Source of the DNA: Bacteroidales bacterium
Lineage (GTDB): Bacteria; Bacteroidota; Bacteroidia; Bacteroidales; Tenuifilaceae
Length of the DNA: 64,000 nt
Assembly (NCBI GenBank): GCA_003818205.1
Contig: RPRQ01000021.1
Span: forward strand, 1 to 64,000
Reading direction: 5' to 3'
The notes under the pieces are model-generated. The model was not told the DNA's origin. It searched no databases and was given only the letters and a program-made list of their open reading frames with translations. Shown here piece after piece: positions 1 to 64,000 of this stretch (the first letter of the stretch is position 1; each line of letters starts with the position of its first letter). Both the position numbers and the translations under genes were made by a program.

Positions 1-45
1 ATTGACGACCCTAATGCTTGGTAGCATCTATTAATAAAAATACTT

Positions 46-75
46 AAAAGGAGAATGCTTATCATTCTCCTTTTT
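46..75 (+). terminator. Rho-independent terminator of an upstream gene
   Basis: A perfect 12-bp stem (46-57 pairing with 63-74, AAAAGGAGAATG) with a 5-base loop is followed by a T-rich tail. It ends a plus-strand gene lying to the left of the window and precedes cysS. Confidence 0.8.
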
Positions 76-166
76 CTTTTAATTTTCACTTGTCGCTTAT
101 TGCTTGTTGCATGGCTCTTTTTCTTACTTTTGTATCCGATTGATTTTAAATATATCGTTTATCATT

Positions 167-1636
167 ATGGAAAGCCCTCTATTTATCTACAACACCCTAA
201 CCCGAAAGAAGGAAGAGTTTAAACCCATAAATCCAAAACATGTAGGTCTTTACGTTTGCGGTCCAACGGTTTATAGCAATGTTCATTTAGGAAACTGCCG
301 AACCTTTATATCATTTGATTTAATCTATAGGTATCTTTTACACTTAGGGTACAAAGTACGATATGTTAGGAACATCACCGATGCAGGGCATTTAGAGGGC
401 GACAGGGATGAGGGTGAGGATAAGTTTGCTAAAAAAGCAAAGTTGGAGCAGCTGGAACCCATGGAGATTGTGCATAAATATACACTTGGCTTCCACGAAG
501 TGATGAGAACCTTTAATACTCTATCCCCAAGCATCGAACCAACAGCAACAGGTCATATCAGCGAGCAGATTGAGATGATAAAACAGATCATTGAAAAGGG
601 TTATGCCTACGAAATTGGCGGTACAGTTTATTTTGATGTAGAAAAATATAGTAAAGAGTATTCATACGGTCAATTGACCAACCGAAAACTAGAAGAGCTG
701 CTTGAGGGCACCCGAGAATTAGGAGGTCAGGATGAAAAGCATGGAAGACTCGATTTTGCCTTATGGATTGCCGCAAAACCTGAAACATTGATGAAATGGC
801 CATCCCCCTGGGGTTGGGGCTTTCCTGGCTGGCACATTGAATGCTCCGCCATGGGCAGAAAATATTTAGGCGATACCTTCGATATTCATGGCGGTGGCAT
901 GGATTTACAGGCTACTCACCATACCAACGAAATAGCACAATCGCAGGCTTGTAACCATAAAGCACCTGTGAACTATTGGATACATACCAATATGCTAACT
1001 GTAAATGGTGTAAGAATGTCGAAGACAGCGGGGAATGGATTTTTACCCAACGAACTATTTACAGGTAACCACCCTTTACTTGAAAAAGGGTACTCCCCAA
1101 TGGCAGTGAGGTTTTTCATGCTACAATGCCATTATCGTAGTACTTTAGATTTCTCTAATGAGGCGCTACAAGCATCTGAAAAAGGGCTGCAGCGATTGAT
1201 GACCGCAAATCGATTTATCGATAGAATAAAACCTGCTGATAAATCTACGGTTGATGTAAATGATATGAATAGGGCATTTGTGGCTCTTAACGATGATTTC
1301 AACAGTTCAATTGCCATTGCTGTTCTATTCGATTGGGTTCGGAATATCAATCTGCTAGCTGAAAATAAGGAAACCATTACCGAATCAGACCTTAATACCC
1401 TGCGAAATACTTTCAGAACCATAACCTTTGATATTCTAGGTTTAAAGGATGAGCAGAATGAGGGCTCGAAGCAAGGCGAACTTACCGGTAAACTTATCGA
1501 TATGCTGCTCAATATGCGCCTTGAGGCTAAAGCTAATAAGGACTTTGCAACATCGGATAAAATCAGGAATCAGATAACCGAAATGGGAGTTACTGTTCGC
1601 GATCGTAAGGACGGATTTGATTGGGAAATAGCCTAA
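167..1636 (+). CDS. cysS: Cysteine--tRNA ligase
   Basis: Class I aminoacyl-tRNA synthetase that charges tRNA-Cys in the cytoplasm; 489 residues, a normal length. The HIGH-type motif is HLGN at residues 40-43 and the KMSKS-type motif is RMSKT at 283-287. The zinc ligands are visible: Cys31 (VCGPTVYSNVHLGN), Cys226 (HIECSAMG), and His251 and Glu255 in the HHTNE segment. The frame is open further upstream to 104, but those residues do not resemble the family, whose N-terminus (PLFIYNTLTRKKEEF) matches the ATG at 167. The gene stands alone on the plus strand and converges with trpS. A GC-rich palindrome of the family seen elsewhere in the window follows it at about 1648-1669. Confidence 0.97.
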   Translation: MESPLFIYNTLTRKKEEFKPINPKHVGLYVCGPTVYSNVHLGNCRTFISFDLIYRYLLHLGYKVRYVRNITDAGHLEGDRDEGEDKFAKKAKLEQLEPMEIVHKYTLGFHEVMRTFNTLSPSIEPTATGHISEQIEMIKQIIEKGYAYEIGGTVYFDVEKYSKEYSYGQLTNRKLEELLEGTRELGGQDEKHGRLDFALWIAAKPETLMKWPSPWGWGFPGWHIECSAMGRKYLGDTFDIHGGGMDLQATHHTNEIAQSQACNHKAPVNYWIHTNMLTVNGVRMSKTAGNGFLPNELFTGNHPLLEKGYSPMAVRFFMLQCHYRSTLDFSNEALQASEKGLQRLMTANRFIDRIKPADKSTVDVNDMNRAFVALNDDFNSSIAIAVLFDWVRNINLLAENKETITESDLNTLRNTFRTITFDILGLKDEQNEGSKQGELTGKLIDMLLNMRLEAKANKDFATSDKIRNQITEMGVTVRDRKDGFDWEIA

Positions 1637-1734
1637 AAAAGTTGACACCTGCCTGCCAGTAGGCAGGGTTGTTCGTTGACGGTTGACAGATCTCTATTCT
1701 TCTGACTCCCGACTTCTAACTTCTATCATTTTTC

Positions 1735-2724
1735 TTAAAACTCCTTAAACCCAATTATCCTTCTTACATCGCTAATTGTCTTCGAAGCGCTTTTGCGAGC
1801 TTTCTCTGCCCCTAATTTTGCAACCTTTCGGAGGTAGGCATTATCAGCAAGGTAACCTTCAATCCTTTCGCGAACAGGGGTGGTAACCTTAATAATATCC
1901 TCGGCTAGCTGTTTCTTCATATCACCGTAGCGAACCTGGCAGGTATTGTACTTCTCGTCGAAGAAATTGTATGTATCGGGAGTTGATACAATTTTCATTA
2001 TCGCAAATAGATTTTCAATAGCCTCAGGCTTTGGCTGATTGGCCTCTGTTGGACCGCTATCGGTAACCGCTTTCATCACCTTTTTTCGGATAGTATCGGG
2101 ATCATCGGCAAGGAAAACGCCATTGCCCTCCGATTTGCCCATCTTTCCTGAACCATCGAGACCTGGAACTTTAACCAACTTTTCGCCAAAGTTATATGCC
2201 ACTGGCTCGGGAAAGTACTCCACGTTGTACATCCTGTTAAAGCGATTGGCAAAGGTACGGGTCATCTCCAAGTGCTGCTCCTGATCCTTGCCTACAGGTA
2301 CTTTATGTGAGCGATGGATAAGAATATCAGCAGCCATAAGGGTTGGGTAAGTAAGCAATCCTGCATTCACATTTTCGGGTTGCTTACGAATGGTATCCTT
2401 AAACGAAGTACAACGCTCAAGTTCACCCATATAGGCATTCATGTTGAGCAGTAGATATAGCTCAGGAATCTCGGGAACATCACTCTGAATATATAAAGTT
2501 GAAACCTCTGGATCGAGACCACAGGCAAGGTACTCCGCTAAAACTTGTTTCACCGATCCATGAAGATCAGCTGGGGTTGGATGTGTTGTTAATGAGTGAT
2601 AATCTGCAATAAAAAAGTAGCAATTATTCTCGTGCTGCATCTTCAGAAAATTCTTCATTGCACCAAAATAGTTGCCCAAGTGTAACTTTCCTGTGGGGCG
2701 AATTCCGCTTAAAACTATATCCAT
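1735..2724 (-). CDS. trpS: Tryptophan--tRNA ligase
   Basis: Class I synthetase that charges tRNA-Trp; 329 residues from the ATG at 2724. The open frame reaches a TTG two codons further out, which I reject. The HIGH-type motif is HLGN at 15-18 within SGIRPTGKLHLGNYFGA, and KMGKS, the usual variant of this family, is at 194-198. The Rossmann-fold segment (FIADYHSLT) and the helical C-terminal domain are complete. It is transcribed toward cysS. A TATTTTTG motif on the minus strand (2744-2751), matching the Bacteroidota -7 box TAnnTTTG, lies 20 bases before the start. Confidence 0.97.
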   Translation of the reverse strand: MDIVLSGIRPTGKLHLGNYFGAMKNFLKMQHENNCYFFIADYHSLTTHPTPADLHGSVKQVLAEYLACGLDPEVSTLYIQSDVPEIPELYLLLNMNAYMGELERCTSFKDTIRKQPENVNAGLLTYPTLMAADILIHRSHKVPVGKDQEQHLEMTRTFANRFNRMYNVEYFPEPVAYNFGEKLVKVPGLDGSGKMGKSEGNGVFLADDPDTIRKKVMKAVTDSGPTEANQPKPEAIENLFAIMKIVSTPDTYNFFDEKYNTCQVRYGDMKKQLAEDIIKVTTPVRERIEGYLADNAYLRKVAKLGAEKARKSASKTISDVRRIIGFKEF

Positions 2725-2743
2725 CTTCAAATTTTTAGTAAGG

Positions 2744-2751
2744 CAAAAATA
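2744..2751 (-). promoter_or_regulatory. Bacteroidota-type -7 box of trpS
   Basis: The minus strand reads TATTTTTG, matching TAnnTTTG, 20 bases upstream of the trpS ATG. I do not see a clear TTG -33 partner, so this is a moderate call. Confidence 0.45.
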
Positions 2752-2880
2752 AGAAAGAAAGTTATTAAATAACTCGTAAAATCAAAAATGAGAAGATATT
2801 CACTGACAATCTATACCGTGATTAGTTTCTAAGTGCTTTTTTTTATCTGCTCAAATACATATTAAACTATAAAATATATC

Positions 2881-2993
2881 ACTAGTGTTATGTTAATCTT
2901 ACGATGACGTAATAGCATTAAGGGCTATAACCGATGGGTTAACCCATCGGTTAAAAAAAAAACTTAATAATACACACCTAACATAACACTAGT
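2881..2993. repeat. 113-bp MITE-like element with perfect terminal inverted repeats
   Basis: The ends are perfect 15-bp inverted repeats: ACTAGTGTTATGTTA at 2881-2895 and its exact complement at 2979-2993. The centre holds a perfect 24-bp palindrome at 2930-2953 around GTTAAC. There is no reading frame inside. I do not see a convincing target duplication in the flanks. It lies in the 581-bp gap between the divergent trpS and carbonic anhydrase genes and fits a small non-autonomous transposable element. Confidence 0.6.
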
Positions 2994-3097
2994 AACCGAC
3001 TAATTTTTCTAATGAAAAAAAAAATCAACTGCTGACACATTCATTAACAGCCACATGAGCTAGTGGGCTAAAGCCCGAAAGCAGATATTTACAACTA

Positions 3098-3215
3098 AGA
3101 GGCTGTCTAAAAAGTCTCCAAAAAAGTCATTCCTATCGCAGTCGAAGAAAGGATCAATTTGAAATATCGCATGCTTCGACTTCGCTCAGCATGACTGCAA
3201 AGGCAAGCAAAACGT
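3098..3215. repeat. Intergenic repeat-like segment
   Basis: A segment running from GAGGCTGTCTAAAAAGTC to a CTTCGACTTCGCTCAGCATG motif. It contains partially complementary halves (ATCGCAGTCGAAG and CTTCGACTTCGC). Its wording resembles dispersed intergenic repeats I know from Bacteroidota genomes, but no second copy occurs in this window, so the repeat status is inference. Confidence 0.35.
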
Positions 3216-3281
3216 TTATAGTTAATTATGCGGATACTCTTATCTAAATTCCAAGTTTAATTCTCTAACTTCTTTTTCAAT

Positions 3282-3289
3282 TAACTTTG
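3282..3289 (+). promoter_or_regulatory. -7 box of the carbonic anhydrase-like gene
   Basis: TAACTTTG matches TAnnTTTG exactly and lies 16 bases before the ATG at 3306. The -33 region is weak (TTC instead of TTG). Confidence 0.5.
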
Positions 3290-3305
3290 TCAAAAACGCA
3301 ATATT

Positions 3306-3821
3306 ATGGCAATTATTAAACCTTTGAGGGGATTCACTCCCAAAATCGGAAAGAATTGTTTTGTTGCCGAAACGGCTGTTATTATTGGCGATGTTGAGAT
3401 TGGCGACGATTGCAGTATTTGGTTCGGGGCAGTTTTACGTGGCGATGTAAACTCGATTAGAATTGGAAACAGGGTGAACATTCAGGATAATGCCATATTA
3501 CACACGACCTATCAAAAGACTACCCTAAACATTGGCGATGACGTTTCTATTGGACATGGAGTAATTGTTCATGGAGCCGAGGTTAAAAATGGTGCTTTGC
3601 TTGGCATGGGTTCAACGGTAATGGATAATGCTGTTATTGGTGAGGGAGCAATAGTTGCAGCTAATGCCCTAATAATGGAAAATACGATAGTTGAACCTAG
3701 TAGTATTTATGCAGGAGTTCCTGCAAAGTTTATAAAAACTGTAGACCCTACTCAAAGTAAGGAGATGAATGAGCGGATTGCTCGGAATTACTTGTTCTAT
3801 TCGGGGTGGTATAAGAAGTAG
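3306..3821 (+). CDS. Gamma-carbonic anhydrase family hexapeptide-repeat protein
   Basis: 171 residues forming a left-handed beta helix from hexapeptide repeats (VIIGDVEIGDDCSIWFGAVLRG and following), as in the YrdA/PaaY/CaiE group. Three histidines at the expected zinc-binding places are present: ILHTT, SIGHG and IVHG. This supports a metal-binding trimer and possibly CO2 hydration, although many members of the group have no proven activity. The length is typical and the ATG at 3306 follows a good -7 box. The gene is monocistronic, followed by a strong hairpin at 3891-3927. The family is certain; the reaction is inferred. Confidence 0.9.
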   Translation: MAIIKPLRGFTPKIGKNCFVAETAVIIGDVEIGDDCSIWFGAVLRGDVNSIRIGNRVNIQDNAILHTTYQKTTLNIGDDVSIGHGVIVHGAEVKNGALLGMGSTVMDNAVIGEGAIVAANALIMENTIVEPSSIYAGVPAKFIKTVDPTQSKEMNERIARNYLFYSGWYKK

Positions 3822-3890
3822 TACATTCAGTGCAATGCTTTGGATTTATGGGTTTTCTTACTTGATTAGGTTGAAATTCGAGATAAAAGA

Positions 3891-3927
3891 ATTAGGAGAA
3901 ATCCTGTTTTGCAGGATTTCTCCTAAT
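3891..3927 (+). terminator. Strong hairpin after the carbonic anhydrase-like gene
   Basis: A perfect 16-bp stem (3891-3906 with 3912-3927, ATTAGGAGAAATCCTG) and a 5-base loop. It is followed by ATATAT rather than a pure T tract, so termination could be partly bidirectional. It ends the gene at 3306-3821. Confidence 0.65.
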
Positions 3928-4087
3928 ATATATGAACTATCTTAGTAGCGCAAGCACGATACCTCTTTCTATTTCTTAATGAAAAAAAGAGTTGAAATTT
4001 TAAAATATCAGCAGTCGCTTTTAGAAAAAAGGAGGCTATTAATCTTCGTCAAAAATCAATTGGCCTCTTTTTATAGCGTTTTCTTGC

Positions 4088-4748
4088 TTACACTATATAT
4101 TCATACAATTGCTTACGATATTTTGGATTATCATACCATTCTGAATGCCAGAAGCCATCGAACCAGAAATTTTTCGTATGGTATTTTTCAACCAATTCTG
4201 CACATTGTGTTTTAACAAATTCAAAATAAGAATCCATTCCGCCTTTTACCAAAGAGACATTTTTGGCTTCAACAGGATACATGTACGGCCATCCATTTTC
4301 GCGGATATCTGCAATTGAGTAATATGTGCAAAAAGTTATACCATTTTTTTCGCAGACTTCTAATAATTATTTACAAATATAGCGAGCATAAGGTGTGTTC
4401 ATAATATTAAAATCGGTTGCTTTTGTATCCCAAAGGCAAAAACCATCGTGATGTTTTGGACCGAATACAATATATCTCATACCTGCATTCTTAGCGATGC
4501 TGACCCATGTTTCCGCATCAAATTTGACAGGATTAAAATCTTTGCATAGCTGGGTATTTTTCTGCAGGGAGCTCGTCGCTTCCCCAGCTCCATCCAATTT
4601 CCTGATCAATTACACTCATTGGAGTCCAATGTATAAACCTTCCAAACCGTGTATCAGTAAACCATTTTACATCTTTTTTCAAGACATAATTCATTTCTTT
4701 TGTTTGTGAGATAGCGCTTGTGTAGCTTGCAAATAGAATTACGGTCAT
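4088..4748 (-). pseudogene. Decayed GH29 alpha-L-fucosidase fragment
   Basis: On the minus strand from 4748 the translation starts with a secretion-type leader (MTVILFASYTSAISQT) and runs into WFTDTRFGRFIHWTPMS, the conserved N-terminus of GH29 fucosidases. The frame breaks near 4548. In the next frame it resumes as FNPVKFDAETW and KHHDGFCLWDTKATDF, meets an in-frame TAA at 4367-4369, and continues in the same frame to NFWFDGFWHSEWY, whose WFDG segment carries the family nucleophile Asp. It then stops at 4088, so roughly the C-terminal half of a normal 450-residue enzyme is missing. At least three lesions (frameshift, stop, truncation) make it non-functional. Its place downstream of bglX on the same strand marks it as the former last enzyme of the polysaccharide locus. 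Confidence 0.85.
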
Positions 4749-4824
4749 TTTTAAAAAAAATTCTAAACTTTAAACGCTTGTATTTGTTTTAAATGTTTCA
4801 TCATTTCAAAGATTAAAACACTGA

Positions 4825-4895
4825 CAGGTCCTTCGGACTCTGTCAGGTTAACCAACCTAATTGACCTTTCAGAGTCGGTAAACCTGAAAGCGTCA
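4825..4895. repeat. Nested hairpin region
   Basis: CTGACAG and CTGTCAG flank a short loop at about 4829-4853, and a second partly complementary segment follows (TTGACCTTTCAG and CTGAAAGCGTCAA). It lies between the GH3 gene and the fucosidase remnant. A related CTCTGTCAGGGTT hairpin sits at 16447-16485. It may act as a terminator after bglX or be a dispersed repeat. Confidence 0.4.
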
Positions 4896-4994
4896 ATTGT
4901 ATGATCCTTAAGTAAACGACATTGCCTTAGTAATGGCATTTCAAGCAATCATTCAAATAAACCTATCAAAAATTTAATAGTCTCAATAAAATTT

Positions 4995-7307
4995 TTAGTT
5001 TTCAATCGTGAAAGAAGTTGACAAATTTCCAATCATAATCACAAATTCTCCTGGTTCGATAATATATTTCATATCTACATTCCAGAATCCCAACTCCTTG
5101 ACAGGTAGTTTGAAAGTAATAATTTTACTTTCCCCAACCTCAAGATGCACTTTTTCAAAACCTTTTAACATTTTCACATAAGGAGAAACTGAAGCCACAA
5201 TATCTTTAACAAATAACAGTACAGCCTCATTGCCTGACATACTCCCTGTATTTTTAACTTTTACCGTTATCGGAATTTCTTTATCATTGGCCGAAATCTC
5301 AGCTGGTACTGATAAATCGGAATATTGATATGTTGTATAACTCAATCCAAACCCAAACGGGAAAGCAGGTTGGTCGCTATCCTTGGCTCCTGCATAGGCA
5401 TAGCCTGTCCAGTAACGTGATGCTCGTTGATAGTAATATTGTGGAATATGTCCTATGGTTTTGGGGATTGTAAACGGCAACTTTCCGGATGGATTTATTT
5501 TACCAAACAAAACCTCTGCTACGGCTTGTCCGCCGTATTGTCCGGGCTCCCACGCATATAAAAGGGCAGGGATCTTTTCATTTATCCAGGGCTCGGAAAC
5601 TACCTTTCCGCTAACAACCACCACAACAACAGGTTTTCCGGTTGAATATAAGGCTTGCACCAGCTCTAACTGTTTTCCGTACAACCCTATAGATGGCATA
5701 TCGCATGATTCGCCATAGGTCCTCAAACCCCAGTTGGTACGGATGGCCTGACCGCCAACGACCACCACCACCAGATCATTATTTTTAGCACGTTTTACTG
5801 CTTCAGTGATGCTCCAGTCATTCACTTCGGCATTTTCTTTTTTAAGTTTTTGCTCTAAAATACGGGGATCGGCCGTTTCGGCCATTTCTTGGGTAACCTT
5901 TATTGCTTTACCGCGTACCACGCCGCAATTAAAATAATCGATTGTGAAATCGTTACCGGCTATTGTTTCAATACCTTTCAGGATGGTTATTACCTGTGGT
6001 TGTTCTATAGCCCAGTCTCCGATAATATTCTGATTATCTGCATTTGGGCCTGTAACCAGTATCCTTTGGTATTTCTGTTTTGAGATGGGCAGAATCTGGT
6101 CGTTATTCTTCAACAAGGTAAGGCATTCTCTTGCCCCTTGCAAGGCAATTTCTTTAGCTTTATCGGAACCAAAAGCCTTTGCGTTTTTTGACAGATCGAC
6201 CTGAGAAGATTCGAATAACCCAACCATGAATTTAACCCTCAGGATGCGGCGTACAGCGTCGTCAATCCGGCTCATTGGGATTTTTCCCTGCTTAACCAGT
6301 TCTATCATTGGCCTGAAAAAATCATCAAGCTTTTCTGAATTCATGTACATATCAACACCTGCATTTATACCAACTGCAAGGGCTTCTTCGTGGGTTGCTG
6401 CTATCTTATGCAAACCATCTAGATTCTTCACATCCTGCATATCTGAAACGATAAAGCCTTTGAAGCCCCATTCGTTTTTTAATATTTTGGTCATTATTTC
6501 ATAGTTGGCATGAGCGGGAACGCCATTAATATCGTTGTGCCCGGTCATTATCATCAGGGCACCTGCATCAACGGCCGCCTTAAACGGGGATAAAAATACC
6601 TGCCTCAGGGTACGTTCCGAAATTTCAGCAGAGGCATGGTTAACCCCACCTATCGATACCCCTCCACCAACCAGATGCTTAGGGCAACATGCCACTCCTG
6701 TTTTTCCTACATTTTCCTGATAACCTCGTGTATATGCATCAGACATTAAAGAGCTTAAAAAGGGGCATTCGCCAAATGTTTCACCCGAACGTCCAAAGCG
6801 TGGGTCTTGCACAACATCAATAGTTGGGGTATATGTAGCCCTTTGTCCCCAGTCACGCACTTCAATACCAGCCATACGAGCTGTTTTAAAAGCCAAATCC
6901 CTATTGAAACTTGCAGCCATGCTAATGCTTGTCGGGTAAATGGTTGCACCTTCCTGCATACCGTTTCCGTGGCAAGCATCAATTTGAAAAAGTATAGGTA
7001 TTTTCAACCTTTGTTTATAAGCTAAAGCCTGTAGCTGATTATTTTTTTCAGCAGTTATCTCGCCAAGAATACCACCTAGGCCATACTTTTCTATTTCTTC
7101 TGATACTTCTGGCTTTTCGACATCCCACATTGCCCACAAATCCATTTGGGCAATTTTCTCTTCTAAGGTCATTATCGAAAGCAGGTTTTCGATACGTTGC
7201 TCTATAGGTAGAGTAGGGTTCAAATAAACATGGCTTTGAGCCTGTACAATTGTAATTGAAAGAGCAATAAAAATTAAAAAACAAATCAAATAATATAATT
7301 TTCTCAT
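4995..7307 (-). CDS. bglX: GH3 beta-glucosidase, exported
   Basis: 770 residues, full length for the BglX type. An N-terminal signal peptide (about 1-23, ending VQA) sends it to the periplasm. The N-terminal GH3 barrel carries the sugar-binding KH motif (CCPKHLVGGG near 209) and the nucleophile Asp289 in FIVSDMQDV. The alpha/beta sandwich domain follows (TLLKNNDQILP, VVVVVGGQAIRTNWGLR). A fibronectin type III-like domain ends the protein (IPITVKVKNTGSMSGNEAV). It removes terminal beta-glucosyl (possibly beta-xylosyl) residues from oligosaccharides imported through the SusCD pair. It lies 344 bp downstream of the beta-galactosidase on the same strand and is followed by the broken fucosidase. 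Specificity cannot be read from sequence. Confidence 0.93.
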   Translation of the reverse strand: MRKLYYLICFLIFIALSITIVQAQSHVYLNPTLPIEQRIENLLSIMTLEEKIAQMDLWAMWDVEKPEVSEEIEKYGLGGILGEITAEKNNQLQALAYKQRLKIPILFQIDACHGNGMQEGATIYPTSISMAASFNRDLAFKTARMAGIEVRDWGQRATYTPTIDVVQDPRFGRSGETFGECPFLSSLMSDAYTRGYQENVGKTGVACCPKHLVGGGVSIGGVNHASAEISERTLRQVFLSPFKAAVDAGALMIMTGHNDINGVPAHANYEIMTKILKNEWGFKGFIVSDMQDVKNLDGLHKIAATHEEALAVGINAGVDMYMNSEKLDDFFRPMIELVKQGKIPMSRIDDAVRRILRVKFMVGLFESSQVDLSKNAKAFGSDKAKEIALQGARECLTLLKNNDQILPISKQKYQRILVTGPNADNQNIIGDWAIEQPQVITILKGIETIAGNDFTIDYFNCGVVRGKAIKVTQEMAETADPRILEQKLKKENAEVNDWSITEAVKRAKNNDLVVVVVGGQAIRTNWGLRTYGESCDMPSIGLYGKQLELVQALYSTGKPVVVVVVSGKVVSEPWINEKIPALLYAWEPGQYGGQAVAEVLFGKINPSGKLPFTIPKTIGHIPQYYYQRASRYWTGYAYAGAKDSDQPAFPFGFGLSYTTYQYSDLSVPAEISANDKEIPITVKVKNTGSMSGNEAVLLFVKDIVASVSPYVKMLKGFEKVHLEVGESKIITFKLPVKELGFWNVDMKYIIEPGEFVIMIGNLSTSFTIEN

Positions 7308-7651
7308 AGCTTAATTGATTTTAAGATTATCAAATTATCAATTATAAACTGATACTCAGATGTAGAATATTAGAAACTGTTTAAATTTTATTTTTCAGTA
7401 TAAAAACCACTGTCTTTGACGGTGGTCATGTAAGTTAGGCTTTGCCATTAGCTTTGCCCATGAACTAATAAATTCGCAATCATATGTAAATTAGGCAATT
7501 ATCACAAGTGTGTTACCAATACGAGTATCACATCGTTTTTTAGACGGTAAATAAAATATCAAGAAAATGAAGAACGTAAAGATGAGAATAATCGATCTTC
7601 CCTCTTTTAGAGGGTTCTGATATTAAAGCCACTGGCTCTGCCGGTGGTGGG
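7308..7651. other. Gap between lacZ and bglX with two similar hairpins
   Basis: No gene is seen. Two related stem-loops occur: 7407-7425 (CCACTGTC, loop, GACGGTGG) and 7629-7647 (CCACTGGC, loop, GCCGGTGG). The second lies directly after the beta-galactosidase stop on the minus strand and could attenuate transcription. The first lies nearer the bglX start. Confidence 0.45.
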
Positions 7652-10600
7652 TTACTTCATTAAAGGTTTTATCCAATAGCTGTACTCGTAATCTTTGAAA
7701 GGCAGACGGTATTTTTCTAATGGCCACGATCCCCAGCTATCTATCCCTTGTAAACCGAGCTGCTGAAGATCGATGTTGAAATATATTTCGTTGCGTTCAA
7801 CGAGTTCCCCTGAATGGTATTGTTTCTTTTCTGCCTCAGGGTCCAAATCATCCATACTGTATGGCAAAGCAGAAAAGTTAAGCGGAATCAGGCACTGTAC
7901 CATGATCCCATTGCCTTTGGCATCGGTTAAGGTAACCCAACGTACATCGGATTTATTCCCGCTTTCTTGTGGCCGTGCATAAGGGTAATACTGCTCGCTA
8001 AGTTTCTGTTTGTATAAGCCAATTAAGGTGCTTGATTTTCTATCCCAATAGCTTTCCCATGGACCACGGCCATACCAATTTATGTTATCGAATGTTTTGT
8101 TCACAACCATCACATTACCAATTCGGAACAATACTCTATAATTGCCTTTCACGGCAACTAGCTTATTCTGAACTAAAATATTTCCATTCCCATCGAGCCT
8201 AAATGTTTGTTCGATAGTTGCATCGCCATTTAATAACTCCTTCTTTATCGTTACGGTATAAGTATTATCGGCATTTTTATCAGCTTTTGCTTCAATAATT
8301 TTTGCTTTTTCAACAGCATTGCGCCACATTCTAAGCCTGTTATTGAAACGTGCTCCTATATCATTATCGGTTGGGGCTCTCCAGAAATTGGGCTGCGGAC
8401 CATTGCTGAATACTTTTGTTCCATTTAATAGGTAGGAAGCCAAAATCCCTTTTTCTAGATCGAAGGTAACTTCAAATGCTTTACCTGATGCGGTAAACGT
8501 TTTATCGGTCTGAGTTACTTTTATTTGGCTTTTGGTTTCAGAGCTTATTTTTGTCTGGGTTGGCGTGTTTACGGTCAATTGCTCATATGCCTGTTCGTAG
8601 CTAGCAGGAAGGAAGGGCTCTTCACTTTTCAACCTATAGCTTACATTTATAAAATATTCCTTTTCTGCTTGGATTTTGGTTTTAAACGGAAGCACAAATT
8701 GTTTTTTCTCCTGTGGATCAACGGCTAATGTTTCAATGCGTCCCTGTTCTAATGGCTTTCCATTTTCAAGTACTGTCCAATTAATGTAGTAATTATCCAG
8801 ATTACGGAAAGAATAAGCGTTTTCAACCTCAATAATTCCTTTTGATATATCAACTGCTTTTGTCTTGATATTCTGGTGTACTTTCTTTACCTCATGGGCC
8901 ATTGGGGTGTAATCGCGATAGGCAGTTACAACCCCTTTTACACAAAAATTGTTATCCGAGATATTATTGTCTGGAGGCCCAGCAAGCGGGAAATCACCGC
9001 CGTATGCCATAATCCGTTTTCCATTTTTCACGGTATCGAGACCCTGGTCTATCCATTCCCAAATAAAACCACCTTGCAGGGTTTGATTGTGCTCAATGGC
9101 ATCCCAGTATTCCGAGAAATTACCAAGACTATTCCCCATGATATGCGCATACTCCGACACGATCATTACTTTTTCGGGCTTACTATTAGCGTATTCTATC
9201 ATCCAATCGGGATCAGGGTACTGGGGTACATATATATCGGTATTGTAATCATCTTCAGCTCTTTCGTATTGAACAGGTCTCGTTTTTTCGGTTTTTTTCA
9301 ACCAATCATACGCCTCATACATATTGCAGCCATTACCCGCTTCGTTACCCAGTGACCAGAATAGTACACAGGTCCGGTTTTTGTCGCGTTCATACATTCG
9401 CCTAATCCTTTCGAAATAGGCATTTCTCCAAACTTTATCATTGGCAAGCGTGAATTCAAGATCGTAATAGCGACCATGCGACTCGATATTTGCTTCATCA
9501 ACAACATATAATCCGCTTTCATCGCAAAGGTCGAAGAAATATGGATCGGGAGGATAATGTGAGCAACGAACAGCGTTAACATTCAACTTTTTCATCATCT
9601 CAACATCTTTGCGCATGTCGGCATGAGAAAGGGTATGCCCTGTTTTGGGGTTGTGTTCGTGACGATTTACCCCTTTAAAGAGTACTCGTTTCCCATTTAC
9701 GAGTACATTATTATTAACTATTTCGATTGTACGAAAACCAATACGCTGCGGTATCACCTCCAGCACTTTCCCGCTTTTATCTTCGAGTGTAATTAATAGG
9801 GTATATAAGTATGGGATTTCTGCTGACCATTGCTTTACTCCGGGTATAACTGTTTCGAAGGTTACCCTTGTTTTATAATTCCCCAAAACGGTTTTATAAT
9901 CGGATGTTTTATCGGAATAAAAAACCTTTCCGGCAGCATCGCATATTTCAATACCAATTTTGAATGAATCGGGTTTGCTATGCAAAGTTCTTTTATCGAT
10001 TCGATAATTATTTATTTCAGCATCAATGCTGAAAACGCCGTCCTGATAGCTATTTTTTAACGTACTGGTAATATTAAAATCGCGAACATCAAGCAGTGGT
10101 GTTGAATACAGGAAAACATCGCGTTCAATGCCCGAAATGCGGTACATATCCTGACATTCGAGGTATGAACCATCGCTCCAGCGATAAACCTGAAGGGCAA
10201 TCTCGTTTTCGCCCATACAGACATATTTCGTAATATCGAATTCCGCAGCCAATTTGCTATCCTCGCTGTATCCTACTTTTTTGCCGTTTATCCAAATAAA
10301 GAATGCTGACTTAACCGCACCTAAATGGATGAAAATCTGCCGTTCTTTCCAGTTTTCGGGTATTGTGAATTTTCGGCGATAGCTTCCTACCGGGTTATTG
10401 TCGGAAGGGATGTCGAATGGAGGATCAAGATCTTCGCCCATTTTTCTTTTCCCAGTAAATTCGTAACCATGATTTATGTAAATTGGCATTCCATAACCAT
10501 TTACCTCCCAGTTTGAGGGTACTTTAAAGTTATCCCAGCTACTGTCATCGTAATCTGGTTTGTAAAAACCTTTTGGGCTGTCCTCTGGCTTAGCAACCCA

Positions 10601-10822
10601 TTTGAATTTCCATATACCGTTTAGTGGGCTAAAATAGGTTGAATTTTCTTTTTCCATTTTTTCGGCCAACTCTTTGCTTTCGAAAGCGAATGACCAAGCC
10701 CTCATTGGCTGCCTGTTAACTTCTACTACCTGGGGTGTTTGAAGCTCTGTTGGCAATACCTGTGTCTTAGCCTGTAATGCAAACAGACAAAGCACTGCAA
10801 CTGCAATAAATCTACATTTCAT
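7652..10822 (-). CDS. GH2 beta-galactosidase, exported
   Basis: 1056 residues with a signal peptide (about 1-20, MKCRFIAVAVLCLFALQAKT). Domain order is that of large LacZ-type enzymes: a jelly-roll sugar-binding domain (WEVNGYGMPIYINHGYEF), immunoglobulin-like domains, the TIM barrel (KGVNRHEHNPKTGHTL) and the C-terminal beta-sandwich (Bgal small chain: FWRAPTDNDIG, WYGRGPWESYWDR). The acid/base Glu494 is in WSLGNEAGNG and the nucleophile Glu557 in VSEYAHIMGNS, so the active site is intact. It hydrolyses terminal beta-D-galactosides, probably in the periplasm on imported glycan fragments. It sits 589 bp downstream of susD with a terminator-like hairpin between, so it may have its own promoter. 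Confidence 0.94.
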   Translation of the reverse strand: MKCRFIAVAVLCLFALQAKTQVLPTELQTPQVVEVNRQPMRAWSFAFESKELAEKMEKENSTYFSPLNGIWKFKWVAKPEDSPKGFYKPDYDDSSWDNFKVPSNWEVNGYGMPIYINHGYEFTGKRKMGEDLDPPFDIPSDNNPVGSYRRKFTIPENWKERQIFIHLGAVKSAFFIWINGKKVGYSEDSKLAAEFDITKYVCMGENEIALQVYRWSDGSYLECQDMYRISGIERDVFLYSTPLLDVRDFNITSTLKNSYQDGVFSIDAEINNYRIDKRTLHSKPDSFKIGIEICDAAGKVFYSDKTSDYKTVLGNYKTRVTFETVIPGVKQWSAEIPYLYTLLITLEDKSGKVLEVIPQRIGFRTIEIVNNNVLVNGKRVLFKGVNRHEHNPKTGHTLSHADMRKDVEMMKKLNVNAVRCSHYPPDPYFFDLCDESGLYVVDEANIESHGRYYDLEFTLANDKVWRNAYFERIRRMYERDKNRTCVLFWSLGNEAGNGCNMYEAYDWLKKTEKTRPVQYERAEDDYNTDIYVPQYPDPDWMIEYANSKPEKVMIVSEYAHIMGNSLGNFSEYWDAIEHNQTLQGGFIWEWIDQGLDTVKNGKRIMAYGGDFPLAGPPDNNISDNNFCVKGVVTAYRDYTPMAHEVKKVHQNIKTKAVDISKGIIEVENAYSFRNLDNYYINWTVLENGKPLEQGRIETLAVDPQEKKQFVLPFKTKIQAEKEYFINVSYRLKSEEPFLPASYEQAYEQLTVNTPTQTKISSETKSQIKVTQTDKTFTASGKAFEVTFDLEKGILASYLLNGTKVFSNGPQPNFWRAPTDNDIGARFNNRLRMWRNAVEKAKIIEAKADKNADNTYTVTIKKELLNGDATIEQTFRLDGNGNILVQNKLVAVKGNYRVLFRIGNVMVVNKTFDNINWYGRGPWESYWDRKSSTLIGLYKQKLSEQYYPYARPQESGNKSDVRWVTLTDAKGNGIMVQCLIPLNFSALPYSMDDLDPEAEKKQYHSGELVERNEIYFNIDLQQLGLQGIDSWGSWPLEKYRLPFKDYEYSYWIKPLMK

Positions 10823-10897
10823 ACGTACGAAATTTTCAGAATACTAATAGTTAAGTTGTTACAGCTATGATTTTTTAGCGTACTTTCTTTAGCGTAT

Positions 10898-11023
10898 GCC
10901 TGCCTGTCCTGCCCTGCCTATTGGCAGGCAGGTGGTAGTCAGGGCAGACCAGGAACGCCCATATTTTGTTGGCTACGCCAAACTCGTACAACTTGTCCCT
11001 GCCTGCCCCGATCTCTATCGGGG
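10898..11023. repeat. GC-rich palindromic units between susD and lacZ
   Basis: 10898-10932 contains CCTGCCtattGGCAGG with extra CTGCC repeats. 11006-11023 is CCCCGATctcTATCGGGG, a member of the second palindrome family. Both families also occur inside MITEs elsewhere in the window. The rest of the 10823-11411 gap shows no gene. Confidence 0.65.
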
Positions 11024-11273
11024 ATGTTTTTAATCGGGAAAACGCTCAGTTCATACGTGTTTGTGCAAGCAGATTTACATAGGTGTTTCATAGTTCTATG
11101 CTATTAATTGCAAATGGAATAGTTTTATAAACTGTTTAATTCTACTTTGATAGATTTTAAAATTGATTATCAGAATTCAATTAACCCGAATTATTAACTT
11201 CGTTGAACCCTACATGTCTAATATTCTACACTATAACCTATCTGAGTAGTTACGAATAAAGTTGTAAGATGAA

Positions 11274-11301
11274 AAGAGACTGTCGAAAACGACAGCCTCT
11301 T
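11274..11301 (-). terminator. Terminator after susD
   Basis: Read on the minus strand, a stem of AAGAGgCTGTCG pairs with CGACAGtCTCTT around a TTTT loop and is followed by TTTTC. It lies 111 bp past the susD stop and should end or attenuate the susCD transcript before the beta-galactosidase gene. Confidence 0.65.
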
Positions 11302-11411
11302 GAAAAATTTACTCCTTCAAACTTTTCGTTATTAAACTATTTTACCTAAACGGTAATTTCAAAATTTACGGTAAAATAAAGCGAATTGCTTGAATTTTAA
11401 ATTTCTGCGTT

Positions 11412-12980
11412 TTAGTAATTTGGGTTTTGAGTTAATACACCTTTACTTACATCTATTGCACTCTGTGGAATAGGCCATAAATAGTTTTTTGCTGGATTGA
11501 ATACCCTATCCTCAACAAAAATTCTTTCAGTTGTTAATGTTAAAGCACCATTGTCAGGATCGACATCTCCTAAACGGCTACCATATAATGGGCCCGACAT
11601 CACTACTTCAGCAATTCTCCAACGAGCAATATCAAACCAGCGTAAGCCTTCCATGGCTAGTTCAACCTGACGTTCACGGCGAACTAGTTCCCTCAAGGTT
11701 GTTTGATCGTTGTAAACTATCTGATCAACAACAGGCATTCCCGCTCTTAACCTAACATCATTTATTGCATTATAAACTGTTCCATCAATTTGGTTCGATT
11801 CTATCTTAGCTTCCGCATAGGTTAAGAGAATTTCAGCATAACGCATTACAATCGTATTTAATCCAGTATTCCATACATCAGCAAAATCAGAAAGGTTTTC
11901 TTCATATTTTCTCATCAGATAACCAGTTTTTGAACCACCATATGGTGCATAATAATCAGGGGAAGATTCATTGATGGGATTATAATAAATTCCTCCAAAA
12001 TAGGAACCAGGATAAATAATGGTTGCATCCAAACGAGGATCCCTGTTCTTATATGGATCATCAGGATTATATCCAGAAGTTGGATCGTTAATGGTTTTGC
12101 CATTGTTCATTTCGTATGCATCTACCAATTTTTGTGTTGGGTTTATTGAACACCATCCTCCTAATGAGCCTGGAGCGAGTACGCCAACAATCCAATTAGG
12201 GCTATCATCAACTTTATATTGTACATCTAGAATAACCTCCTGATTATTCGCATTCATTTCCCTGAATAAATCCCTATAGTTTGGGTATAACTGATAGCCT
12301 AAGCCCATTACACTTTGGCATGAGGTAATACAATCAGCATACTTTCCTTCAAATAACTCCAACCTTGCCTTTAATCCATAGGCAGCACCACTTGTAATCC
12401 TTCCAATATCACTACCACTATAAGAAACAGGTAAATCAGGAGCAATTTGTGATAGTTCGTTAAGAATGAAATTCACAACCGTTGTTTTGGGATCTCTTGG
12501 AACATTTGCATCCTGAAATGCCAACGTTTTAGTTACAAGTGGAACGGCTCCATAGTATTGTGTCATAATAAAATACTGATAAGCACGTATAAATCTAACT
12601 TCTGCTTTATATCTTTTTCTTAAATTTTCATCCATAACCACCTTATCAATATTCTCGAGGAAATCGTTACATTTTCTAACTGTTGTAAATGAATATCGGC
12701 TTGTTCCAAAGTCAGTTGGAGTTTGCAAACCGCTACCAAGCACAGTGAATCCTTCCCAAGGAAAAGGATTATAGGCATTATCAGTAGCACAATCAGTATA
12801 AAAGACATTATATCCATCCTCCCAACCTGCATAGCAACCATTGACAGCAGCTAGTGCATCCGCTGGAGTTTTCCAAAAAGAGGTTTGTGATAATTGATCC
12901 AGGGGGCTCCTGTCAAGAAAATCTTTCTCACACGAGCTTAATAGGATTATTGCTATTATTAATACATGTAGTTTTTTCAT
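11412..12980 (-). CDS. susD: SusD/RagB family glycan-binding lipoprotein
   Basis: 522 residues. The leader ends in a lipobox (LLSSC, Cys17), so this is an outer-surface lipoprotein. The N-terminal segment FLDRSPLDQLSQTSFWKTPADA and the C-terminal RWFDIARWR and KNYLWPIPQSAI segments are hallmarks of SusD. It forms the lid over the SusC channel and binds glycan for uptake. It begins 11 bp after the susC stop, so the two are co-transcribed, as is normal for this pair. A terminator-like hairpin follows at 11274-11301. The ligand is unknown; the neighbouring enzymes suggest a beta-galactose/beta-glucose-containing and formerly fucosylated glycan. Confidence 0.96.
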   Translation of the reverse strand: MKKLHVLIIAIILLSSCEKDFLDRSPLDQLSQTSFWKTPADALAAVNGCYAGWEDGYNVFYTDCATDNAYNPFPWEGFTVLGSGLQTPTDFGTSRYSFTTVRKCNDFLENIDKVVMDENLRKRYKAEVRFIRAYQYFIMTQYYGAVPLVTKTLAFQDANVPRDPKTTVVNFILNELSQIAPDLPVSYSGSDIGRITSGAAYGLKARLELFEGKYADCITSCQSVMGLGYQLYPNYRDLFREMNANNQEVILDVQYKVDDSPNWIVGVLAPGSLGGWCSINPTQKLVDAYEMNNGKTINDPTSGYNPDDPYKNRDPRLDATIIYPGSYFGGIYYNPINESSPDYYAPYGGSKTGYLMRKYEENLSDFADVWNTGLNTIVMRYAEILLTYAEAKIESNQIDGTVYNAINDVRLRAGMPVVDQIVYNDQTTLRELVRRERQVELAMEGLRWFDIARWRIAEVVMSGPLYGSRLGDVDPDNGALTLTTERIFVEDRVFNPAKNYLWPIPQSAIDVSKGVLTQNPNY

Positions 12981-12991
12981 GAGAGTAAGCT

Positions 12992-15900
12992 TTAAAAGTT
13001 AATATTTACACCTATAGTATGAACCATTACCTGTGGATAATAGTTACCCCTTGAACCCGCTGGGGCTTCAGGATCGAAACCCTTATTTTTAAATTTAGTT
13101 AAGGTAAGAATATTCTGTCCGCTATAGTAGATCCTGATTCTATCAATTCCAATTTTATTGGTTACCTTTTTGGGAATTGTATACCCCAGTTGAATGTTCT
13201 TTAATCGAACGTAAGATCCGTTGAGAACCCAAAATGAAGATGGATTTTTAGAAGCACTATTCTGAGTTCTGCTACTTAATAAGGCACGTGGAAATTTCTG
13301 GCTTAAGTTCTCAGGGGTCCACCTATCTCTCCAAAGAGATGAAGGTTTTGATGTGTTTCCACCAATTTCTCCAATTGCTTCAATCTGCAAGTACCCTTTA
13401 ACATCACCCACTCCCTGAAAGAAAACTGAAAGATCGAACCCTTTCCAATTTGCAGATATGGTTAGCCCATAAATAATTCCCGGATCGGGGCTTCCAAGAT
13501 AAACCCTGTCATCTCCATCAATTACGCCATCACCATTTTGATCTTTGTATTTAATATCGCCAGGACCTGTGCCGGTTGCCTGTGTGGCATGTCCATTTAC
13601 TTCTTCTTGAGTATTAAAAATACCCTCTGCCTCGTAGCCATAAAAGGAGTTTACTGGGTAGCCAACCTTTTTGAACCATATTCCATTTACGATAGGATCA
13701 ATTCCTTTTAGATCAGTAACCTTATTATCTATAAAAGAGGTATTGAATGAAACATCGTAATTGAAATCTCCCGATTTGCCTTTATAGCCTAGCTGAAATT
13801 CAAAGCCTTTATTTTCAACCTTTCCTGCGTTTTGATATGGTGCTGATAATCCAAAAGTGGCAGGTAATGGGAGAGTCATAAGAATGTCTTGTGCCTTTTT
13901 AATGAAATAATCGGCCGATAAGGTCAAACTATTTTGGAACATGCCAATATCAAGTCCGGCATCTAGTATTTCAGTTGCTTCCCATCTTAACTGATCATTA
14001 CCTGCACTAGTTGCAGCTGCACCTGCGGCAACGTCATTATTAAAATTATAGTTTTGTCCCAAAGAGATTGCAGAGATTGAAGGATATGTTCCAATATTAT
14101 CATTTCCTAATTTACCCCATGACCCTCTGACCTTAAGGTTTGAAATATAGCTATTATCTTTTAAAAATGACTCTTCCGAAACCCTCCATCCTACAGAGAA
14201 CGAAGGGAAAAATCCAAACCTGTAATCTTTCCCAAATCGTGAAGAACCATCGAATCTATAGTTTGCTTCAAATAAATATCTATCTTTAAAATTATAGCTC
14301 AACCTTCCAAAATAGGATTGCATGGCAATTTCAGATGCGGATCCCTCAACCGACTGACCTACTGTTGATCCTGCATTTAGTTCGTAGAGTTCGTTATTTA
14401 AAAATGATTTCCTTACCCCTTGAGTATAATCGCTCCTTGATAATTCCTGAGAGTACCCTGTTAAAATAACAAAACTGTGATTTGCAATTGTTTTACTATA
14501 CTCCAAGATACTTTGTAATGTTATAGTATGATCATACCCAAAATAATCTCTCTGGTAGTTAGGCCCCTGGTAAAGAGTTGGTTGTTTGGTTGCAAAACTA
14601 TAGAATTGAATATCTTTCACAAACATTGAGCCCTGATCAAGTGTATTTGTATAACCTAAATTTCCTTTTAGCTTAAGTCCTTTAAAGGGCTCGAATTCTG
14701 CAAATATATTGGCCAAGCCCCTGTTATATTTTGAATTATTTGTAGCTCCAAGATCCATCCAGGCAATCGGGTTTCCATCATTAATATATCCATAAAGACC
14801 ATCGGAATACTTATAGGGCACCATGGGAGAGATTCTGTTTACCTGCCTGAATATCTGTGCCATATCACCTGTGTATGGATTTGTAGGTTCTACTACATTT
14901 GACAAGCTGTAGGATAAATTAAAGCCAAAATGAAGGTTTTTATAGATTTGGGTATTGAAGTTTGTTCTGAAATTATATCTTTTATCAGAAGCAAGTTTAA
15001 TAATTCCATCCTGACTCAGATGTCCAAGGGATACCATGTACTGGGTTTTATCGGTTCCTCCAGAAATATCAAGATAATGACTTTGCTGTAACCCTGAACC
15101 AGCATAAAGCAGGTTTTGCCAATTGGTGTTTGCATAGTTATCTGGATCTGATCCATCTCTGAATAACTGAATCTGTTGAGCCGTATAGGTTGGCGTTAAA
15201 CCCATATTTACCCTTGCTTCGTTAGTTATTTCAGCGTATTCGGCAGATTCGAAGTATTCAGGGAGTCTAGTTGGTTTTTGTTTTCCCATGTATCCCGAAT
15301 AGCTTAATTTCATTGGGCTATTTTTGCCTTTTTTGGTAGTAATTAATATAACACCGTTAGCTGCTCTTGTCCCGTAGATTGATGCGGAAGCTGCATCTTT
15401 CAGAACTGAAACATTTTCAATATCATTAGGATCAATATCGTTCATGGTTGATTCAACTCCATCAACAACAATCATCGGGCTACCATTATTAAGAGTTCCC
15501 GTACCTCTGATGCTAATTGAAGCAAAATCTTTACCTGGTTGACCACTGTTTTGAATAATTACCACTCCTGGTAACAAGCCTTGTAAAGCTGTTGATACAT
15601 TGGTCATTGGTCGGTTCGAAAGTTTTTCAGCTTGTACTGCAGCAACAGCACCTGTAAGGTTTACTTTTTTCTGTGTTCCATACCCTACAACTACCAACTC
15701 ATCAATATCTGTAGTTTCGGTTGCTAGTGTAATATTTATTGTATTTGATGTGCCAACAACTACCTCTTGGCTCACCATACCTACAAAGGAGAATGCTAGT
15801 ACATCCCCTTGGTTCGCTTGAATTGAGTAATTACCATTAACATCGGTAACCACCCCTGTTGTAGTTCCTTTAATTAAAACGTTAGCGCCAACAATGGTTT

Positions 15901-16072
15901 CGCCATTGCTGTCAACCACCTTACCGGTTATGGTAATCTTTTCTTGATTTTCGCTAGTATTCGGGGTTGCATAGCCTATCTGACTGCAAACCAACAGAAT
16001 ACCAATTAACAGAAGCGTTGCTTTTCCAACCAACTCTTCTGTAAGCATTCTTCGTTTGATTTTTACTTTCAT
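12992..16072 (-). CDS. susC: SusC/RagA family TonB-dependent outer membrane transporter
   Basis: 1026 residues. After the signal sequence comes the carboxypeptidase-like regulatory domain (ITGKVVDSNGETIVGANVLI). Next are the DELVVVGYGTQKK segment typical of SusC, the plug domain (SIRGTGTLNNGSPMIVVDG, DAASASIYGTRAANGVIL) and a long beta-barrel ending in the aromatic-rich VHTIGVNINF. It imports oligosaccharides using TonB energy together with SusD. It is the first gene of the locus operon, and a 480-bp leader region separates it from the GntR-type regulator. A tandem 8-bp palindrome at 16243-16260 upstream is a candidate operator. Confidence 0.97.
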   Translation of the reverse strand: MKVKIKRRMLTEELVGKATLLLIGILLVCSQIGYATPNTSENQEKITITGKVVDSNGETIVGANVLIKGTTTGVVTDVNGNYSIQANQGDVLAFSFVGMVSQEVVVGTSNTINITLATETTDIDELVVVGYGTQKKVNLTGAVAAVQAEKLSNRPMTNVSTALQGLLPGVVIIQNSGQPGKDFASISIRGTGTLNNGSPMIVVDGVESTMNDIDPNDIENVSVLKDAASASIYGTRAANGVILITTKKGKNSPMKLSYSGYMGKQKPTRLPEYFESAEYAEITNEARVNMGLTPTYTAQQIQLFRDGSDPDNYANTNWQNLLYAGSGLQQSHYLDISGGTDKTQYMVSLGHLSQDGIIKLASDKRYNFRTNFNTQIYKNLHFGFNLSYSLSNVVEPTNPYTGDMAQIFRQVNRISPMVPYKYSDGLYGYINDGNPIAWMDLGATNNSKYNRGLANIFAEFEPFKGLKLKGNLGYTNTLDQGSMFVKDIQFYSFATKQPTLYQGPNYQRDYFGYDHTITLQSILEYSKTIANHSFVILTGYSQELSRSDYTQGVRKSFLNNELYELNAGSTVGQSVEGSASEIAMQSYFGRLSYNFKDRYLFEANYRFDGSSRFGKDYRFGFFPSFSVGWRVSEESFLKDNSYISNLKVRGSWGKLGNDNIGTYPSISAISLGQNYNFNNDVAAGAAATSAGNDQLRWEATEILDAGLDIGMFQNSLTLSADYFIKKAQDILMTLPLPATFGLSAPYQNAGKVENKGFEFQLGYKGKSGDFNYDVSFNTSFIDNKVTDLKGIDPIVNGIWFKKVGYPVNSFYGYEAEGIFNTQEEVNGHATQATGTGPGDIKYKDQNGDGVIDGDDRVYLGSPDPGIIYGLTISANWKGFDLSVFFQGVGDVKGYLQIEAIGEIGGNTSKPSSLWRDRWTPENLSQKFPRALLSSRTQNSASKNPSSFWVLNGSYVRLKNIQLGYTIPKKVTNKIGIDRIRIYYSGQNILTLTKFKNKGFDPEAPAGSRGNYYPQVMVHTIGVNINF

Positions 16073-16242
16073 AGTTTTGTATTTAGTTAAGTGAAATTAG
16101 GGGATTTTAGTATGTCACATGCATATGGTTATTATTTTTTATTGTTTATAAATTTTCAGTATCAATTTCTATTTATTTGTTATTCTGTTATTTAATAATT
16201 ATTTAAGCTAATTTAATATCGAAATATACAATTTTTTTATAA

Positions 16243-16260
16243 TACTAGTAGGTACTAGTA
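16243..16260. promoter_or_regulatory. Tandem palindrome, candidate operator of the susCD operon
   Basis: TACTAGTA is repeated twice with GG between, giving an 18-bp near-symmetric site. It lies about 170 bp upstream of susC and 290 bp downstream of the regulator gene. Each half is itself a perfect palindrome, as expected for a dimeric winged-helix regulator such as the adjacent GntR-type protein. Binding is inference. Confidence 0.45.
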
Positions 16261-16446
16261 TGTTTTTTTTATAGAAAAAATAAATATTTTAATAACATCA
16301 TGTTTATCTGACGTTTATAAATCACATATAGAAACATTAAGATTTATTAGAGAAAGGAATAACGGAGAGAGTTAAGGTATCCCTTATTTATTATGGATGA
16401 AAACAGATTATATCGGGTCTAAAAATAAAAATTACATTCAATTGTA

Positions 16447-16485
16447 ATCAACTCTGTCAGGGTTTTGAACCCTTACAGAGTTGAT
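16447..16485 (-). terminator. Hairpin after the GntR-type regulator gene
   Basis: An 11-bp stem, ATCAACTCTGT with ACAGAGTTGAT, encloses a second short stem (AGGGTT/AACCCT). It lies 65 bp past the regulator stop. There is no T tract, so it may be a dispersed hairpin and not a strong terminator. The rest of 16073-16549 holds AT-rich leader DNA with no gene. Confidence 0.45.
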
Positions 16486-16549
16486 ATGAAATATATTAGA
16501 CTATGAATATACGAAAAGTCACTACATAGCAAAAACGAAATGAATAAAA

Positions 16550-17554
16550 TTAAAGCGATCCTCGTACAACCAACGACGATGGATTTTCGATTAGTATAAC
16601 CCTTTTATCAAAAACCAACTCAGCCAACGTCTTGCCCATTAGCTTAAAGTCGGTACTTATTGTGGTAATACCATTAACTACAACTTGCTTAAGAGAAGTA
16701 TCATTATAAGATATAATACCAAGATCTTGACCAAGCTGCAAACCCAACTCTTTTGCTTGATTCACCAATAAAACTAAATCACGATCCCAGATTGCAATAT
16801 AGGCCTCACCTTTGGATATCTTAACTTCGTTAAGGTTATCAATTACTTGATGGTTGATTTTATAATCCTTACAAAATTTCTGAAATCCTTTAAACTCACC
16901 CTCAGGTTCCTTTCCACCAGGATATACCATTACTATTTTCTTATACTTTTCAAGCAGATCAAGCCTTGATTTTAATGCATTATATACATCCTTCTCAAAA
17001 TTCTGGAAAACCGATGAGTAGCTATTCCCCAGCTCCGATGGTAGCTGGTCGAGGATTATGACTTTCCCGGTTAAACTTTGCAGCGTTGATTGTACCCCCT
17101 CGAATTTTGTTGGCATCAATATATAAGTGGTATAATTGCCATTGTTGTCCTTAATTAAACTATCGAAAATTTTTCTGTTAAAGTGATGAAAGTAAATGTC
17201 AACCTGTGCTTTGCCATCTAAAGCCTCAAGAAATGATGAGTACAAATCCTCCTTGAACGCATTTAACTCATCGAAAAGAACAAATATTTTATGCTTAAAC
17301 ATTGTGGTTATACTATCCACATAATATCCCTTTCCTGGGCTAGAAGTAATAATTCCTCTGGCCTTTAACTCGTTGTATGCTGAGATAACGGTGTCGCGCG
17401 AAAGACCCCAATCCGCACAAACCTGATTAATGCTAGGCATCAAATCGCCTTTACATAGTTTTCCTTCGTTAATCGAAACGATTATAGAGTCAATAATCTG
17501 CTTATACTTTGATTTTGATAGCTTATCGTCAACTTTTATTAGCTTTTTGGACAT
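16550..17554 (-). CDS. GntR-family regulator with LacI-type sugar-binding domain
   Basis: 334 residues. The N-terminal winged helix (about 10-75: KYKQIIDSIIVSINEGKLCKG, PSINQVCADWGLSRDTVISAYNELKARGII) is GntR-type. The rest (about 88-334: KIFVLFDELNAFKEDLYSSFLEAL, GIISYNDTSLKQVV, GITTISTDFKLMGKTLAEL) is a periplasmic-binding-protein-like domain as in LacI and AraR. It probably binds a sugar and controls the susC operon next to it, with the tandem palindrome at 16243-16260 as a plausible site. The start ATG is very close (5 bases) to a TAAATTTG -7 box on the minus strand (17559-17566), so its mRNA may be almost leaderless. Confidence 0.88.
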   Translation of the reverse strand: MSKKLIKVDDKLSKSKYKQIIDSIIVSINEGKLCKGDLMPSINQVCADWGLSRDTVISAYNELKARGIITSSPGKGYYVDSITTMFKHKIFVLFDELNAFKEDLYSSFLEALDGKAQVDIYFHHFNRKIFDSLIKDNNGNYTTYILMPTKFEGVQSTLQSLTGKVIILDQLPSELGNSYSSVFQNFEKDVYNALKSRLDLLEKYKKIVMVYPGGKEPEGEFKGFQKFCKDYKINHQVIDNLNEVKISKGEAYIAIWDRDLVLLVNQAKELGLQLGQDLGIISYNDTSLKQVVVNGITTISTDFKLMGKTLAELVFDKRVILIENPSSLVVRGSL

Positions 17555-17589
17555 ACAACAAATTTATATTTAATATTATTAAAAGTAAG

Positions 17590-17798
17590 GTAACTATTCA
17601 CCACGGAAAAACAGCCCGTCCCGATTTATCGGGAGAGGGCACAGAGTTTCACAGAGAAAATATTTATGTTTTTTGTGTTAGTGATTCTTTTGCATTTTGA
17701 TAATCAGTCGTTTTTTTATAATTGCCTCTCCCGATAAATCGGGACAAGTTGTGGCTCTCCGTGGTTTTTGTTCAATTCAATTACTGCTGAATAGTTAC
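17590..17798. mobile_element. MITE copy A with 8-bp target duplication
   Basis: A 209-bp non-coding element bounded by the inverted ends GTAACTATTCA (17590-17600) and TGAATAGTTAC (17788-17798). Just inside lie CCACGG on the left and CCGTGG on the right. The flanks are a perfect direct 8-bp duplication, AAAGTAAG at 17582-17589 and 17799-17806. Two TCCCGATwwATCGGGA palindromes lie inside (17619-17634 and 17729-17744). Copy B is at 27475-27741. It has no transposase and must be moved in trans. Confidence 0.9.
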
Positions 17799-18020
17799 AA
17801 AGTAAGAACTCAATAATACTTACTCCTGAATCAAGCCAAATCAATGAAATTTAATTATTGCCATCACAAATTTAATGGAAATAAATACATTATCGAATTA
17901 TTTGTAAAGTCAACAATTAGTTAAGGTATAATAGACATTATACAGATTAATTATCAGCTGTTGTATCTATACTGCTTACCCAAAGCGTTATAGCCCTCGG
18001 AAAGAGGATTGTTCTAATAA

Positions 18021-18040
18021 CTCCGCCTTTTAAGGCGGAG
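18021..18040. repeat. CTCCGCC hairpin
   Basis: CTCCGCCTTTTAAGGCGGAG is a perfect palindrome. A related hairpin at 18187-18228 has the same arms but is split by an inserted GC-rich palindrome. Confidence 0.6.
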
Positions 18041-18186
18041 ATAATGATCTAACGATTTGTGAGCTTCAGCCCTTGACTTTCTACACCAGCTGCTATATAC
18101 TTTCTAGTAATCAACGTAGAAACAATTCTACTCTTAAAACCGTACATTACGCTTTTGGCTAAAGCCGAGGATTCTTCTTTATCTTG

Positions 18187-18228
18187 ACTCCGCCTTAAAA
18201 CCTGCCGGCCGGTAGGCAGGGGCGGAGT
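18187..18228. repeat. CTCCGCC hairpin interrupted by a GC-rich palindrome
   Basis: The arms ACTCCGCC (18187-18194) and GGCGGAGT (18221-18228) are separated by a 20-bp unit, CCTGCCGGCCGGTAGGCAGG (18201-18220), of the family also found at 18388-18407, 27317-27336 and 27499-27518. The uninterrupted form is at 18021-18040. Confidence 0.65.
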
Positions 18229-18312
18229 TATTGATTTTTGGTTTAAAAAATACCGTAACTATCATATTATGAGATTTTAACGAAGCACAAAACTGCTTAA
18301 TCTATATAATGT

Positions 18313-18582
18313 ATCACTACTGACCGACTAAAATACTATACAATTCATGAAATACTTGATATTACTACATTCTATGTATAGGTCGCCCCTGCCTACCGGC
18401 AGGCAGGCCTAATGGGGCTTGAATTTGATTTTTCTCTAATTACTACAAATAGGTCATCGCTATGCGACTATAGAAAAGCAGCATTGCTGCGAACTATTTG
18501 TAGAATAGACGATTACATTTTAGATAGAAGCAGCATCGCTGCGACCTATTGATTTTAGATTTTTTTCTCGGTTAATAATAAT
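18313..18582. repeat. Dispersed repeat family R, copy 1
   Basis: A segment from ATCACTACTGACCGACTAAA to CTCGGTTAATAATAATT. It is closely matched, in inverted orientation, by 50643-50893. It contains hairpins made of AGCAGCATTGCTGCGA and AGCAGCATCGCTGCGA. Relative to copy 2 it carries an extra 20-bp palindrome (18388-18407, CCTGCCTACCGGCAGGCAGG) inside the CCCC..GGGG hairpin. It is non-coding and lies directly upstream of rbfA. Confidence 0.8.
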
Positions 18583-18662
18583 TGAAAAAGATTCTGTGTG
18601 ATTTTTAAAGGGCAGGATAACATATCAGAGGATCGAGTTCTGTTATTATCTTTTAAATCAAC

Positions 18663-18670
18663 TATCTTTG
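18663..18670 (+). promoter_or_regulatory. -7 box of the rbfA operon
   Basis: TATCTTTG matches TAnnTTTG exactly and lies 15 bases before the rbfA ATG. An AAGGA ribosome-binding-like sequence (18680-18684) stands between them, which favours the ATG at 18686 over the upstream in-frame TTG at 18668. The -33 TTG is not clear. Confidence 0.55.
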
Positions 18671-18685
18671 CACAAAATCAAGGAT

Positions 18686-19024
18686 ATGGAAGGCACAAGG
18701 TTAAACAAGGTATCGAGGTTGCTTCAGAAGGATTTAGGGGATATATTTCAGAAGGAAGGCACTTCTTTATTTAGGGGAAAGATAATTACGGTTACATCAG
18801 TTAGGGTTAGCCCCGATCTCGGCGTAGCCAAGGTCTATATCAGCATATTCCCCACCGATAAGAAGGAGGAGATGCTTCAAACCGTTAGGGTTCATACCAA
18901 GCAATTCCGTCATGAATTGGCCCAAAGGGTTAGGCATCAGCTAAGAATAGTTCCTGAGCTATCCTTCTTTCTTGATGACTCGCTCGATTATATCGAAAAC
19001 ATTGATAAACTTCTGAAGAGTTAG
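18686..19024 (+). CDS. rbfA: Ribosome-binding factor A
   Basis: 112 residues with a KH-like fold. It binds the immature 30S subunit and aids 16S rRNA 5'-end maturation. Diagnostic segments are RLNKVSRLLQKDLGDIFQKE at the N-terminus, VRVSPDLGVAKVYISIFP in the middle, and LRIVPELSFFLDDSLDYIENIDKLL at the C-terminus. The start at 18686 fits the family (MEGTRLNKV) and has AAGGA just upstream. It heads an operon with a methyltransferase (3-bp gap) and a LolC/E-type permease. I know the rbfA/permease neighbourhood from other Bacteroidota. Confidence 0.95.
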   Translation: MEGTRLNKVSRLLQKDLGDIFQKEGTSLFRGKIITVTSVRVSPDLGVAKVYISIFPTDKKEEMLQTVRVHTKQFRHELAQRVRHQLRIVPELSFFLDDSLDYIENIDKLLKS

Positions 19025-19027
19025 TTA

Positions 19028-19798
19028 ATGCTCAAACATATTATATCTCTTGCTTCACGGTTTATACCCCGCCACTATCAGCAGATGGTGGTTGCTTTTC
19101 TTTTACGTTCGATTGCAATATTCTATATAGGCAATAGAATTGAAGACCCCATCTCGGGAAAAAAGTACCGAAAAATACTACCCTACGGAAGACTCCAATC
19201 ACGCCCAAATGCGTTGGCATTCCACTCCCTTTCGCTCGAAAGGCATCGGCTGATATGGCTATACCTGAAGAATCGAACCGATTTTTTCACAAGCCCGAAG
19301 CGAGTGCTGCATATTGCCCCTGAATACTGCTTCATAAAACCATTCAAAAAATTAGCGAACCTCGATTATATAACTGCGGATCTGATTTCTCCTTGGGCTG
19401 ATGTTAAGCTGGATGTTCAGAGTATTCCTTTCCCCGATTCAAATTTCGATATTATTATCTGTAACCATGTGCTTGAACATGTTGATGACGATAGACAAGC
19501 CATGAGCGAAATGTTTAGAATTATGAAGCCAGGAGGATTCGGAATTTTTCAGATCCCTCTCGATTATTCCCTTGAAGTTACACTAGAGGATAGCAATATC
19601 AATACCCCTGAACTTAGGGAAAAACATTACAAGCAGCGCGATCACCTTAGGCTATATGGTAGGGATTATGCTAAACGACTCCGTGAAGCTGGATTTGATG
19701 TAACTGAGGATAATTACGTTCATACATTCTCTGAGGATTTAATAAAACGATACGCCTTACCTAAGGATGAGATTCTGTATATTTGTAGGAAAGTATAA
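19028..19798 (+). CDS. Class I SAM-dependent methyltransferase
   Basis: 256 residues. The central part is a Methyltransf_11-type Rossmann fold: LHIAPEYCF is in place of the usual glycine-rich motif I, then DVQSIPFPDSNFDIIICNHVLEHVDDD (motifs II-III) and RIMKPGGFGIFQIP. The first 90 residues are basic with hydrophobic stretches and may contact membrane or substrate. The poorly conserved motif I (APEYC, not GxGxG) is known in some members. The substrate is unknown. It lies between rbfA and the permease in one operon. Confidence 0.8.
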   Translation: MLKHIISLASRFIPRHYQQMVVAFLLRSIAIFYIGNRIEDPISGKKYRKILPYGRLQSRPNALAFHSLSLERHRLIWLYLKNRTDFFTSPKRVLHIAPEYCFIKPFKKLANLDYITADLISPWADVKLDVQSIPFPDSNFDIIICNHVLEHVDDDRQAMSEMFRIMKPGGFGIFQIPLDYSLEVTLEDSNINTPELREKHYKQRDHLRLYGRDYAKRLREAGFDVTEDNYVHTFSEDLIKRYALPKDEILYICRKV

Positions 19799-19832
19799 TA
19801 ATTAACCCTTGAAGGGTTAAAAAAATCAACTA

Positions 19833-21068
19833 ATGAATTTCCCCCTATTCATAGCCAAGCGATACCTTTTTGCCAAGAAATCGCATAATGTAATTAACAT
19901 TATCTCCATTATTTCGCTATTTGGAGTTACAATGGGGGTTGCTGCCTTAGTTGTTGTTCTCTCTGTTTTTAACGGTTTCGATTCACTTATCAAAAAAATG
20001 TACTCAACATTTGATGCCGAAATCAAGATTAGCTTGGTTGAGGGTAAAACGTTCAGTCCAAACCTTCCTGAGATCGAAAAATTAAAAACGATGGAGGGGG
20101 TTGCCATTTTTGTTGAGGTTTTAGAGGAAAATGCCATTTTCCGATGTGGCGACAAGCAGTATCCCGGAATGATAAAAGGGGTAAGCAAGAACTATGCAAC
20201 TCTCACAGGGGTTGATTCGATGATGATAGATGGAACATTCGACCTATGGAAAGCAAATCAACCACATGCCATAATGGGGCAAGGTGTAGCGTACTACCTT
20301 AACGCTAGAATTTCCCAATTCGATCCACTAATCATCTACGTCCCCAAAAGGGGAAAATACACATCATTATCACCCGAAAACTTATTTACTACAAAGGGTA
20401 TAATGCTTGCTGGCGTTTTTGCCATTGAAGTGGAGTTCGACTCAAAATATGTTATTATTCCAATTGAGTTTGCACGAGATCTTTTGAATTATACAAATGA
20501 AGTCACCTCCATTGAACTCAAATCAAAGGTAGGTGTGAAAATAGAAACCCTTCAAGAAAAAGTAAAAGAAACTCTTGGGAGCAATTATAAAGTATTAAAT
20601 AGATTTCAACAGAACGAGGTGTTGTTCCGCACCATGAAATCGGAAAAACTTGCCATCGGGTTCATTCTTTCACTAATTCTTGTAATTGCATCATTCAATA
20701 TTATTGGCTCTCTTTCAATGCTTATCATCGATAAGCGTAGCGATGTGGAAACCATTCGCAGTATGGGGGCTGATAATGAGTTGATTCAAAAAATTTTTAT
20801 GGCAGAAGGTATGCTTATCACGATGGGTGGAACTCTAATTGGAACGGTTTTCGGTCTAATAATTTGCTGGGCTCAGACCACATTCGGGTTAATTAAAATT
20901 CAGGGATCAGGAAGTTTTATTATTGATACCTACCCCGTTGATATTCAACTTTTAGATATTAGCTTGGTGCTAATTATTGTAATTGTCATCGGGTTCCTAG
21001 CGGCCAGGTTTCCTGTAAGGATAATCACCAAACGGATACTAAACGATTCCGAAAGGGGGAATATGTAA
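19833..21068 (+). CDS. FtsX/LolC-LolE family ABC transporter permease
   Basis: 411 residues. The N-terminus MNFPLFIAKRYLFAKKSHNV with a membrane segment (about 22-50) is typical of LolC/E. A periplasmic MacB_PCD-like domain follows, then three C-terminal membrane helices (about 272-300, 325-350 and 378-398) forming the FtsX core. Such permeases extract lipoproteins from the inner membrane for transfer to the outer membrane, working with the ATPase LolD, which is not in this window. It follows the methyltransferase by 34 bp and is probably co-transcribed with rbfA. Confidence 0.88.
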   Translation: MNFPLFIAKRYLFAKKSHNVINIISIISLFGVTMGVAALVVVLSVFNGFDSLIKKMYSTFDAEIKISLVEGKTFSPNLPEIEKLKTMEGVAIFVEVLEENAIFRCGDKQYPGMIKGVSKNYATLTGVDSMMIDGTFDLWKANQPHAIMGQGVAYYLNARISQFDPLIIYVPKRGKYTSLSPENLFTTKGIMLAGVFAIEVEFDSKYVIIPIEFARDLLNYTNEVTSIELKSKVGVKIETLQEKVKETLGSNYKVLNRFQQNEVLFRTMKSEKLAIGFILSLILVIASFNIIGSLSMLIIDKRSDVETIRSMGADNELIQKIFMAEGMLITMGGTLIGTVFGLIICWAQTTFGLIKIQGSGSFIIDTYPVDIQLLDISLVLIIVIVIGFLAARFPVRIITKRILNDSERGNM

Positions 21069-21087
21069 CTTCAATAATTTTTAATTC

Positions 21088-22224
21088 ATGATAAACATTC
21101 TTATCATCGGGATTTTTGAAGGCATTTTCTTAGCCATGCTAATCCTTACCAAGAAGAAAAAATCAGTTTCGGATTTTATACTAGCCGTATTTTTTCTTGC
21201 ATTTGCTATCAATATCTTTTTAAGCTACATAGAGGCATACAACCGTCAGAATGGCTTCCCATACCCTTGGTTCATATTTACTGCAGCACCATTCCTTCTT
21301 TTGCATGGCCCTATCCTTTGGCTATATATAAAATCGTTAACCGACCAGTATTTCAGGTTTAAAGCTATCTACCTGCTAAATTTAATACCATTTGCAGGAA
21401 TGATTCTTCAGCATTCCATTGAAATATACTCAATACCGGTAAATGAGAGAATTGCTTACGTGCTTTCAGAAACCTTTAAGCAATCCTTTACATACCCTGT
21501 ATTCCTTCTCCTTATCGCCTTCTCGCAGATAGTGTATTTTTACTTTGGGCTTAAACTGATAGTTAAATATAAAGGGGAGATCGAGGGGTACTTCTCTCAA
21601 ACCATTGGCATTGACCTAAAATGGCTAAACCTTGGTTTGAAATCTTGGATTTTGTTATCCGTTTTCGTCAATTCATTCTTTATTATCGACCTTTTTGTTC
21701 CTATTGCAACCTTTGGTTTGCTGCAATTCTTGAGCTTTATTATTGCATCGGTTTACTTAGTTTTTATTGGGTTTTACGGTATCAAGCAGGAGAATCTGTT
21801 CCTTACAAAAACAATAGACGTTAACCTCGAAAAAACATTAATGCATCACCCAGAAGGGTCTCCCATTAAGCCCTTGCGTGAAGATGAGAAAGCGTTTATT
21901 CAAACGCTTCTAGATTATATGAGACTTCAAAAGCCATACCTGCAACCCGAAATTACCCTCAGCATGCTTAGCAAGGAGCTTAAAGTATCATCAGAATACC
22001 TTTCAGATATTATCAATACCGACTTAAACAAGAATTTTTTTGATTTTATTAACTATTATAGGGTTGAAGAGTTCAAAAAACAGTGCAAAGATTTACAAAA
22101 TAAGAATCTAAACATAATTGGTATAGCATATAATTGCGGCTTTAACTCTAAAGCAACTTTCAATCGAGTATTTAAGAAGGTCTCAGGGCATACTCCCAGT
22201 GAATATATCGAGAGGTCTCAATAA
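21088..22224 (+). CDS. Membrane-anchored AraC-family transcriptional regulator
   Basis: 378 residues. The first about 240 are strongly hydrophobic with seven or so membrane helices. A linker leads to a C-terminal AraC-type double helix-turn-helix (about 275-375: ITLSMLSKELKVSSEYLSDII and IIGIAYNCGFNSKATFNRVFK), ending in SGHTPSEY. This architecture is common in Bacteroidota, where the membrane part probably senses an envelope signal. Its target is unknown. It starts 19 bp after the permease and ends on a strong terminator that overlaps its last codons. Confidence 0.9.
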   Translation: MINILIIGIFEGIFLAMLILTKKKKSVSDFILAVFFLAFAINIFLSYIEAYNRQNGFPYPWFIFTAAPFLLLHGPILWLYIKSLTDQYFRFKAIYLLNLIPFAGMILQHSIEIYSIPVNERIAYVLSETFKQSFTYPVFLLLIAFSQIVYFYFGLKLIVKYKGEIEGYFSQTIGIDLKWLNLGLKSWILLSVFVNSFFIIDLFVPIATFGLLQFLSFIIASVYLVFIGFYGIKQENLFLTKTIDVNLEKTLMHHPEGSPIKPLREDEKAFIQTLLDYMRLQKPYLQPEITLSMLSKELKVSSEYLSDIINTDLNKNFFDFINYYRVEEFKKQCKDLQNKNLNIIGIAYNCGFNSKATFNRVFKKVSGHTPSEYIERSQ

Positions 22225-22243
22225 ATTGAGACCTCTTTTTTTT
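22211..22243 (+). terminator. Rho-independent terminator overlapping the AraC gene end
   Basis: A 12-bp stem AGAGGTCTCAAT/ATTGAGACCTCT followed by eight T residues. The left arm lies inside the final codons and the stop codon is in the stem. It closes the rbfA-to-AraC unit. Confidence 0.9.
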
Positions 22244-22340
22244 GCAATTCTCATTTTGTTGATACTTCAAAAACGGAAAGTAAGACTTCTAAATTGGGGT
22301 TTTCATCTTCATTTGTATCAAATATTAATTCTGACACAAA

Positions 22341-23021
22341 ATGAAAAAAGGGCTTCTTTTCATACCCACCCTAATGCTTGCAGGTTGCAGTATCAGCAAA
22401 GATACACTTCATCCATACTACAGAGCGCAGATAGGGTTTAACAAAGGCGGTATTACCGAAAATACCGATTTCACTAAAACCTCCAACGTCCAACCCGATG
22501 CGTTTACTGGAGCAACTAAAATAGGGTTCAATGCTAGTGGTCATGTGGTTTTGCCTATCAAACGAAATGCTATAGAAACGGGTATTGACTATATGTACAA
22601 TAACCAGACCTTTACCTTTAATGATTATAGCAATGGGTACAGCGGAAATCGAAGGATTAGTAGTTCACAGATTATGCTCCCTGTTACCTATAACTTTAGT
22701 TTTTTTCATAAAAACAATCCTCTTGGCTCAATTCAGTTTAAGGTTGGTTACCTTATACAGTTCAATATGTTCTCGGTTTTAGACAGCGGAACTGCTCTAA
22801 CCGATTATAGCCTCAATAACTTCTCAAGCGGGATTACCGCAGGGTTATCAGCAACACCATTTCATATGAATAATGGCAGCAAACTAGGGTTCTATTTTGA
22901 TGTGTACCGGGGCACAAAAATTTACAACGATTTTTATAACCAAAGTATATATGAAATGCCCGCCTCCAGTTTTATGAAGTTTGGTATTATCTATCAGTTC
23001 GGTAAAAATCAATCGAAATAG
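22341..23021 (+). CDS. Unrecognised lipoprotein, possible outer-membrane beta-barrel
   Basis: 226 residues. A lipoprotein signal (MKKGLLFIPTLMLAGC, Cys16) is clear. The rest alternates polar and aromatic residues, with repeated strand-like segments (KIGFNASGHVVLPIKRNAIETG, QIMLPVTYNFSFF, SIQFKVGYLIQFNMF), and ends with FGIIYQFGKNQSK, suggesting a small beta-barrel or beta-sandwich. I do not recognise a family. It is followed after 1 bp by a flavodoxin gene and then an overlapping third gene, so the three form one transcript. Confidence 0.7.
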   Translation: MKKGLLFIPTLMLAGCSISKDTLHPYYRAQIGFNKGGITENTDFTKTSNVQPDAFTGATKIGFNASGHVVLPIKRNAIETGIDYMYNNQTFTFNDYSNGYSGNRRISSSQIMLPVTYNFSFFHKNNPLGSIQFKVGYLIQFNMFSVLDSGTALTDYSLNNFSSGITAGLSATPFHMNNGSKLGFYFDVYRGTKIYNDFYNQSIYEMPASSFMKFGIIYQFGKNQSK

Positions 23022-23022
23022 A

Positions 23023-23586
23023 ATGAGAGCCGTAACGCTATTCCTATTAATAGCATTGAATTCATGCCAATCAAATTCACAGAGTATTCAAACGCAAAAA
23101 AATATAAAAATGAAAACACTTATTGTCTTCGCATCAAGCCATGGAACTACCGAAAAGGTAGCAAATATCATCAAAGAAAAACTCGATAGCACAACTGTGC
23201 AAACCTATAACTTAAAATATAAGCCCAAGATTGACTTATCGGACTACGAGACCATTATCATTGGTAGTTCAATTCACGCTGGGAGTATTCAAAGCGATAT
23301 TAAAAAATTTATTAAGGATAATACCATTTCCCTGATGCAGAAAAGGGTTTCCCTTTACCTCTGCTGCATGGACGAAAAGAAAGAGCAAGAGGAGTTTAAC
23401 AATAACTACCCTGAACTCCTTAGAAATCATTCCGTTTACAATGCAATAGTTGGGGGGGAATTTCTATTCGAAAAGATGAATTTTTTCGAACGGTTTTTGG
23501 TGCGTAAAATTTCAGGAGTATCGTCAACAGTATCGAAGCTAAGGATTGAGGAAATTGACAATCTTGTAAACACATTAAAAAAATGA
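23023..23586 (+). CDS. Flavodoxin_5 / HemG-like protein with possible lipoprotein signal
   Basis: 187 residues from the ATG at 23023. Residues 30-187 are a flavodoxin domain: the FMN phosphate loop TLIVFASSHGTTEKVA is followed by IIIGSSIHAGSIQSDIKKFI, the signature of the HemG (menaquinone-dependent protoporphyrinogen dehydrogenase) group. The first 29 residues look like a lipoprotein leader (MRAVTLFLLIALNSC, Cys15). A second in-frame ATG at 23110 would give a plain cytoplasmic flavodoxin. Flavodoxins normally act in the cytoplasm, so the choice of start decides the location. It is translationally coupled to the next gene (ATGA overlap). Confidence 0.75.
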   Translation: MRAVTLFLLIALNSCQSNSQSIQTQKNIKMKTLIVFASSHGTTEKVANIIKEKLDSTTVQTYNLKYKPKIDLSDYETIIIGSSIHAGSIQSDIKKFIKDNTISLMQKRVSLYLCCMDEKKEQEEFNNNYPELLRNHSVYNAIVGGEFLFEKMNFFERFLVRKISGVSSTVSKLRIEEIDNLVNTLKK

Positions 23587-24758
23587 AAAAGAATCCGGCG
23601 TTCGAGGTTGTCTTATTTCTAACATTCTACTCATGTACCATCCTTAAAGACGTTTCGTTAAATCCTGAAAGGTTCTTAATTAATGATGATTTGAGAACTG
23701 ATATTTATGCTAGCGCATCTAAAGGGGTTATTATATCTCCCTTTTCGATGGACATTGAGAATCCTGAGAAACTAATGCTCTTCGATTTCAAGGGGCATAT
23801 TAAGTACAAGTTTCTAGAATGCCAGTTTTACAACGACTCTGTTTTTGGAAAGGGCATTGTTTGCATGCTAATGCGTCACGATGATAGATTGGAGATATAT
23901 CATACCAAAGGGTTGAACATGAAACAGCAGCTGTACTACTTCGACTCGGTTCAACATACAATTCCAACTCAACTATTCAATCCAACCTGCTCATTCGAAA
24001 ACCAAAATGGTAATCTTAAGTTCAACCTATCATTTACCGATAAATATGGAAATAATATTGTTGCAAATCTTTCAGGAAATTACCCCGAAAGTTTAGACTT
24101 TATAGCGCCAATAGGCTTAATAAACCTACATCATTCTGATTACACCTTTTTCCCGTTATGGTACATGCGAAAAATGAACTTCTTGAACACTCATGAGGGC
24201 AATGCGTCCATCGCAATAAACGATACAATACTGACTATTAAGAAAATACCAGGGCTTATCAACTGGCAACGATTGTACTTTGCTCGATGGTCGTTTGACC
24301 CGATCTTCATAATTTGGAATACAAATAAAAGCGTGCCAACTGAAGGGATTAAAAAGGAGAGTAATGAGAACGATTCGATTACCTATATAATTAATCAAAA
24401 CCATGGGTATGTAGAAATTAAAAGTATTCTGTTTAAGGGCGTTAAGCATAACAGTACTATACAATTCTCTCCTGCTCTACCTGAATTTTTTTGTCTTAAA
24501 GATAGTATTCTACTCAATGGGCGATTTACTATCGATGTTGATGAAAAAAAAGGTGTTATTGGTGGAAAATATAGTATAACTAAAAAGGGCAAATCGGTTG
24601 AAATCTTAGTTCAGCCCACCAAAGGTTGGCAACCTGTACCAGGAAGAACATGGGTTAAAAATCACATCTTAACTATTAACCTCACCGAAACAAAAAGTAA
24701 CAAGGTGATAATAGCATCAAAATGGCGATTGAAATTAAATACGCATAGGGTTTTGTAG
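23583..24758 (+). CDS. Unrecognised exported protein
   Basis: 391 residues. The leader MKKNPAFEVVLFLTFYSC ends in a possible lipobox (Cys18). No known family is recognised. The body is rich in predicted beta strands (LMLFDFKGHIKYKFLECQFY, GRFTIDVDEKKGVIGGKYSI) and could be a lipocalin-like or carotenoid-hydratase-like sandwich; that is speculation. It overlaps the flavodoxin stop by 4 bases and is co-transcribed. Its 3' end overlaps the convergent glycosyltransferase gene by 24 bp. Confidence 0.65.
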   Translation: MKKNPAFEVVLFLTFYSCTILKDVSLNPERFLINDDLRTDIYASASKGVIISPFSMDIENPEKLMLFDFKGHIKYKFLECQFYNDSVFGKGIVCMLMRHDDRLEIYHTKGLNMKQQLYYFDSVQHTIPTQLFNPTCSFENQNGNLKFNLSFTDKYGNNIVANLSGNYPESLDFIAPIGLINLHHSDYTFFPLWYMRKMNFLNTHEGNASIAINDTILTIKKIPGLINWQRLYFARWSFDPIFIIWNTNKSVPTEGIKKESNENDSITYIINQNHGYVEIKSILFKGVKHNSTIQFSPALPEFFCLKDSILLNGRFTIDVDEKKGVIGGKYSITKKGKSVEILVQPTKGWQPVPGRTWVKNHILTINLTETKSNKVIIASKWRLKLNTHRVL

Positions 24759-25799
24759 GAGATTCGAAGAGTCATGTGAGCCTAGTTCAACCTTTGCTTC
24801 TGAAATATCAATGTTTTCTAATTTGTTTTGCTGACAAACTTTAAATAACCCTTCGTTAGATAAATGTTTTGCAAGGTACTCCTGCTCCGTTTGTCCAGGT
24901 GTAGGAACTATCAAGCATTTTACACCCAACGCAACTAAGTCCATTATGGAGCTATACCCTGCTCTACAAATCAGATACTTTGATGACTTCAATACCGATG
25001 CAAAAGTTGAATCGTTTAAATGACCTGCATACCAAATCCCATTTTTCTCAATAATATCTGTCCCCTCATCAGGTTTTCCTGTCATAATAAGGGTTTTAGT
25101 CTTTTGCCTTCGAACTAGTTTTTCAACCTGTTCAATAAACAATTCTCTTTGAGGTGATGGACCCGAAACAACTCCAACCAAATCCCAATTTATGCTAGTT
25201 GGATTGATTTCAATGCCTAAAAATCTTGATAATATTCCAATATACTCAGCATTTGAAGGGATTTTGCTAGGATGTGATAATTCCCCAGCAAGATTATCTG
25301 AGCCTAAGAAATCGGGTATCCAGCAGCTATCAAATTTCTCCGCAAAAAAACGAACAGCCCATTGTCCGGCAAGCTCAAAACTCCGAAAAGGAGTTGGAAA
25401 GAGAACCTTTAGCTGATGGGTAATTAATACTGTTTTCGCATTCTTGCACCACAACCCATAACGATTATCGGAAATAACCAAATCGATTTGATAATCTTTA
25501 ACCAACCGATTTAGCGCAAAATGCTCTTTTAAAATATGATATGGCAATTGTATGGCAATCCAAATAAGAGGGAATAATTGGCTCTTTCTCTTCGAAAACC
25601 TAACCTTAAATGATGGAAAATGAATAGTTTTTATTCCCACGAAACGTTTTGATAGAAGGGCTAATGATTGCTCATCGCCTGCAACTATAACCTCGTGTCC
25701 ATCCCTCAGAAAAGATTCAATAATTGGTATATCTCGACTTGCGTGGCCCAATCCCCAACCAAGGGGACAAACCAGAATTGTTTTCTTTTCACCATTCAT
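24735..25799 (-). CDS. GT-B fold glycosyltransferase (MurG/GT28-like)
   Basis: 354 residues. The N-terminus ILVCPLGWGLGHASRDIPII has the glycine-rich loop and GHASR motif of MurG-like and related UDP-sugar transferases. The C-terminal half holds LICRAGYSSIMDLVALGVKCLIVPTPGQTEQEYLA, the nucleotide-sugar binding segment of the GT28 C-terminal domain. Donor and acceptor are unknown. It follows the radical SAM gene by 3 bp on the minus strand and converges with the gene at 23583-24758. Confidence 0.82.
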   Translation of the reverse strand: MNGEKKTILVCPLGWGLGHASRDIPIIESFLRDGHEVIVAGDEQSLALLSKRFVGIKTIHFPSFKVRFSKRKSQLFPLIWIAIQLPYHILKEHFALNRLVKDYQIDLVISDNRYGLWCKNAKTVLITHQLKVLFPTPFRSFELAGQWAVRFFAEKFDSCWIPDFLGSDNLAGELSHPSKIPSNAEYIGILSRFLGIEINPTSINWDLVGVVSGPSPQRELFIEQVEKLVRRQKTKTLIMTGKPDEGTDIIEKNGIWYAGHLNDSTFASVLKSSKYLICRAGYSSIMDLVALGVKCLIVPTPGQTEQEYLAKHLSNEGLFKVCQQNKLENIDISEAKVELGSHDSSNLLQNPMRI

Positions 25800-25802
25800 T
25801 AT

Positions 25803-26576
25803 CTATGCCGATACTTGAATAGGTATTCCAAGCGCCTCAACCTTTGTTGCAATTCCCTTTAAATCTTTAAGTGATACTTTCTCCAAACCAATAACAGGTG
25901 TATCGCGGGCAATGGTATAAATCATTACCTCCTTAGGATCAATGGCTTTAACTAGTTCAAGCCAAGCGTTAACCTCAATATCCGTTGTATTATCAATGGT
26001 TTTCCCTTCGAAACTTCCGCGTAAAAACATGGTTTGAATGATCAGATTTCCTTCGAAAGATTTTAAACCCTTAACCAACTCTTCTGCCGAGAATTTAACC
26101 CTTGGTTGATTAAGTAAATTTATAGTTGAATCAAACGCAGAGTCTAACTTTAAGATATTCTGGTCAACCTTTTTAAGCGCAGCCACAACCTTGGGCTTAT
26201 TCAGCATGGTTGCGTTTGATAGCACCGCTATTCTCGCCTTTGGAAAATACCTATTCCGTAGCTCAATCGAATCGTCAATTATCTCTGAAAACTCGGGATG
26301 TAGGGTTGGTTCACCGTTACCAGCATAGGTAATTACATCCAACTCCTCCCCTTTCGCTTTCATATCCATCAACTTCTCATCAAGGTACTTTCTTACCTCT
26401 TCCCTGATGGGAAGTTTACCTTTTTGCTGCTTATTAGTCCATCCGCACTCACAGTAAATACAATCAAACGAGCATACCTTTGAATTTACAGGTAAAAGGT
26501 TTATCCCCAGCGATGCTCCGAGCCTGCGGCTTCGGATTGGTCCGAAAACAATACTATCGAAAAGAAATGTTGCCAT
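25803..26576 (-). CDS. Radical SAM protein
   Basis: 257 residues. The [4Fe-4S] cluster motif is Cys35-x3-Cys39-x2-Cys42 (CSFDCIYC), with an extra Cys44. GNGEPTLHPEF is the SAM-binding second motif. The N-terminal FGPIRSRRLGASLGINLLP segment places it in the group related to wyosine-base TYW1-like radical SAM proteins (COG0731). The substrate is unknown. It is the first gene of a two-gene minus-strand unit with the glycosyltransferase. Confidence 0.88.
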   Translation of the reverse strand: MATFLFDSIVFGPIRSRRLGASLGINLLPVNSKVCSFDCIYCECGWTNKQQKGKLPIREEVRKYLDEKLMDMKAKGEELDVITYAGNGEPTLHPEFSEIIDDSIELRNRYFPKARIAVLSNATMLNKPKVVAALKKVDQNILKLDSAFDSTINLLNQPRVKFSAEELVKGLKSFEGNLIIQTMFLRGSFEGKTIDNTTDIEVNAWLELVKAIDPKEVMIYTIARDTPVIGLEKVSLKDLKGIATKVEALGIPIQVSA

Positions 26577-26743
26577 ACTTTAACATCAAGAAACCATTTG
26601 AAATAGCTAATAATTAGACAAAGTTATTAAAATTTAAGACCTAGCGTTCATGTTTGAATATCAGTATTTTGTATGACAATAGTCATGACGATTGATTTTT
26701 ACAAAAGCTATTTTTAATTGATCTATTATTAAAACATTTCGAT

Positions 26744-27124
26744 ATGGTAACAACTAACTCAAACCCTAATGGGAGTAAAGCAGACACCAATATACCATTG
26801 GATGATAAAGGCCACCGAAAACTCATTGAAATCCATTCTCATATTAAAAACCTCCTAAACTCAGGGGGTAATAAAAACGACTTAACCGAAATTTTCTTCG
26901 CTTTATCATACTTCTATGAGAATTACCTCATTAAAGAGGAGATTCTTTTAAAGAGAATGGGATACCCAAATCTAGAATGCCATTCGGAATCACATAAAAC
27001 GTTTATTAGAAAAATTGAAAAACTTAAGGATAGCATAAATAAGGATGCTATGCGTGTACTAAAAGAGTTAGATATTTTTATTCTCGATTGGGTAAAAGAT
27101 CATGAAGCGACCTATAATGCTTAA
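26744..27124 (+). CDS. Hemerythrin-like protein with altered iron ligands
   Basis: 126 residues, about the size of single-domain bacteriohemerythrins. The helical bundle pattern is visible: GHRKLIEIHSHIKNL, KEEILLKRMGYPNLECHSESHKTF and WVKDHEATYN. Compared with the seven usual di-iron ligands, His24, Glu65, His80, His84 and His120 are in place. The HFxxEE histidine is Tyr61, and the Asp five residues after the last histidine is Asn125. It may bind a single metal or a modified di-iron site, or have lost oxygen binding. It is monocistronic and divergent from the radical SAM gene. Confidence 0.75.
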   Translation: MVTTNSNPNGSKADTNIPLDDKGHRKLIEIHSHIKNLLNSGGNKNDLTEIFFALSYFYENYLIKEEILLKRMGYPNLECHSESHKTFIRKIEKLKDSINKDAMRVLKELDIFILDWVKDHEATYNA

Positions 27125-27194
27125 ATAACGTGAGTTCGATTTAAGAAATAGTGGTAATACTCTAAATTGTAATTTGTTACAAATTTTTCATTTG

Positions 27195-27336
27195 GAATTG
27201 GAATAATGGAATAGTGGAATAATGGGGTTTCTTCTAACTTTTTTCTTCCCTGTCTGCCGACTTTGCTCCGCTGAAGCTATGCGAAAGCGATGCAGGCAGG
27301 CAATATTCCATTTTTCCCTGCCTACCGGCAGGCAGG
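27195..27336. repeat. Intergenic repeat with TGGAATAATGG-type ends and GC palindrome
   Basis: A segment with GGAATAATGGAATAGTGG at the left and CAATATTCCATTTTTCCC at the right. A related arrangement lies at 45696-45815. A CCTGCCTACCGGCAGGCAGG palindrome (27317-27336) is attached. The rest of the 27125-27474 gap shows no gene. Confidence 0.55.
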
Positions 27337-27474
27337 CATTATTGGCTACGCCGAACTCGCAAGCTCGGTTCCATTTCTCCCCTCAAAGTAAAATACTGAT
27401 AACATAGCACTTAAATTGTTTTTTACATCGAACTGACGTTAAATATTGAAATATTTGATAGGGAAAGGCTATAC

Positions 27475-27741
27475 GTAACTATTCACCACGGAGAAACGCC
27501 TGCCTGCCGGTAGGCAGGGAGGGCACAGAGTTTCACAACTTGTCCCGATTTATCGGGAGAGAAAATATTTATGTTTTTCGTGTTAGTGATTCTTTTGCAT
27601 TTTGATACTCAGTCGTCCTTTTATAATTGCCTCTCCCGATAAATCGGGACAAGTTGTGGTTCTCCTTGCTCTCTCCCGATACATCGGGACAGGCTGCGTC
27701 TCCGTGGTTTTTGTTCAATTCGATTACTGCTGAATAGTTAC
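27475..27741. mobile_element. MITE copy B with 8-bp target duplication
   Basis: The 267-bp relative of the element at 17590-17798, with identical inverted ends GTAACTATTCA (27475-27485) and TGAATAGTTAC (27731-27741). The flanking direct duplication is GGCTATAC at 27467-27474 and 27742-27749. It is longer than copy A because of extra palindromic units: 27499-27518 (CCTGCCTGCCGGTAGGCAGG), 27543-27558 and 27674-27689 (TCCCGAT types), besides the shared one at 27634-27649. It ends only 5 bp after the duplication from the amidohydrolase stop. Confidence 0.9.
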
Positions 27742-27754
27742 GGCTATACTCGAA

Positions 27755-28933
27755 TTAAGCTAACCGGCGTACCCTACTCATTTTAGTTGGTTTCATCAGG
27801 CTAAAATCAAAGTTGGTAATGAGGTTCAGGCCTGGCGATTTGCCCTTTTCGAGGGACCCATATATCGATTCAACCCCTAACGCTTCTGCACCATTCAGCG
27901 TTGCCCATTTAATTGCATCATCAAAGGTTAATGCTGAAAATTTTTCAAGAATAATGAGTATTTGATCGAATACCGAAAGTGTATTGGAACTGGCAAGGCT
28001 ATCGGTGCCCACCGCGATACAAGCACCCTCGTTCATAAGCATGGGTATATCGGGTAAGCATCCCTCGATAAAAAGATTTGAGGTTGGGCATAAAACGAAG
28101 TAGGGTTTATCAAAATGCTTAATTATACCCCTTACCTCATCCCTTTTAACAAAGGTATTATGAATAAAAAGGGTTGGGCTTGCATGGGGTAAATACTTTT
28201 TTACAACCTCAAAGGGGGTTATTCCTAAGGCAATGCCATCCGAAATGCCCAGAGCCTTAAAGCTCTCAGCTAGTAATCCTGTTCTATTCATTAAAAAGGA
28301 GTACTCCTGCAAGCTCTCACCATAATGGATGCTAACAATCGAATCGGATTTGTGCAACTCATCGCTGATGAAACCCCATAATCTATCGGATATGGAATAG
28401 GGTGAATGGGGTGCTAACGAACTGGTTGACTGTAATGGTAGTGTTTCGTTTAGTAAAAGCTTCGCATTTACAAACCGGGCTTCAGCATCGTCCTCCAGCA
28501 GCCCAAAAAGCTCAATAAAATTGTGAAAATGGAGGTTTGATGCTTGCTTGAACGAAAAGCTGTCGGCTGTATTGCAAATATCGCCAACAGCAACCGTTCC
28601 ATTCAACTCAAGGGTTGAAATTGCCTGCGTTATTGAACTACGAATCAAACCCTCGCTATCACCCCTAAGATTTCTGATCTGTGAAACAAAGCCTGCAATA
28701 CCATCCGATTTCTCCAATCGACCCTTTAGGTGCGATAGCTCTAGATGGCAATGCGCATTTACAAATCCTGGAACGATAACGCCATTGTAAAACTCCATCG
28801 ATTCGTACTCCTTCTCGTTGCCCTTCGGATCGACAATTTCAACAATTTTTCTGCTGTTGTCAATAACAACTATGCCATTCCTTATGGGAACGCCATTTAT
28901 AGGATAAATATAATTGGCGGAGTAGCGATGCAT
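27755..28933 (-). CDS. Amidohydrolase (deaminase-like)
   Basis: 392 residues of the amidohydrolase superfamily. The metal-binding HxH is in FVNAHCHLELSHLKG. Later ligands are the histidine of IVSIHYGES, the histidine of LFIHNTF and the aspartate of VGTDSLASS. This pattern resembles cytosine/guanine deaminases and aminodeoxyfutalosine deaminases of the futalosine menaquinone pathway. The exact substrate cannot be chosen from sequence alone, and no other menaquinone gene is nearby. It overlaps the stop of the DUF4296 gene by one base (TAATG) and so is co-translated with it. MITE copy B lies just past its 3' end. Confidence 0.82.
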   Translation of the reverse strand: MHRYSANYIYPINGVPIRNGIVVIDNSRKIVEIVDPKGNEKEYESMEFYNGVIVPGFVNAHCHLELSHLKGRLEKSDGIAGFVSQIRNLRGDSEGLIRSSITQAISTLELNGTVAVGDICNTADSFSFKQASNLHFHNFIELFGLLEDDAEARFVNAKLLLNETLPLQSTSSLAPHSPYSISDRLWGFISDELHKSDSIVSIHYGESLQEYSFLMNRTGLLAESFKALGISDGIALGITPFEVVKKYLPHASPTLFIHNTFVKRDEVRGIIKHFDKPYFVLCPTSNLFIEGCLPDIPMLMNEGACIAVGTDSLASSNTLSVFDQILIILEKFSALTFDDAIKWATLNGAEALGVESIYGSLEKGKSPGLNLITNFDFSLMKPTKMSRVRRLA

Positions 28934-29748
28934 TAATATGGTGATTCTTGTTGTCTTAGGCGCATTCGCTTTGGGTCAACCTTTATGCTTTTCAGCTTGC
29001 CCGGTTTATGGGAAATCTTAATATTCATAATGGTTGCATGCTTAGTGAAATTCGTATCAGCATTGCTATGGTTATAAAGCGACCCTTTCAAATGGGTTAC
29101 CAGTGAGTTTTTAAGCTCAAGCTGCATCGAGTAGGTCAATGTATCCTTCACCCTACTGTAAGATTTGGTGGTAATTCCGCTTTTTCTCCCATCTTTCGAC
29201 TTATCATCAAAATAGAAATATGCTTCCATTGAGGGGTTAACTGTTGCATCGTCATCATGGATTAACACATCGGCGGAGATTGTATATACACCCAACCCAT
29301 TGACCGGAATCATGAAATCTATTTTTGACCTAGAACCATCATCGGGAATATGATATGAAGTTCTCAGGTTCCAAAGGTTTTTTAGGGTGTCTTTAGCTAT
29401 GGAGTCAATGATATTTTTATTCTCAGCAGTGAATTTTGTTTCAAGCTTCGAGAGCTCTATGATCACTTTATCATAAATTGCATCGAACTCCTTAGGCCTT
29501 TTGGTGTAAAAGCTTAGTGAACTGTCGAATTGCTCCTCTGTATAGCCATACGATTGAATGGTACGGCTATAGTAGTCGATGGTATCCTTATTAAAATAGG
29601 CCTCTCTCAGCCTGAAGCTCTGAACCGAAGCATCAATGATCTGAATCTTTGTAAGTATCGAAACCATATCTTTTTCAGGAATTACCACCTCACGATTACA
29701 TGATACAAGGAGTACCATAAGAAGAGCATACCTAGCTAGCTTTTGCAT
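28933..29748 (-). CDS. DUF4296 lipoprotein
   Basis: 271 residues. The lipoprotein signal is MQKLARYALLMVLLVSC (Cys17). The next about 90 residues (VIPEKDMVSILTKIQIIDASVQ, YGYTEEQFDSSLSFYTKRP) match the DUF4296 domain, which is widespread in Bacteroidota and of unknown role. A longer C-terminal part follows with strand-rich segments. It is the first gene of a pair with the amidohydrolase. Confidence 0.8.
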   Translation of the reverse strand: MQKLARYALLMVLLVSCNREVVIPEKDMVSILTKIQIIDASVQSFRLREAYFNKDTIDYYSRTIQSYGYTEEQFDSSLSFYTKRPKEFDAIYDKVIIELSKLETKFTAENKNIIDSIAKDTLKNLWNLRTSYHIPDDGSRSKIDFMIPVNGLGVYTISADVLIHDDDATVNPSMEAYFYFDDKSKDGRKSGITTKSYSRVKDTLTYSMQLELKNSLVTHLKGSLYNHSNADTNFTKHATIMNIKISHKPGKLKSIKVDPKRMRLRQQESPY

Positions 29749-29814
29749 GTTGCATTTTTAAATATGAATCACAAAAATAAATCACTTATCATATAAAGTG
29801 GTTACAATTTCAAA

Positions 29815-29846
29815 TAAAAAAGATTCCAGTTCTTCGCCTGGAATCC
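29815..29846 (-). terminator. Terminator of the T9SS gene cluster
   Basis: On the minus strand GATTCCAG pairs with CTGGAATC around an 8-base loop and is followed by TTTTTTATTTG. It lies 27 bp after the PorP/SprF stop and ends the transcript that begins at the giant gene. Confidence 0.85.
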
Positions 29847-29872
29847 TGATTAGAATGGTTTGATTCAATAAC

Positions 29873-30802
29873 CTACTTAATTTTATCGAATATATATCCT
29901 AGCATAATTTCGTGCGTTCCCGACTGATACTGACGGATAGCAGTATAGCTATAGTCGTATGAGTAGCCAATCACATACCTTTTCTTGTAGTTATAGCCAA
30001 TCATTATTGCTAGAGCATCCCTGAAACGATACGATAGCCCTCCCCAAACCTGCGATTTATAGGTTACCTTAGTATTCAACTCGAACTGAAATTTACTGCC
30101 AAAAGGGAACTTAAGGAGTAGGCCCGGTTCAACATCGTAATTGCGATTAAGGAGAATTCGAGTCCCAGTACAAACAATGATATGCTGCCTTAACCGGTTT
30201 ACCCCTTCTGCCTCATCATTTACTTTTATCTTCTGCCCAAATAGCTGATGCGCCGAAATCCCTAGATAGTGCAAACTGTTATAAACATAGAAACCAATAT
30301 TCGCATCGGGTGTAAGAGCAGAACTTACCCTATCGATGGCGGGATCGCTCACATTATTCGCATTATCACCCAGAGTTAATTTCGATCGATCTACCTTGTA
30401 CTGTAAAATCCCAAATGAGATTCCCCCTGAAATTCTAAAATCCTCGTTAATAGGCATATTGTAGGCATACGAACCCATAAGGCTCATCCTGCTCGTTGGT
30501 CCTGTTACATCCATAAAAAGATTACTACCCCAACCCATATCCTTCTTCGAGAGTGGTCCAAAAATGCTAATCCCCGTTGTTTGGGGCGCATCGTTTAGCC
30601 CTACCCATTGGTAACGACCGCTAGCCCTTATCTGAAAGAAGTTATACGTACCAGCAACGGCAGGATTGGTAATATAGTTATTGAACATGTACTGCGTATA
30701 TTGCGGTATTTGCTGCCCATCAGCCATGAACGAAAAGAGCAATCCTGCTAAAATGAATAGCCCTATTTTAATTCTTCCCATATGTAAGATTATATTTTTC
30801 AT
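29873..30802 (-). CDS. PorP/SprF family type IX secretion membrane protein
   Basis: 309 residues. After a signal peptide (ending about MADG) comes the family signature QQIPQYTQYMFNNYITNPAVAG, then a beta-barrel (SGGISFGILQYKVD, GISAHQLFG) ending in HEIMLGYIFDKIK. PorP/SprF proteins form the outer-membrane partner for T9SS cargo with type B sorting domains, and often sit directly after such a cargo gene. That is the case here: the gene starts 12 bp after the 2610-residue protein. It probably anchors or exports that protein. Confidence 0.93.
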   Translation of the reverse strand: MKNIILHMGRIKIGLFILAGLLFSFMADGQQIPQYTQYMFNNYITNPAVAGTYNFFQIRASGRYQWVGLNDAPQTTGISIFGPLSKKDMGWGSNLFMDVTGPTSRMSLMGSYAYNMPINEDFRISGGISFGILQYKVDRSKLTLGDNANNVSDPAIDRVSSALTPDANIGFYVYNSLHYLGISAHQLFGQKIKVNDEAEGVNRLRQHIIVCTGTRILLNRNYDVEPGLLLKFPFGSKFQFELNTKVTYKSQVWGGLSYRFRDALAIMIGYNYKKRYVIGYSYDYSYTAIRQYQSGTHEIMLGYIFDKIK

Positions 30803-30814
30803 AGTAAATTCCTC

Positions 30815-33800
30815 CTATCTTACAATTGTTATCGAACCATTGATGGGTTTCCATCCTCCATCAGAATTATTGACATTAAACTTAACCACATAGTAGTATG
30901 TCCCAATGGGCAACTCCTTGCCATTGTCGGTTCTTCCGTTCCAACCTTTCGCCGCTTTATCGCCGCTAGCCGACCAAACTCGTGCTCCCCAACGGTTAAA
31001 TATCTCAATGTTAAGATCGGGGAAAAGGTAATCCTTAGGAACCTCCCAAACATCGTTGATCCCGTCGTCGTTGGGCGAGAACACATTGCCGAACGATATA
31101 TTATCAACCATTTTAGCGTACAACCTCAGCGAATCCATACATCCAGTTTGTGTGGCCGTTGCATACACATCAATAAGGATAAATTCGGTTGTTCGGTTGC
31201 TCGATGGGTTCTCCCTTAGGTTCGCTATCCGATTCGCTGGAATCTGAGCCTTAATATCTTTATCGATGTATATCGATGAATTCCAAGAATCATAGGGCTC
31301 AAAAAGAATTTCAGGTTTCCAGATAAACGTAGTTGGGGAGGTCGTATTAGCCGTAACTACATCGAGGTTATAGGTATTACCCATAAGTATGGCAATTATC
31401 GTATCCTTCTTAAAATCGGTATTTTGCTGAAGCGCCGAGATGTAAAGCGGTACGCTAATGTCAATTTTTGGGTAGATATCCACCGTTACGGTATCGCTGC
31501 TAAGGCATCCACCATCGTTAGTGATTTGGACTGAATATTGCGTTTTCTGTGTAGGGTATGCAGTGTAAGTGGGCTGATCGCCTATACTTGCTCCAGAAAC
31601 ATTAGGTAGTTGATACCAGCTATAGGTATATGTTCGTGGCGGTGTTGTAGAAAGGCCATTATGAAATGCAACCAGCTCAACGCTTGAACTACCGCATAAA
31701 ATGGTATCCTTTAATATATAAGCATCCATCACATAATCAGGATTCGAGTTAACCGTGAACGACTGTTTATAAGTACAGCTATTCTCATCAATAATGGTAA
31801 CCGTATATGTACCTCCTGATAGTTTATCAATTACCCGACCTGATACAGGAGGTGAGACTGGATAACCCCAAGTATATTGGAAGTTTGCTTCTATACCCGT
31901 TCCTCCTGTTACGAATACAATCTCAATTCGTCCAATATCCTGACCAAACGCTACCTTTAATTGGGAGCATATCGCATCATCAATATCGGCAAATGCAATT
32001 AAATCATCTGGGCCATCTATCGTTGCGGGTTGATCGTTCGAACATCCAGCGGCATCTGTAACAGTAACCGTATAAGTGCCTTTATGAGCGGTTAAGTCCT
32101 CTGTGGTTACTTCGGGTATAGTACTCCAACTATAGGTATAGTTTGGAGGAGTACCAAATGGGGTACCCCCTGTTACCGTTACATCTATTGATCCTAAGTC
32201 ATATGAACAAGTGAGATATGGTGAAGTTGTTGAATTAATAATTATTTCTGGATTCTCGTTTAAAGTACCTGCGAATGGGACATCAAAAATTGCAGGACAA
32301 CTATTAATATCCATTAATGATACGGTATAGCCTCCAGGTGGCAGGTTATTGAAAATGCCATCCGAGTTAGATAGGCTTACAGGTCCTGCAATGGAGTAGG
32401 TTAAAGGCGCTGAACCCCCTGTGGCGGTAACAATAATACTGCCGCTCGGTACACCATAACAAGATCTATTCCATTCAATATTGGTAATGTTAAGTTGTGC
32501 TGGATCAGCTAAAGTAATATCGGGGATTGTTTTGCTTCCGCAGCTGCCCGCATCGGTAATGGTAAAGGTGTAGGTGCCAGGTGCAACATTTGTTGCAATG
32601 AATGGTTCTAAGTTAACGACTTCGGTTCGAGGCGTGCTTCCCTCTGTCCAGGCAATGGTATATGGTAAATTTCCCCCAGAAATATTGAAGGTAACCGAAC
32701 CGATTGCCCCGCCAAAGCATTGCTTATCGTTAACGCTTAGTAATGTAGCATCAAATGCAGCAGGTTCAGTAATTGTAGCTGAGGCAGTACCAATAACACC
32801 AATGCCATCAACCACATTTACCGAATATAACCCTGGTGCTAATGGGCCTATCGTCATCATATCGTTAAAAGCGGGTAATGCTCCGCTTGGACCTGTCCAT
32901 GTAATGGTATATGGAGGTGTTCCGCTATTTACGGTTAACACAATTTGTCCATTATTTAGGCCATTACAGGTAATTTGTGTTGGTGTAAGCGTTAGGTCGA
33001 GCAAACCGATCAATAGCGGTGAAGTTGAAACAGTACAACCCTTGCTGTCAATAACATCAACTACGTATGTTCCTGCCGATAACCCGTTAAAGATTGCTGG
33101 TAAACCTAAGCCTGGCGTTAGAGAAGTAACGAATGACCCATTTCTATTCAAGTCATATTGTAAAGGAGGTGTACCACCATTGGCTGTTACTGAAATTATG
33201 CCATCGTTCGTTGCTGGACCTGTCATTTGGCTAATAATCGGTGGATCGATTATTATTGGATCAGGTTGAGTGATTACAACCGTACCTGTGAAAGTATTAC
33301 AGGTGTTAGCATCGGTAATGGAGTAGTTATAAGTGCCTGCTGGTACAGTAGAGAAAATACCATCGTTAGTGGTTTGATTATACGCTCCACCATCGGTAAG
33401 GGTATAAGAGATTGGTAATGTTCCTCCAGATGTTACCAGTGTAACGGTTGAGTTATCACCATTACAGTCTAATGGTGTGTTTGTAGCCGAAACAAAGGTG
33501 AACAGTGCAGGTTCAATAATATCAAGGTTTACCGTTGACAGCTGAGTACAACCCTTGCTATCGGTTACCAGATAGCTATAGGAATCTGCCATTAATCCGG
33601 AGAAAATTGCAGGCAAACCTGCTCCTGGGGTTAGAGTAGCTCCATTCATTGGGTTAAGGGGGTTGGCGTTAATTGTGTAGGTTAACGCTCCTGTTCCCCC
33701 GCTTGCTTGAAGGGTAATGGTGCCATCGGCTGGTACGCCAAAGCAGGTAATATCCGTTTTCTCCTCAGTGGTAAAGACTATGGCTGGGGGTTCGGGTACG

Positions 33801-36800
33801 TTTATAGTCAGAGGTAAAATACAGCCAAGGATATCTGTGATATTTATAATATGATCTCCTGCTGATAAGCCAGTAAAATTACCATCTGCTTGAGGAATAC
33901 CACCATCTATTGAATAGGTCAATCCACCTGCTCCACCCGATGCTGCAACGTGAATCTCACCATCGGCAGGTAACATACCATTGCACGATAAGCCTACTAC
34001 TAAGGGAGGTGCATCTAAAGTTATTGGCGTAGGGCCTGTAATAGATACAATTTGTGTTACTATACAATTATTATCATCTCTAACCCTTACGGAATAATCA
34101 TCTACGCCTAAAAGGGTAAAGTTTCTAGGAATCGAGTACCAATCTGTTCCGTTAATTGAAACGCTTAGGTTGCCAGTTCCTCCAGATGCATTTTGAACCC
34201 TAAAACTCCCATTTTCATTGTACCAACAACCAGTTACATTAACCTGATTAACTACATCGAAGGTTATTGGATCTGGAGCATCAATTATAATTGGGCTCCC
34301 ATTATTTGCAGTTAATATACATCCTTTGGAATCTCTAACCCGAACATAGTATGGGTTTGAAGTACCTCCAGGGAGGTTGTCAAAAACAGGGTTGCTGCCC
34401 CAAACTGGGGGTTGGTATATTGAATACTCGTAACCGCTACCAGAACCACCTGTAGCATTTAATATCTCTATTTTCCCAGTATTATCGGTACTACAGGTTG
34501 TAATCTGAGTTACAAGGTAATTAAATGATATTTTTGGTGGGTCGGTAAGGATTATCTCTACAGGCCAAGTAGCCGAACAACTATTCGCATCCATAACTAC
34601 AATTTCATAGCTGCCTTTGCCTACATTAAAGGTATTGCCTAGCTGGAATGTTCCACCTGGTAACGGACCGGTAACTGAATAGGTATAGGGTCCAGTACCT
34701 CCACTTGCATTGATAGTAATTACTCCATCAGCAGAGCCATTACAAGAAATTGGCGTGGTAGTAACATTGGTAATAACCAGCTGATCTGGTTGTTTAACCT
34801 CAATAAGTCCTGATGAAACTGGCCCGCAACCATTCGCATCGGTTACCCTAACCTCGTACTGGGTGCTCGCCGTTATCGGTGTTGTTGGTAGTGAAAAGGT
34901 AACAGAACCCGCAAGGGTTTGAGTGGCAACAAATGCACCATTATTGTATAAATCGTATTTATAGGGACCTAAACCACCCGCAGCCTGAATTTGAATTGAG
35001 CCATTATTACCCCCAAAGCATCCGGTAACATCAACAACCGTGGGTAAACCTAAGGTGATTGGGGTTGGATCGGTTAGCGTAACCGTAGCCGTAGCCGTAC
35101 AGCCAATATTATCGGTAACCGTTACGGTATAGGGAATACCTGCTGATAACCCTGTTACTGGATTATCTGTTTTTGAAATAGGACTCCAGCTGTAGGTATA
35201 TCCTGGAATACCGCCTACAGGGTTAGCTGTTGCTTCACCATCAGCAGAACCTACGCACTTTGGTGATGTAGGGGTAATAGTAACTGTAAATTCAGCACCA
35301 ACGGTTATTTTTATAACATTGCTTTCATCGTTGGTACAAGGACCTGATGATACAAGACGCTTATACCAAGTATCCTGGGTTATTCCCATAGGCGAGGTGT
35401 AATCCTTATTGGTTGCATTTGCATCGAGAATATCCGTAAAAGGACCACCCGCACCAGTTGTACTGCTCTGCCACTTGTAGGTGTAGGTTATTCCATCTCC
35501 GCCAGTAGGTATTAAGCCTGTGAGGACAGGACTTGTGTTATAGCAAATGGTTGGATTGGTGGTTGATATGGTATTGTTCGATATGGTTGGATTTACGGTA
35601 ATGGTATTGGTGGCGAAGTTAGAGCAGGTACCATCGCTATAGGTATAGGTGATGGTATGCGTACCCGCACCTGCAACCGAGGCATCGAAGTTGCTTGTAA
35701 GAGTTGTTACTCCAGGGCCGGTGTATGAACCCCCAACAGGTGTACCACCTGTTAAAAGGTACGTTGTAGCATCAGCGCACTGATCAGCTAGCGTACCTCC
35801 GAAGGTTACTGCGGGAATGGAGTTTATAGTAAGGTCAAAGTTTTGGCTTGTCGATACGCAACCATTTGCATCGCTAACGGTTATGGTAAACTGATATGTA
35901 CCAACTGCTGAGTTTTTGGGAATTGGAATCTCAAGCGGGCTAGGAACTATCGGAGCGTTGTTAATTGCTGCAAACCCAGCAAGAGGAGCTGCACCAGCTG
36001 AAATACTATAGCGCGTACCCGTTGTTGCTGAGTAGGGTAAGAAAAATTTCTCCGCACTGCTACAGGCTGAAATAGGAGGTATTACTGTTAATGTTATGGT
36101 TGGTAACGGGTTAACGGTAATGGCCAAAGCACTGCTAATATTTGAGCAAAGACCCGATTTTACCTCTCTAACAAACCATGTATTGAGTGTCAATGCTCCA
36201 GGTTGATAATCCTGTAAAGTTGCACTTGGACCTGCAATATCAGTAAATGGTCCGCCTGCTCCCACAGTGCTGCTCTTCCACTGAAAGGTATATACTCCTG
36301 TCCCTCCTGTTGGTATAGTTCCCGTTAATAATGAAGGGGCTGAATTAAAACAGACTGGTTGAGAAGATGAAATAGTATTGTTCGTAATTGCAGGAGTTAC
36401 AGTAATTGCTATTACATTGCTTATTCTATTACAAGTCCCTGAGTAAGTAATTCTTCGATACCATCTGTTCGCATTTAATGATGGTGGTGTGTAGTTCTGT
36501 CCAGTAGCAAGAGGAGCTATATCGCTAAAAGGTCCTGCGGCTGCAACCGTTGCTACCTGCCATTTGTAGGTACAAGGGCCTGTTCCCCCTCCAGAAATCC
36601 CTCCATCTAGCTGAGCAGGAGTATCTCCCTCACAAATTGTTTGATTAGCAGTTATGGAATAGTTGGTAATATCTGGATATAAAGCAATATGTATAACATT
36701 ACTAATTGAAGTACAGTTACCTGATGAAACAACTCTCTGAAACCATCTGTCAGCGGCTAAAGTGGGAGGACGGTAATCCCTAGCTGTTGCTCCGGCAATG

Positions 36801-38647
36801 TTGCTAAAAGATCCAACTATACCCGTTAAGCTAATCTGCCATTGATATGCATAAATACCATCACCCCCTGATGGAGTTGATCCTACTATATTTGCAGGCC
36901 TTACACCCGGACAAACATTCTGAAGAGCTGGTATTGTATTATTGGTAATTACTGGATTAACAGTAATTGCTATTGGTACACTTGTAGAGGTGCAAGCTCC
37001 CGAATAAGCAACTCTTTGATACCATGTACTAGCGAATAACGCTCCAGGTTGATAATCTCTACTTACTACTCCAACAATATCATTAAATGGACCGCCTGCT
37101 CCCAGTGTGCTGCTTTGCCATTGGTAAGTATAAACTCCTGAGCCTCCACTTGGAGTAGAGCCTACTAAAAGTGCTGGCGTATCGCCTGAACAAATTGCTT
37201 GAGGAGCAGCTATGGTATTATTTAGAAGTGCTGGGGTTATTGTAACTGTTACAGTATTTGAATAAACTGTACCACAACTATTTGTAGCCACTCGTTGGTA
37301 TGAAGTAGTTTGAGTTATTCCAGCAGGTGCATCATAAGTTAGTTGATCTGCCCCTATTATTGGAGTCCATGCTCCTGCACCAACCTTTGATTCCCATGAA
37401 TAAGTCCATGCTCCATTGCCACCTGATGGTGGAGTAGTATTGGAAAAAGCCACAGGATCAGCTCCAAAGCAAAGAGCCTGATCTGAACCAATAACACCAC
37501 CATCCATTATTGGATAAACGGTTACAGTAATTGTATTTGAGTTTACAGTTTCACATCCATTTGTCGCAACCCTTCGGTATTGTGTTGTTTGAGTTAGTCC
37601 AGCCGGCGCATCATAGGTTAATTGATCTGCCCCTATTATTGGAGTCCATGGTCCTCCCCCAGAGAATGACTCCCAAGAAATGCTCCAAGATGCATCACCG
37701 CCAGAGGGTGAAGCCATATCAGTAAATGCATTAGGATCTCCATTATAGCAAATGCTATGATCCAAACCAATTGTTCCACCATTTACATCGTTATAAACCA
37801 ACACTGAGGTTGTAGCAGACTTCGAACAGCTATTACCATCGGTAACGGTTACGGTATAATCGCCCGAATTACTTGGTGTTGCATTGGTAATTGATGGGTT
37901 TTGAAGTGCCGCATTAGCAGGGGTAAGCGGCGTAAGCGCTGTTGTTACCCAGCTGTAGCTGACCATCCCATTAGGGGTAGAAGTTAGGTTGATTGTCCCA
38001 TCGTAGCAAACGGGGCTATTACTGCCTGCTGTTGCGGCTGGAAGAGGGTTGACGGTAACAGTGATAGTATTTGATAATTTTGAACATAAGTTAGATCCGA
38101 TAACATTTACCCTATAAACACCAGATACTGTTGCTGTATAGTCGGAATTTGTAGCACCTGGAATATCTATAATTCCTCGCCTCCACTGATAGGTAAGGCC
38201 CGCTCCTGTGTTTGCACTTAAAACAACAGATCCCCCATCGCAAAAAGTTGTTGGTTCTCCATTTGCTGTTATTAAGGCTGAAGGTGATTGAAGTAATGTT
38301 AAGTTAATATCACCCGTTGCGGAATTACTATCCTCATCAATAACTTCGCAAGAAATATAATAATCCCCAGCAACAGAAGAAGTTTTAACAAGAGCTACCC
38401 CAGGCGCAATAACTGTAATAAAGGTCAAATCCCCACCCCAATTATAAGTAAATAAAGCAGGATCGCCAGATGCTTCAGGCGCACTGACTGTTAAGGTTAT
38501 AATAGTTCCTTGACAAAAACTAGTTGATCCGCCAGCAGCAGATGTTGATATTGTAACATCAAAGGCATAAGCCCAACCATTGCTTAAAAAACAAAGAAAG
38601 AGAAGTCCAATTAGGAATTTGCTCTTTTCATATATAAATCTTTTCAT
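30815..38647 (-). CDS. Giant SprB-repeat adhesin-like protein with T9SS type B sorting domain
   Basis: 2610 residues, secreted (signal to about residue 28). Residues about 30-1115 are PKD/Ig-like modules, including a run of about seven similar units of the form ICSGDTPALLVGSTPSGGSG..TYQWQSST..WYQRVAYSG.C. About 1120-2300 is a series of SprB repeats (CNGSADGVITINASGGTGPY, VTDANGC patterns), roughly 75-90 residues each. The last about 90 residues (FGNVFSPNDDGINDVWEV, IEIFNRWGARVW, PIGTYYYVVKF) are the gliding-motility-associated C-terminal domain, the type B T9SS signal. It is probably a long cell-surface filament or adhesin exported with the PorP/SprF protein encoded 12 bp downstream. Some neighbouring repeats are nearly identical in DNA (37342-37371 and 37621-37650). 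Confidence 0.95.
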   Translation of the reverse strand: MKRFIYEKSKFLIGLLFLCFLSNGWAYAFDVTISTSAAGGSTSFCQGTIITLTVSAPEASGDPALFTYNWGGDLTFITVIAPGVALVKTSSVAGDYYISCEVIDEDSNSATGDINLTLLQSPSALITANGEPTTFCDGGSVVLSANTGAGLTYQWRRGIIDIPGATNSDYTATVSGVYRVNVIGSNLCSKLSNTITVTVNPLPAATAGSNSPVCYDGTINLTSTPNGMVSYSWVTTALTPLTPANAALQNPSITNATPSNSGDYTVTVTDGNSCSKSATTSVLVYNDVNGGTIGLDHSICYNGDPNAFTDMASPSGGDASWSISWESFSGGGPWTPIIGADQLTYDAPAGLTQTTQYRRVATNGCETVNSNTITVTVYPIMDGGVIGSDQALCFGADPVAFSNTTPPSGGNGAWTYSWESKVGAGAWTPIIGADQLTYDAPAGITQTTSYQRVATNSCGTVYSNTVTVTITPALLNNTIAAPQAICSGDTPALLVGSTPSGGSGVYTYQWQSSTLGAGGPFNDIVGVVSRDYQPGALFASTWYQRVAYSGACTSTSVPIAITVNPVITNNTIPALQNVCPGVRPANIVGSTPSGGDGIYAYQWQISLTGIVGSFSNIAGATARDYRPPTLAADRWFQRVVSSGNCTSISNVIHIALYPDITNYSITANQTICEGDTPAQLDGGISGGGTGPCTYKWQVATVAAAGPFSDIAPLATGQNYTPPSLNANRWYRRITYSGTCNRISNVIAITVTPAITNNTISSSQPVCFNSAPSLLTGTIPTGGTGVYTFQWKSSTVGAGGPFTDIAGPSATLQDYQPGALTLNTWFVREVKSGLCSNISSALAITVNPLPTITLTVIPPISACSSAEKFFLPYSATTGTRYSISAGAAPLAGFAAINNAPIVPSPLEIPIPKNSAVGTYQFTITVSDANGCVSTSQNFDLTINSIPAVTFGGTLADQCADATTYLLTGGTPVGGSYTGPGVTTLTSNFDASVAGAGTHTITYTYSDGTCSNFATNTITVNPTISNNTISTTNPTICYNTSPVLTGLIPTGGDGITYTYKWQSSTTGAGGPFTDILDANATNKDYTSPMGITQDTWYKRLVSSGPCTNDESNVIKITVGAEFTVTITPTSPKCVGSADGEATANPVGGIPGYTYSWSPISKTDNPVTGLSAGIPYTVTVTDNIGCTATATVTLTDPTPITLGLPTVVDVTGCFGGNNGSIQIQAAGGLGPYKYDLYNNGAFVATQTLAGSVTFSLPTTPITASTQYEVRVTDANGCGPVSSGLIEVKQPDQLVITNVTTTPISCNGSADGVITINASGGTGPYTYSVTGPLPGGTFQLGNTFNVGKGSYEIVVMDANSCSATWPVEIILTDPPKISFNYLVTQITTCSTDNTGKIEILNATGGSGSGYEYSIYQPPVWGSNPVFDNLPGGTSNPYYVRVRDSKGCILTANNGSPIIIDAPDPITFDVVNQVNVTGCWYNENGSFRVQNASGGTGNLSVSINGTDWYSIPRNFTLLGVDDYSVRVRDDNNCIVTQIVSITGPTPITLDAPPLVVGLSCNGMLPADGEIHVAASGGAGGLTYSIDGGIPQADGNFTGLSAGDHIINITDILGCILPLTINVPEPPAIVFTTEEKTDITCFGVPADGTITLQASGGTGALTYTINANPLNPMNGATLTPGAGLPAIFSGLMADSYSYLVTDSKGCTQLSTVNLDIIEPALFTFVSATNTPLDCNGDNSTVTLVTSGGTLPISYTLTDGGAYNQTTNDGIFSTVPAGTYNYSITDANTCNTFTGTVVITQPDPIIIDPPIISQMTGPATNDGIISVTANGGTPPLQYDLNRNGSFVTSLTPGLGLPAIFNGLSAGTYVVDVIDSKGCTVSTSPLLIGLLDLTLTPTQITCNGLNNGQIVLTVNSGTPPYTITWTGPSGALPAFNDMMTIGPLAPGLYSVNVVDGIGVIGTASATITEPAAFDATLLSVNDKQCFGGAIGSVTFNISGGNLPYTIAWTEGSTPRTEVVNLEPFIATNVAPGTYTFTITDAGSCGSKTIPDITLADPAQLNITNIEWNRSCYGVPSGSIIVTATGGSAPLTYSIAGPVSLSNSDGIFNNLPPGGYTVSLMDINSCPAIFDVPFAGTLNENPEIIINSTTSPYLTCSYDLGSIDVTVTGGTPFGTPPNYTYSWSTIPEVTTEDLTAHKGTYTVTVTDAAGCSNDQPATIDGPDDLIAFADIDDAICSQLKVAFGQDIGRIEIVFVTGGTGIEANFQYTWGYPVSPPVSGRVIDKLSGGTYTVTIIDENSCTYKQSFTVNSNPDYVMDAYILKDTILCGSSSVELVAFHNGLSTTPPRTYTYSWYQLPNVSGASIGDQPTYTAYPTQKTQYSVQITNDGGCLSSDTVTVDIYPKIDISVPLYISALQQNTDFKKDTIIAILMGNTYNLDVVTANTTSPTTFIWKPEILFEPYDSWNSSIYIDKDIKAQIPANRIANLRENPSSNRTTEFILIDVYATATQTGCMDSLRLYAKMVDNISFGNVFSPNDDGINDVWEVPKDYLFPDLNIEIFNRWGARVWSASGDKAAKGWNGRTDNGKELPIGTYYYVVKFNVNNSDGGWKPINGSITIVR

Positions 38648-38680
38648 CTGTTTAATTATTAAGTTGTTCAGATGGTAATT

Positions 38681-39238
38681 CTATTTACTATACATTACTT
38701 TTTTTGTAGCAAAGGAACAACCATTTCCATCTGTTATAACGACTTTATACTCACCATTCTCAACAGACTGTAATCTTTTTTCACTAACCTCAATTTCTTT
38801 CCCATTTAAAAACCAAGTATACTTAGGCTCTCCCGCACTAACTATATTATTAATCAAAATCTCATTATTTGAAATAACAAGATTTGCAAATGGAGATTCT
38901 TTAAAGAAAATTGTGATATTTACTGTTGCTTCTTCACCAGTATTATCCTTAACTGTATAGGTGAATTGATAACTTCCAGATTTATTTGATTTTATTATCG
39001 CAACATTTTCAATGGTTTTAATTATCATTTCATTATTCCCCATCCATGTGTGGTTTAAAAATGAGCCTGAACCATTTTCTGTTTGCCCTACCAACGTAAT
39101 AATTTGATTTGTGCAAAACTCATTCTTTCCTCCAGTTGTTTCAATATATGCAAATAACGACTGTGTTTTCGCATAATTTAGGAAAACCAACATGAAAAAA
39201 ATCAAACAAATTATTAACTTTTTATTATTCATAGCCAT
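38681..39238 (-). CDS. Small secreted paralogue of the giant protein's N-terminus
   Basis: 185 residues with a signal peptide (about 1-25). The body aligns by eye with residues about 30-210 of the neighbouring giant protein: FCTNQIITLVG matches FCQGTIITLTV, NVAIIKSNKSGSYQF matches GVALVKTSSVAGDYYI, and KESPFANLVISNNE matches LQSPSALITANGE. The C-terminus holds a second Ig-like unit (EYKVVITDGNGCSF) but no T9SS sorting domain. It lies 33 bp upstream of the giant gene on the same strand, so it is co-expressed. It may be a partner subunit or a remnant of a partial duplication. Confidence 0.75.
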   Translation of the reverse strand: MAMNNKKLIICLIFFMLVFLNYAKTQSLFAYIETTGGKNEFCTNQIITLVGQTENGSGSFLNHTWMGNNEMIIKTIENVAIIKSNKSGSYQFTYTVKDNTGEEATVNITIFFKESPFANLVISNNEILINNIVSAGEPKYTWFLNGKEIEVSEKRLQSVENGEYKVVITDGNGCSFATKKVMYSK

Positions 39239-39903
39239 CGGTTTGTTAATTGAACTTGAACTAATTCAACTATTTGAGCAAATGTCTTTTCATAGTTCCT
39301 AATTCAAATAAGGTTGAAAAATCTTAACAATACTGTTAATAAAATCATCAGGAATATCTTGCAATTTCAAAACACCTCATTATAACTGCCGAAAATATAG
39401 ATTTTTCGTGTACTTCCCAAATATTATCCTTTAAATTAGCCACTTACAGGTATCTTTTATATCAATAAAAATAGCATAATCAATTTAATCATCTGTATGT
39501 CTGTACTTTATAAATTCGAACGATTTACTATTTATCTTTTGTACGAAATACCCCATTTAAAGGTTTTGGCTATAGCTGCATACTCATTTTCGGTTATCAA
39601 TACTAAAAGAGGGTTGACCTCTAATAAATGGATGAATAATTGTTAAATAAAGGCGTGAATCAAAAAACGAGAAAAACTACCACGGAGGCACTGAGCACAC
39701 AGAGGTATCTAAGAAATAGAAAAACAAAATGCAAAAAAACATTTTTTGCGTTTAAAACAACAATGCTGCCAAATAGGTTAATGATATGATAAATACACTG
39801 TTAACTATTAGCTGGGGTGTATAATGACCGAAATTGGGCGGAGGGGAATAATTTATAAAATCCCCCCAGCCCCCTAAAAGATTGATTTAAATACTCCCCC
39901 CCC
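39239..39903. other. Gene-free stretch upstream of the T9SS cluster
   Basis: AT-rich DNA without a credible gene. The promoter of the minus-strand T9SS genes should lie near 39240-39320. A CCACGGAGGCACTGAG segment at about 39679 resembles the interior of the MITEs but lacks their ends. Confidence 0.4.
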
Positions 39904-40003
39904 TTTTGTTAGGACGAGGCTACAGCCTCGTCCTTTTTATTCCTGCAGGCTAAGCCTGCTTGGATATACTCGACTAAGGCAATGTAGCCTTAGCCGAACA
40001 GGG
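39904..40003. repeat. Three-hairpin repeat, copy 1
   Basis: About 100 bp containing three hairpins in a row: GACGAGGCTACAGCCTCGTC, GCAGGCTAAGCCTGC and CTAAGGCAATGTAGCCTTAG. Similar copies are at 42399-42497 and 43384-43482, all in the same orientation. The sequence after copy 1 to 40320 contains further GAGG/CCTC and CCTGCC-type hairpins (for example near 40220-40245) and no gene. Confidence 0.8.
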
Positions 40004-40320
40004 GGCTATAACAGATTGTGGTAACTTGGTTTTGCTTTCCTAGAAATCATAAACATTGAACTATTTACAATCTGTTAGCCCTCCTTTTTAAGGAGGGTTG
40101 GGAGGTTGTAGAGAGTATTCCCTTTGTTTTAAATAATACAGACGAGGTAAAACCTCGTCCGCACTTGGTATGCATTTACTTGTACCCTAGGCAATGCCTA
40201 GAAAAAAGGTTGGACGGCGGTGCCTACCTGCCCGTAGGCAGGCAACCGCCGCCTAACCCAATGGTTTTTGTATTTAATTTACAGCCTCAACTCAACGCGG
40301 GCAAAAAAACATTGTGCTAT

Positions 40321-42138
40321 TTAATCAGTAACAACTGTCCAACCATAGGTGTTTATTAATGTTTGCTTATCTATTAAGCCCTGACCTGTTGGGGGTTGGT
40401 TACTATAAATTGATACTATTCCATTTAGAATATTTGTTGTATCAACATTAGTAATAATATCAGCAAGAATTTTATTTGTGTTAGTTGAATCAAACTTGTT
40501 TTTAGAAGCATATAGTTCTCTCAAAGAAGTGTTTTTTGATACATCAAGCATTTTTAAAAGATTATAATCAATATTCAAAATAGTCAAATTCTTACAATTA
40601 GAAATATCAATATTTATTAGATTGTTTCGAGGACAAACTATTTGTTCAAGATTTGGACATTCCGATACATCTAAAGAGGTTAATGCACAATAGCCAACCT
40701 TCAATTCTTTAATAACAGTGTTTTGTCCAATTACTAATTCGCTCAAAGTTTTATCTAAAAGGCATCGGATAAATTGAATTTTGTGACAATTAGAAAAATC
40801 AAGTTTAGTAATTCTTTCATTAAAAGATGATGTAAAATCCTTTAAATTAGAAAGATTTGACAAGTCAATTGATGAAAGACCATTTCCACTTATTACAAGA
40901 TTTTCAATTTTATCATTTTTTGACAGATCAATTGCTAAAATCCTATTTTCTGAAAATTCAACCCATTTAAGTTTATGGTTTTGGGTCAAATCTAGTTCAC
41001 TTATTTTATTGTCATTTAGTACAAGATACTCTAAATTATTAGCCTTTGTTAAATCTATTGAGGTTACACTCTTATTCTGATCAAGAGCAAAATTTATTAT
41101 TTCATTTATATCTCCAGAAACCTTTACATGATAAATACCTAGTTTACCATAAATGTGTTTGCCTTGGTAATATTGTTGATTCAATAAGATTATGTTTTCA
41201 ACTACACCATCACCCCAATCAATTACTAAGTTTGCGATTCTATCACCTGCATATAACTGTAAAATACCTTGAAAATCAAAATTCGTTTGATCTGTGGTAA
41301 ATTTAATGCATTCGGATTGAATGTCCCCCTTCTCCATTATCACCTCCAACGGCCCTTTATCCGTGCTCTTAAAATGAAGTTTCAGCTCAGCGGCGGTAAG
41401 GGTATCGATCCAGGTTTTGTAGCCATCCTTTGTAACGGTTAGGAGATAATTGTCGTAGCCATCGTTTAGGGTTACCTTGTTGGTTATGGCTGCAAGGGTG
41501 TCGGTGTAAATGGTTTTGTTCGCCGCAGCAATGGTGAGGTTGGCGGTGGTGAGCTCGAAGTTCTGGATAGCCTCGTTGTAAACGAAAACGCCGATTAGGA
41601 AATCGAAGGTATTCACCACATCGAAGCTGAAGGTGGTGTAGCCGAAATCCTCTGGGGTTGAGTTTGCGGTGCTAAGCACCTCGGGTACAACCTTGGTTAC
41701 ATTATCCTTGCCAACGGTAAAGTTGATGGGGAGCGGCTTGCTAACCAGATAGGCTTTGGGGGAACCCTGTACCGGGGAGGCGTACACTACGCTGTCCGCT
41801 GCATCCACCACAAGGAACTGCTCAACGGTGTAATTCCCGGGCAGCAGCGATAACGGCTTGCTGATGTAGTAGCCGTTCATGGTGTACAGGTCAACCTTCT
41901 GCATGGTGTAAGCGGGGTTACCATTGGCTTTTTTAATGGTTACAACAACGGCAGCTGGCGCAACGGTTGACGCATTCATGCTCGATTTTTGTGGGCCACT
42001 ATGCAATGGGGCTTTTAGGGTAAAGCCGAACTCAACGATTCCCTCCTTCTTATTGGGCTGGATATCATCCTTATTACATGAAATGTGGAATACGGATATT
42101 AGCACCAATGCACAAACAGATAAAATTAACTTTTTCAT
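40321..42138 (-). CDS. Leucine-rich-repeat lipoprotein
   Basis: 605 residues. The lipoprotein signal is MKKLILSVCALVLISVFHISC (Cys21). Residues about 22-270 form a strand-rich region of a type I cannot name (PGNYTVEQFLVVDAADSVVY, NDGYDNYLLTVTKDGYKTW). Residues about 275-600 contain a PKD-like strand (DRIANLVIDWGDGVVEN) and then about ten leucine-rich repeats of 21-22 residues (LEYLVLNDNKISELDLTQNH). It is probably a surface binding protein. The base composition changes sharply inside the gene: sampled lines are about 45-50% GC for the N-terminal part (41330-42138) but about 25-30% for the repeat part. The gene is flanked by dispersed repeats. Confidence 0.82.
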   Translation of the reverse strand: MKKLILSVCALVLISVFHISCNKDDIQPNKKEGIVEFGFTLKAPLHSGPQKSSMNASTVAPAAVVVTIKKANGNPAYTMQKVDLYTMNGYYISKPLSLLPGNYTVEQFLVVDAADSVVYASPVQGSPKAYLVSKPLPINFTVGKDNVTKVVPEVLSTANSTPEDFGYTTFSFDVVNTFDFLIGVFVYNEAIQNFELTTANLTIAAANKTIYTDTLAAITNKVTLNDGYDNYLLTVTKDGYKTWIDTLTAAELKLHFKSTDKGPLEVIMEKGDIQSECIKFTTDQTNFDFQGILQLYAGDRIANLVIDWGDGVVENIILLNQQYYQGKHIYGKLGIYHVKVSGDINEIINFALDQNKSVTSIDLTKANNLEYLVLNDNKISELDLTQNHKLKWVEFSENRILAIDLSKNDKIENLVISGNGLSSIDLSNLSNLKDFTSSFNERITKLDFSNCHKIQFIRCLLDKTLSELVIGQNTVIKELKVGYCALTSLDVSECPNLEQIVCPRNNLINIDISNCKNLTILNIDYNLLKMLDVSKNTSLRELYASKNKFDSTNTNKILADIITNVDTTNILNGIVSIYSNQPPTGQGLIDKQTLINTYGWTVVTD

Positions 42139-42330
42139 TCGTGTTGGTTTTAGTGAATACTGGTTAATTTTAGGGTATCTATTAAATTATAGTTAAACTT
42201 ATGAATATAAATCTTAAATGCAAATGATTGTATAACTTTTTTGATTAATATGACCAAAATTGAACGGTAATGGTGAGTGAGCTAGTATTTGCCTATGTCA
42301 ATGATCTATACAAGGTAGGGGGGATTACTC

Positions 42331-42497
42331 CTTTGTTAGGGCGAGGCTACGGTTCATTGCCGTCAAGTTAAGATATCAAACATCAGATATACAGCAACTT
42401 TGTTAGGACGAGGCTACAGCCTCGTCCTTTTTATTCATACGGGCTAAACCTGCTTGGATATACTCGACTAAGGCAATGAGCCTTAGTCGAACTGGGG
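42331..42497. repeat. Three-hairpin repeat, copy 2 with a preceding fragment
   Basis: 42399-42497 is the full copy (GACGAGGCTACAGCCTCGTC through CTAAGGCAATGAGCCTTAG). 42331-42360 is a fragment with the same beginning, TTTGTTAGGGCGAGGCTAC. The remainder of the 42139-42658 gap holds short inverted repeats and no gene. Confidence 0.75.
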
Positions 42498-42658
42498 TTC
42501 GTGCCTAATTTTGTAAAAAGTTAATTCCCGTAAATGAATAAACCCAGCTTGTTACGGCTAGGCTTGTTCGTTGCTAATCGCTTTGTTTATGGCACACGGA
42601 CAACATCCCGCCTTGCGGGACAAGTCGTCCGAGCGAGCGGAGACTGATTGTATACTAT

Positions 42659-42970
42659 TTATGCTATTTCAATACTTTCTTTGCTTATCTCTTTTATAAA
42701 ATCATCCCCTTCCTTATAGTATTTCGTGGGGTATGGGTGTGTCTCAATTATTGGATATTTAATATTTATTCTAGAATACAATTTCAGATTCTCGAAAATA
42801 TTGTCACCAAACTGATCCGAAATAAGCAATAAATCAATATCTGACCATTCATGGGCTTTGTTTTTAGCCGTTGAGCCAAATAAAAGTACCTTATAAAAGG
42901 TCAATCCACTAGATTTACAATCTCTTACAAATGATTCGGCCGTATTTATTGCAATTTCCCTAGTAACCAT
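42659..42970 (-). CDS. mntA: MNT-type minimal nucleotidyltransferase antitoxin
   Basis: 103 residues. The nucleotidyltransferase signature GSx10DxD is perfect: Gly32-Ser33 and Asp44-x-Asp46 in FGSTAKNKAHEWSDIDLLLI. In characterised pairs MntA adds AMP to a tyrosine of the HEPN toxin and so neutralises it. The gene overlaps the upstream HEPN gene by 25 bp, giving the usual HEPN-then-MNT order and one transcript. The third catalytic acidic residue expected near the C-terminal strand is not obvious to me. Confidence 0.88.
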   Translation of the reverse strand: MVTREIAINTAESFVRDCKSSGLTFYKVLLFGSTAKNKAHEWSDIDLLLISDQFGDNIFENLKLYSRINIKYPIIETHPYPTKYYKEGDDFIKEISKESIEIA

Positions 42971-43341
42971 ATCCGTAATTCATTAGTTGTTTCAAGCATT
43001 GATTTGGTAAAATGTTCATTACATATATTATGCATTTTCGTAAGGTAGTCCGGATACCTGCCCTCTAGTTGAAATCTATTCAGACTCAAAATAAATTCAC
43101 CTCTTTCATCTGTTAATTGGATTGAAGTAGCTGAAAGAAGATGTATCAGGTTGTGAGTTCTTGGTGGAACGTTTTCCTCATTATGCTTTATCCACAGGGA
43201 TTTACATAACTTCTCGATAACTAAATGTGCGAAAAAAAGAGATTGTAAGTAATTCTTCCCCTTGAATAAGGTATTTACGGCAGACCAATCATCGTTGGCT
43301 TGTTCAATCCAATAACCAATATGCTCGTCTTTTGTCTTCAT
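42946..43341 (-). CDS. hepT: HEPN-domain toxin of a HEPN/MNT pair
   Basis: 131 residues from the ATG at 43341; a GTG two codons upstream is less likely because it falls inside the promoter box. The helical HEPN domain (PF05168 type) is recognisable: WIEQANDDWSAVNTLF, FFAHLVIEKLCKSLWIKHN, PPRTHNLIHLL and GRYPDYLTKMH. HEPN toxins are RNases or bind the partner nucleotidyltransferase. The usual R-x4-6-H motif is not at standard spacing; the nearest is Arg followed by His nine residues on, in the RYPDYLTKMH segment. A good promoter (TTG, 20 bp, TATCTTTG) lies immediately before the start. Confidence 0.85.
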   Translation of the reverse strand: MKTKDEHIGYWIEQANDDWSAVNTLFKGKNYLQSLFFAHLVIEKLCKSLWIKHNEENVPPRTHNLIHLLSATSIQLTDERGEFILSLNRFQLEGRYPDYLTKMHNICNEHFTKSMLETTNELRIWLLGKLQ

Positions 43342-43346
43342 AACCA

Positions 43347-43377
43347 CAAAGATAGTATTTTTTCCACTTCATAGCAA
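43347..43377 (-). promoter_or_regulatory. Promoter of the HEPN/MNT operon
   Basis: On the minus strand TTG (43375-43377) is followed after 20 bp by TATCTTTG (43347-43354), an exact Bacteroidota promoter. The HEPN ATG begins 5 bases further on, so the mRNA should be leaderless or nearly so. Confidence 0.7.
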
Positions 43378-43383
43378 TGCTTC

Positions 43384-43482
43384 TTTTGTTGGGGCGAGGC
43401 TACAGCCTCGTCCTTTTCATTCATACAGGCTAAGCTTGCTTGGATATACTCGACTAAGGCAATGAGCCTTAGTCGAACTGGG
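43384..43482. repeat. Three-hairpin repeat, copy 3
   Basis: Same layout as copies 1 and 2 and in the same orientation. Copies 2 and 3 bracket the HEPN/MNT operon as direct repeats. It is followed by a short GGCAGGCAGG stretch. Confidence 0.8.
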
Positions 43483-43564
43483 CAGGCAGGCTTTTTAAGG
43501 AGGGCAGGGAGGTTAAAGAGAATATTCCCTTTGTTTAAAATAGTGCGGACGAAGTTATCGCCAA

Positions 43565-44173
43565 CTAAAAAATTAAAATCACCAAAAGCATAATCAAAAA
43601 GCCCAAAATAAATCCCAAGTAAACCTGAACTGGTTTGTGGGCTTTGGATTGAAGCCTTGAAGAGGCGAGTAGTGCAGCAATGAAGATTGAGATCAATAGG
43701 TAGGGTAAAACATCGGCATAAAGTCGAATGGAAAATGCTATGATAAATCCCACCAAACCGCCAATGCCAACCATGTGGATGCTAATTTTCCACCAATAGG
43801 ATATAATTAAACACGAGGCGACCACCAGGGATGCCCCAAGCATAAATGCAGCAATTACAAAGGGAATGGGCAACTTAATGAGAAAATAAACTGAAAGAAT
43901 ATAGGGAATCAGGGTAAATGCTAAGGGTAAAATCCGCTCCTTATTGCTCTCCATCGCTAAACTTTTAACAACTCCAAACTGCATGAAAAGGGGCATCATG
44001 AGCAATGGTAATCCCAATGTATTTGCGCCAACAACGAGTAAAATGATTCGTTTAACATCGCTTGGGAGGTAGGAAGCATAAGTGCCAGAGTAAAAGATAA
44101 AAACAACCCCAATCAGGGGCATAAGTAGTGGGTGAAAAAGTGCAGAAAAAACTTTCGCTAGATTATTATTCAT
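43565..44173 (-). CDS. Integral membrane protein, possibly PAP2-like
   Basis: 202 residues with about six membrane helices. It begins MNNNLAKVFSALFHPLLMPLIG, and a central ISYWWKISIHMVGIGGLVG segment contains the H-x3-G pattern seen in PAP2-type phosphatases. The acid phosphatase signature is incomplete, so catalytic function is uncertain. It starts 3 bp after the rpoN stop and is probably co-transcribed with it. Confidence 0.6.
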   Translation of the reverse strand: MNNNLAKVFSALFHPLLMPLIGVVFIFYSGTYASYLPSDVKRIILLVVGANTLGLPLLMMPLFMQFGVVKSLAMESNKERILPLAFTLIPYILSVYFLIKLPIPFVIAAFMLGASLVVASCLIISYWWKISIHMVGIGGLVGFIIAFSIRLYADVLPYLLISIFIAALLASSRLQSKAHKPVQVYLGFILGFLIMLLVILIF

Positions 44174-44176
44174 TTT

Positions 44177-45631
44177 TTATAGTTCTTTTCTTAATCGTGC
44201 AACGGCAACGCCGAGCTGTTCACGGTATTTAGCCACTGTACGTCGAGCAATGGGGTAACCTTTTTGCTGTAAAATTTCCATCAATTTTTCATCGGTGAGG
44301 GGCTTACGCTTCTCCTCATTATCGATACAATTCTGTAGAATTTTTTTAATCTCCTTGGTTGATACCTCTTCCCCAGCATCATTCTGCATACCCTCGCTAA
44401 AAAAGAATTTTAGGGAGTAAATGCCAAAATGGGTTTGAATGTACTTGCTGTTGGCTACACGTGATATGGTTGAAATATCGAGCCCCGTTTTTTCAGCAAT
44501 ATCCTTTAAGATCATGGGGCGGAGCTTGGTCTCATCGCCCTCCTCGAAAAACTCACGCTGATATTCGATAAGTGCTTGCATGGTCACCATCAATGTATTC
44601 TGGCGCTGTTTAATAGCATCGATAAACCAACGAGCAGAGTCAATCTTCTGCTTAACAAAAACCATTGCATCCTTGTCCTGCCTCGTTGCGCTGTTCTTAT
44701 TATGCGAAAAATTTTCGATCATTTCGGAGTACTCACGGCTAATGCGGAGTTCTGGTACGTTGCGAGCATTAAGGTTAAGCTGAAATTCACCATCCACTAA
44801 ATCGAGCGTAAAATCGGGTATGATGTGCTGAACGGATTGGTTCAATGGGTCCTGAAACGAGCCTCCAGGTTTTGGATTAAGTTTGAGAATCTCATCGATG
44901 GCGTACTTAAGCTGATCGTCCTCAAGGTTTAGTTTCGATTCAATTTTATCGTAATGCTTGCGGGTAAACTCGTCGAAGTGGTATTTAATAATTTTTCGGG
45001 CTAAAGCAACCTCGGGAATGGTTTGATTCTTAGCATTAATCTGTAAGAGCAAACATTCCTGTAAATCACGAGCTCCAGCTCCAGGCGGATCAAAATCATG
45101 TATGATGTAAAGAAGCTGCTCAAGCTCATCCTCATTGGTTTCAATACCCATTGAAAAGGCCAAATCATCGACAATGGCGGTTAGCTTGCGCCGCAGATAT
45201 CCATCCTCATCGATATTGCCAATGATATATTTAGCCAGCTCGTACTGCTTTTCGGTTAATACCCGCAACCCAAGTTGATTCTCAAGATGTTCATGAAAAG
45301 AAACACCTACAGAGAATGGAATTTCCTCGTGTTTATCGTCCTTTGAGGTGTTGTTGGCATTTAACCGGTACGATGGTATATCCTCATCGTTAAGGTAGTC
45401 GTCAATGGTGAATTCGTCATCATTCTTACTAACATCCTCCTCGGTAATCTCCTCCTCCTGATCCTGTCTTTCCTCCAGTTCATCGCCCTCTTCGAGGATT
45501 GGATTTTCCTCAAGCTCTTTTTTAATCCGTTGCTCAAGCAGCATGGTGGGTACTTCCAACAGCTTTATAACCTGAATCTGCTGCGGTGATAATTTTTGTA
45601 AGAGTTTCTGTTGTAGTCTTTGCTTGAGCAT
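44177..45631 (-). CDS. rpoN: RNA polymerase sigma-54 factor
   Basis: 484 residues. Region I is the glutamine/leucine-rich N-terminus (QRLQQKLLQKLSPQQIQVIK) that contacts activators. An acidic region II follows (EEGDELEERQDQEEEITEED). Next are the core-binding domain, a helix-turn-helix (GLDISTISRVANSKYIQTHFG) and the RpoN box ARRTVAKYRE near the C-terminus. It recognises -24/-12 promoters and needs an AAA+ activator such as the response regulator at 61035-62405. A matching promoter is proposed at 60854-60870. Confidence 0.97.
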   Translation of the reverse strand: MLKQRLQQKLLQKLSPQQIQVIKLLEVPTMLLEQRIKKELEENPILEEGDELEERQDQEEEITEEDVSKNDDEFTIDDYLNDEDIPSYRLNANNTSKDDKHEEIPFSVGVSFHEHLENQLGLRVLTEKQYELAKYIIGNIDEDGYLRRKLTAIVDDLAFSMGIETNEDELEQLLYIIHDFDPPGAGARDLQECLLLQINAKNQTIPEVALARKIIKYHFDEFTRKHYDKIESKLNLEDDQLKYAIDEILKLNPKPGGSFQDPLNQSVQHIIPDFTLDLVDGEFQLNLNARNVPELRISREYSEMIENFSHNKNSATRQDKDAMVFVKQKIDSARWFIDAIKQRQNTLMVTMQALIEYQREFFEEGDETKLRPMILKDIAEKTGLDISTISRVANSKYIQTHFGIYSLKFFFSEGMQNDAGEEVSTKEIKKILQNCIDNEEKRKPLTDEKLMEILQQKGYPIARRTVAKYREQLGVAVARLRKEL

Positions 45632-45695
45632 GAAGCACTATCTATTGTTAGTCGAAATCAATTTTACTATAAAATTCTAGCTAAAAGTATTATTA

Positions 45696-45815
45696 TTTGG
45701 AATGATGGAATAATGTGGTCGCTCTTACTCTTTTCCTCCCTGTCTGCCCTGACTACCAGCTGGCAGGCGGCAAGCGGCAGGCAGTCAATATTCCATTCTT
45801 CCAACATTCCCATTT
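45696..45815. repeat. TGGAATAATG-type intergenic repeat with GC-rich hairpins
   Basis: Begins TTTGGAATGATGGAATAATG and ends CAATATTCCATTCTTCC, the same arrangement as 27195-27336. The middle is made of CTGCC/GGCAG pairs. Confidence 0.5.
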
Positions 45816-45843
45816 ATTTTTTTCGCCCCAAAGACAATTAATT

Positions 45844-47244
45844 CTAAAATTCGCAATTCTTTGGCGAGCGTGGGAAAGGAATTACATCGCGTATGTTGCT
45901 CATACCCGTTACGAATAGCAAGAGCCTTTCGAAACCCAACCCGAACCCGCTATGGGGTGCCGTTCCAAATTTACGGGTATCGAGATACCACCACATATCC
46001 TTTTCGGGGATGTGCATTTCGGCTATTTTACCTAAGAGCTTCTCGTAAACCTCTTCCCTCTGCGAGCCTCCAATTATTTCGCCAATCTTGGGGAATAAAA
46101 CATCCATAGCACGAACCGTTTTACCATCGTCGTTCTGCTTCATGTAGAAAGCCTTGATCTCCTTAGGATAGTCGGTAAGGATAACCGGTTTTTTGAAATG
46201 CTTCTCAACCAAGTACCTTTCGTGTTCCGCTTGTAAATCGGCTCCCCAAAATACGGGGAACTCCCATTTCTGATCCACCTTTTCGAGAATATCAATTGCT
46301 TTTGTATAGGCTAACCGTTCAAATTTATTTTCAATAACAAACTTAAGCCTATCGATTAGCTCATTATCGTACATCTTATTGAGGAAATCTAAGTCATCCA
46401 TGCAATTATCAAGCGCATAGCGGATAAGGTATTTAAGGAAATCCTCGGCTAAATCCATGTTATCCTTAATATCGTAAAACGCCATTTCGGGTTCTATCAT
46501 CCAGAATTCGGCTAAGTGGCGTGGTGTATTCGAATTCTCAGCACGGAAGGTCGGTCCAAAGGTGTATATCTCTGAAAGGGCCATTGCAGCAAGCTCACCT
46601 TCGAGCTGCCCCGATACGGTTAGGTTCGCCTCCTTCCCGAAAAAATCTTCGCTCCAATCAATCTTACCATCCTCTGTGCGTGGTAGAGCGTTAACGTCAA
46701 GGGTAGTAACCTTAAACATCGCCCCTGCACCCTCGGCATCGGAAGCGGTGATAATGGGGGTATGGATGTAATAAAATCCCTTATCGTTAAAGTATTTATG
46801 AATGGCATAGGCCATTGCATGGCGAATACGAAGTACAGCTCCAAATGTATTAGTACGTGGACGTAAATGCGCTATCTCGCGTAGGAATTCCATGCTATGT
46901 CCCTTCTTCTGCAACGGATAGGTGGTTGCATCGGCAGCACCATATAGTTCAATGCTAGCTACCTGTATCTCTACCCGTTGACCTGAACCGGGGGATTCAA
47001 CCAGCTTACCATTAACACCAATACATGCTCCAGTATTTATATCTTTAAGTAAATTCTCGTCAAAATTCTGAACATCAACTACAACTTGAATATTATTGAT
47101 GGTTGAACCATCGTTTAATGCGATAAAAGCAACGCTTTTATTCCCTCTACGGGTGCGAACCCAACCTTTTGCCAAAACATCGGAGCCAACCTGCCCGTTT
47201 AAAAGCAACTCCTTAATTTTAACTCTCTTTTTTTCTTCCATCAT
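45844..47244 (-). CDS. asnS: Asparagine--tRNA ligase
   Basis: 466 residues, class IIb. The N-terminal OB fold binds the anticodon ([21 protein letters not shown]). Motif 2 is [21 protein letters not shown] and motif 3 is [15 protein letters not shown], ending [12 protein letters not shown]. The central insertion typical of Bacteroidota and related asparaginyl enzymes is present. The first two codons are both ATG; I keep the outer one. A TATTTTTG box on the minus strand (47293-47300) lies about 48 bases upstream. It is a single gene. Confidence 0.97.
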
Positions 47245-47393
47245 AAATGGTTTAAATTGATGTAAATGCTATAATTTGCTTTGTGCAACATGCAAAAATA
47301 ATACTTTTAAGGTCATAACAGCATGCAATAATAATTTTTGGCAAAGATTTTGATTGGTAGTTAAAACATTTGTTCTTATTGTTTTCTACAAAA

Positions 47394-47435
47394 AAAAGTG
47401 TTCCGACCTAATTCATTTAAGTCGGAACACTTTTT
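47394..47435. terminator. Bidirectional hairpin between divergent genes
   Basis: AAAAAGTGTTCCGAC pairs with GTCGGAACACTTTTT (15 bp) around a 13-base loop. A and T runs on the two sides make it a terminator in either direction. It lies upstream of both asnS and the AsmA-like gene, so no annotated gene needs it. It may end a small RNA or a lost gene, or be part of the repeat-rich region. Confidence 0.55.
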
Positions 47436-47506
47436 AATGCTTGAAGGTTTTTTTAAAATTTTCTCAGGTATTATCTATATAATCCCTGCCTGCAAGCAGG
47501 TTAATT

Positions 47507-47726
47507 TCTCCTTGCTATTTGTTTGTATTTTCAGTATTTATGAATCAATGTCGTTTACTTATGAATTGTTATTTGATAATCAATACATTAATAACCATAA
47601 CTCTGCCTACTGGCAGGTTTCTTATGCGTTGCTTTTTTGCAAAGTTATCTGTTGTGAGGTTGGAGGTTGCGTTCCTCCCGAATACTCTGTGGTTTTTCTT
47701 CATTCCGTTTACTGCTGAATAGTTAC
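47507..47726. mobile_element. Probable diverged MITE copy C
   Basis: The right end, CTGTGGTTTTTCTTCATTCC to TTTACTGCTGAATAGTTAC (47689-47726), matches MITE copies A and B. GGTTAATT flanks both sides (47499-47506 and 47727-47734), and the enclosed length (220 bp) is close to copy A. The left end does not show GTAACTATTCA, so the copy is degraded or the duplication is coincidental. Confidence 0.45.
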
Positions 47727-47796
47727 GGTTAATTATATAAATTGCTTTTTACTAACCGTTTTGCTTGCTTTTTTTTCGATAATTTCAGATTTAAGC

Positions 47797-47804
47797 TAAC
47801 TTTG
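47797..47804 (+). promoter_or_regulatory. -7 box of the AsmA-like gene
   Basis: TAACTTTG matches TAnnTTTG and lies 20 bases before the ATG at 47825. No clear TTG is found at -33. Confidence 0.5.
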
Positions 47805-47824
47805 GGTAATAAAATCACAATCCC

Positions 47825-50587
47825 ATGAAAAAGTTTGTAAAACGCACCATTCAGCTTATTCTAATCTTGATTGTTCTTATCGTTGCGGCACTAATCATAG
47901 TGCCTATCATATTCAAGCCTCAGCTGATGGACTTGGCCAAGAAGGAGATAAACAACAGCATAAACGCCAATGTTGAGTTTTCCGATTTTCAGGTGTCGCT
48001 ATTAAAGGGATTTCCCAACCTTTACATTGGGTTAAAAGGTTTAACCGTGGTTGGAATAGATGGCTTTGCCAATGATACCCTTGTTGCTTTCGATGCTTTT
48101 AGCGTAAAGGTTGACCTGATGAGCGTTATTGGGATGAAAAATATTGAGGTAAAATCCGTTCTGCTCGCAAGGCCAAGGCTAATTGCCCGAATCAATCGCG
48201 AGGGGAAGTCTAACTGGGACATAGCCAAACCATCGACCGATACGGTTGTAACCCAACAAGCTGGCGAAGAACCATCAAGGCTTAACGTTGCGCTCCGTAA
48301 ATTCGAGATCTGTAATGCGACCATAAAATACATCGACGAATCGTCGAGCATGTCGGCACAAATGGATAACCTAAACTTCCTACTATCGGGGAATATGGGG
48401 ATGGATTATACCAATTTAAGCATTAAAACCACCATCGATGCCTTTACATTCTCAATGGATGGGTTAAAATATATGAACAAAGCAAAGGTGGGCTTTAGCG
48501 GCGATATTGGCGCCGATATGGTGAACAGCGCATACGCCTTCAAGGATAATGAATTTTACATCAATACCATTTCGCTTTTCTTTGCTGGTTCGGTTAAAAT
48601 GCCCAAGGATGATATTGACATTGATGTAACTTTTAACACCAATAAGGCCGATTTTAAATCCATTCTATCGCTTGTTCCCGCAATCTATATGAAAGGTTTT
48701 GAGGGCTTACAGGCATCGGGGAAGGTTAAACTCCAAGGATTTGCCAAAGGAATATACAACGATAAGGTAATGCCCAATGCTAATGTTGAGCTATTGGTTG
48801 AGAATGCCATGTTCAAGTATCCTGCGCTACCCAAATCGGCTGATAATATCAACGTTCATACCAAGGTGAATTTCGATGGTACCAATATGGATAATACCAC
48901 TGTTGACGTTAATCGCTTCCACGTTGAGCTGGCTAACAACCCTTTCGATGCTCAGGTACATGTTAGTACCCCCATGAGCGATATGCAGGTAGCTGGTTTT
49001 TTCAAAGGGAAGATAGATTTTACAAGCCTAGCCGATGTTGTACCGCTCGATAGCATGACCATTAAGGGTTTACTTGAGAGCAATATCGATTTTGGGGGCA
49101 GGATGTCGTACATCGAGAAACAGCAGTACGAGAAATTTAAGGCGAATGGTACGATGAAGCTCACCAATTTCGAGTTTACTAGCCCCGATCTACCCCAAGG
49201 GTTCAGAATTGTTGAATCGACCATGAAATTTAGCCCTAGGTATGTTGACCTTGTAACCTTCGATTCTCGGATCGGGAAAAGCGATCTGCAAATGGCTGGT
49301 CGTCTTGAAAACTTCATCCCCTACATTTTCAACAACCAAACCATAAAAGGTAACCTAAATATTACATCAAATATACTTGATGCAAACGAGTTTCTAACAG
49401 CTGAGGAAACCGTTGATACGGCAAACGTTGATACAACTGTTATGGCGGTTGTTGAAATTCCAAAAAATGTTGATTTTGCCGTGAACACCAAAGTTAACCA
49501 TATCTACTACGATAAGCTGGATATTTCCAACCTCAACGGGAAGCTTACGGTTAAGGACGGTAAGGTGAATATGGATAACCTGAACATGAGTATGCTCGAT
49601 GGATCGTTAACCGTAAGCGGAGAATACAATACGCAGAATATCCAAAAGCCAACGGTAGCACTAGATATGAACGTGAAGGGCTTTGATATTCCAACCTCCA
49701 TTAAATCATTCTCGATGCTTCGCAAAATAGCATCCTCGGCAAAGGAGGTGAAGGGTAAAGTATCGACCCAATTTACCATGACCTCAACGCTTGACTCCAC
49801 CATGAGCCCTATACTCAACTCAATTTTTGCAAAAGGTAAGTTACAATCCGAAAGTATTGGCTTTACTAACTCGAAGGTTTTCGGAAAGCTTGCTGAGATT
49901 CTCAAAAAGGACGCCTTACGTAACCCTGAAATGAAGAATGTAAACCTTAGCTTTTCGATAAAGGATGGCAAGATTTTTATCGACCCATTCGACACCAAGG
50001 TATCTGATTTTAAGATGAGAATTGGCGGTGATATGGGGCTCGATCAAACCCTGAACTTTAAAGCCAAAATGACTATCCCTCGCTCGAACCTTGGTTCGGC
50101 TAACGACCTGATTAATGCATTAACGTCCAAGGTAAATGTTAAGCTAAGCGAAAATATTAATCTGAACGTTAAGATTGGAGGAACTACAACTAACCCCGAA
50201 GTAAGACCCGATTGGGAGGGTAGCGATAGCGATGAGACGAAGGAATCGACAAAGGGAACGGTTAAGGAAATCGTCAAAGAGACTGTAAAAGCCAAAAGTA
50301 AGGAGGAGGCAGAGAAGCTCGTTGCCGATGCCCAGAAGGAAGCGGTAAGGTTACACGATGAAGCGGTTGCAGCGGGCGACAAGCTCCGAAGCGAGGCAAA
50401 GGACAAGGCCGATAAGCTCGAAGCCGAAGGGAATAAAAAGGGAGGTCTTGCTGCTGTTGCAGCTAAGTCTGCGGCTAAGGAGCTGAAAAGAGAAGCCGAC
50501 AAATCGGGAAATAAACTAGTTCAAGAGGCTGATGCAAAGGGACAGGCGTTAATCGAAAAAGCGAAACTAGAGGCAGGCAAACTTTAA
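47825..50587 (+). CDS. AsmA-family protein with coiled-coil tail
   Basis: 920 residues. A single N-terminal membrane helix (about 10-30, LILILIVLIVAALIIVPIIF) is followed by a long periplasmic region. Its N-terminal part has the AsmA pattern (NSINANVEFSDFQVSLLKGFPNLYIGLKGLTV), and the C-terminal AsmA_2-like part includes DGKVNMDNLNMSMLDGSLTVSG. AsmA-like proteins bridge the envelope and help move phospholipids to the outer membrane. Unusually, the last about 115 residues are a Lys/Glu/Ala-rich coiled coil (EEAEKLVADAQKEAVRLHDE, DKADKLEAEGNKKGG). It is a single gene with its own terminator. Confidence 0.88.
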   Translation: MKKFVKRTIQLILILIVLIVAALIIVPIIFKPQLMDLAKKEINNSINANVEFSDFQVSLLKGFPNLYIGLKGLTVVGIDGFANDTLVAFDAFSVKVDLMSVIGMKNIEVKSVLLARPRLIARINREGKSNWDIAKPSTDTVVTQQAGEEPSRLNVALRKFEICNATIKYIDESSSMSAQMDNLNFLLSGNMGMDYTNLSIKTTIDAFTFSMDGLKYMNKAKVGFSGDIGADMVNSAYAFKDNEFYINTISLFFAGSVKMPKDDIDIDVTFNTNKADFKSILSLVPAIYMKGFEGLQASGKVKLQGFAKGIYNDKVMPNANVELLVENAMFKYPALPKSADNINVHTKVNFDGTNMDNTTVDVNRFHVELANNPFDAQVHVSTPMSDMQVAGFFKGKIDFTSLADVVPLDSMTIKGLLESNIDFGGRMSYIEKQQYEKFKANGTMKLTNFEFTSPDLPQGFRIVESTMKFSPRYVDLVTFDSRIGKSDLQMAGRLENFIPYIFNNQTIKGNLNITSNILDANEFLTAEETVDTANVDTTVMAVVEIPKNVDFAVNTKVNHIYYDKLDISNLNGKLTVKDGKVNMDNLNMSMLDGSLTVSGEYNTQNIQKPTVALDMNVKGFDIPTSIKSFSMLRKIASSAKEVKGKVSTQFTMTSTLDSTMSPILNSIFAKGKLQSESIGFTNSKVFGKLAEILKKDALRNPEMKNVNLSFSIKDGKIFIDPFDTKVSDFKMRIGGDMGLDQTLNFKAKMTIPRSNLGSANDLINALTSKVNVKLSENINLNVKIGGTTTNPEVRPDWEGSDSDETKESTKGTVKEIVKETVKAKSKEEAEKLVADAQKEAVRLHDEAVAAGDKLRSEAKDKADKLEAEGNKKGGLAAVAAKSAAKELKREADKSGNKLVQEADAKGQALIEKAKLEAGKL

Positions 50588-50605
50588 TATACAATTAATA
50601 CCAAG

Positions 50606-50642
50606 AAACCCGATTATTTCTAAAACGGTCGGGTTTTATTTT
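50606..50642 (+). terminator. Terminator of the AsmA-like gene
   Basis: AAACCCGA pairs with TCGGGTTT around a 15-base loop and is followed by TATTTT. It lies 19 bp after the stop codon. Confidence 0.75.
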
Positions 50643-50893
50643 AAATCATTATTAACCGAGAAAATATCAAAATTCAAAAGGTCGCAGCGATGCTGCTTAT
50701 GGTTAAAATATAATCATCTATTCTACAAATAGTTCGCAGCAATGCTGCTTTTTAAAGTCGCGGAGCGATGACCTATTTGTAGTAACTATTATAAAAATGA
50801 AAATCTAGCCCCGTTAGGGGTGACCTATACCTTGAATGTAGTAATATCAAGTATTTCATGAATAATAAAATATTTTAGTCGGTCAGTAGTGAT
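50643..50893. repeat. Dispersed repeat family R, copy 2 (inverted)
   Basis: The reverse complement of this segment aligns with 18313-18582 from ATCACTACTGACCGACTAAA to CTCGGTTAATAATGATT. Where copy 1 carries a 20-bp GC-rich palindrome, this copy has the simple hairpin CCCCTAACGGGG. It fills most of the gap between the AsmA-like gene and the next small gene. Confidence 0.8.
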
Positions 50894-50922
50894 TTTAAAT
50901 ATTAAACTCATAAGAAATAACT

Positions 50923-51396
50923 TTGAAAACAGCCTCACTTAGTGAACTTAAAACAGAATTAACCTCGCTCAAAACCCCTGAGGTCATAGCGCTTTGCATG
51001 CGGTTAGCAAAATATAAAAGAGAGAATAAGGAACTGCTTACCTACCTACTATTTGAAGCCAACGATGAGGAGGGCTATGTTGATGGAATAAAAGCGGAAA
51101 TTGATTTAGGGTTTGAGGGAATGAATAGGAGTAACCTCTATTTTGTCAAGAAGAGCCTTCGCAAAACATTACGAATCGCCAATAAGTACATTAAGTATTC
51201 GGGTTCGAAGCAAACTGAGGTTGAAATACTTCTGTATTTATGTAAAAAGTTGAGAAGTGCAGGGGTTTCAATTGAAAAGAGTCCAGTAATCCATAACCTA
51301 TATCAAAGGCAGATTCAACGAATTAAGAAAGCGCTATCGACCCTCCATGAGGATTTACAGTACGATTACAAAGATGATTTGGAGGCTTTAGGCTAA
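50923..51396 (+). CDS. Unrecognised helical protein
   Basis: 157 residues from a TTG start; the next in-frame ATG (51001, residue 27) would remove a stretch that fits the rest (SLSELKTELTSLKTPEVIALCMRLAKYKRENKELLTYLL). The protein is rich in charged helices (RKTLRIANKYIKYSGSKQTEVEILLYL) and has no signal peptide or membrane segment. No family is recognised. TAACTTTG, a promoter-like box, overlaps the proposed TTG, which leaves the start uncertain. Repeat R copy 2 lies directly upstream. Confidence 0.65.
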   Translation: MKTASLSELKTELTSLKTPEVIALCMRLAKYKRENKELLTYLLFEANDEEGYVDGIKAEIDLGFEGMNRSNLYFVKKSLRKTLRIANKYIKYSGSKQTEVEILLYLCKKLRSAGVSIEKSPVIHNLYQRQIQRIKKALSTLHEDLQYDYKDDLEALG

Positions 51397-51482
51397 TAGA
51401 TGTTATTAAACATTTTACGAATTCGCCATCTTTCAAGAATAACATATTAAATTTGAATACTATAATTCAAAACTATACAAAA

Positions 51483-51725
51483 ATGGAAGCACTATCTTGT
51501 CCTAAATTCGCAAAATGCCCTATTTATCAGAAAAATGTTTTTAAAAATGAGAGTGCAGGAGAAACCTATAAAAACCTTTACTGTAATGCAGGCGAGACCC
51601 GTTTTAAAACATGCAAACGTTATTTGGTTTCAGAAAAAGTAGGACGCCCAGCACCTGACTCTATTATGCCCAACTCATCGCTCTCCGTTGATGAGATAAT
51701 ATCGAAGATGATGATTGCGCAGTAG
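51483..51725 (+). CDS. Small four-cysteine protein
   Basis: 80 residues from the ATG at 51483. Four cysteines stand in a CPKFAKCP...LYCNAG...FKTCKRY layout (residues about 5, 11, 34 and 44), suggesting a metal or iron-sulfur site. No catalytic domain is visible. The frame is open ten codons further upstream to a TTG, which I do not favour. No family name is recognised. It lies 86 bp after the previous gene on the same strand. Confidence 0.65.
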   Translation: MEALSCPKFAKCPIYQKNVFKNESAGETYKNLYCNAGETRFKTCKRYLVSEKVGRPAPDSIMPNSSLSVDEIISKMMIAQ

Positions 51726-51840
51726 ATCCTGTTTAACTTTTTCCCAAATGGTTCAGAAGTATTTGGTATAATAATTCCGTTATTATTATCCTCTATTGTT
51801 TCGTAAAATACCCCAAATTACTCATTTGGTTCATTTTGCA

Positions 51841-51872
51841 TTGCAATTTATGCAACTAAATATGTAAATTTG
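51841..51872 (+). promoter_or_regulatory. Promoter of the CNNM/CorC gene
   Basis: TTG at 51841-51843 and TAAATTTG at 51865-51872 with 21 bp between, a good Bacteroidota promoter. The ATG follows at 51897. Confidence 0.7.
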
Positions 51873-51896
51873 CCATTTAACTTATCTTAATAAGTA

Positions 51897-53219
51897 ATGC
51901 TTTTAGATATAATTATTACCATTTCGCTCGTATTGCTTAACGCTTTCTTTGTTGCTGCTGAGTTTGCCATTGTTAAGGTTCGATATTCTCAAATTCAGAT
52001 TAAAGCGGATCAAGGAAACAAAGTTGCCAAAACATCGCAGCACATTATCAAGCACCTTGATACTTACCTTTCAGCAACTCAACTTGGTATCACGCTTGCC
52101 AGCCTTGGCCTTGGTTGGGTTGGAGAACCTATAGTGGCAAATATTATTTCAAAAACGCTATTGCTATTCAACCTTACACTTACACCTGAAACGCTGCATG
52201 CCATTTCGCTGCCAACAGCATTTGTTTTAATCACCATGCTGCATATCATATTCGGTGAACTCGCTCCAAAGTCAATAGCAATCCGCAAACCCGAATCAAC
52301 AACATTAATGATTGCCTATCCTTTAATGTTTTTTTACAAAATATTCCAGCCCTTTATCTGGTTAATGAATGCCATATCAAATGCATTTCTTAAGATGATT
52401 GGGATTCATCCTGCTGGAGAGCATGATATTCATAGCACCGATGAACTTCAGCTATTGGTTCGACAAAGCAAAGAGGGTGGTGCTCTTGAGGATGAAAATT
52501 ACGAGATTATCAAGAATGCCTTCGATTTTACTGACCATACCGTTAAGCAGATAATGGTTCCGAGGCAGCAAATTTTTGGGTTAGATATAGATCTGCCCAA
52601 AAACGAAATCATTGATAAAATTTTAGAATACGGTTATTCTCGTATCCCTGTTTATCAGGATTCTGTTGATAATATTATTGGTATCGCCTACGCCAAGGAT
52701 GTTCTGAAAGGGCATTACCAAAATCCTGACTTCAACCTCAAAGATTTACTTCATCAAACCTTCTACGTAATAGAGACCAAGCGTATAAGCGATATTCTTG
52801 CAGAATTTCAGAAACGCCACTTACATATCGCCATTGTTATTGATGAGTTTGGTGGAACAGAAGGGTTAATCACATTAGAAGATATACTTGAAGAACTTGT
52901 GGGAGAGATTCAGGATGAGGACGACGACGAAAGGCCAGTTGTTGAGAAGAAGGATGAGAAAACTTTTATTATCCAATCCACAACCTCACTTGAGGATATC
53001 AACGATCACTTGCCTTATCACTTTACAATCAGCGAGAACTATAACACCCTTTCAGGTCTAATGCTTTATAACTTTAACCGCATACCTAAGCTGAATGATA
53101 AGATTACCCTTGAGGGTTATGAGCTAACCGTTACTAAAATTCAGCATCGAACCATTCAGGTTGTACAAGCAGTTTATTTGGAAAGTAAATCTACGGTTGA
53201 TAATGAACCTCAAGAATAG
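51897..53219 (+). CDS. CNNM/CorC-HlyC family transporter
   Basis: 440 residues. The N-terminal DUF21 (CNNM) membrane domain spans about 1-190, with LLNAFFVAAEFAIVKVR and LGITLASLGLGWVGEP typical of it. Two CBS domains follow (about 205-330: VKQIMVPRQQIFGLD, YSRIPVYQDSVDNIIGIAYAKD, RHLHIAIVIDEFGGTEGLITLEDILEELVGEI). The C-terminal CorC_HlyC domain is about 345-430. The group exports magnesium or related ions; older annotations call it hemolysin. Its stop overlaps the VOC gene start by 17 bp. Confidence 0.93.
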   Translation: MLLDIIITISLVLLNAFFVAAEFAIVKVRYSQIQIKADQGNKVAKTSQHIIKHLDTYLSATQLGITLASLGLGWVGEPIVANIISKTLLLFNLTLTPETLHAISLPTAFVLITMLHIIFGELAPKSIAIRKPESTTLMIAYPLMFFYKIFQPFIWLMNAISNAFLKMIGIHPAGEHDIHSTDELQLLVRQSKEGGALEDENYEIIKNAFDFTDHTVKQIMVPRQQIFGLDIDLPKNEIIDKILEYGYSRIPVYQDSVDNIIGIAYAKDVLKGHYQNPDFNLKDLLHQTFYVIETKRISDILAEFQKRHLHIAIVIDEFGGTEGLITLEDILEELVGEIQDEDDDERPVVEKKDEKTFIIQSTTSLEDINDHLPYHFTISENYNTLSGLMLYNFNRIPKLNDKITLEGYELTVTKIQHRTIQVVQAVYLESKSTVDNEPQE

Positions 53220-53679
53220 TTCAATAGCAATATTCGTAAAGGATATTGAGGTATCTAAAGAATTCTATCACAATCTCCTTGGGCTAGAAATCGAATTCGA
53301 CTTCGGGAAGAATATCATCTTCAAAGGAGGGGTTGCCATATGGGAGATTAACCCCAATCATATCATTCCTTCAAAGCTTGGGGATCGATGCGCTAACGCT
53401 TCTTCAAACCGTTTTGAGTTATACTTCGAGACCGAAAACCTCGAAGAGGCATACAAATCAATAAAAGCATCCAACATTTCATTCCTTCATGAACTCCATG
53501 AAGAGAATTGGGGGCAGCGTACCATACGTTTTTTTGATCCTGATAATCATCTTATTGAAATCGGGGAGTCGCTCCGCTGCTTTATCAAACGCATGCTCGA
53601 TAGCGGGATGACCCAAGAGCAGGTATCTGCTAAAACGGGTGTTGCTCTGGTTGACTTTGAGAAAATATTAGGCGAATAG
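53203..53679 (+). CDS. VOC-family (glyoxalase/dioxygenase fold) protein
   Basis: 158 residues. The paired beta-alpha-beta-beta-beta units are visible: SSIAIFVKDIEVSKEFYHNLLGLEIEFDFG and, in the second half, RFELYFETENLEEAY to RTIRFFDPDNHLIEIGES. The last about 30 residues (KRMLDSGMTQEQVSAKTGVAL) form a small helical extension. The substrate is unknown. The ATG at 53203 lies inside the end of the CNNM gene, so the two are translationally coupled; an upstream start in the frame is less likely. Confidence 0.85.
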   Translation: MNLKNSSIAIFVKDIEVSKEFYHNLLGLEIEFDFGKNIIFKGGVAIWEINPNHIIPSKLGDRCANASSNRFELYFETENLEEAYKSIKASNISFLHELHEENWGQRTIRFFDPDNHLIEIGESLRCFIKRMLDSGMTQEQVSAKTGVALVDFEKILGE

Positions 53680-53683
53680 CCTT

Positions 53684-55996
53684 TTATTCGTTTGTCAACG
53701 ACTCAATTGGATTTTTTGATGCGGTTCGCCAACTGCGCCATATTACGGTAATAAAAGATACTATTATGATTGCCGCACCTGCCATTATAAAAACCCACCA
53801 ATTAATTCTGATTCTGTAGGCAAAGTTCTGGAGCCACCTTGTCATTGAATAGAATACAATTGGCCATGTAATAATATTTGCAATAATAATTAGTCTCATA
53901 AAATCTTTATTTATTAATAGGAAGATTTTTGAAACCGACGAACCTAGTACTCTTCTGATTGCAATTTCTTTCGTTCTTTGTTCTGCTGTAAGAGCTAATA
54001 ATCCGAATAATCCGAGAATGGATATAATAATAGCAAGGAGTGCAGCATAACCAAAAACTTTAGCGGTTCGATGCTCATCTCGATATAATGCATTGTAATC
54101 CTCATCAAAGAAGAAATAATCTAACGGTCTATCGCTAATAATATTTTTCCATGATTTTTCAATCTTTCTGATCGTTGAGGGTATATTTTCCGCTGAAATA
54201 CGAATTGATAAATAGTTCCCTGTTGTTGGAAGAACTGCCAAAACACAAGGAACAATGCTATCGCGTAACGATTTTGTATGATAATTTTCAACAACTCCAA
54301 TGATTGTTCCTTTTCCGATAATATCAAATTTTTTGCCAATAGGATCCTTTAAACCTGTAATCCTAAGTGCTGCTTGATTAAGGATATAACCAGTATCAAA
54401 CTTGCTCATCGTAAAACCGTTCCCTTGAACCAACTTTAGATCAAATGTGTTTACGAAATTTGCATCTACAGGAATCCACCTAATAGTATTATCCCAATCT
54501 CCTTCCAGTAATCCTTCCCACCATACATTCTGGTTATAATCGTTTCCACTTAACAAAAAATCATTGAACGACAGCTGCTTAATTTCTGGATACTTTAGCA
54601 ATTCTGCTTTTAAGGTTTCATATCTCTCATCAATATTCTCTCCTATCGTAAGATTTAATATATGCTCCTTGGTAAACCCTAACTTTGTATTACTTAAATA
54701 GCTCATTTGTTGAGAAGTGATAATTGTAAAAATTAAAAAGAAAGTTGAAAAAGAGAATTGAATAACGAGCAATCCCTTTTTAAGCGATGCCCCTTTAAGT
54801 ATTCTTTTATTTACCCCTTTAATTATATTAATAGGATTTAACGAGGATAAATATAAAGCAGGATAACTTCCAGCAAGAATAACCGTTAGAGAAATAATCC
54901 CTACCAAACTAAATATAATGCTCCATCCATTTAGCTGGCTAATTTGTATCTGTTTCCCAAGTAGGTTGTTTACATACGGCAAAAGGTTTACCACTAAAAC
55001 TAATGCTAAATCTATTGCTACAATAATAAACATAACGGTTTCGCACATAAACTGAACTATCAGGTTCTGTTTTGTTGCTCCAAATACTTTTCGTACACCT
55101 ACCTCTTTTGTCCTTTTTGCATATTGAGCCGTTACAAGGTTAGTATAGTTAATACAGGCCATTATCAAAACAATAAATGCAATAATCGAGTACAGGTAGA
55201 TGTTTGCTATAAAACCGTTTTGTCCTACTTCGCCTCGTATATGCGAGTATAGATGAATATCTGTTAACCGTTGAATAAGAAAGGGGTTATTGGATTGCTT
55301 AGCGTTTTTTGTTAATACTTCGCCAATCTTACCTAATACAATCTTTGGAGAGGCTTTGTCTGCTAGTAAAAGGTATGTTAAATAATTATAACTTCCCCAG
55401 TAGTACTTCTCTTTCTGGGGAAACTGACCCACTATATCAAAATGGAAATGAGAATTATCGGGAACATCTTTAATAACACCAGAAACAACAAGTTCTAAAT
55501 TATTTTCACAATCTATTATTTTCCCGATGGGATCTTCGCTGCCAAAATATTTTTTTGCGGTAGTTTCTGTAATTACAATAGAATAGGGATCGTTAAGGGC
55601 TGTTTTTTGATCCCCCTTAACAAAGGAAAATGTGAATACTTCAAAAAACGAAGGATCTACCTTTATAAAGCGCTTTTCAAAGTATTGCTTATCACTATAC
55701 CTAAAATTCTGCCCAACATATCCAAAATCAATACGAACCGTTTTTAGTATCTCGGGGATTTCATTCTCACAGGCAGGACCTAATAATGCTGGTGATCCAA
55801 TATACCGGTCACTTACAATTCTATAAATATTATTCTTGTTCTCATGATACTGATCATAGCTAAGCTCATATTGAATAAATAGTGAAATAAAAATAAAGCA
55901 AACTATAGCAATTGCAAGGCCTGAAATATTCAGAATGGTGTATGATTTATGTCTGACAAGATTTCGAAATGCTGTTATTAAATAGTTTTTTAGCAT
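53684..55996 (-). CDS. MacB/FtsX-type ABC transporter permease (two-module)
   Basis: 770 residues. The N-terminal MLKNYLITAFRNLVRHKSYTILNISGLAIA segment and first helix are followed by a MacB_PCD periplasmic domain. An FtsX core comes next (about 275-430, with RTKEVGVRKVFGATKQNLI), then a second periplasmic domain and a second FtsX core (about 645-765, TKEIAIRRVLGSSVSKIF), ending WRSWRTASKNPIESL. It is the last of three similar permeases on the minus strand. No ATPase gene is in the window. Such permeases act in efflux or envelope stress responses; the substrate is unknown. Confidence 0.9.
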   Translation of the reverse strand: MLKNYLITAFRNLVRHKSYTILNISGLAIAIVCFIFISLFIQYELSYDQYHENKNNIYRIVSDRYIGSPALLGPACENEIPEILKTVRIDFGYVGQNFRYSDKQYFEKRFIKVDPSFFEVFTFSFVKGDQKTALNDPYSIVITETTAKKYFGSEDPIGKIIDCENNLELVVSGVIKDVPDNSHFHFDIVGQFPQKEKYYWGSYNYLTYLLLADKASPKIVLGKIGEVLTKNAKQSNNPFLIQRLTDIHLYSHIRGEVGQNGFIANIYLYSIIAFIVLIMACINYTNLVTAQYAKRTKEVGVRKVFGATKQNLIVQFMCETVMFIIVAIDLALVLVVNLLPYVNNLLGKQIQISQLNGWSIIFSLVGIISLTVILAGSYPALYLSSLNPINIIKGVNKRILKGASLKKGLLVIQFSFSTFFLIFTIITSQQMSYLSNTKLGFTKEHILNLTIGENIDERYETLKAELLKYPEIKQLSFNDFLLSGNDYNQNVWWEGLLEGDWDNTIRWIPVDANFVNTFDLKLVQGNGFTMSKFDTGYILNQAALRITGLKDPIGKKFDIIGKGTIIGVVENYHTKSLRDSIVPCVLAVLPTTGNYLSIRISAENIPSTIRKIEKSWKNIISDRPLDYFFFDEDYNALYRDEHRTAKVFGYAALLAIIISILGLFGLLALTAEQRTKEIAIRRVLGSSVSKIFLLINKDFMRLIIIANIITWPIVFYSMTRWLQNFAYRIRINWWVFIMAGAAIIIVSFITVIWRSWRTASKNPIESLTNE

Positions 55997-56118
55997 ATAG
56001 ATAACTATTAGGAATAGTTTTTACTCAAATCTCAACGCCCACCATCCCGATCGCTTTTTCTGCGTTTTTTCGTTTCTCAAAACCTACGAAATATGCATTG
56101 GGATGTCAGCTCTCCTCA

Positions 56119-58437
56119 CTACTCGTTTCGGAGTGACTCCACCGGATTCCGTGATGCTGCACGCCAGCTCTGCCAGCTAACCGTTACAAGTGCAAAAATC
56201 AGTGCAATAAATCCTGATGCTATGAAAACCCACCAGATGATTGATGTTTTGTAGGGGAAATTTTGAAGCCACTTCATAGAAATATAATATGCGACAGGGC
56301 ATGCTACAACAAAAGCAATTAAAACCCATTTCATTAAATCGAAATTTAGCATTTTTACAATCCCGCCTACTGTTGCACCGTTAACTTTACGTATACCAAT
56401 CTCCTTAATCCGTTGCTGAATATAGAATGTGGCCATTGCTAGAATACCCATTACTGAAATTATAATGGCTAAAACAGTTAAATATCCGATGATTGTTGCT
56501 GTTTGCTCCTCCTTGGCGTACCATTTGTGGATTGTTTCATCAACATAATCATAATCCATGGGTAAACCCTTGGTAAAATCGCTATGAATCTTTTTAATCT
56601 TACTAATTGTATTTTGCTGATTAGTTCCATCAATCTTAATGAATACAGACCATGCGAATTCATCTTTTTGAAGGGTTAAAACCATTGCAGGTCCAATTTT
56701 TTGGCGCAGGTCTCTAAAATAAAAATTATTAACTACCCCATAAATAGGTGTTTCACGCCCTCCGTTAGTGTACGATTTAGGCAAATCGCTTAATCCTAAC
56801 GCCTTAACTGCCGCTTCATTAATGCAGACTGCATCTTTTGAGTAAGCTGTTCCTGTTGGTGTGATGATTAATCCAAACATATCCAAAAACGCTGAGTCAA
56901 CCTTGAAAATTTGAAAACTCATGGGCTTCCCGTTATAATCAAATGAGTTATTATTTCCTCCATCTATTGGGCTGCCGGCAGTATACCCAATATTAACAAC
57001 GCCTGAAATTTTCTTTACCTCATCTCTGAATGCGTCTCTTTGGTTTGATTCAAGGACATTCCCAAAGTATATTATATTCTCCTTCTTAAAACCAATATCA
57101 TAGTTTCTCATATAATTAGTCTGCTTTACAATAATCCAAGTGCAGATTATTAAAATAATTGCCGTACAGTACTGAAATGAAATTAAGACTTTACCAAAAA
57201 CACTTTTCGATTTCGCCCTAAAGGAGCCCTTAATGATATCAATGGCTTTATATCGGGTAATAACAAATGAGGGAATTAATCCCGATATAATACCAATTAG
57301 TACTATCCCCCCTAAATATATTAATGTCGTTCCCAGATCAAATCTTTGACTTAAATTTATATGTGTATTAAGCAAACTATTAAATACTGGTTCTACAAGT
57401 TTTGAAAGTAGTAGTGCTATATTAAAGGCAATTAAACAGATAAAAATTGATTCGCTGATAAACTGTAAAATCAATCTTCCCTTTGAGCTTCCATGCAATT
57501 TTTTAATAGCAACTTCCCGACTCCGTAAACTCGACAAGGCAATGGAAAGGTTTATATAGTTTATTATGGCAAGGACTAAGATTAGAATGGCGATTGCTGA
57601 GAAAATAATGATAAACTGTTTGCTATTCCCTTTCGAGCCCGATGCCTTAATCCCGCCAAAATAAATATCCGTTAATGGTTCAAAAACAACTGCCTTGGCA
57701 AATCCACCCCTATACATCCAAAAATTCTTTTTAAAATTCTCTAGAATCTCCGATTCTTTAGATTTAATATTTGTATTAGGTTTTGTAAGAAAGTATAATG
57801 CGAATGAATTATTTGAATCAGTTGTTAAAAGCGCTGGCCAATGCCAAAAATCAGCAAGAGAAGTAAAAGGGAGAAAAGCATCACACGATTCAATATGCGT
57901 GTTTTCAGGAATATCTTCAATTATTCCTGTTACAACGAATTTGAACTGTGAATTTATTTCAATTACTCGTCCAATGGGAGAAGTGTTACCAAACAGCCTA
58001 TTTGCAAAGGATTTCGTTAGTACAATTGAATTCTTTGTTTTAAAGACCTCCTGAGGATTACCTTCACAAAAAGGGAATGAGAACATTGTAAAAAAGGAGG
58101 AGTCAACCAGATGGTAGTTGAAACTTAACTTTTGTTGATTTATATCAACTATTATTCCATCGCTCTTGTATAATCGAGTATAAGTTTCAATTTCTGGATA
58201 ATTCCCCATTAAACGTCTACCAATTGGGGGTGCAAAACTTGAGGATTCACCTGTTGATAATCTATATATCCTATCCTTTTTAACGTGAAAATCATCAACC
58301 GAAAGCTCCTGCTGAATGTATACGCTAAGCAGAATTACGAACATAAGGGAGATTGAGAAACCCATTATCGTAATTGTGCTGTACATCTTATTCCGTAGAA
58401 GTTGTTTGAGGAATATTTTAAGGTTTGAATAAAACAT
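56119..58437 (-). CDS. MacB/FtsX-type ABC transporter permease (two-module)
   Basis: 772 residues with the same duplicated layout as its neighbours. The first helix is at about 17-40. The MacB_PCD domain follows, then the first FtsX core (SLRSREVAIKKLHGSSKGRLI) and the second (QQRIKEIGIRKVNGATVGGIV), ending SWQSWRAASRNPVESLRNE. It lies 59 bp after the first permease and 122 bp before the third, consistent with one transcript. The three proteins are diverged paralogues, probably from old tandem duplication. Confidence 0.9.
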   Translation of the reverse strand: MFYSNLKIFLKQLLRNKMYSTITIMGFSISLMFVILLSVYIQQELSVDDFHVKKDRIYRLSTGESSSFAPPIGRRLMGNYPEIETYTRLYKSDGIIVDINQQKLSFNYHLVDSSFFTMFSFPFCEGNPQEVFKTKNSIVLTKSFANRLFGNTSPIGRVIEINSQFKFVVTGIIEDIPENTHIESCDAFLPFTSLADFWHWPALLTTDSNNSFALYFLTKPNTNIKSKESEILENFKKNFWMYRGGFAKAVVFEPLTDIYFGGIKASGSKGNSKQFIIIFSAIAILILVLAIINYINLSIALSSLRSREVAIKKLHGSSKGRLILQFISESIFICLIAFNIALLLSKLVEPVFNSLLNTHINLSQRFDLGTTLIYLGGIVLIGIISGLIPSFVITRYKAIDIIKGSFRAKSKSVFGKVLISFQYCTAIILIICTWIIVKQTNYMRNYDIGFKKENIIYFGNVLESNQRDAFRDEVKKISGVVNIGYTAGSPIDGGNNNSFDYNGKPMSFQIFKVDSAFLDMFGLIITPTGTAYSKDAVCINEAAVKALGLSDLPKSYTNGGRETPIYGVVNNFYFRDLRQKIGPAMVLTLQKDEFAWSVFIKIDGTNQQNTISKIKKIHSDFTKGLPMDYDYVDETIHKWYAKEEQTATIIGYLTVLAIIISVMGILAMATFYIQQRIKEIGIRKVNGATVGGIVKMLNFDLMKWVLIAFVVACPVAYYISMKWLQNFPYKTSIIWWVFIASGFIALIFALVTVSWQSWRAASRNPVESLRNE

Positions 58438-58496
58438 AATGATTTTATTTAACTTTTAAATAACTAATTAATCTGTTCGTTTTTCTTTTTTTGCTG

Positions 58497-60824
58497 CTAG
58501 TAACATCTCAACGATTCAGTGGGATTAGCCACAGCTGCCCTCCAAGTCTGCCAACCTACTGTTATTAGCATAAGCAATAGCCCTATTCCACCTCCCATTA
58601 AGAAGAAAGGGAAACCCAAATGAAATAAGGAGGGAAATACTGAGAGATATCCTTTGAACATCATCATTGACAAAGGAGTAGCTAGACTAATGGCTATTAA
58701 CACCTGAATGATAAGTCCTTTAGAGAGTCTAAGCATAATGGTTAAAATCGGCGCACCAAATACTTTTCTTATTCCCACCTCCCTGCGGTGTCGCTGCGCA
58801 ATGAATAGAGACAGCCCAAATAATCCGACAAGCGATGTTATGATGGTTAGAATAAAGAAAAGGCTCATTAGTTTTCCTGTAGATATGTATGACTTTGCCT
58901 CTTTACCATTTAAAAGGATATCTTGGTGGTAATTAATATCAAAGGGAATCTCTGGGTTAAAGGATTTTAAAGTTTTAGCGATGAACTGATGTGTTACCTC
59001 ACGGTTAGAGGGATTAATTCTAATGGTTAGCCAATCTGATAATGCTTCATCTGCTCGAATAAGCATAGGAATGTCGTCAAAAATTGGAGGAATGGCTCTG
59101 TATGAATCTATTATGCCTATGATTTTATACTGTTTATCCCGTATCATCACCTCTTTGCCAATGGGATTATCGTGTCCAAGTATATTGGCTGCAAGCATAT
59201 TAATTACAACCCCCTGCTCTAGCTCCGATGGAAATTGGCTTGAAAAAAAATGCCCATTAATCATGCTTATCCCAAAAACCTTTAAATAATCTTGCCCAAA
59301 GCGACATAGGTTTGCCATCGTATTATTCTCCTTGTCTTTCCATTCTGAGGTTACATTCACCCCCATCTCGGGCAAAGTCGAACCCCAAGACACAGCCTCA
59401 ATGGAGGGGTTTTTCAGGAGTTCATCCTTCACTTTTTTCAGATCGCCCCAAGGGAATCCTGTTATACAGATTACATTATCGGAATTATACCGTTTGAAGC
59501 TATCGCTGCCCAAAAAATAACCGTGAGCTGTAATAGCCATCATAAACTGAATAAAGACAATGGCAAGAAAGAATTGAAATGTTGTAAGTATCCGCCTGGA
59601 ATAACCCTTACCCCCAAGAGAATTTGCCACTGGTTTCATAAGAGTAACTGGTTTTAAGAAAGAGTAGCGCAACGCTGGATATATACCTGAAAGAATTATT
59701 GTCCCAAAAAGAATTAGCATCATTAAAAGAATTGAATCAACACTTGGTTCGATGCTTATTTTAGTGTTCATAAGAGAATTAAACCAAGGTAAAGCAAGCT
59801 TAATTATGATAAGAGCTAAGTTAAACGCAACTAAAGTGGACAAAAGAGTATCAGTAAAAAACTGGAGAAAAATATGCTTCTGCTTTGCTCCATTCACTTT
59901 TCGAATACCTATCTCCTTATTACGGGTCGAAAATAGGATATTGGTGAGGTTTATGTAGTTTAAACTTGTAATTATCAGCACAAAGAAACCGCCAATTAGG
60001 AAGGCAATCATTTTAGACTTATTGTTCGACCAGGTTCCTCGCATGTGAATCTCCTTTAATGGGATGAGGAATGAACCTACATTATCAATCTCAACAGGAA
60101 TTTTAAAAGAAGCATCTATTTTCTTGTTTAACTCAATATAATTAGCACCATTGCGAAGAAGAAGATATGTTGTAAAGGAAGCACCATAAAACTCTTCGGG
60201 TTTTAACCAATTGATCCACTTGTAATTATTAAACGGCATAATAAAATCTACCGTTAAATGTGTATTAGAAGGAAGATCTTTATATACCCCAGTGACAACA
60301 TAATCAATCTTTTGACCCTGCAAGTTTAGGGTCATATTATTACCCAACGGGTTTTTATCTCCAAAATATCGATGCGCTACCTTCTCAGATATAACCAAAG
60401 TGCTCAACTCATTTGATGGACCACCTAAAACGAATGGAAAGGAGAGGATGTTGAAAAAATTGGAGTCGACCGCATAACCATTCTCCTCATAGAATATATT
60501 TTCACCTACTCTTACAAGCAAGTTTCCTAACCCCAATGCACGAGTATACTCCTCCACTTCAGGAAACATCTTTTTAAAGGTTGGACCCTCGGGTCCGAAA
60601 CAATTTGGAATCCATTGAATTGCTGCAAAGTCGCCTCTTGTATATACTTGACAAATCCTATCCGCTTTCTCATGACACTTCTCATATGAAAGCTCGTGAT
60701 GGGCGAATAGAATAGCCAGCACAGCAGAAGCCAAACCGATAGTAAGTCCCCCAATATTGATAATTGATACCACCCTATTCTTGAGAAGGCTCCTCCAAGC
60801 GGTGAGAATGTAGTTTATAAACAT
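58497..60824 (-). CDS. MacB/FtsX-type ABC transporter permease (two-module), first of three
   Basis: 775 residues from the ATG at 60824; the frame extends to a TTG eight codons upstream, which I reject because the family starts MFINYILTAWRSLLKN. The layout is: first helix, MacB_PCD domain, FtsX core (STRNKEIGIRKVNGAKQKHIF), second periplasmic part, and second FtsX core (RHRREVGIRKVFGAPILTIM), ending WRAAVANPTESL. It is the first gene of the permease series and is preceded by a sigma-54-like promoter (60854-60870). The divergent response regulator is a sigma-54 activator and probably switches this operon on. Confidence 0.9.
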   Translation of the reverse strand: MFINYILTAWRSLLKNRVVSIINIGGLTIGLASAVLAILFAHHELSYEKCHEKADRICQVYTRGDFAAIQWIPNCFGPEGPTFKKMFPEVEEYTRALGLGNLLVRVGENIFYEENGYAVDSNFFNILSFPFVLGGPSNELSTLVISEKVAHRYFGDKNPLGNNMTLNLQGQKIDYVVTGVYKDLPSNTHLTVDFIMPFNNYKWINWLKPEEFYGASFTTYLLLRNGANYIELNKKIDASFKIPVEIDNVGSFLIPLKEIHMRGTWSNNKSKMIAFLIGGFFVLIITSLNYINLTNILFSTRNKEIGIRKVNGAKQKHIFLQFFTDTLLSTLVAFNLALIIIKLALPWFNSLMNTKISIEPSVDSILLMMLILFGTIILSGIYPALRYSFLKPVTLMKPVANSLGGKGYSRRILTTFQFFLAIVFIQFMMAITAHGYFLGSDSFKRYNSDNVICITGFPWGDLKKVKDELLKNPSIEAVSWGSTLPEMGVNVTSEWKDKENNTMANLCRFGQDYLKVFGISMINGHFFSSQFPSELEQGVVINMLAANILGHDNPIGKEVMIRDKQYKIIGIIDSYRAIPPIFDDIPMLIRADEALSDWLTIRINPSNREVTHQFIAKTLKSFNPEIPFDINYHQDILLNGKEAKSYISTGKLMSLFFILTIITSLVGLFGLSLFIAQRHRREVGIRKVFGAPILTIMLRLSKGLIIQVLIAISLATPLSMMMFKGYLSVFPSLFHLGFPFFLMGGGIGLLLMLITVGWQTWRAAVANPTESLRCY

Positions 60825-60853
60825 ATAAATTAATTTTATTGAATTCAACCTAA

Positions 60854-60870
60854 ATCAACTCACATGCCAA
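60854..60870 (-). promoter_or_regulatory. Sigma-54 (-24/-12) promoter of the permease operon
   Basis: The minus strand reads TTGGCATGTGAGTTGAT. The GG of the -24 element (60868-60867) and the G of the -12 element (60856) are 11 bases apart, exactly as in TGGCAC-N5-TTGCA. There are two differences from consensus: TGGCAT for TGGCAC, and TTGA for TTGC at -12. The start point would be near 60843, 19 bases before the permease ATG. The rpoN gene and an NtrC-type activator are both in the window. Confidence 0.6.
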
Positions 60871-61034
60871 CGAAGGTATAATACTATCATTCTGCGATTT
60901 AATCCCTATGAAGAAAGAATAACCTTGCAAACAATGTGATAGAATCATCCAGTCGTTGTACCAAAACGAGACAGATGATTTGGTATGTATTATCATTCTC
61001 AATATATTTGAAATTGGTTATCAAATAATTATTG

Positions 61035-62405
61035 ATGAACAATAAAGGAAAAATACTTATTGTCGATGACAATAAGAGCGTTCTGAACTCATTGAATCTG
61101 TTCCTCAAACATAAGGTTGATAGGGTGATAACTTGCAGTAATCCCAACCAAATTCTTAACCTACTTGAGACTGAAGATATTGATGTTGTTCTGCTTGATA
61201 TGAATTTCAGTGCTGGTGTAAATACAGGGAACGAAGGCATTTTTTGGCTTCGGGAGATTCATAAATACTACCCCAAAACGGTGGTTACGCTGATTACCGC
61301 TTATGGCGATATTGAACTCGCTGTAAATGCCATTAAAGAGGGAGCCAACGATTTTATTCTTAAACCTTGGGATAACCAAAAACTGCTTGCCACCTTACAG
61401 AATGGCGTTGAGCTGAGCCAATCACGCAAGGAGATTAACGACCTAAAGCAAAAAACTAAACAGCTAATAGATGATACAAACTATAGCTATCAGGATTTTA
61501 TTGGCAAATCGCCAAGCATGCTTGAGGTATTGAAAACCATCGAGAAGGTAGCACGAACCGATGCAAACGTATTAATCCTTGGGGGAAATGGCACAGGAAA
61601 AGAGCTGGTTGCACGACAACTGCATCAGCTTTCGAACCGTTCGGGAAAAATTTTCTTAGGTGTTGATTTGGGTTCACTAACCGAAACCCTTTTCGAGAGC
61701 GAACTATTTGGCCATGTTAAGGGAGCATTTACCGATGCTCGCGACGATCGTCAAGGGCGATTTCAAACTGCATCGGGTGGAACTCTGTTCCTCGATGAGA
61801 TTGGGAACATTTCGCCCACCATGCAATCAAAACTGCTTTCGGCCATTCAAAATAGGATGATTACTCCTCTCGGAACAAGCAAATCAGTGCCAGTTGATGC
61901 AAGACTAATTTGCGCTACAAATCAGAACCTCCAAGAATTGGTGAAGCAAGGACTTTTCCGTGAGGATCTTTTGTACCGCATTAACACTATCCAGATAAGC
62001 ATCCCTCCTCTTCGAGAGAGAGGTTCGGATATCGTATTATTAGCAAACTATTTCTTGAAGAAATTTACCGATAAATACGATAAACCGAAGCTAAAACTAA
62101 GCGACAAGGCACTTGAAACGCTCTTGAATTATCAATGGCCCGGCAATGTCCGTGAGCTATGCCACTCCATTGAACGTGCAGTAATTCTAGGCGAAAAGGA
62201 GTATCTGACCCCTTCGGATTTTATTTTAAGCGAGGATATTTCGAAGGAAGATATCCTTCAAAATCCAATTAGCCTCGATGAGGCAGAGAAAATCCTTATT
62301 AACAACTCCATTAAAAGGAATAAAGGCAATCTGTCGAGCGTTGCACGTGAATTGAATATTGGACGTCAAACGTTGTATCGGAAAATGGAAAAGTATGGAC
62401 TCTAG
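61035..62405 (+). CDS. Sigma-54-dependent response regulator (NtrC type)
   Basis: 456 residues from the ATG at 61035. The receiver domain is about 1-120, with the phosphorylation site Asp55 in VVLLDMNFS. The AAA+ domain (about 155-380) has Walker A GGNGTGKE, the sigma-54 contact loop GAFTDA (GAFTGA in classic members), Walker B GTLFLDEIG and the arginine-finger region LREDLLYRINT-like FREDLLYRINT. A Fis-type helix-turn-helix ends the protein (NLSSVARELNIGRQTLYRKM). It opens promoters bound by RpoN, most likely the divergent permease promoter at 60854-60870. The histidine kinase follows after 145 bp. Confidence 0.95.
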   Translation: MNNKGKILIVDDNKSVLNSLNLFLKHKVDRVITCSNPNQILNLLETEDIDVVLLDMNFSAGVNTGNEGIFWLREIHKYYPKTVVTLITAYGDIELAVNAIKEGANDFILKPWDNQKLLATLQNGVELSQSRKEINDLKQKTKQLIDDTNYSYQDFIGKSPSMLEVLKTIEKVARTDANVLILGGNGTGKELVARQLHQLSNRSGKIFLGVDLGSLTETLFESELFGHVKGAFTDARDDRQGRFQTASGGTLFLDEIGNISPTMQSKLLSAIQNRMITPLGTSKSVPVDARLICATNQNLQELVKQGLFREDLLYRINTIQISIPPLRERGSDIVLLANYFLKKFTDKYDKPKLKLSDKALETLLNYQWPGNVRELCHSIERAVILGEKEYLTPSDFILSEDISKEDILQNPISLDEAEKILINNSIKRNKGNLSSVARELNIGRQTLYRKMEKYGL

Positions 62406-62550
62406 TTGTGTTGCTGCTTTGCAGTAATGCTGTGTTTGTTTGTCGTATGCATTTTGGATTTTGATTACTTTTTCTCTGTGCCTTAGCGTCTCTGTGTTCG
62501 GCTTTTTTAGGATTTGTCTTTTGAATTTTGTCTTTTGAAATTTCTTACTT

Positions 62551-63906
62551 ATGCTTCTAAAAAAGTTTTACATCAACATCATTTTTAGAATTCTTGGGAT
62601 TCTGGCCAACTGCATTGTTATAGCAATATTTTTGGCGGCTAGACCTGATTGGTTAATAACAGCCAATCTGCTTTTCCTGCTGGGATTACAAGTATTATTA
62701 CTCCTACTGAAATTAAATAAGTTGAACAAAGATTTAGAGTCGTTCTTCTCTGCCATGCGAAGTAGCGATTCGAGTATTGTATTCTCGGGGATGAAGAAAA
62801 ACTCCCCTTTCAAAACACTCTATCAGCAGCTGGAGGAGATAAACAAAGATTTTCAGAAGCTAAAAATTGAAAATTATCGGCAAACCGAATATTTTAAGGT
62901 GCTTGTAGAACACGTAAATATTGGCTTAATCTCTTACAATGATAAGGATGAAATAACCCTTTACAATTGTGCCGCAAAAGAGCTATTGGGGAAACGATAT
63001 CTGCATAAAATTGAGGAGCTGGAGCAAATTCTACCCGGATTAACCCAAACAGTAAAAGAGATTGAACCATCGCACCAAAAGTTGATTACTATATACAATA
63101 AGAATGAAGTATCCCAACTTTCGGTGAGAGTAGCCATAGTAAAGTTCGAAATGAATTGGATAAAGCTAATTTCATTCCAGAATATCCGTAACGAGCTGGA
63201 TGAGAAGGAACTTGAAAGCTGGCAAAAACTTATCCGAGTTCTTACCCACGAGCTGATGAACTCTGCAGGGCCTATCAACTCAACCATTGCAACGATTAAA
63301 GAGTTCCTTGTTAATCCCGATGGTGAAACAAAAAAATTAGATTCTCTAACTAATCATATCATCGACGATACCATTGAAGGGTTAAAGATAATTGAGGAGC
63401 GAAGTAGCGGTATGATGGACTTTGTTAAGAAGTTTCGAAGTCTTACACTGCTGCCAAAACCTATTTTTAGCACTATCCCCGTTTTGGAACTCTTCAAATC
63501 CATCCAACGGCTGATGTCAAATCAGTTTAACAATCAAAAAATTGAAGTGGAAATTAAGGTTAGTCCATCATCATTAACTACAGTTGTTGACAAAGGAATG
63601 ATGGAGCAAATACTACTAAATCTAATTAGCAATGCTATAAATGCATTAAATGATTCCCCAGGTAAAAAAATTGTTCTAAGCGCCTCAACGGATGAAATCC
63701 AAAGAACCATTATACACGTTATCGACAATGGATGTGGCATCCCTGTTGATATTCAGGATAAGGTTTTTGTTCCATTCTTTACCACCCGAAAGGATGGCTC
63801 AGGTATTGGGCTAAGCCTATCGCGACAGCTGATTCGTCTGCAAGGTGGAACACTTACATTTAAATCAAAGGAGAATGAGGGGACGGTGTTTACAATTAAG
63901 TTATAG
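62551..63906 (+). CDS. Sensor histidine kinase (NtrB/NtrY-like)
   Basis: 451 residues. Two membrane helices (about 8-30 and 36-55) lie close together, with little periplasmic part, so it probably senses a membrane or cytoplasmic signal. A HAMP-like/PAS-type region follows (about 110-215: FKVLVEHVNIGLISYNDKDEI). The H-box is LIRVLTHELMNSAGPI with His233. The ATPase domain has the N box NLISNAINAL, G1 DNGCGIP, F box VPFFTTRKDGSGIGLSLSRQ and G2. Its partner is the response regulator just upstream. The signal is unknown. Confidence 0.94.
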   Translation: MLLKKFYINIIFRILGILANCIVIAIFLAARPDWLITANLLFLLGLQVLLLLLKLNKLNKDLESFFSAMRSSDSSIVFSGMKKNSPFKTLYQQLEEINKDFQKLKIENYRQTEYFKVLVEHVNIGLISYNDKDEITLYNCAAKELLGKRYLHKIEELEQILPGLTQTVKEIEPSHQKLITIYNKNEVSQLSVRVAIVKFEMNWIKLISFQNIRNELDEKELESWQKLIRVLTHELMNSAGPINSTIATIKEFLVNPDGETKKLDSLTNHIIDDTIEGLKIIEERSSGMMDFVKKFRSLTLLPKPIFSTIPVLELFKSIQRLMSNQFNNQKIEVEIKVSPSSLTTVVDKGMMEQILLNLISNAINALNDSPGKKIVLSASTDEIQRTIIHVIDNGCGIPVDIQDKVFVPFFTTRKDGSGIGLSLSRQLIRLQGGTLTFKSKENEGTVFTIKL

Positions 63907-64000
63907 GCATCATTAGGTGATTGGAATAATAATTTCGTAATATTTAAAAATATATTTATCTTCGATATCAATTTATCCAAATCATCAAGTTTTCTTATTT
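63907..64000. other. End of window, no feature
   Basis: AT-rich sequence after the histidine kinase stop. No gene start, terminator or repeat is clear before the window ends. Confidence 0.4.

Follow-up and report, generated by a model that had tools for sequence, protein, structure and literature searches.

Two short palindromic units with paired empty and occupied sites in a Bacteroidales genome, probably mobile without a resident RAYT

Introduction

The way in which REP-like palindromes spread remains poorly understood, one reason being the rarity of clean empty sites. In the classical arrangement, REPs are moved by a resident TnpA-REP (RAYT) enzyme whose gene they flank, and the dinucleotides at which RAYT cleaves are weak ones that vary with the tag, among them CT, CA, and CC (PMC8266576). 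Another group, the CGTC-tagged REPs, is defined by an unpaired CGTC tag, a stem starting with complementary A/T, and a CCA tail; it is known from five phyla and has no flanking RAYT there (Di Nocera et al. 2013, PMC3733652). Mobile palindromes also occur among the GC clusters of yeast mitochondria, for which the enzyme is unknown and an RNA route has been proposed (PMC4478555).

Here, we analyzed two palindromic units in a stretch of 64,000 nucleotides (the window), which is contig 48 of the 5.17-Mb draft genome of a Bacteroidales bacterium. A preliminary description had proposed that the palindromes are themselves mobile, that they prefer existing hairpins, and that a RAYT drives them. This genome offers dozens of empty/occupied pairs, boundaries defined to the base, a target rule, and an internal control in the 8-bp duplications of a MITE.

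Results

Structure and copy number of the units

Unit 1 is 20 bp long (CCTGCCTGCCGGTAGGCAGG) and consists of an 8-bp stem, including one G-T wobble, and a CCGG loop; its two strands are non-equivalent because of the wobble. Unit 2 consists of a 5-nt tag, RCYYG, followed by the 16-bp palindrome TCCCGATnnATCGGGA. The preliminary description had given a size of 16 to 20 bp, which needs correction for unit 2, as it measures 21 bp and not 16. Either unit can be parsed into a short tag and a 16-bp palindrome, and a hybrid copy at locus L060 carries an ACTTG tag on a CCTGCC stem. A broader tag hypothesis, with CYTG ahead of other palindromes, was too weak to retain (9 observed against 4.4 expected).

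Thirteen matches to the CCTGCC-type pattern CCTGCCNNNNGGCAGG (at most one mismatch) were found in the window against 0.02 expected, and five to the TCCCGAT-type pattern TCCCGATNNATCGGGA against 0.00 expected, far above chance. The genome-wide count that the preliminary description had called for yielded 244 CCTGCC-type and 92 TCCCGAT-type copies, and a reversed-pattern control gave none. Composition tests used a 464-kb sample (the window plus 400 kb) and targeted loci. No unit lay inside any convincing gene in that sample of this genome and the targeted loci. Unit 1 was nested in the centre of another unit 1 at L032, L037, and many other places. An Rfam search of window positions 17400-28000 returned zero matches. 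The window also holds three copies of a 98-bp repeat with a dispersed palindrome, AGGACGAGGCTACAGCCTCGTCCT (39905-40002, 42399-42496, and 43385-43482). Four copies of unit 1 in the window were the following.

27317-27336, minus strand: unit 1 copy, intergenic
1648-1667, plus strand: unit 1 with altered centre (CCTGCCTGCCAGTAGGCAGG)
10913-10932, minus strand: unit 1 with altered centre
40223-40242, plus strand: degenerate copy of unit 1

Empty and filled slots in a MITE

Two copies of a MITE in the window, A and B, host units at defined slots.

17590-17798, plus strand: MITE copy A, with TIR GTAACTATTCA and the 8-bp target duplication AAAGTAAG at 17582-17589 and 17799-17806; hosts two units
17614-17634, plus strand: unit 2 (GCCCG+TCCCGATTTATCGGGA) in slot 1 of copy A; slot otherwise empty in 11 MITE copies and holding unit 1 in 11
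17729-17749, minus strand: unit 2 in slot 3 of copy A; slot empty in 5 MITE copies
27475-27741, plus strand: MITE copy B, with the 8-bp target duplication GGCTATAC at 27467-27474 and 27742-27749; hosts four units
27499-27518, plus strand: slot 1 of copy B filled by unit 1 (CCTGCCTGCCGGTAGGCAGG), at the target ACG^GAG
27538-27558, plus strand: slot 2 of copy B filled by unit 2 (ACTTG+TCCCGATTTATCGGGA), at the target CACA^GAG
27634-27654, minus strand: slot 3 of copy B filled by unit 2; the CACA^GAG target is likewise on the minus strand
27674-27694, minus strand: slot 4 of copy B filled by unit 2; 7 MITE copies empty there

The MITE begins with GTAA and makes 8-bp duplications like IS66-family elements, to which it may be related. 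We read 34 copies in this genome, and each of the four slots was seen both empty and filled. The empty form is ..CACCACGGAGAAACG^GAGGGCACAGAGTTTCACA^GAGAAAATA..ATTGCCTC^TGTGGTTCTCCGTGCTC^TC(C/T)GTGTCTC.., and all slots are empty in copies L091 and L095. Slot 1 was empty in 11 copies, held unit 1 in 11, and held unit 2 in nine. Slot 2 was empty in 25 and filled by exactly the 21-mer ACTTGTCCCGATTTATCGGGA in seven; slot 3 was empty in five and carried the reverse complement of this 21-mer in 23, one of them diverged. For slot 4, seven copies were empty, with TCCG or TCTG (L031, L035, L036, L091, L095, L107, and L111), eight held unit 2, and seven held unit 1, at two offsets.

Transposition of the MITE carries units along, so the slot counts are not independent events; the distinct combinations of slot, unit, and offset nevertheless require at least eight separate insertions. 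The single slot for which different palindromes had been described does hold unit 2 in copy A and unit 1 in copy B. Copy B had also been said to have extra units relative to A, and these are present at CACA (27538-27558) and at 27674-27694, although copy A has a deletion at its last slot, which is not a clean empty site.

Units inside other hairpin repeats

Two further hosts lie in the window.

18388-18407, minus strand: unit 1 within the CCCC..GGGG hairpin of repeat R, an occupied site
50809-50820, plus strand: empty site of repeat R (CCCCGTTAGGGG)
18021-18040, plus strand: intact host hairpin CTCCGCCTTTTAAGGCGGAG, which flanks a Y1 (RAYT-type) gene in the same-family genome G011 (locus L347)
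18201-18220, plus strand: unit 1 variant (CCTGCCGGCCGGTAGGCAGG) in a CTCCGCC hairpin (18188-18200 and 18221-18227), split at A^G

Occupied copies of repeat R (18388-18407 and elsewhere) differ from the empty form, found at 50809-50820 and at L057:11084, by exactly 20 bp, as expected if, in the words of the preliminary description, unit 1 had been inserted there. The same holds for its claim that unit 1 splits the CTCCGCC hairpin, which is split at 18201-18220 and intact at 18021-18040. All of the palindromes were indeed present at the positions that it had named in MITE copies A and B, repeat R, and the CTCCGCC hairpin. The exact empty form ACTCCGCCTTAAAAGGCGGAGT adjoins the Y1 gene at L347, so unit 1 had entered an apparently genuine RAYT-linked REP.

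A second Bacteroidales genome contains a hairpin repeat, CACTGAGCCTGTCGAAGTG (CACTGAGCCTG^TCGAAGTG), of which 11 copies are empty; another carries the exact 20-mer, flanked by CCTG and TCGAAG, and a further one a 21-bp variant at a different position.

Other hosts were noted in passing. At L244, unit 1 splits a hairpin (ATAGGACGGCCCCAGAG^GCCGTCCGATTTT) of the kind that flanks a Y1 gene at L259, an insertion into the REP of another RAYT. Another Bacteroidales genome, G438 (L315, L319, L322, and L325-L334), carries the 16-bp TCCCGATnnATCGGGA form in the loops of (C)TCCGCCTTCG..CTACGGCGGAC hairpins, a host hairpin different from that in the window. An 8-bp satellite-like repeat, GGAATGAT/GGAATATT, found at many intergenic places of the window's genome (L060:11308, L067:10386, L012, L042, and similar), is a frequent host of unit 1 (ATG^GAAT).

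Target, orientation, and preference for hairpins

Both units insert with exact ends, and the target is neither lost nor duplicated. No target-site duplication was seen at any of the empty/occupied pairs in the MITE slots, repeat R, and the second Bacteroidales genome; since the MITE displays its own 8-bp duplications, duplications made by the units would have been detectable. The target of unit 1 is R^K and that of unit 2 is A^G, mostly CACA^GAG. In 37 distinct contexts within the window's genome, unit 1 was found at G^G 31 times, at A^G five times, and at G^C once. Neither unit changes its orientation with respect to the target: for unit 2, CACA is always on the 5' side and GAG on the 3' side (slots 2, 3, and 4), on either strand.

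The rule extends to other phyla: at 94 of 120 cross-phylum sites of the exact 20-mer the junction was R^K (binomial p about 1e-31 against an assumed 27% chance), and the flanks at these 120 sites are unrelated apart from that junction. For these sites we rejoined the flanks, folded 40 bases as DNA, and used R^K positions of the same locus as controls. Twenty percent of the sites ranked among the strongest 5% of same-locus R^K positions for hairpin strength. Hairpins are thus preferred about fourfold (20% of sites against 5% expected). This bears out only in part the preference suggested in the preliminary description: most of the 120 sites are not in strong hairpins, and the majority of insertions are at ordinary R^K dinucleotides.

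Single-strand transposition might be expected to show a lagging-strand bias. In a small sample, unit strand compared with GC skew was divided 15 against 10 (p = 0.42). Tag-target guide matching of the IS608 kind fits unit 2 (CTTG, CA) and not unit 1, and was not adopted.

Distribution across genomes and phyla

The 20-mer of unit 1 was present in 175 copies in the window's genome, against 0, 0, 0, and 1 in four genomes of the same genus (draft genomes, one sampled per species); its amplification is recent and species-specific within the genus. Across the phylum Bacteroidota, 23 of 395 genomes carry it. At least 117 stretches with the exact 20-mer were found among the bacterial and archaeal genomes scanned, in about ten phyla among the matches listed: Bacteroidota, Nitrospirota, Chloroflexota, many Patescibacteria, Omnitrophota, Stahlbacteria, WOR-3, Spirochaetes, Deltaproteobacteria, Ignavibacteriae, and others. 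These assignments were taken from record titles and include some draft MAGs that may be contaminated, alongside isolate genomes; the isolates carrying the 20-mer came from different laboratories. Only eight of 2.9 million viral contigs contained it, indicating that phages are not its main home.

Unit 1 in genes of other bacteria

In other bacteria, unit 1 is read as (S/G/R/C)LPAGRQ in relatives of Obg, phosphoglycerate kinase (PGK), MnmA, and aspartate-semialdehyde dehydrogenase (ASADH), at loci L203 (~5144), L239 (~7467), L243 (~1626), and L183 (~3853). It apparently also occurs in RluD-like (L181) and Elp3-like (L195) genes. The frames of the Obg, MnmA, PGK, and ASADH relatives run through the unit, whereas a lone 20-bp insertion would shift the frame. 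In Obg, unit 1 replaces a loop of equal length, so insertion into coding DNA would have to come with compensation. Insertion into functional tRNA genes was considered and rejected: the candidates, L193 and L223, look like partial tRNA copies, and the complete tRNAs nearby are intact.

Units and Y1 transposase genes

The window's genome has 10 PF01797 (Y1_Tnp) hits. We tested 106 Y1 loci, drawn from this genome, from its relatives, and from genomes that carry units, and took in as much as 1.5 kb of sequence to either side (315 kb). A unit pair flanked the Y1 gene at 0 of the 106 loci. Six lone near-matches to the units, 63-989 bp from a Y1 gene, were found in the 315 kb, about background density. 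At least two copies of a different hairpin, the locus's own, were present at 22 of the 106 loci, and the test was therefore able to see a RAYT-REP pair.

Over 40 unit-bearing genomes, the numbers of units and of Y1 genes were uncorrelated (Spearman 0.10, p = 0.53). Y1 genes were found in 33 of the 40; the other seven lacked a detectable Y1_Tnp, and four such genomes, mostly draft MAGs, hold 23, 25, 26, and 37 units. The densities are high in two of them, with 37 units in 0.5 Mb (G452) and 26 in 0.7 Mb (G467). Conversely, same-genus genomes with two to six Y1 genes have zero or one unit. DNA between neighbouring units contained no autonomous element, its ORFs being ordinary housekeeping genes. 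The proposal that a RAYT drives the units is not supported by these results: flanking units are absent from the 106 loci, numbers do not correlate, and four genomes without detectable Y1 are rich in units. A RAYT acting in trans, or lost after a burst, might still account for them.

One unit in genome G007 lies near a tandem Y1 pair (890 bp from one ORF, L355, and 220 bp from the second, L363); it was discounted since it sits in a different repeat, and the pair has its own GCGCGGATT-type hairpins. Many Y1 (RAYT-type) genes likewise have their own, varied pairs of flanking hairpins (L050, L048, L264, L266, L271, L259, L347, and others), at which the classical GTAG tag is not evident. Partial Y1 hits at the starts of two contigs of the window's genome, C106 (L053) and C38 (L054), share a CCACCGGC hairpin and could be fragments of a single repeated RAYT gene that was split in assembly.

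Discussion

Within one genome, empty and occupied sites form exact pairs; the amplification is specific to one species; and the identical 20-mer recurs in different phyla, where its flanks are unrelated. These results strongly bear out the claim that the palindromes are themselves mobile. Empty sites exist in this genome and positions are not conserved within the genus, in place of conserved terminator positions without empty sites. We think it probable, with some reserve, that both units are non-autonomous, hairpin-forming mobile elements moved as a folded single strand by a trans-acting enzyme. The unit would fold as a single-stranded hairpin; the enzyme would cut this at its foot and join it into a single-stranded target, with a preference for targets that themselves fold. 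Such an enzyme might be of Y1 type, acting in trans on many hairpins (some hosts may have lost it since), or of another kind not yet known; it would not be a resident RAYT with these palindromes at its flanks. Three features agree with the single-strand chemistry of HUH/Y1 enzymes: duplication is absent, the target is a weak dinucleotide, and the strands are asymmetric. Against this reading, most sites lie outside strong hairpins, the small sample compared with GC skew showed no strand bias, four unit-rich genomes (though mostly draft MAGs) have no detectable Y1_Tnp gene, and precise excision, rather than insertion, could explain some of the empty slots.

Movement by a Y1/HUH enzyme that does not carry the hairpins, as proposed for CGTC-tagged REPs and with their occurrence without flanking RAYT as precedent, is a serious possibility that we would stop short of calling probable: the insertion outcome fits, being strand-specific and free of duplication at a weak dinucleotide, and 33 of the 40 unit-bearing genomes have Y1 genes, but seven have none detectable and the numbers are uncorrelated. 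A hairpin-inserting enzyme or RNA-mediated route unrelated to Y1 transposases can be advanced tentatively. The unit density of the tiny genomes without detectable Y1 (G452 and G467) speaks for it, as do the yeast mitochondrial GC clusters with their proposed RNA route, while no candidate gene emerged, only ordinary housekeeping ORFs being present from one unit to the next. The classical alternative, in which a resident RAYT, its gene flanked by the units, moves them as REPs, appears unlikely in spite of their REP-like size and copy number, the 10 PF01797 hits, the weak dinucleotides at which RAYT cleaves, and the CTCCGCC host hairpin that flanks a Y1 gene in a relative. Against it stand the 106 Y1 loci, none with a unit pair and 22 with another hairpin, the unrelated counts over 40 genomes, the genomes with up to 37 units and no detectable Y1, the Y1 carriers of the same genus with zero or one unit, and the absence of a GTAG tag.

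Two explanations would dispense with movement altogether. Gene conversion or slippage might swap or drop palindromes among MITE copies without true insertion, and the transport of units by transposing MITEs, which makes slot counts non-independent, would agree with this. We regard it as very improbable because the same units occur at slots whose flanks are unrelated, within repeat R and CTCCGCC hairpins, and also in other phyla and in coding genes, with R^K alone shared, and because flanking direct repeats for precise slippage are missing. Intergenic DNA often has hairpins, but an artefact, chance, or conserved terminators hardly deserve credence given the window expectation of at most 0.02 and the zero hits of the reversed pattern. 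In the 464-kb sample of this genome and the targeted loci, the units also avoid convincing genes, which contamination or sequencing artefacts would not respect; units occur in isolates from different laboratories and are not conserved in position within the genus.

This genome shows that a flanking transposase is not needed for palindromes of this kind to move. The presence of one and the same 20-mer in different phyla, among them Patescibacteria with very small genomes, suggests that a minimal element has spread horizontally. It is conceivable, though we would not bet on it, that a 20-bp hairpin, among the smallest mobile elements described, crosses phyla through a non-Y1 enzyme or route, entering R^K without duplication, even in housekeeping genes of tiny-genome bacteria. 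The small set of unit-bearing genomes allows a gene-content search for the missing enzyme.

Comparison with known systems

Neither the unit sequences nor the peptide LPAGRQ was found in the literature searched. Rickettsia palindromic elements (RPEs) were described from rickettsiae. Unit 1 resembles them as a palindrome located within reading frames, where it apparently adds a short peptide (LPAGRQ in the Obg, MnmA, PGK, and ASADH relatives of other bacteria), but it is 20 bp long, crosses phyla, and is intergenic in the window's genome (comparison based in part on PMC3733652). Yeast mitochondrial GC clusters and double-hairpin elements are likewise mobile GC-rich palindromes that merge together and whose enzyme is unknown; they differ in being organellar, in their AG target duplication, and in their unrelated sequence (PMC4478555). 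MITEs are also non-autonomous and dispersed, whereas the units have no terminal inverted repeats beyond the hairpin, make no target duplication, and are about ten times shorter; the MITE described here, with its 8-bp duplication, is a host of units.

Insertion without target duplication beside a short fixed target recalls transposition of the IS200/IS605 type. With GTAG REPs and REPINs, which have a RAYT, the units share palindromes in the range of 20-40 bp, high copy number, mostly extragenic location, strand asymmetry (here the G-T wobble), and presumed single-strand movement. An unpaired GTAG was not found at the foot of the hairpins, where the flanks are R^..^K without a tetranucleotide and CCTG or RCYYG precedes the 16-bp stem, and, unlike GTAG REPs, no unit flanked a Y1 gene in 106 loci.

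The units are nearest in kind to the orphan CGTC-tagged REPs, though without a CGTC or GTAG tag: CGTC is absent from unit 1, and in unit 2 the TC belongs to the stem and ACTTG-tagged copies lack CGTC. The units differ in their tag, CYTG or RCYYG, and in having empty sites and a target, R^K, that has been measured. Common to both are short palindromes in several phyla with no dedicated transposase, sometimes inside other palindromes or genes, and the formation of dimers and nested copies (PMC3733652).
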